A stretch of 21,486 nucleotides of DNA, from positions 1 through 21,486 of IMG/VR virus record IMGVR_UViG_3300020438_000327; one strand, given 5' to 3'. The notes under the pieces were generated by a model, which searched no databases, was not told where the DNA came from, and saw only the letters and a program-made list of their open reading frames with translations. This document shows, in pieces, positions 1 to 21,486 of the stretch (position 1 is the stretch's first letter; each line of letters begins with the position of its first letter). Made by a program: the position numbers and the translations under genes. Source of the DNA: a virus.

Positions 1-3000
1 TTCTGTCCTTGAACAGCATCTGTGTTGTTTACAAGAGTTGCAGTAACACCAGATGTCTGACCTGTAATTACTTCACCCTGTTGGAATGTTCCTTTAACTG
101 GGAAGTAGTATAAGAAACCAGAATTATTCTGGTCATTAATCAACTCACCAACAGCACCTGATGTGCCACCAACGAGTCTTTCTCCAGTACTAAGTGCTCC
201 ACTAAGAGGAGTATTAACATCAATTGTAAGACGAAGACCTTTAACAGTACCATCAATGGTTGTCTCAGAAGAATCAAATCCTCTAGCAATTGCACCGTAC
301 TTACCGTAAGATGAGTTACCAGTAACAGCACGAATTCTACCACCCTTAGTAGCGGTGTAAGAAATGTGTGCGTAGTATGTGAAGGATGATACAATCTCAC
401 TAGCAGCAGCGTTAGTAACGTAAATACCAACACCACCATCTAGTACCTGAGTAAAGGAGTCAAACACCATTGACTTGTAAGAAGGTGTTGACGATAGATT
501 GTAATGATTATGTACAGCACCATCAAGTAGAATACCAACTGCTGCTCCAGAGAAGATTGTACAGTTTTGAATGTATGGTGACTTAACGATTGGTGAATTA
601 GGATTGAATCTGAAGAACACACCCTTAATGGTGGCAGTATCCATATCCTTATCATTGGATGTAGAAGGAACAAATCCACTCATTCCTTCAAACACTAACT
701 CTTTAAGAGTAGTATTTGATCCAAGCAAGCACATTGTAGACTCTTCGTTGCTACGAGTTGCTGCTGTTGCAATTGTGATATATGGATCAGTAGCAGTAGT
801 AGCATTTGCATTACCGTTACCAATTGCTGTAGTAACAATACCAATTAATGTTGATAATGCACTGATAACTAAGTTACATTTAGGATCGGTATCAGGAGTA
901 ATTGAATTATCAATTGTTTGTGATAAAGTATTACCTGCACTTACACCTGATACTTGGTTACGTATGACTAAAGTAGCAGTAGTTTCAATATTATTTGCTA
1001 ATCCTGTATCTTCTGCATTAACACCTGTTATTGCTGTTCCACTTGTAAGAGCTACAGCATAATCTTTAACTTTATTATTTCCACCATGCTTAATGTTATA
1101 AGCAATTTCATTAACTAATTCAATCAAACGTGCCTTAACATCATTTTCTGTACCAGTTACAGATCCATTATCAGCAACGTACTTATGATATGCTTCATGA
1201 GCAATGAAAGACTTGTTAGATTGTAACAAATCAAAAGCATCACCGTTCTTATTACCTACAATATCAACATACTTGTCGCTAGTATTCCATGACCCACCAC
1301 TAATATTAAGTATATGGACATTAGTTGCATAATCAGAATCAAGAACCATAGCGGTCTTGGTTCCAGCATCATTAGAAATAACTTCACCAAACTTAAGATG
1401 AGTTACAGATGATGAAAGTCCCAATGCTTGCATACTGGAATCACCAGCAGCAGGTTTAATAATAGAAGTTCTTAAGTTGTCACCATATAGTGAAACAAAT
1501 TCAGGAACAATAATTGGAAGAATCTCTCCAAAAATACCAGACTTAATGAAAATTGTAATTGGGTTTGTAGCAGAAGGTGCTTCAGAACCAGTCAGTCCAC
1601 TGATATAATCACAAGCATATCTTAGAGATGCAAATGCTCTGGAAATACTCTTACCATTGTTAGCATCAGAACCTTCTTTTGTAACATAGTAAACACTTTC
1701 TGTTACATTATTCTTTTCCCAAGTTGGAAGTAATGGAGAACCACCAACAGTTAAAACTTGACCAGTTGCTTCCCTTTGTGCAGCAACGTTACCAACTTTT
1801 GATAATCCATCTGTTACAGCAGATACGAATGTATGTGCAGATGTGTCAGAAGAAATACCAACATTAACTGTGAATGTATTTGCATCTACAACAGTAACAG
1901 TTAACCATTTTCCACTTGCAGGGTCAGTTGCTCTTGGATATGGGTGGTTTGTTGCATTGCTATCCTTATCACAAGTAAACGTGATAGAACTATCATCAAA
2001 TTTAACATAATCTCCAGAACTAAATCCATGACTAGCAACAGTTGCTGTTAGAAGACCAGTTGCACCACTAAATGTTGCATTGGTAATTGTTGTTTTACTT
2101 ACAGCAGCGTTTGCAGTTGAAGCTCCAGATGGAAGTGCAATTCTGTTAACACCTGATGCTGCTTGATAAAGCATGTCTCCAGTTTCTTGAAGAACCTGTG
2201 CTGTATCACCACCTTGTGCAACATAATTCCAATATGTTCCGCCTGGATCCAATTCAGGAGCAGTACTTGCACCACTTACGTCATCTGCTTTACAAACATA
2301 TGAGTTAGAGTTTCTGTTAACAACATCACCTTTCTGATAAACAGTTGCTGAATCCCAACCACCTAACCAGTTAAATCCTTCTCCAATAAGACCCCAAGTA
2401 TTTGCATCGGTAGGAGCAACACCTGTAGAAGTAACTTTATTTACAAATGTATTACCACCAAATCTTACAACATCACCTGGAGCATATGTTGTACCAGAAA
2501 CATATTCACCTTGAGCAGAGAAACCAGTTGTTAATACTTCCCAATTGGTTGTATCTGCATTAGGAGAAGTAGTACCACTGTGGGTTCCTTTACTTACATA
2601 ACTGTAACCTCTGTAAGTTACAATGTCTCCTTTTTGGTATGCTGTTGCTGATACCCAACTATCTTCAAAATTTAGACCTTCAACATAGACTACAAATTTT
2701 GTTGAATCAAAATTTGCACCTGAAGTGTGACCAGTAGTACAACGGTATTGTGTATTACCATGCTTAACTACATCGTTAACTTTGTACCAATAAGCTGCTT
2801 GCCATCCACCAACACTTGCTGCACCTTCTCCTTGAAGATCCCAGTTTCCTAGGTCACTTCCGTAAAAATCTACTTGTAATGCTGTTGATGTATGATTTGT
2901 TGTACAAACATAGGAGTTTGCACCGTACTTGACGATATCGTCAATGACGTAAGCAGTGGAAGCAGTCCAATCACCTCTCCACTTAAACTTTAGTCTACCG

Positions 3001-3017
3001 AGTCTAAAATCTGCCAT
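1..3017 (-). CDS. Large tail fibre/spike protein with CBM5/12-like repeats and beta-helix (3' end outside window)
   Basis: Open from an ATG at 3017 to the window edge, about 1005 codons visible and no stop. An AGGA lies ten bases upstream of the start. Residues ~14-266 hold five copies of a W-x-Y-x2-GD-V-x-Y-G-x2-Y repeat (GDWTASTAY..., GGWQAAYWY..., DSWVSATAYQKGD, YVSGTTYAPGD, GWDSATVYQKGD). This resembles carbohydrate-binding modules of family 5/12. Residues ~305-407 form a separate beta module with ITFTC and YPRATDP motifs. From ~443 (VYYVTKEGSDANNG...) comes a DUF1565-like opening and a probable right-handed parallel beta-helix, ending at the window edge in a GTSGAVGE / GQTSGVTA module. 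Known relatives are structural proteins of T4-like cyanophages. Sugar binding on the host envelope is inferred from the repeats. No catalytic residues can be assigned. Confidence 0.88.
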   Translation of the reverse strand, partial: MADFRLGRLKFKWRGDWTASTAYVIDDIVKYGANSYVCTTNHTSTALQVDFYGSDLGNWDLQGEGAASVGGWQAAYWYKVNDVVKHGNTQYRCTTGHTSGANFDSTKFVVYVEGLNFEDSWVSATAYQKGDIVTYRGYSYVSKGTHSGTTSPNADTTNWEVLTTGFSAQGEYVSGTTYAPGDVVRFGGNTFVNKVTSTGVAPTDANTWGLIGEGFNWLGGWDSATVYQKGDVVNRNSNSYVCKADDVSGASTAPELDPGGTYWNYVAQGGDTAQVLQETGDMLYQAASGVNRIALPSGASTANAAVSKTTITNATFSGATGLLTATVASHGFSSGDYVKFDDSSITFTCDKDSNATNHPYPRATDPASGKWLTVTVVDANTFTVNVGISSDTSAHTFVSAVTDGLSKVGNVAAQREATGQVLTVGGSPLLPTWEKNNVTESVYYVTKEGSDANNGKSISRAFASLRYACDYISGLTGSEAPSATNPITIFIKSGIFGEILPIIVPEFVSLYGDNLRTSIIKPAAGDSSMQALGLSSSVTHLKFGEVISNDAGTKTAMVLDSDYATNVHILNISGGSWNTSDKYVDIVGNKNGDAFDLLQSNKSFIAHEAYHKYVADNGSVTGTENDVKARLIELVNEIAYNIKHGGNNKVKDYAVALTSGTAITGVNAEDTGLANNIETTATLVIRNQVSGVSAGNTLSQTIDNSITPDTDPKCNLVISALSTLIGIVTTAIGNGNANATTATDPYITIATAATRSNEESTMCLLGSNTTLKELVFEGMSGFVPSTSNDKDMDTATIKGVFFRFNPNSPIVKSPYIQNCTIFSGAAVGILLDGAVHNHYNLSSTPSYKSMVFDSFTQVLDGGVGIYVTNAAASEIVSSFTYYAHISYTATKGGRIRAVTGNSSYGKYGAIARGFDSSETTIDGTVKGLRLTIDVNTPLSGALSTGERLVGGTSGAVGELINDQNNSGFLYYFPVKGTFQQGEVITGQTSGVTATLVNNTDAVQGQ

Positions 3018-3029
3018 TTGTTATAATTC

Positions 3030-3395
3030 CTACTTAGGTCCGTTTGTTGTATGATCATAATCTTTATTTAGTCTTGCGACTAAGTAACCATCACTGTCAA
3101 TAAAATAAGTTAAGCGTCTGAAGTCAAACCTGAACTGTTGGTATTTATCATCAGGGTCGCTTGTGTATGTTTTGTCACCTGCTGGTGCATTAATATACTC
3201 AGTTCCCTGAAGAAAATCTGTATACTCTTCACCATCTGTACGGTGAAAATCAAAGACTTCATCTTCAGTAGATCTTGCCTTTGTATAACGAAGCATACCG
3301 TCTTTATCTCTGCGAAGAGCATGAACAGTAAAGTCATTTGAATTTGCAACATTTTGTTCTTGTGTTGCAGTACTTGCACTGAGGTATAAACTCAT
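3030..3395 (-). CDS. Conserved cyanophage virion-associated protein, 121 aa
   Basis: Starts MSLYLSASTATQ. The ATG at 3395 was chosen because GGAGGA lies nine bases upstream and because it overlaps the preceding stop as ATGA, implying translational coupling. A TTG ten codons further upstream is in frame but lacks this support. The product is acidic and hydrophilic, with no membrane segment or signal peptide. The conserved-looking core is NDFTVHALRRDKDGMLRYTK and, near the end, DKYQQFRFDFRRLTYFIDSDGYLVARL. I recognise the type as a small protein that recurs beside fibre genes in T4-like cyanophages, but no function is known to me. Its position between an Mtd-N-like protein and a fibre suggests a fibre-attachment or assembly role, which is inference only. 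Confidence 0.85.
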   Translation of the reverse strand: MSLYLSASTATQEQNVANSNDFTVHALRRDKDGMLRYTKARSTEDEVFDFHRTDGEEYTDFLQGTEYINAPAGDKTYTSDPDDKYQQFRFDFRRLTYFIDSDGYLVARLNKDYDHTTNGPK

Positions 3396-3853
3396 GCTAA
3401 GATCCTCCAGTAATTTCCGTCCCAAACCATCTGAACGTAAAGTCCAGCAACATCTAACACAAAGGTTGAATCAGTATTTCCAAACTTGTTTAAAAACAAT
3501 TGATTACTTCCAGTGGTTGTTAAGGTAACATTATTTATAGCCCACGATGCTTTAAAGTCAGTCATTTCAAGCATGTCACCTACATGAGGAACTGCTCCAT
3601 TTGATTCATAAGGCATTGTTAATGTAATTGCCGTAGCTGATGTATCTAAAAGATACTTGACACCACATGACAATGAGCCGCTAGAATTAACGACTTCCCA
3701 ACGAGCTCGTTGAAGTTCAAAACCTCCAATATCACTACCATCATGTACAACTGCTGTCTTCTTATCGGTATCAACCGTAATCTCAGCAACTGCACCAGTA
3801 AATAGTGCATGTTCTGGAGTAGTGCCTTTTCTAAATTGTACCTGAGTGGTCAT
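3392..3853 (-). CDS. Mtd N-terminal-domain-like short structural protein, 153 aa
   Basis: Residues 1-48 carry the pattern QVQFRKGTTPEHALF...G.AEITVDTDKKTAVVHDG...GGFEL. This is the signature of the N-terminal, particle-anchoring domain of the Bordetella phage major tropism determinant, found at the start of many phage fibres. The remainder (~50-153) is a predicted beta-rich region with VGDMLEMTDF and a C-terminal VQMVWDGNYWRILA tail. The protein is far shorter than Mtd and has no C-type lectin variable region, so it may be an adaptor or trimeric plug rather than a complete receptor-binding protein. A late promoter octamer lies 28 bases upstream of the ATG, and a weak purine-rich GAAGAAAG serves as ribosome site. 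The stop overlaps the next start. Confidence 0.85.
   Translation of the reverse strand: MTTQVQFRKGTTPEHALFTGAVAEITVDTDKKTAVVHDGSDIGGFELQRARWEVVNSSGSLSCGVKYLLDTSATAITLTMPYESNGAVPHVGDMLEMTDFKASWAINNVTLTTTGSNQLFLNKFGNTDSTFVLDVAGLYVQMVWDGNYWRILA
3532..3539 (-). promoter_or_regulatory. Possible internal late promoter octamer TATAAATA
   Basis: A full T4 late octamer lies inside the 153-residue gene, about 137 bases before the next gene's ATG at 3395. Its position in coding sequence makes chance likely in AT-rich DNA, so the call is weak. Confidence 0.25.
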
Positions 3854-3880
3854 TATTTACGCACACTTTCTTCTCAAGTA

Positions 3881-3888
3881 TATTTATA
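3881..3888 (-). promoter_or_regulatory. T4-type late promoter (TATAAATA)
   Basis: The exact T4 late -10 octamer read on the minus strand, in the 37-base gap after the giant repeat gene and 28 bases upstream of the ATG at 3853. T4-like cyanophages use nATAAATA as their late promoter, recognised by the gp55 sigma factor with no -35 box. It would restart transcription for the three genes at the low-coordinate end. Confidence 0.75.
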
Positions 3889-3890
3889 CA

Positions 3891-6800
3891 TCAAATAATC
3901 CAGACCTGTACGTGTGGTGGTTGGAATAGTTGTACCTGTATGAGTGCTCTACCAGTAATTGTTGCACTACCGCTACCGATATATGGAGCAAGAGCAAATG
4001 CCTCATCAAGGTTGTTAACATTAGATATTCTTCCAGAACCTTGATATGCACGAGTGCGAATGTCATAACTATCGCCAGTGATGTCAATCTCAACTGTTGG
4101 TTGTTCCGCAAATGTGAGTAGTGGATCGCCTGATGTACTTCCAACTGTAAGAATACCACCCTGACTGATTTCTCTGAATGTTGACTTCTCTGAAACTCTT
4201 GTTCCATAGAAGGAGAATAGAAGATCTTTTTCGTCTGGGTTGAAACTGATAGATTCTGCTGCACCAGTAAGAACTGGAATATTTCCAAATCCAACGAAGT
4301 CTCTTGCTCTGGTTGTATGAGCATTTCCACTGAGAGGTATTGTACCTTCGCCATCGTGTGCGAACCTGACAAGAACTCCTGCTTCTCCAGTAGTGGAAAG
4401 GGTTCCTGTTCCAATTTCTCTTGCTGTTCTGGAATCTGCACCTTCTCCAGTGAACGAGAAGAGCATTTGTCTCTCGTCTGGATTGAATGTAAGAGACTCG
4501 GCAGCACCACTGAGTTTTTTGAAGAAACCAGAACCAATATAAGAACGTGTAACTCTGAGATCTGATTCTCCAGATGTCTGGAATAGAATTGTACTTGGTT
4601 CTGGTACAATCGCTGTACATTCCGCAGCACCACCAAATCCAAATAGTGAACCAGTACCAATATGCGAAAGAACGACATTGATATATCCTTCGCCACTGAT
4701 TTTGGTTTGAACAAATGGTTGCTCTGCAAATGTAAGTAGTGGATCTCCTGATGTACCAGAGAATGTAAGAGTTCCACCCTCGCTGATTTCCTTGACTGTA
4801 GTTCTGTCTGATCCTTCTCCAAGGAACGAGAAGAGCATTTGCTTCTCTTCTGGGTTGACAGTAAGAGACTCGGCTGCTCCAGCAAACTTCCTGAATGTAC
4901 CAGAACCAATAACATGTGGTACATAATGAATATTTGCCTCTCCAGTAACAGGAATTGTACCTGAACCGTGGAATGCCTGTGTTGTAAGAACTGGATCTGC
5001 TTTTCCAGTAATATCAACTTCAACCTGTTTAATCTCAGAAACACTAGCAGATTCAGAACCTTCTCCAAGGAAGGAGAATAGCATCTGTCTTTCGTCTGGG
5101 TTGACAGTAAGAGACTCGGCTGCTCCAGCAAACTTCCTGAATGTACCAGAACCAAAGTGTGTAAGAGAGAATACAATATGTACTTCGCCACTGACTTTGT
5201 ATAGACCCTGAGTTTCGTATGTAGATCTGACTGCAATAGATGCACCACTGAATCCAAAGAGAGAACCAGATGCAATTGTAGAAACAGAACGATTCTCTGT
5301 ACCTTCTCCTGTGAAGGAGAATAGCATTTGCTTCTCGTCTGGATTGAAGGTAACAGATTCTGCTGCTCCAGAAATTTTCTTGAGTGTACCAGTACCAACA
5401 AATACTCTTGTTCTGTCTGTGTCTGCAATTCCAGTAACAGGAATATTTCCAAAGAATACTTCTGATTTTGTAGATCGTGTAGATGATTCTCCAGTAAGAC
5501 GTATAACGCCAGAACTTGTTTCTGCAACAGATGTTTTCTCTGCCTCTCTTGTTCCAATAAAGGAGAAGAGCATTTGCTTCTCCAAAGGATTGAAGGTAAG
5601 AGACTCTGCTGCACCAGCAAATTTCCTGAATGTACCAGTACCAACAACACTTGGTACATAATGAGTCTTGCCTTCTCCAGTAACAGGAATTGTACCAAAG
5701 ACATTCCAACAAGGTTGCCAATCGTAAGTATCCCAATCGCTGAGTGGTCCTCTGCGAAGAGTGAATAGTTTTCCATCTCCTTCTTCTCTGAAGGTTGCCT
5801 TTTCTGCACCTTCTCCAAGGAACGAGAAGAGCATTTGCTTCTCTTCTGGATTGAAGGTAACAGATTCTGCTGCTCCAGAGAATTTGTTGAATGTTCCAGA
5901 ACCAATAACATGGGGAACCCAATGAGTCTTGGCTTCTTCTGTCCGTATTGTAAATCCACCCTTGGATACCCAAGAAGGTTGCCAGTCGTATGTTGTCCAT
6001 CTATCAAACGGACCAGGAACAAACTTGAATAGAACTGTCTGTTCTTCTGGGGAAACTCCAACACTTTCAGCACCACCACCCATGCTCCATAGGTTACCTT
6101 TACCAAAGGTACGGAGACTGAAGTTAGGTTTACCAGCACCGTATACCTTGACTGGAGGTTCAGCAGGTGAATCCCATTGAGGTGGTACAACAATATCTGC
6201 ATCACCACTGATGTTGATACCATAAACTTTATGCTCACTCTCACCTGTAGTGACGTAAGTGTATACTTGTATTTCAGCAGTAATTGCATCACCACGTATG
6301 ACACCAAGTTCACCGAATGGACAATCCTTACCAGTATCATCAAGAATCCAACCACGATCCCAAAGACCGTCTTCTGTATCCTCAACAGTTCCATTATCCC
6401 AAGAATCGGTAACAGTTGAAAGTTGACTTGGAATAGTGTAAGTAACACCATCTGCAATTGACAATACACCAGAAACACTAGTGCAACCAGTAGATGCAAC
6501 AGTATTGGATGTTACATCTCCACTAACATCAACACAGGCAACTGCTGCTCTATCAACGAGTAATCCATAATCAAGTTCCTCTGGATCAATACAGACACCA
6601 AGATCATAAACCTCAGTATGTTTCTCATCTGAAAGCTCTGTGAGTTCTGGTTTTCTAGAACGTAGTTTGATTGTACCAGAACCATAGTAAGCCTCGGTCT
6701 CTGTGATGTAACCTCCACTAAGAGACTTGATGGATCCACTACTAAATTCACTAAAGGTGAGATTATAAGGTTCTGCTGTTCCAAGGAATGAGAAGAGCAT

Positions 6801-9707
6801 TTGCTCTTCAGTTGGATTAAAGGTAAGAGACTCAGCAACACCAGAGAATTTCCTGAGTGTACCTTCACCAATAACACCAATAGCAGCAGCATATGGAGAA
6901 GTACCACCAACTGCAAATAGACCAGTACCTTGAATAGAAACAGTGAGTGTCTCAGAGGAACCATTGAACGAGAAGAGATCACCAGAACCAATATGTAATA
7001 GTGAGAAGTTAGTCTTAGCAGCATTATCAAGTCTAAGTCCACCACGACTTGTCCAACTAGGCTGGAATGCACATATAGCATCACCAGTAATATCAATCTC
7101 ACCGTAAATACAGGCAGGTTGACCCATTGCCACTGTATCCAGAATATGACCATGATCAAGTAATTGATCTTCAGTCTCAAGAAGAATATTGTAATCAATA
7201 AACTCTGTTGGAATTGTGGTGGTAGAAGGAACATTATAAGTTCCATCAAGTGTTACAACCTCACCTTGTCCAATTCTAACAATTCCTGTTGGTGCAGTAG
7301 CATCAGAAATTGTCTGAGTAGTAAGGTCTGTAATGGATATATTTGTGGAATCAACCAACAATCCATAATCAAGATCTTGGAACTCAACAATAGAACTACA
7401 GTTATACCAGTAGGTTCTTGCTTCCTCAAGTTTGTTCCATGCAAGAATAGTACCAGAACCTTCATAATCATATGAAGTTCTTTCTGCTCTAAGAGTAGCA
7501 AGGTTCTTAATTCTTCCAGAACCATACCATGTACCATGAGTGAAGCTAAGACTTGAGTATCCTCCAGTAAAGGAGAATAGCATTTGCTTCTCTTCTGGAT
7601 TGACAGTAATAGATTCTGCACCACCAGAGAATGTAGAGAACGTACCTTCACCATGATGTTCAACTTGGAAACTGTATGATCCATCGCCATACATTCCATT
7701 AACATGCCCATCACCAGGAGCAAGAAGACTGAAGTTAGTCTTAGAAGCACCTTGAGGTTTGAATAGACCTCCACCAAAGACACTAGCAAATAGTGGTAGT
7801 ATTGCTTCACCACTAATTTTAAATAATATACCCTCACTAACTTCATTGAATACTCTTGGAGTTTTAGCAACACCAGTAATATCAGCAACTGTACCGAATG
7901 GAATACCATGAGCATGGGTTCCAAGTATCAAACCATAATCATTAACTGGACTATGAATATCAGAAACTAATCCATTATCAATGAATGATGTTGGTGATGC
8001 TATATGGTTAGGAACAGTATATGTTGCTCCAAGACTTACTACCTCATTAAGACCAACTCTAATAACTCCAGTTGGTGCAGTCTCATCTGAAGTAACTGTA
8101 GTTGTTGTGAGAGTTGTAACTGGTGTTTGTGTTGGATCAAGTAGTAATCCATAATCATAATCTACCGATGGTACGAATGCACTTTCGTTGTAGACTTCAG
8201 TGTGTTTCTCATCTGAAGATTCAATAAGTTCTGGTTTTCTGGAGAATATATTAATCTCACCAGATCCAATATAAGAATTGGTTCCTCTTTCTTCTCCACC
8301 AGAGACATTAAAGAGACGACCATCACCATAGTAAGTACCAAAGGTAAATCTAAGATCCTTATATTCTCCAGTAAAGGAGAATAACATTTGTGTTTCTTCA
8401 GGATTAAATGATATAGAATCGGCAACACCAGAGAATGTAGAGAATCTACCCTCTCCAACAACACCAAGTGCAGCAGCGATATCACTATCACTATGGAACG
8501 CAAATAATCCGTCACCTGGTTGTAGTAGACTGAAGTTAGTTTTGGATGCTCCAAAGAATTTAAATCCACCACTACCACGTACACCAACATCAAGTGGTAC
8601 TCCTGCAACACCACTAAGCTTACTGATATAACCACGACTTGTCCAACTAGGTAGGAATTTGTCAGCACATCCAAAGTCAGGATCAACCTTAATTCCACCA
8701 AACGGAATGAGATCACTAGGTGTGAGAATGAGACCCCAATCCTGCTGTAAAGATGCAGGCTCAGTAATAGTACCCCAATCAGTGCTACTGGTGTGGGCAT
8801 TGTTATTTTGTGCTACCTGATATGACGATGGAACTCTCGCTGTTCCATCTACTCTGACAATACATCCAGTTGATAAACCAGATACATCTCCAGTTACATT
8901 TTCTTCTAAGGTACATCCACCTAGGACACCATAATCACGCTCTGTAAAGTAATCAACAGCAGAACTATTATAATTCTCAGTATGTTTCTCATCTGAAAGT
9001 TCAATGAGTTTTGGTTTTCTGGAGACTATCTTAATCTCGCCAGAACCATTCCATGCAAATACTTTATCTTCTTCTACATTAGAGAAGTTATTGAACGTTC
9101 CAGAACCATAATAATGCTCTGTGTTTTTCTCACCAACTTCACCAGTGAAAGAGAAGAGCATCTGCTTCTCATCTGGATTGACTGTAAGTGAGTATGATGT
9201 ACCAGTGAATTTTCTAAAGCTTCCACTACCAGTAATAGCAGCAGCAATTCCAATAATAGAGTTTCCTTGTAGCGGAAGGATTCCCCTGCCGTCAATGGCA
9301 GGAGAATAATCAACATCCGCAGTACCACTAAGTCGGACCTTACCATCAGTGATAATACCGTATACAGCAGGAGATGTCTGTCTACCGAATGATATAAGAT
9401 TTCCTTGACCAACCCATGCACTAGTTGCTTTCCACGAAGCTTCATTAAGTGTCTTACTGAATCCAAAGGATTCTAGATCTGTGACATGAATGATACGTCC
9501 ATATTCAACCTGTGTTGCATTAAGGTCTGCAACTAGACCATTATTACTTACTGTTGTAGCGTTAGCAGTTATTGATCCAAAGTCAACTTCGGTATACAGA
9601 TCAATAATTGCTGGATGATAACTATATGAAAAGCTGCCCAATCCACCACTCGCACTGCGAATGATTGGTGGAAATATTCCTTGTGTATCATAGGAATAAA
9701 CGGACAT
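3891..9707 (-). CDS. Giant repeat-rich virion structural protein, 1938 aa
   Basis: Uninterrupted 1938-codon frame starting MSVYSYDTQG. It contains about 13 copies of a unit of the form G-G-T-F-x-K-F-x-G-A-A-E-S-x-T-F-N-P-x-E-K-Q-M-L-F-S-F-x-G-E-G. Copies are spread out in the N-terminal half and dense from about residue 1150 to 1880. A second, longer period of roughly 265 residues occupies the N-terminal ~1150 residues. Each long unit opens with a DYGLL element (near residues 250, 515, 780 and 1048), carries KTNFSLL in most copies, and ends with RKPEL-x-E-x-SDEKHTEVY. The composition is Gly/Ser/Thr and beta-rich, with no signal peptide, membrane helix or enzyme motif. Giant repeat proteins of this kind occur among cyanophage structural genes. 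A fibre or whisker-like appendage is inferred. The start has no clear Shine-Dalgarno and lies 17 bases downstream of a terminator. Confidence 0.92.
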   Translation of the reverse strand: MSVYSYDTQGIFPPIIRSASGGLGSFSYSYHPAIIDLYTEVDFGSITANATTVSNNGLVADLNATQVEYGRIIHVTDLESFGFSKTLNEASWKATSAWVGQGNLISFGRQTSPAVYGIITDGKVRLSGTADVDYSPAIDGRGILPLQGNSIIGIAAAITGSGSFRKFTGTSYSLTVNPDEKQMLFSFTGEVGEKNTEHYYGSGTFNNFSNVEEDKVFAWNGSGEIKIVSRKPKLIELSDEKHTENYNSSAVDYFTERDYGVLGGCTLEENVTGDVSGLSTGCIVRVDGTARVPSSYQVAQNNNAHTSSTDWGTITEPASLQQDWGLILTPSDLIPFGGIKVDPDFGCADKFLPSWTSRGYISKLSGVAGVPLDVGVRGSGGFKFFGASKTNFSLLQPGDGLFAFHSDSDIAAALGVVGEGRFSTFSGVADSISFNPEETQMLFSFTGEYKDLRFTFGTYYGDGRLFNVSGGEERGTNSYIGSGEINIFSRKPELIESSDEKHTEVYNESAFVPSVDYDYGLLLDPTQTPVTTLTTTTVTSDETAPTGVIRVGLNEVVSLGATYTVPNHIASPTSFIDNGLVSDIHSPVNDYGLILGTHAHGIPFGTVADITGVAKTPRVFNEVSEGILFKISGEAILPLFASVFGGGLFKPQGASKTNFSLLAPGDGHVNGMYGDGSYSFQVEHHGEGTFSTFSGGAESITVNPEEKQMLFSFTGGYSSLSFTHGTWYGSGRIKNLATLRAERTSYDYEGSGTILAWNKLEEARTYWYNCSSIVEFQDLDYGLLVDSTNISITDLTTQTISDATAPTGIVRIGQGEVVTLDGTYNVPSTTTIPTEFIDYNILLETEDQLLDHGHILDTVAMGQPACIYGEIDITGDAICAFQPSWTSRGGLRLDNAAKTNFSLLHIGSGDLFSFNGSSETLTVSIQGTGLFAVGGTSPYAAAIGVIGEGTLRKFSGVAESLTFNPTEEQMLFSFLGTAEPYNLTFSEFSSGSIKSLSGGYITETEAYYGSGTIKLRSRKPELTELSDEKHTEVYDLGVCIDPEELDYGLLVDRAAVACVDVSGDVTSNTVASTGCTSVSGVLSIADGVTYTIPSQLSTVTDSWDNGTVEDTEDGLWDRGWILDDTGKDCPFGELGVIRGDAITAEIQVYTYVTTGESEHKVYGINISGDADIVVPPQWDSPAEPPVKVYGAGKPNFSLRTFGKGNLWSMGGGAESVGVSPEEQTVLFKFVPGPFDRWTTYDWQPSWVSKGGFTIRTEEAKTHWVPHVIGSGTFNKFSGAAESVTFNPEEKQMLFSFLGEGAEKATFREEGDGKLFTLRRGPLSDWDTYDWQPCWNVFGTIPVTGEGKTHYVPSVVGTGTFRKFAGAAESLTFNPLEKQMLFSFIGTREAEKTSVAETSSGVIRLTGESSTRSTKSEVFFGNIPVTGIADTDRTRVFVGTGTLKKISGAAESVTFNPDEKQMLFSFTGEGTENRSVSTIASGSLFGFSGASIAVRSTYETQGLYKVSGEVHIVFSLTHFGSGTFRKFAGAAESLTVNPDERQMLFSFLGEGSESASVSEIKQVEVDITGKADPVLTTQAFHGSGTIPVTGEANIHYVPHVIGSGTFRKFAGAAESLTVNPEEKQMLFSFLGEGSDRTTVKEISEGGTLTFSGTSGDPLLTFAEQPFVQTKISGEGYINVVLSHIGTGSLFGFGGAAECTAIVPEPSTILFQTSGESDLRVTRSYIGSGFFKKLSGAAESLTFNPDERQMLFSFTGEGADSRTAREIGTGTLSTTGEAGVLVRFAHDGEGTIPLSGNAHTTRARDFVGFGNIPVLTGAAESISFNPDEKDLLFSFYGTRVSEKSTFREISQGGILTVGSTSGDPLLTFAEQPTVEIDITGDSYDIRTRAYQGSGRISNVNNLDEAFALAPYIGSGSATITGRALIQVQLFQPPHVQVWII
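4849..4909 (-). repeat. 61-bp perfect direct repeat, copy A
   Basis: Identical base for base to 5095-5155 and 246 bases (82 codons) away in the same frame. It encodes the LTVNP/KFAGAAES part of two adjacent repeat units. Perfect identity beyond what the protein requires points to recent duplication or conversion. Confidence 0.9.
5095..5155 (-). repeat. 61-bp perfect direct repeat, copy B
   Basis: Partner of the copy at 4849-4909. Recombination between the two would delete or add exactly 82 codons without breaking the frame. Confidence 0.9.
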
Positions 9708-9723
9708 ACACTAAACAAGCAAT

Positions 9724-9750
9724 AAAAAAGGGGTCGCAAATGCAACCCCC
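9724..9750 (-). terminator. Strong rho-independent terminator
   Basis: Read on the minus strand: an 8-bp stem GGGGTTGC/GCGACCCC (one G-U wobble) with a four-base ATTT loop, followed directly by six T. It lies about 40 bases after the stop of the 464-residue gene and ends only 17 bases before the ATG of the giant repeat gene. The next gene therefore has no room for its own promoter after the terminator. Confidence 0.9.
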
Positions 9751-9765
9751 ACAAAGTAAAAAATA

Positions 9766-9798
9766 TAGACTGGGTGTACTCTATGTATAATCAGTCTA
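9766..9798 (-). terminator. Weak hairpin plus T-run upstream of the main terminator
   Basis: Perfect 7-bp inverted repeat TAGACTG/CAGTCTA with a 19-base loop. It overlaps the stop codon of the 464-residue gene and is followed on the minus strand by TATTTTTTA. The long loop and AT-rich stem make it a poor terminator alone. It may be an RNA-stabilising hairpin or a tandem helper to the strong terminator just downstream. Confidence 0.4.
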
Positions 9799-11185
9799 GG
9801 CTGACGTTTAGAGTAACCTTGATTTGGTCACCGTTGTTCTGAATGGCATAAGGACCATTTGTGAATCTTTCTGCGAAGAAGATACTATCATAAAGAGTTA
9901 CATCTCCAGTTCCCTGTAAAGCAGGTGTAGTGGTAAATGTATTAGCATCAGCAACAGTATTTACTGTGTAATGAGCAGCAGTGATTGTACTTGTAGTACC
10001 CTGTGCAACGTAAATAACATCTCCAACATTAAGAGCATGTGATGTAGCAGTAACTTTAGAGAAGTCAAACTTAACTTGGTCGTTACCATTAGATACCTGA
10101 ATGTTATCCACAAGTACCTCACTTAGATAAACACGAGGTCCAATCTCACCAGTAACTGTTTCGTAGTCAATACCAGTAATTGTTGTATTGGCAGCAATAC
10201 CATTTGGAGTTGCTGTCTGAGAAACTGCCATTCCTGGAGTTAGATCTTCTGCAACATTAACTTTAAATGTTCCAGTACCTGAAGCAGCACCTGTAAGTGC
10301 TTTACTTAAATAGATTGATGTACCAGAAACACCAACTACAACTGTACCAGCAGCAATACCTGTACCAGATACACGCTGACCAGCAGCAATATTAGTAGCA
10401 GAGTCAACTGCAATTTCAAATGTACCAGATGTACCAGCAGTGATTGTTGGTGTTACATTAACATCAAGAAGGTTGATATACTCGTAACCAATAACACCCT
10501 TAGTACCTGTCTTAGCAATCTGAGTATCAGCAGTAGATGCAGCTGCATCAACTACACCCTTGATTGATTCAGGCATGTTGTTGGCACGTGCTAGGAAGTA
10601 ACCATACACACTACCAGCAGCAGAAAGGAATGTAAAAACTTGCTCAGGATAGGAAGCGGTAGAACGTCCTCTACCAAATGAAACTGCTGTAGTAGAAAGA
10701 GCAGCAGTCAATTGCTGACTAAGTTCAAGATCTGTTCCTTGAATGTCAACAACATATGTGTTGGTAGGAATACCAGCACCTTCAGCATAGTCACCTTTCT
10801 TAATATCTGCTGCTGAATCAACTGCTATTGCATATGTACCAGATGTACCAGTAGCATTTGTTGTAGCAACAGCATTAACAGTTGTAGCAATAGTCCAACG
10901 ATTACCATTCAATAGGATACCATATCCTTGAGTAAAATCTTGATTTTCCTCAGTTCTGTTGTTTGCTACTTCTGGATATCCAGTTGTAGGTGCAGAACCA
11001 TATCCGCTACTATTACTTGCGTTGTATGGTTCAAAATAATTTGCAGTAGACGGAACATCAGATTCCGCAGGTGTTGTATTACTTGTATACAACTTCAATA
11101 CCAAGTTTCTTGGTATTTCATGAGTTGAATTTAATAACGTGCGGAGTGAATCAATCTCACCCTGGTCGGTAACTAGCAGTGCCAT
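9791..11185 (-). CDS. Cyanophage virion structural protein with inserted beta modules, 464 aa
   Basis: The core looks like a short structural fold: an N-terminal part (MALLVTDQGE... NLVLKLYTSNTTPAESD), a middle AGSVYGYFLAR strand and a C-terminal FFAERFTNGPYAIQNNGDQI end. It is split by extra segments. Residues ~112-165 and ~250-300 are copies of one module (GTSG-T-Y/F-x-IAVDSA-x2-I...G-x-GI...VV-x-I/V-x-GT), and a more diverged third copy runs over ~303-360. Residues ~372-432 hold a different module (ATSHALNVGDVIYV... HYTVNTVADANTF). Proteins with this core occur in T4-like cyanophages and other marine phages, where they are virion components of undefined location. The gene has the clearest expression signals here: TATAAATA 38 bases upstream and a GAGGAG ribosome site. 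A strong terminator follows. Confidence 0.88.
   Translation of the reverse strand: MALLVTDQGEIDSLRTLLNSTHEIPRNLVLKLYTSNTTPAESDVPSTANYFEPYNASNSSGYGSAPTTGYPEVANNRTEENQDFTQGYGILLNGNRWTIATTVNAVATTNATGTSGTYAIAVDSAADIKKGDYAEGAGIPTNTYVVDIQGTDLELSQQLTAALSTTAVSFGRGRSTASYPEQVFTFLSAAGSVYGYFLARANNMPESIKGVVDAAASTADTQIAKTGTKGVIGYEYINLLDVNVTPTITAGTSGTFEIAVDSATNIAAGQRVSGTGIAAGTVVVGVSGTSIYLSKALTGAASGTGTFKVNVAEDLTPGMAVSQTATPNGIAANTTITGIDYETVTGEIGPRVYLSEVLVDNIQVSNGNDQVKFDFSKVTATSHALNVGDVIYVAQGTTSTITAAHYTVNTVADANTFTTTPALQGTGDVTLYDSIFFAERFTNGPYAIQNNGDQIKVTLNVSLD
10286..10852 (-). repeat. Internal beta-module repeats (GTSGT-x-IAVDSA)
   Basis: Two copies of the same module within one gene, at about 10691-10852 and 10286-10438. 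They are similar at DNA level too: both contain gtaccagatgtaccag next to a gaatcaactgc/gagtcaactgc segment on the plus strand. This indicates duplication of a coding cassette inside the gene. Confidence 0.75.
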
Positions 11186-11194
11186 TTAAGTTTA

Positions 11195-11200
11195 CTCCTC
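11195..11200 (-). promoter_or_regulatory. Strong ribosome binding site GAGGAG
   Basis: GAGGAG on the minus strand, nine bases before the ATG at 11185. It is one of the two strongest Shine-Dalgarno matches in the window, the other being GGAGGA before the gene at 3395. It fits a highly translated structural gene. Confidence 0.8.
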
Positions 11201-11222
11201 GTGTTTTCTTCCTATATGAACT

Positions 11223-11230
11223 TATTTATA
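11223..11230 (-). promoter_or_regulatory. T4-type late promoter (TATAAATA)
   Basis: Exact late octamer on the minus strand, in the 50-base gap before the 464-residue gene, 38 bases ahead of its ATG. Together with the terminator at 9724-9750 it could define a one-gene late transcript. Confidence 0.75.
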
Positions 11231-11235
11231 ATGAA

Positions 11236-11961
11236 TTAGAGTGCGAGTTTCAATGATACTACGCATCTTTGTATATTTAGTGCATACACAATTTCAAACT
11301 GTAGAATGTCTCCAGAATTTAAAGTGGGACTCCAAGATGAAATTGTTGTATTTCTATTTATTCTTCCTTCTGCTCCTGTGGTTATATCACCTAACTGAGG
11401 TCTTTCATTACCACAGATAGAAGAGAAGTTAGGGAAATTAGCATAATCTGATTTTCCAATATCAAATTGTACTTGACCTTCTTGGTCAGCTATTAATGTC
11501 CAACTAATAATTTTACCAGTAACATCTAATGTCATATCTCCTTTAATTCCAGAAGACATAGGTGCTGAACCAGCATCAACAACAAAGTTAATTGTTCTTG
11601 TAAGGTCAGCAGTAGTAGCAAGTCCTACTACATATACTTCATCTGGTGATGTAGGAGCACTAGTAAATATTAAATTGGTTCCACTAGTAGTGTAATCAAT
11701 ACCAGGAACTTGAACTAATCCATTAATACAAACAATTAATTGTTGATCATTAATAGGAGTATATGGATCACCTGTTGGATCAATTAATGGAAACCCTAAG
11801 TTAGTACCATTAAATATCCAACTAGAAGTATTAAGTATCTCATTGCCGTACTGAAGATACTTACTAGGTATCTCATAGTTAACACCAACATTATACTTCT
11901 TCTGAGGTTCAGAAAGAACCTGATAATTAGAAGATTTTACTGATACGTTATACTTTGGCAT
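11236..11961 (-). CDS. Conserved cyanophage structural protein, 241 aa
   Basis: Starts MPKYNVSVKSSNYQV. Residues ~60-116 form a small beta domain with QQLIVCINGLVQVPGIDYTT and FTSAP...DEVYVVGL. This is the pattern of phage fibre segments that describe a position-dependent surface loop. Residues ~121-241 form a second domain opening TRTINFVVDAGSAPM, with KSDYANFPNFSSICG and ending in a NSGDILQFEI...VVSLKLAL strand pair. Proteins with this two-part layout are common in T4-like cyanophage structural clusters, but I know of no defined function. The ATG overlaps the stop of the upstream BppU-like gene by one base, with GGAG eight bases ahead, so the two are probably translationally coupled and may work together at the baseplate or fibre base. 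Confidence 0.85.
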   Translation of the reverse strand: MPKYNVSVKSSNYQVLSEPQKKYNVGVNYEIPSKYLQYGNEILNTSSWIFNGTNLGFPLIDPTGDPYTPINDQQLIVCINGLVQVPGIDYTTSGTNLIFTSAPTSPDEVYVVGLATTADLTRTINFVVDAGSAPMSSGIKGDMTLDVTGKIISWTLIADQEGQVQFDIGKSDYANFPNFSSICGNERPQLGDITTGAEGRINRNTTISSWSPTLNSGDILQFEIVYALNIQRCVVSLKLAL

Positions 11962-12296
11962 CAGGTTACTCCAGGAGTTACTTCAAGTATACCTTCTATA
12001 ACTCTTGTCTTGATACTTTGTGGAGATGTTAAAACAATATCATATACATATCGTCTTGCATCTAAAGCAGAAGTTCCAGTATTATTAAGACTAATTTTTA
12101 ATATACCATTATAACGATCAACAAAATCCACAACAAAATTAGTGGAAGTAGAAGTATAATAACTCTTCTTCAACTTTGCTTCTGCTGTATAACCAGTAAG
12201 ATTAAGTGGTGTTGTGTTATCTTCATTCTGGATATTAAAGGTGGCATCAAAATCCGTTCCTTTTTCCAATAATAGATTTAAGGGGATTGCTGCCAT
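11961..12296 (-). CDS. BppU N-terminal-like beta-sandwich protein, 111 aa
   Basis: A single small domain. LNLLLEKGTDFDATF starts it, LNLTGYTAEAKLKKSY follows, and it closes with RRYVYDIVLTSP...KTRVIEGILEVTP. This pattern matches the compact beta-sandwich seen at the N-terminus of lactococcal baseplate protein BppU and in many stand-alone phage proteins. In those cases it docks receptor-binding parts to the baseplate. Docking is inferred here from the family resemblance and from the position between fibre genes and other structural genes. AATAAATA lies 21 bases upstream, and a weak AGGT precedes the start. The stop overlaps the next ATG by one base. Confidence 0.82.
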   Translation of the reverse strand: MAAIPLNLLLEKGTDFDATFNIQNEDNTTPLNLTGYTAEAKLKKSYYTSTSTNFVVDFVDRYNGILKISLNNTGTSALDARRYVYDIVLTSPQSIKTRVIEGILEVTPGVT

Positions 12297-12316
12297 TTAC
12301 TTACCTAAACTAATCT

Positions 12317-12324
12317 TATTTATT
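12317..12324 (-). promoter_or_regulatory. Late-promoter-like octamer AATAAATA
   Basis: Matches nATAAATA on the minus strand, 21 bases upstream of the ATG at 12296. It overlaps the stop codon of the preceding 66-residue gene. The spacing agrees with the other promoter-start pairs in this window. Confidence 0.5.
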
Positions 12325-12520
12325 CAGCTGGAGGTGCTGGAGGTTCTTTAGGTGGTGTTTCTTCTTTAGGAACTTCTAGAAGATCTAAAGTTTCAAGTCC
12401 ACCTTGTAATTTAAATTTATACTCATTTAATGAATTTAGAGTATTTTGTGCTGCTGTGATTTTTTTATCAGCATCAGCAATTTGTGATTCAAACTCAATG
12501 CGTAATTTTGAAGGATCCAT
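12320..12520 (-). CDS. Small coiled-coil protein with proline-rich tail, 66 aa
   Basis: Starts MDPSKLRIEFESQI. A TTG three codons upstream is in frame, but the ATG at 12520 is the more natural start and sits 22 bases from a late-promoter octamer. Residues ~5-45 have heptad-like hydrophobic spacing and look like one long coiled helix. Residues ~53-66 are an acidic proline run (EETPPKEPPAPPAE). No Shine-Dalgarno is evident. Small helical proteins of this type sit between fibre genes in T4-like cyanophages. A role as oligomerising adaptor or assembly factor is plausible but not shown by the sequence. Confidence 0.72.
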   Translation of the reverse strand: MDPSKLRIEFESQIADADKKITAAQNTLNSLNEYKFKLQGGLETLDLLEVPKEETPPKEPPAPPAE

Positions 12521-12541
12521 AATTATCAATAACCATAGTAT

Positions 12542-12549
12542 TATTTATG
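12542..12549 (-). promoter_or_regulatory. Late-promoter-like octamer CATAAATA
   Basis: Fits the nATAAATA late consensus on the minus strand, in the gap after the 701-residue fibre gene and 22 bases upstream of the ATG at 12520. Confidence 0.55.
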
Positions 12550-12550
12550 C

Positions 12551-14656
12551 TCAGTTTTTAGAGGCAAATATGACATCTCTATATTTAACTCTGAAGTCCA
12601 TACTATTTCCACTGAATGACGCACTAATTGTGTGAGTGTGAGAAGCACCAGTAAAACCATGATTGTGAGGTTGTCCACCACCAGTAGGATTCATATTGAA
12701 GATAGTAGATGAATAAGTACCAGCACCACCATATCCAAAAGTACTACCACCGTTACCTGGAATAACATGACCACCATCAATATTTGTAGTGTGTTCGTGG
12801 GATGGCATTTCATTAACAGTCAGAGTATGATTACCAAGAGTTCCTCCTGCTGACTCATTAGAAATATTCCAATCAGTAATAGTACCAGAAGGAGTTCTAT
12901 TAGACATAGCAGTAGTAAACCCTACACTACCACCACTACTAACACTACCACTAACCACTCTCAACGCTTCATCATTTGCGGATGTATCTTTAGTCCATCC
13001 AGTAGGAGCACTACTTTGTTGGAATAACATTCTAGTACCAGATGGAAATCCACCAGAACCAGATGCATCTGTTGCTGGAGCCCAGTTAGTTCCATTCCAT
13101 TTTAATACATCATTTGTAGAAATACTTGCAGTACTTACATCACTAAGATCATTTAATGATGATACATCAGACTTACCATTCCAAGTATTAATATTTGCTT
13201 GGGTAATATTTTTTACATGACTAGGTACAGTGGGATCAGTTTCTGTATATGATGTTAAATATCCTTCAGTACTATGGTCACCCCATCCATAAGCATCGTC
13301 CCAGTTAGTAATTTTCTGAGTAGTAACTCCAACAGCATCACCAAGAGATGTTAAATATCCAGCACCAGCATGATTACCCCATCCATATGCAGTATTCCAA
13401 TTAGAAGAACTATCAGTAACTATACTATAAGTTCCTGAACCATCGGTCTTCATCAGACCAGCAGTTGTGAAGTCACCATCTACCACGACATCAGCATGTG
13501 ATGTCTCTGATGTTAAGTATCCTTCAGTACTATGGTCACCCCATCCATAAGCAGTATCCCAGTTATTAATTTTAGAAGTAGTTACTGAAGCAGCAGCAGA
13601 TTGAGTACTTAAATAATTACTAAGAAGAGGTGGTGTATATTGAAAGACACCTGTTGAAGATTCATATGAAACTGCACCATCACCAGATGGTGATCCTTCA
13701 GCTCCTACTGAAAGCGAAGCTCTAACTTGTTGTTGTGTTAATCCACCTGATGAACCACCAACAACACCAGGTTTCCATTTAGAATCAACGTTATCCCATA
13801 CTAAACCTTCTCCTGCTTGAGGTGCAGTAGTTGTAGTATCAACGTCTTGTAATCCTCCAATTGATATATTACCAATACCAGTTAGATATCCTTGACTTCC
13901 ATGATTACCCCATAGGTATGCATCATTCCACTGATTGATTTTGGCAGTATCTTCTACCCAAAAACTACCTAAAGCTGGTGGTGTATATGTAAATATTCCA
14001 GTAGTGTCATCATATGCTAAACCACCACTTCCATTAGCAGCTGCATCTGTTCCTATAGAAAGATCTGTATATAATAAACCTGCAAAAACTGCTTCTTGAC
14101 CATTAATCCATTTACCACTTGCTAGATCATATTTTAATATGTCACCATTAGAAAGAGTTCCAAGATTAGTATCAGTTAACTCGCTTACCTGATCAGTATT
14201 ACCCCAACCATATGCTGCATCCCAATTAGCAATTTTAGCAGCAGTGACACCAGCAGCATCACCAAGTGATGTTAAATACCCTACAGTGCTGTGATCACCC
14301 CAACCATATGCTGAATTCCAACCAGCACTATTATTAGAAACATTTGTAGCAGTGCTACTCCAATCAGATATATTCTGTGTAGTTATATTGTAAGCAGCAG
14401 ATGCTAAAAATACAGGATCAGTTTCTGAACTTAAAAAACCTGATAGATCTGGTGGAGTAAATGTAAATACTTTAGTTGGATCATCATATTCTAGAAGACC
14501 ACTCTGAAAGGGATTTGGGTTATTAACAACTGTAGTAGTTGTAGCAGTAAGAGTAGTATATGCTCCATTAAGATCATATAGATCTTGAGCAATATTATTA
14601 ATCTCTACCCTTTGTTCTTCAAAGGTGAAAGTCTTTGGGACATTTCTAAGTACCAT
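12551..14656 (-). CDS. Tail fibre protein, 701 aa, paralogue of the 1233-aa fibre
   Basis: The N-terminus VLRNVPKTFTFEEQRVEIN is almost the same as in the 1233-residue fibre and probably attaches both to one site. The shaft (residues ~50-530) alternates two elements: an FTFTPPDLS-type beta segment (three copies, ~63, 222 and 338), and a W-x-x-AYGWG(D/N)HS-x2-GYL segment (about six copies, ~117, 148, 247, 369, 423 and 455). The C-terminal ~165 residues form the common fibre tip: SGTRMLFQQSSAPTGW, ALRVVSG, HTLTVNEMPSHEH, and a final DFRVKYRDVIFASKN strand. His-x-His pairs occur at 620/622, 664/666 and 673/675. Host-receptor contact at the tip is inferred from the family. A TAAGG ribosome site precedes the ATG. 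The chaperone-like gene lies directly upstream. Confidence 0.9.
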   Translation of the reverse strand: MVLRNVPKTFTFEEQRVEINNIAQDLYDLNGAYTTLTATTTTVVNNPNPFQSGLLEYDDPTKVFTFTPPDLSGFLSSETDPVFLASAAYNITTQNISDWSSTATNVSNNSAGWNSAYGWGDHSTVGYLTSLGDAAGVTAAKIANWDAAYGWGNTDQVSELTDTNLGTLSNGDILKYDLASGKWINGQEAVFAGLLYTDLSIGTDAAANGSGGLAYDDTTGIFTYTPPALGSFWVEDTAKINQWNDAYLWGNHGSQGYLTGIGNISIGGLQDVDTTTTAPQAGEGLVWDNVDSKWKPGVVGGSSGGLTQQQVRASLSVGAEGSPSGDGAVSYESSTGVFQYTPPLLSNYLSTQSAAASVTTSKINNWDTAYGWGDHSTEGYLTSETSHADVVVDGDFTTAGLMKTDGSGTYSIVTDSSSNWNTAYGWGNHAGAGYLTSLGDAVGVTTQKITNWDDAYGWGDHSTEGYLTSYTETDPTVPSHVKNITQANINTWNGKSDVSSLNDLSDVSTASISTNDVLKWNGTNWAPATDASGSGGFPSGTRMLFQQSSAPTGWTKDTSANDEALRVVSGSVSSGGSVGFTTAMSNRTPSGTITDWNISNESAGGTLGNHTLTVNEMPSHEHTTNIDGGHVIPGNGGSTFGYGGAGTYSSTIFNMNPTGGGQPHNHGFTGASHTHTISASFSGNSMDFRVKYRDVIFASKN
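13260..13553 (-). repeat. 36-bp direct repeat pair in the fibre shaft
   Basis: The 36 bases at 13260-13295 recur exactly at 13518-13553, 258 bases (86 codons) apart and in frame. They encode the AYGWGDHSTEGY part of two shaft repeats. Exchange between them would change shaft length by whole repeat units. Confidence 0.85.
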
Positions 14657-14667
14657 GTTACTTTACC

Positions 14668-15147
14668 TTAAGATGGTTTTGTTGGCCAAGAAGTATGGTT
14701 TAAATCGTCTGCTAATGCTTTAAATGCAATACTAGCTGCCGTAACAGTTGCTGGAAGATCTCTTAATGCTTGACGATATGTTGCCCATTCTACTTTTTTA
14801 TCTGCTGCTATTCCATTATCATCTAAACGAGTCCAGTCACTACCAACAAGTAGTCCATTTCGTCTTCCTCTCACCTCTGCTTCATGATCTCTAGATGCTT
14901 CTTGTGCATCAGCGAGAGCAGTTTTTTCACTAGCATGATCTGTTACTGCTTGTTGCCAAATACCTATTTCAGTAATAGCAGCATTTGGTTTACTATCATT
15001 ATATTCAATCTCACCTGTGTTTGTCGTGCTATCCCAATGCATTGCATGGACATCACTAGGTATCCAAGTGATATCTGTAAGAGATATGATAATACCTTCA
15101 CCATCAATAACGATTGCTTTATCTATTGGAATAACTGTTAGTTTCAT
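14668..15147 (-). CDS. Phage tail assembly chaperone-like protein, 159 aa
   Basis: Residues ~94-135 show RNGLLVGSDWTRLDD...W-ATYRQALRDLPAT. This is the hallmark of the Phage_tail_APC type (tail assembly chaperone family), normally found beside tail fibre genes. Residues 1-60 are a beta-rich N-terminal part with DITWIPSDVHAMHWDS and an EIEYNDSKPN turn. Residues ~61-92 are a helical linker. The family is thought to help fibre folding or trimerisation, or to act as a small fibre part. The location between two paralogous fibres suggests it may serve both. A CATAAATA octamer is 22 bases upstream and a GGAG is present, although its spacing is longer than usual. Confidence 0.82.
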   Translation of the reverse strand: MKLTVIPIDKAIVIDGEGIIISLTDITWIPSDVHAMHWDSTTNTGEIEYNDSKPNAAITEIGIWQQAVTDHASEKTALADAQEASRDHEAEVRGRRNGLLVGSDWTRLDDNGIAADKKVEWATYRQALRDLPATVTAASIAFKALADDLNHTSWPTKPS

Positions 15148-15148
15148 T

Positions 15149-15463
15149 TTAAATAGATTCTCCTATGGTATTTATGTTATTCATTAATGACTTCTTTGCT
15201 ATTGCCTGTAAGAATAACTGTTGTGCTTGTTGATTAACTTTAACAGTCTCATTTCTAAATGATTCAACAGCAGCACCAGTTGCTCTTTGTTGCTGTGAGT
15301 TTTCAATCATCATTAACGGTAACCATGTTACTGCACAACCCCACTCTTCAACTGGTTCTCCTGTTTGAGGGTTATTACCCTGAACCTGAGTGAACCAAGC
15401 ACACTGTGTTTGAATACAGTCTTTGCCAATTAAAGGGCAGAATTTACCAATTTCAAGTTTCAT
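15149..15463 (-). CDS. Conserved four-cysteine phage protein, 104 aa
   Basis: The N-terminal half carries Cys9, Cys16, Cys21 and Cys43 (C-x6-C-x4-C-x21-C) in a context of KFCPLIGKDC, CAWFTQVQG and EEWGCAVTWLPLMMIE. The C-terminal half (~52-104) is a Gln-rich helix (ENSQQQRATGAAVESFRNE and on) with coiled-coil character. I recognise this as a widely distributed small phage protein that sits in structural clusters of T4-like cyanophages. No function is known to me. Four spaced cysteines suggest a zinc or iron-sulphur site, which is inference. AAGGA lies about ten bases upstream of the ATG, and the gene begins five bases after the stop of the large fibre. Confidence 0.85.
   Translation of the reverse strand: MKLEIGKFCPLIGKDCIQTQCAWFTQVQGNNPQTGEPVEEWGCAVTWLPLMMIENSQQQRATGAAVESFRNETVKVNQQAQQLFLQAIAKKSLMNNINTIGESI
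15169..15176 (-). promoter_or_regulatory. Late-promoter-like octamer CATAAATA
   Basis: Matches nATAAATA on the minus strand at the end of the four-cysteine gene, 22 bases before the ATG of the chaperone-like gene. The spacing is the same as for the octamer at 12542. It overlaps coding sequence, which lowers confidence. Confidence 0.45.
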
Positions 15464-15468
15464 ATGAT

Positions 15469-18400
15469 TTAATCCTTAGTACATATTATAACATCAACAT
15501 ACTGAACTGACAAGTTTATACTATTCATACTAGAAGTGCCACTAGCAGTAAACGAAATATCATGATTGTGAGCATCACCACTAAAACTATGATTATGTGA
15601 ATTCATACTTAAACCATGACTGTGATTGGGAGTTGAGTGATTGTGATTACCAATACTAATACTACCACTGAAATCGTGATTGTGTGTATTACTTACGTTG
15701 ATACTATGATAGTGTGATGAACCAGAACCTGCACTTTGTACATCGGTTTCAGACCAAGCACCAGAAGCAAGAGTACCAAATTCAGCACCAGGAGTCCCAC
15801 CACCACCAGATAATGTAGCATACCTTGTTCTATCAAAATCGTGACTATGAATTGGCATCTGTGAAGTTGTCAGTGTGTGATTGCCAGTAACATCATTTAT
15901 AACAATGAATTTATTATCGGTAGTATCACTAAAACTATAAGTTCCTGAACCATCATTTCCCGTAGTTGAACCACCACCACTATCAACTGAACCAGTACTA
16001 GTTCTACTACCGACAGTTCCAGATGCTGTTTCATTATCTGTGCTTTCATCAACAGTAAATGACACTGTTCCACTAGTACTGTGTGTAGTAAACGCTGATG
16101 TAAATCCTACACTACCACCACTACCACCACCAGATCCACTTACAACTCTCAATGCCTTATTATTATGTGAACCTGATTTTGTCCATCCAGTAGGAGCACT
16201 ACCTTGTGCAAACATCATTGCAGTTCCAGAAGGAATTGAAGGAGATTGACTACTACCTGATGCTGTAGATTCAAAAGTAATATTATTACCAGACCTAGAA
16301 ATAGTCATTCCAGTTCCTTCAATAAGTGATACATCTCCAGCACTAGAACCAGTAGACGCTCCTAAACGAATTATTTTAGAACCACTTCCATCTATAGCAC
16401 CTAAGGTATATGTTGTATTGGTATCAGTATTGGTATCAGTATCAGGTGGCACTTCCCAAGTACCGTCTGCCCTTAAATACTTACCACCATGTGCAGATGG
16501 TAACTGTGGAGCTAGACCATCAGCAGTAGTATCAACTACATTGTAAGTTGTATTTGTATCAGTATATGAGGTTAAGAATCCTTGTGAACCAACCCATGTT
16601 TGAGTTGCATATCCTTGTGAACCAACCCATGTTTGAGTTGCATATCCTTCTACTGAATGATCACCCCAACCATGTGCAGTATTCCAATTATTAATATTTG
16701 ACTGTAGAATATTTGATGCTACATGAGCAGAGAATACAGGATCAGTTTCGCTGGTTAAGTATCCTGCTTGTGTGTGATCACTACCAGTTGCAGTAGCAGC
16801 ATTTTTAATTATATAACATAATGTATAGTATGGTGGTATGGTATTTACACTATCAGATGCAGTAATATTTACGTTAGCAGTACCACTAAAACTATGGGTA
16901 TGTCCGAAACTACCACCTGCAAAAGGTTGACCACCACCACCAGTAACAACACCACCAGTGCTTCCACTAATAGTTACACTATCAGATCCATCAATGTTTA
17001 CTGTATCAGATGTAGAACCGCCTTGATTATCAATACCATGACTATCAGAACCTGTAAAAACATAAGCACCATTCGCATTATTAGTAACATTAAGTGTATG
17101 TGTTGTTGTTGAACCAGTACTAGCACCAATTATAATTTCTCCAGCCATACTACTATGATTCTGGCAATTGTAATAAAGAGTAGTTCCTCCTTGTGTAGCT
17201 GTGTAAAGAGTACAAGTTGAATTTTGAGTTCCATTTCCTGAAACACCACCACCAGTATAATCAACTCCGTTAAGAAAAGTTGGAAGTTGATTAGCAGTAC
17301 CAGTACTATTAACAGTCTTAATTTGGAATGGGTGATTAGGAGCATTAATATTGAATTGAACTATATCACCTTCATTAGCATAGATAGTGGGATTACTGGA
17401 ACCACTCAGAGGTGCTGCCCCCATAACAAATCTAGATCTTAGATCAGGTACAAAGGATCTTATTGCTAATAGTTCTGCTGTTGCAGATGCAGAACCATCA
17501 CATAATTGATATCCAGTTGGTATGTTAGATGTAGTTCCTGACCATATTGTGATTGTTCCTATAGGATCAGCACTACTAGCACCACCACCGCCACTACTAG
17601 TAGCATCTGCTGCTGGAGCCCAAGCAGAACCATTCCATTTTAGTACTTCATTAGTATTTGGAGCAGTACTAGAAACATTAGTAAGGTCACTGAGGTTACT
17701 TGGTATTGTAGGTTTGTTTAATATCTCTTCAACACCACTGGAAGCATTCCAATCTGAATTTACTTGTGCTGCTGGAATAGTTGGTTGATCTGTTAAGTCA
17801 TTATAACTTTCAGAGAATAATGTAGGTTTGTTAGTTAGATCACTATAAGATCCAGAAAATAATACAGGTGGAGTATATTTGAATGTACCATTAGTATCGT
17901 CATATTCTATAGCACCATCACCACTAGCAGAATTAGGAGTACCTATAGAAAGATCTGTTAATGATATACCACTACCACCAGCAGAAGTAAGGTCAGTGCC
18001 AGGTTCCCACTTGCTCGTTGTTCCATTCCATTTTAAAACTTGTCCTGGTGTTGGAGAAGGAGCATTAACGTTTGATAAAGAATTTAAAGAAATCTCGTTA
18101 GGTTCCCACAAACTAGTATTATTATTCCAACCAAGGAATGTACCAATTGCAGGAGTACCTGTTATAGTTACATCTTGAAGATCGTTAAGAGAATAATTAT
18201 GTTGATGGTTACTTAATGCATAACCAGATAAATCTGGAGGAGTAAATGTAAACTCACCAGTCTGATCATTATAATTTAAAGCAGCAGTACCAGTAATTGT
18301 ACTGTTAGTAACTGAAAATGCTGTTAGATCAATACTACTACCACCACCTTGAACATTTGATAAATCAGGAGGAGTGTATGTTAGTACACCTGTACTATTA

Positions 18401-19170
18401 TCATATGAAAGAGCAGCAGTACCAGGATTAGGATTTGTTGTAACAGATATATCTCCTAATTGAATACCTGCTGGATATGAATCTACCCATTGACTGCTAT
18501 CAGTATCTTCATACCATATCTTTAATTTTCCTTCATCAGACTTCCACCACAATTGACCATCATAAGGAGTTGATGGTGCATTATCATCTGTACTAACTTT
18601 TGTTGCAAGATTACTTAGGTCTGGTGGGGTGTATGTAAACTCACCATTTGTATTATTGTATGTAACATCACCTGATCCATTTGCAGTTGGATTTGGTTTA
18701 ACTACTGATAGATCAGACCTAGTAATTCCAACATCAGATGATGGAACCCACTTTGTATTATTCCATTTTAATACTGAATTCAATACTGGTGGATTAGTAG
18801 TTATATCAACATCTAATAAAGCACCAATACTAAGAGTTCCAATACCAGTTATATAACCTTCAAGACTGTGATCTCCCCAAGAAGCAGCATCATCCCAAGC
18901 AGCAATTTTTACATTATCCTGCACCCAATAACTACTTAGATCTGGTGGAGTAAATGAAAATCTACCATTCTCATTAGGAAATGAACCTACTATCTGGTAA
19001 GATAAACTACCACTACCACTGGCAGCAAGAGATATAACTTCAAAATCACTAAGTTCTATATCATTCTCTTCCTGCAAATCAAGATCATACAAATCTTGGG
19101 CAATTTGATTAATTTCTATCCTTTGCTCTTCAAAGGTAAATGTCTTTGGTACATTTCTAAGTATTGCCAT
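15469..19170 (-). CDS. Large tail fibre with collar domain, cupredoxin-like insertion and His-rich tip, 1233 aa
   Basis: The ATG at 19170 is fixed by alignment with the 701-residue paralogue (AILRNVPKTFTFEEQRIEIN). Residues ~40-520 are shaft: FTPPDLS segments near 72, 178, 265, 308 and a variant at 431, GWGDHS-type segments, and LKWN-x-W-x-P motifs. Residues ~536-790 are a phage tail collar domain: DPIGTITIWSGTTSNIPTGY...LCDGS, VPDLRSRFVMGA, and a closing NTIPPYYTLCYIIK. A cupredoxin-like segment (~594-684) is inserted. Further shaft repeats follow, including a tandem YATQTWVGSQG pair at ~843-864. A typical fibre tip (~979-1233) has GTAMMFAQGSAPTGW, MPIHSH and a terminal VQYVDVIICTKD. The tip holds seven His-x-His pairs. 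Host adhesion is inferred. The start overlaps the preceding gene by 14 bases. Confidence 0.9.
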   Translation of the reverse strand: MAILRNVPKTFTFEEQRIEINQIAQDLYDLDLQEENDIELSDFEVISLAASGSGSLSYQIVGSFPNENGRFSFTPPDLSSYWVQDNVKIAAWDDAASWGDHSLEGYITGIGTLSIGALLDVDITTNPPVLNSVLKWNNTKWVPSSDVGITRSDLSVVKPNPTANGSGDVTYNNTNGEFTYTPPDLSNLATKVSTDDNAPSTPYDGQLWWKSDEGKLKIWYEDTDSSQWVDSYPAGIQLGDISVTTNPNPGTAALSYDNSTGVLTYTPPDLSNVQGGGSSIDLTAFSVTNSTITGTAALNYNDQTGEFTFTPPDLSGYALSNHQHNYSLNDLQDVTITGTPAIGTFLGWNNNTSLWEPNEISLNSLSNVNAPSPTPGQVLKWNGTTSKWEPGTDLTSAGGSGISLTDLSIGTPNSASGDGAIEYDDTNGTFKYTPPVLFSGSYSDLTNKPTLFSESYNDLTDQPTIPAAQVNSDWNASSGVEEILNKPTIPSNLSDLTNVSSTAPNTNEVLKWNGSAWAPAADATSSGGGGASSADPIGTITIWSGTTSNIPTGYQLCDGSASATAELLAIRSFVPDLRSRFVMGAAPLSGSSNPTIYANEGDIVQFNINAPNHPFQIKTVNSTGTANQLPTFLNGVDYTGGGVSGNGTQNSTCTLYTATQGGTTLYYNCQNHSSMAGEIIIGASTGSTTTHTLNVTNNANGAYVFTGSDSHGIDNQGGSTSDTVNIDGSDSVTISGSTGGVVTGGGGQPFAGGSFGHTHSFSGTANVNITASDSVNTIPPYYTLCYIIKNAATATGSDHTQAGYLTSETDPVFSAHVASNILQSNINNWNTAHGWGDHSVEGYATQTWVGSQGYATQTWVGSQGFLTSYTDTNTTYNVVDTTADGLAPQLPSAHGGKYLRADGTWEVPPDTDTNTDTNTTYTLGAIDGSGSKIIRLGASTGSSAGDVSLIEGTGMTISRSGNNITFESTASGSSQSPSIPSGTAMMFAQGSAPTGWTKSGSHNNKALRVVSGSGGGSGGSVGFTSAFTTHSTSGTVSFTVDESTDNETASGTVGSRTSTGSVDSGGGSTTGNDGSGTYSFSDTTDNKFIVINDVTGNHTLTTSQMPIHSHDFDRTRYATLSGGGGTPGAEFGTLASGAWSETDVQSAGSGSSHYHSINVSNTHNHDFSGSISIGNHNHSTPNHSHGLSMNSHNHSFSGDAHNHDISFTASGTSSMNSINLSVQYVDVIICTKD
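15562..15858 (-). other. Seven His-x-His motifs in the fibre tip
   Basis: His-x-His pairs at residues 1108/1110, 1153/1155, 1163/1165, 1176/1178, 1183/1185, 1192/1194 and 1201/1203 of the large fibre. In the T4 long-fibre tip gp37, seven such pairs line the trimer axis and bind seven iron ions. The same number here is suggestive of a metal-filled needle, but no structure is available from sequence alone. Confidence 0.65.
16581..16646 (-). repeat. Perfect 2 x 33-bp tandem repeat
   Basis: Bases 16581-16613 are followed immediately by an identical copy at 16614-16646. They encode two tandem 11-residue units of the YATQTWVGSQG shaft element in the large fibre. A third, partial match continues for a few bases. 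Slippage or recombination here would add or remove 11 residues in frame. Confidence 0.95.
17119..17391 (-). other. Cupredoxin-like domain inserted in the collar domain
   Basis: Residues ~594-684 of the large fibre: a strand EGDIVQFNI, then NHPFQI with His613, a Thr/Gly-rich loop, and YYNCQNHSSMAGEII with Cys669, His672 and Met675. The His...Cys-x2-His-x2-Met order and spacing are those of amicyanin-type blue copper proteins. The surrounding collar domain is interrupted but complete on both sides. Related segments with Y-Y-x-C-x-x-H-x-x-M occur in marine phage structural proteins. Copper binding is not proven. Confidence 0.6.
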
Positions 19171-19369
19171 TTATCTTCACTATCTGCTTGAGTAGGGATT
19201 TGATCTCACTTATCTCACTCTTCATAAAATCCAATTCCTGTTCCATATTCCGAAACTTTTGTGTGGACTTTTTATATTTTTCAAAAGAAGACCTATCGGT
19301 ATTTATGATCGCACCACTGTTTACATCACGGTACAAATGATCACTGTCCTTGACTTTTAAATGATTCAT
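19157..19369 (-). CDS. Small coiled-coil virion-region protein, 70 aa
   Basis: Residues 1-33 hold the recognisable MNHLKVKDSDHLYRDVNSGAI...NTDRSSFEKY portion seen in small proteins of T4-like cyanophages and other marine T4-like phages. There, the 'RD...GAIINT' part is typically conserved. Residues ~38-67 are a heptad-patterned helix (MEQELDFMKSEISEIKSLLKQIV), so a coiled-coil oligomer is likely. The ATG overlaps the preceding stop by one base (TAATG) and lacks a Shine-Dalgarno, so translation probably depends on reinitiation. The 3' end overlaps the start of the large fibre by 14 bases. The function is unknown. A late-type octamer (CATAAATA, 19300-19307) within it might drive the fibre gene. 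Confidence 0.85.
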   Translation of the reverse strand: MNHLKVKDSDHLYRDVNSGAIINTDRSSFEKYKKSTQKFRNMEQELDFMKSEISEIKSLLKQIVKINGNT

Positions 19370-21486
19370 TAGTATGATGCTACAGCCCTAAGATCTTGAA
19401 TCTTTGGTACAAATGCAGGGTTTGACGATTTCATTACGACCTTGATAGCAAATGATGAGAACTCAGGAAGATCTTCAACACTATAACTCAACTCTTGATA
19501 TGAAGATTGTTTCTCTGTAATTCCACTAATGGAATTTTCAGCAGTTGCAATAACATCAACGTCTGGAAGTCCAGTACCATTAAAACTAATCCATTCAATA
19601 TCATCAAAGTTTTCCTGAGAGGAAGACTTTTTGATCCTATATAGAATTTCAATATTTTTAATTTCTGTTGTATTAGCAGTTAATTTGACATCAATAGATG
19701 TTCCAGGATTATCAATTGATACTTCTTTAGTTACATATTTAGCAAGACTTGAACTATTCTTAGATTGATTATCAGAAGTAAATTCAACTCCATTTGTATA
19801 TGATACTTTAGATATTTCAAGCCACCCATATTCATCAGATGCTTGTCCTGTATATGAAATAATATCATTTACACGGAAGATATCATTTGCCATATCAGAA
19901 ATACTTTGTGTTCTAGCAAGTGCTCCTGCTTGCCAAGGACTAGTATAGTCATCATTAATTGGATTTTTATCATTAACTAATTCTAATACCTTAGTAATAG
20001 GATTCCATAAAATTACTCTTCCTGATATTTTACCAGTGTATAACTCTGCTAATTTATTACTAGCTGCATCTCTAGATGGATTTCTAGCAGTAATATATGT
20101 TGCTGGTGAAGTAGTCCAAGGAATGTTTACATCCTGTTTAGATACTGGAGTTGATCCACTATTACTAATAGTAACATCTCCAGCAAATGACTGTTCAAAT
20201 GTTAATTTTTCACCTGCTGTAAATACAGAAACTGTTTTTAATTTAACCCATACTGTTGCATCATTTACTTTAACAATTTCACCTGAAGCATTACTTGTTT
20301 GACCTGTTACTGTTGTGTAAAGATCAATTGATTCTCCACCAGAAATATCAATACCACTAGTTGAGAATTGGTATATATCATAGAACTCAATTAACTGATT
20401 CCTACGTCCAAAACGATTCTCCTGACCTTTAGCATTTTCAATTCTATTTGATATAAGTTTAAGTGAAGATCTAGAAAGATCAACGAATGGTGATAGATGA
20501 GAAACATCACTCTTCAATGTTAACTTATATTCTAAAGACCTATCAACATTATTAACTGTTTGATTGATCTTAGACGCAACAACCTTTTGATTGATGAAGA
20601 AGAAATCTTCATTTAAAAAAGTTTTTTCGTATGTATTTGTCTGGTCGTAAGAAGTAAATGTTCCAATATTATCATCTATAGGAGCAATAGGTGTTGTCTT
20701 AATTTCAGTTTCAATACTAGTATTGCTAAAAGACAAATTAGGAACAACTGCATGTAATTTTTCAAACTTTCTATTGTATGATACTAGTACATTTGTACCA
20801 CCACCAATAGAATTTGATGTTGCTCTTGAAGTTGTTGTTATGTTATAATGGTCAGTACCAATATTTGATACTTTGTATAATTCTGTGTTTAATTTAGATG
20901 ATGTTATTCCACCAACATCTACTGCCCCTTTGAAGAATACATGTGAATTGGTATCTTCAAATCCATTATTAGGATGATTTACTTTAACTACTATATTATT
21001 ATTCCTGAATAGTGCTGATGTAGAACCTGCATCAGAACTTGAATCAGTTTCAATAGGATCTACGTCAAGTAATTCATATCCAAGATCTTCATTTGTAAGG
21101 AGAAGTTCTGCTGATCTGCTAATATTAAATTCAGCACGATGTAGACTAAACTTAACGTCCTCAAATAAATCTTCAGTCCAAGCATTAGTATTCTGAGATT
21201 TAAATAGAGAACCTAAAGAAGGTTGTGTTGTTACTGTGGTGCTTGTAGCAATTTCAGTTTCACCTAGTTTGGATGCCCATATATCATATTCAACAGAATC
21301 TGTTTCTATAGCAAGAGCATACTCAGTATCATTCTGTAAATAAACAGGATAATTAAACTTAAATTGAGTTGGAGTTGTTGATGCAGTTACACCAGTTTCA
21401 TCAATTGCAATACCCATACGAACTGCTGGACTATCAATAGTAATAAACGATTCAATTTCAGCACCAGCATTACCAGTACCTGTTCC
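19369..21486 (-). CDS. Large baseplate/neck-type structural protein, C-terminal 705 residues (5' end outside window)
   Basis: The frame is open to the window edge. An internal ATG at 21417 is not taken as the start because the 23 codons upstream (ending SFITIDSPAVR) continue the same domain. The visible part opens with a beta-sandwich carrying PTQFKFNYPVYLQNDTEYAL...SVEYDIWASKLGE. SLFKSQNTNAWTEDLFEDVKF and HRAEFNI follow. This opening is typical of large phage structural proteins that decorate or cap the baseplate. The middle has NQKVVASKINQTV and HLSPFVDLSRSSLKLISNRI. A GQTSNASGEI module occurs near visible residue 395. The end has YVTKEVSIDNPGTSIDVKL and FSSFAIKVVMKSSNPAFVPK. Such proteins are long-known virion components in T4-like cyanophages. 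The exact T4 counterpart cannot be named from this fragment. Confidence 0.85.
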   Translation of the reverse strand, partial: GTGTGNAGAEIESFITIDSPAVRMGIAIDETGVTASTTPTQFKFNYPVYLQNDTEYALAIETDSVEYDIWASKLGETEIATSTTVTTQPSLGSLFKSQNTNAWTEDLFEDVKFSLHRAEFNISRSAELLLTNEDLGYELLDVDPIETDSSSDAGSTSALFRNNNIVVKVNHPNNGFEDTNSHVFFKGAVDVGGITSSKLNTELYKVSNIGTDHYNITTTSRATSNSIGGGTNVLVSYNRKFEKLHAVVPNLSFSNTSIETEIKTTPIAPIDDNIGTFTSYDQTNTYEKTFLNEDFFFINQKVVASKINQTVNNVDRSLEYKLTLKSDVSHLSPFVDLSRSSLKLISNRIENAKGQENRFGRRNQLIEFYDIYQFSTSGIDISGGESIDLYTTVTGQTSNASGEIVKVNDATVWVKLKTVSVFTAGEKLTFEQSFAGDVTISNSGSTPVSKQDVNIPWTTSPATYITARNPSRDAASNKLAELYTGKISGRVILWNPITKVLELVNDKNPINDDYTSPWQAGALARTQSISDMANDIFRVNDIISYTGQASDEYGWLEISKVSYTNGVEFTSDNQSKNSSSLAKYVTKEVSIDNPGTSIDVKLTANTTEIKNIEILYRIKKSSSQENFDDIEWISFNGTGLPDVDVIATAENSISGITEKQSSYQELSYSVEDLPEFSSFAIKVVMKSSNPAFVPKIQDLRAVASY

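Follow-up and report, generated by a model that had tools for sequence, protein, structure and literature searches.

A cupredoxin-like module with a conserved His-Cys-His-Met set, inserted in the collar of a phage tail fiber, is a putative metal binder

Introduction

In plastocyanin, the copper ligands are His37, Cys84, His87 and Met92, lying in the loop that leads into strand 4 and where strand 7 ends or beyond it. An Asn or Ser directly after the N-terminal His, which makes an outer-sphere hydrogen bond to the Cys, is usual in cupredoxins without being strictly defining; amicyanin has an Asn at this position, and plastocyanin and amicyanin both carry a Pro two residues after the Cys. Metal sites are also known from phage tails: HxH iron sites in tail fibers are established for T4 gp37 and have been proposed for marine phages (PMC11705849).

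The window analyzed here, which is the whole stretch of 21,486 bases of a virus record, encodes a tail fiber with an inserted domain that resembles several described systems. It matches the type-1 copper domains of amicyanin, plastocyanin, rusticyanin and Cu nitrite reductase (PF00127, PF13473, TIGR02657) in the order and spacing of His...Cys-x2-His-x2-Met, in the placement of these residues relative to the strands, in an aromatic strand that ends in the Cys and in a closing hydrophobic strand. Unlike these domains, the phage module is embedded in tail proteins, shows weak similarity outside the ligand residues, has about 45–55 residues between the first His and the Cys, and carries a family-specific GVTNNG segment. 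The C-terminal domain of gp9 of Kyanoviridae (PHROG 677, PHROG 9158) belongs to the same domain family and shares the ligand set, but it is C-terminal, whereas the window domain is inserted in the collar of a fiber. Ig-like phage accessory domains are likewise mobile beta-sandwich modules of tail proteins; unlike them, the present module has a four-residue metal-type site that is present or absent as a set. As for T4 gp37 and the iron sites proposed in marine phages (PMC11705849), a metal in a tail fiber is proposed here. However, gp37 uses HxH motifs and iron, while the window domain has a single-domain His-Cys-His-Met site, with HxH motifs elsewhere in the fiber.

Results

A tail fiber with a split collar

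The domain is hosted by a 1233-residue tail fiber, around which the window encodes tail and virion-structural genes (PHROGs). The main features of the fiber are as follows.

15469–19170, minus strand: tail fiber ORF that carries the domain, 1233 aa (matches PHROG 9729, tail fiber protein, E-value 4.7e-82)
17410–17559, minus strand: N-terminal half of the split tail collar (LCDGS...VPDLRSRFVMGA), identified by its weak Pfam Collar match and its similarity to the empty-site collar of locus L312
17113–17409, minus strand: inserted cupredoxin-like domain, residues 588–686, delimited by family alignments, the AlphaFold2 model and C-terminal matches of PHROG 9158 and PHROG 677
16804–17112, minus strand: C-terminal half of the split collar (THTLNV...HTHSFSG...NTIPPYYTLCYIIK), identified by motif comparison with other collars

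The Pfam tail collar profile (PF07484) scores 13.4 bits on the fiber against a cut-off of 24, its target domain being interrupted by the insert. Motif comparison supports the identity of the receiving domain as a PF07484-type collar. In the window fiber, 204 residues separate PDLRxRF from PPYYxLxYI[IM]K, compared with 83–119 in ten other collar domains of the same kind. The collar of L312, with 77% identity in the part that precedes the insert, lacks the domain at this point and runs straight on as a plain collar, and the L318/L319 collars show THTL, the motif found directly downstream of the insert in the window. The spacing and the empty site of L312 together indicate that a module of ∼98 residues (588–686) was either gained in the window fiber or lost in L312. 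A sequence-only reading of the same DNA had described the collar as split by a segment, and these comparisons confirm it.

The fiber additionally contains seven HxH motifs at residues 1108–1203 (window positions 15562–15849, minus strand), one more at residue 757 within the collar, and one at residue 322. Elsewhere in the window, positions 3–3017 (minus strand) hold a fiber ORF that runs off the contig end and contains five CBM_5_12 carbohydrate-binding stretches (Pfam, 2.5e-20), and positions 3891–9707 (minus strand) encode a 1938-residue protein with many GSGTFRKFSGAAESLTFNPEEKQMLFSFxGE-type repeats (PHROG 11522, unknown function).

The inserted domain and its four residues

The C-terminal parts of PHROG 9158 and 677, both gp9-type, match fiber residues 588–682. 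The domain as a whole is slightly larger than the span of residues 594–683 given by the sequence-only reading, whose position was otherwise right. The four proposed ligands, each assigned from sequence, conservation, co-occurrence and the AlphaFold2 model, are encoded at these positions.

17332–17334, minus strand: His613 codon, first proposed ligand, just ahead of the third predicted strand
17164–17166, minus strand: Cys669 codon, putative thiolate ligand, closing the penultimate strand
17155–17157, minus strand: His672 codon, proposed ligand, in a loop
17146–17148, minus strand: Met675 codon, putative axial ligand, in the same loop

All four residues lie exactly where they had been placed before. 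The set was said to include a single upstream His, and His613 is indeed the sole His between residues 324 and 672. The C-x2-H-x2-M signature likewise has the amicyanin-type spacing ascribed to it and is followed by a hydrophobic strand, EIIIGA.

Distribution and carrier proteins

When the window domain was used as a tblastn query, matches were found in 57 phage records; a consensus-like family member retrieved 287, and the gp9 copy of P-RSM4 retrieved 349, almost all from Synechococcus or Prochlorococcus phages. The non-cyanophage records among the 349 include one phage each of Actinomycetia and Pelagibacter. Most often the domain is found at the C-terminus of gp9 (baseplate wedge tail fiber connector), whose identity is supported by Pfam T4_gp9_10_N scores above the cut-off. 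The gp9 body was matched in 292 records, and in 287 the match covered 80% or more of the full-length protein, domain included. In the records inspected, the gp9 annotation does not name metal binding for this C-terminal domain. Other phage carriers are fibers and very large virion-type proteins that contain at least two copies, and bacterial carriers are proteins of marine Bacteroidota and alphaproteobacteria. A functional type-1 copper center had been expected to be unusual in a fiber; the presence of the domain in hundreds of cyanophage tail proteins does not bear this out.

Among the bacterial copies, L102, L111 and similar flavobacterial loci encode two tandem domains per protein. In L102 the tandem copies stand behind Lipoprotein_15 secreted repeats, a context that suggests a cell-surface role for the bacterial copies. 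A related His...C-x2-H-x2-M stretch also occurs in two proteins with a YHYH protein domain (PF14240), encoded at L008 3256–6234 (54.5 bits), the gene after gp9, and at L007 3038–4405 (80.6 bits), in an Actinomycetia phage.

Predicted fold and relation to cupredoxins

With 121 relatives as input, AlphaFold2 predicts a confident beta-sandwich (pLDDT 89.7, pTM 0.82); the single-sequence model (pLDDT 48.7) was not used. In the numbering of the model, where residue n corresponds to fiber residue 586+n, the strands span residues 10–13, 17–21, 29–32, 56–58, 66–70, 77–83 and 90–96. His613 (27) sits just ahead of the third strand, Cys669 (83) ends the sixth, and His672 (86) and Met675 (89) fall in the loop between the sixth and seventh. 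This predicted layout corresponds to that of His37/Cys84/His87/Met92 in plastocyanin.

A Foldseek search of the model against the PDB placed Ig domains first (E-value 3e-3, TM 0.47), with no match below 1e-3; a multicopper oxidase ranked 22nd with a TM of 0.51, the highest of the list shown. Against viral models (BFVD), cyanophage tail proteins matched with TM 0.7–0.83. Some giant-virus ‘beta-sandwich proteins’, among them A0A481Z6J5 and A0A481YVH3 (of Pithovirus LCPAC302 and Marseillevirus LCMAC201), also reached a TM of about 0.7. The sequence-only reading had proposed a cupredoxin fold, to be checked by structure prediction and structure search. The prediction agrees with it, in the confidence of the model and in the placement of the ligands at the right strand ends; the search points both ways, as Ig domains come first and the copper-protein match, far down the PDB list, has the highest TM.

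Profile comparisons point toward cupredoxins. Searched against the PDB, the family profile retrieves Cu nitrite reductase first (3.9e-5), followed by auracyanin, plastocyanin, amicyanin, azurin and rusticyanin, and alignments of two family profiles to solved blue copper proteins have the Cys, His and Met in register. The NCBIfam amicyanin model matches 13 of 20 family members (best 6.2e-7), and the Pfam Copper-bind cut-off of 21.2 is passed by two copies, L009 from a Synechococcus phage (22.3 bits) and L137 from a bacterium (23.8 bits). The window copy alone has no copper-family match in Pfam or NCBIfam, the NCBIfam plastocyanin model included, and phmmer returned no meaningful match for it in the PDB. 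PDB sequence searches with the domain family returned no phage structure. When aligned by hhalign to two PF00127 proteins, the family scores 28.8 and 29.2, compared with maxima of 17.9 and 14.6 among 100 shuffles, and the ligands are aligned. With the four ligand columns masked, auracyanin B alone remains (E-value 0.084), below an unrelated match, whereas a pseudoazurin control masked in the same way still matches amicyanin at 1.5e-6. Because much of the profile similarity rests on the four ligand residues, homology of the domain to cupredoxins is likely rather than established.

A competing view is that the module is an Ig-like beta-sandwich, non-homologous to cupredoxins, in which a site for copper, zinc or iron arose independently. 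Ig-like domains frequently serve as accessory domains in phage structural proteins, Foldseek ranks them first, and sister domains lacking the site are abundant. Moreover, ligand masking removes nearly all cupredoxin profile similarity and leaves weak Ig-type Pfam matches, which in the family at large are sporadic and weak as well. Yet the four residues occupy cupredoxin strand positions, most of the domain aligns in register with the two cupredoxins, and for one of these the masked hhalign score remains above every shuffle (25.5 vs 14.6). When the ligands are included, the profile matches are copper proteins, not Ig domains. On this balance, we regard an independent origin within an Ig-like fold as rather unlikely and retain the cupredoxin-like assignment.

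Co-occurrence of the four residues

The first scans used patterns that included C and H (viral sequences) or C, H and M (genomes). All four residues were present in 140 of 145 non-redundant domains at these loci, a count set aside because the patterns had demanded some of the ligands. It was replaced by a second scan based only on GVTNNGxxxGxxxF-type codons, with no ligand in the pattern, all 125 matches of which fall within family domains. Among the 108 distinct complete domains recovered, 49 have all four residues, 44 have none, 10 have only the Met and 5 only the first His; in no case does the Cys or the second His occur without the full set. Co-occurrence of the ligands is therefore nearly all-or-none (Fisher p 4e-25, uncorrected for descent). 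The domains counted here are not independent cases: on the best tree, built without the ligand columns, the site changes 6 times, and well-supported branches force only 2 of these changes. An independent-pair test on this tree had too few supported pairs.

The H613, C669, H672 and M675 columns are among the most conserved of the family, albeit in a biased sample, and all 16 gp9 copies inspected carry the full set. Since the residues are both highly conserved and present or absent together in the unselected scan, the four found in the fiber domain are no chance combination. Ligands varying freely among homologs had been named as a finding that would refute the cupredoxin-like proposal; instead, the set co-varies. 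Structural columns such as G601, F615 and I617 are conserved with and without the site, and the site-less domains thus look same-fold.

The same data bear on the possibility of a metal-free adhesive or spacer domain, in which the Cys, His and Met would be structural relics or serve other contacts. The same kind of tail proteins include many sister domains that have none of the four residues and evidently still do their job (L044/L002, L299), and no electron-transfer partner is known. However, relics would not be expected to appear and disappear together, with the Cys and second His never alone, nor to be so strongly conserved and kept throughout the gp9 copies. A fold re-used without metal, one of the options raised by the sequence-only reading, fits the sister domains well but is disfavored for the window copy, where we consider it improbable. 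A conserved metal-type site is, by this evidence, very probably real.

Departure from the textbook copper site

The site differs from the textbook arrangement in its immediate surroundings. Of 232 site-bearing domains, 223 have a Pro directly after the first His, so that the usual Asn/Ser is absent; in the alignments, this residue is Asn in plastocyanin and pseudoazurin and Ser in rusticyanin. Two residues after the Cys, Pro is not among the kinds counted in site-bearing domains. Judging from known structures, a Pro after the first His cannot give the backbone hydrogen bond to the Cys sulfur that normally comes from the Asn position, while the non-Pro residue after the Cys could provide a hydrogen bond from the other side, as in azurin. 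By this analogy, the combination of the two substitutions predicts a copper site that is type-1-like yet non-standard.

Discussion

We favor, with somewhat better than even confidence, the interpretation that the domain is a mobile cupredoxin-like accessory module of tail proteins, equipped with a His-Cys-His-Met site, here inserted in a fiber collar and acting as a putative metal (copper) binder. Copper is a reasonably probable native metal of the predicted site, whereas the assignment of a specific role carries low certainty. In the mechanism envisaged, one metal ion, with copper as first candidate, would be held between the His613 loop before the third strand and the Cys669/His672/Met675 loop between the last two strands. 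At one end of the sandwich the metal would pin both loops, and this could stabilize a tail-exposed domain or tune its binding surface, giving a stabilizing or an adhesive role. The copper might be drawn from seawater or from lysed host cells. Electron transfer by the domain is unlikely because no partner is known. Since site-less sister domains are abundant, the fold seems able to serve structurally with no metal, and the metal therefore probably adds stability or a function and is not why the domain exists.

If the bound metal were instead part of what the host surface recognizes, the site would parallel, with copper, the Trojan-horse mechanism proposed for iron. The HxH iron-site precedent (PMC11705849) and the nine HxH motifs of the window fiber speak for copper-dependent recognition, but the domain is also present in bacterial proteins and in the connector gp9, and the results contain no link to a receptor; we consider this very improbable. 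It is hardly credible that the domain is a working electron-transfer cupredoxin taken from the plastocyanin gene carried by many cyanophages: petE is known in cyanophages (PMC3037559) and in S-SCSM2R one tail-type copy bears the annotation PetE, but that copy is a tail-family member beside a peptidase S8 family gene, with a Cupredoxin_1 score of 14.0 against a cut-off of 27, and the domain is embedded in virion proteins without a redox partner and has a Pro after the first His.

Plastocyanin (PetE) identity was also considered for the window domain itself and rejected: the domain is part of a 1233-residue fiber rather than a free-standing lumenal electron carrier and has no plastocyanin profile match. 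An origin from phage petE found no support. As regards annotation, the plastocyanin name given to the S-SCSM2R gene of this tail-domain family (L295 2240–2746, PQ898602.1) looks doubtful.

A cupredoxin or blue copper domain in phage tail proteins was not found described in the open-access literature, the part of the literature that was covered. The iron-binding HxH motifs and the cyanophage petE genes described there are distinct from this domain. For the wider interpretation, the chances appear evenly balanced that marine T4-like cyanophages generally carry a hitherto unrecognized copper-binding tail module, at the gp9 C-terminus and in fibers, with several copper ions per virion that would stabilize the tail periphery or aid adsorption, and with sister modules that lack the site as a unit. 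Because one module occurs in like proteins both with and without the metal site, mutation offers a direct test of what the metal does. Should the site bind copper, the majority of sequenced marine T4-like cyanophages would have copper on the tail, and copper would join a discussion of phage-borne trace metals that has so far concerned iron. It would also give a concrete handle on the function of gp9 and of the fiber domains in cyanophages.
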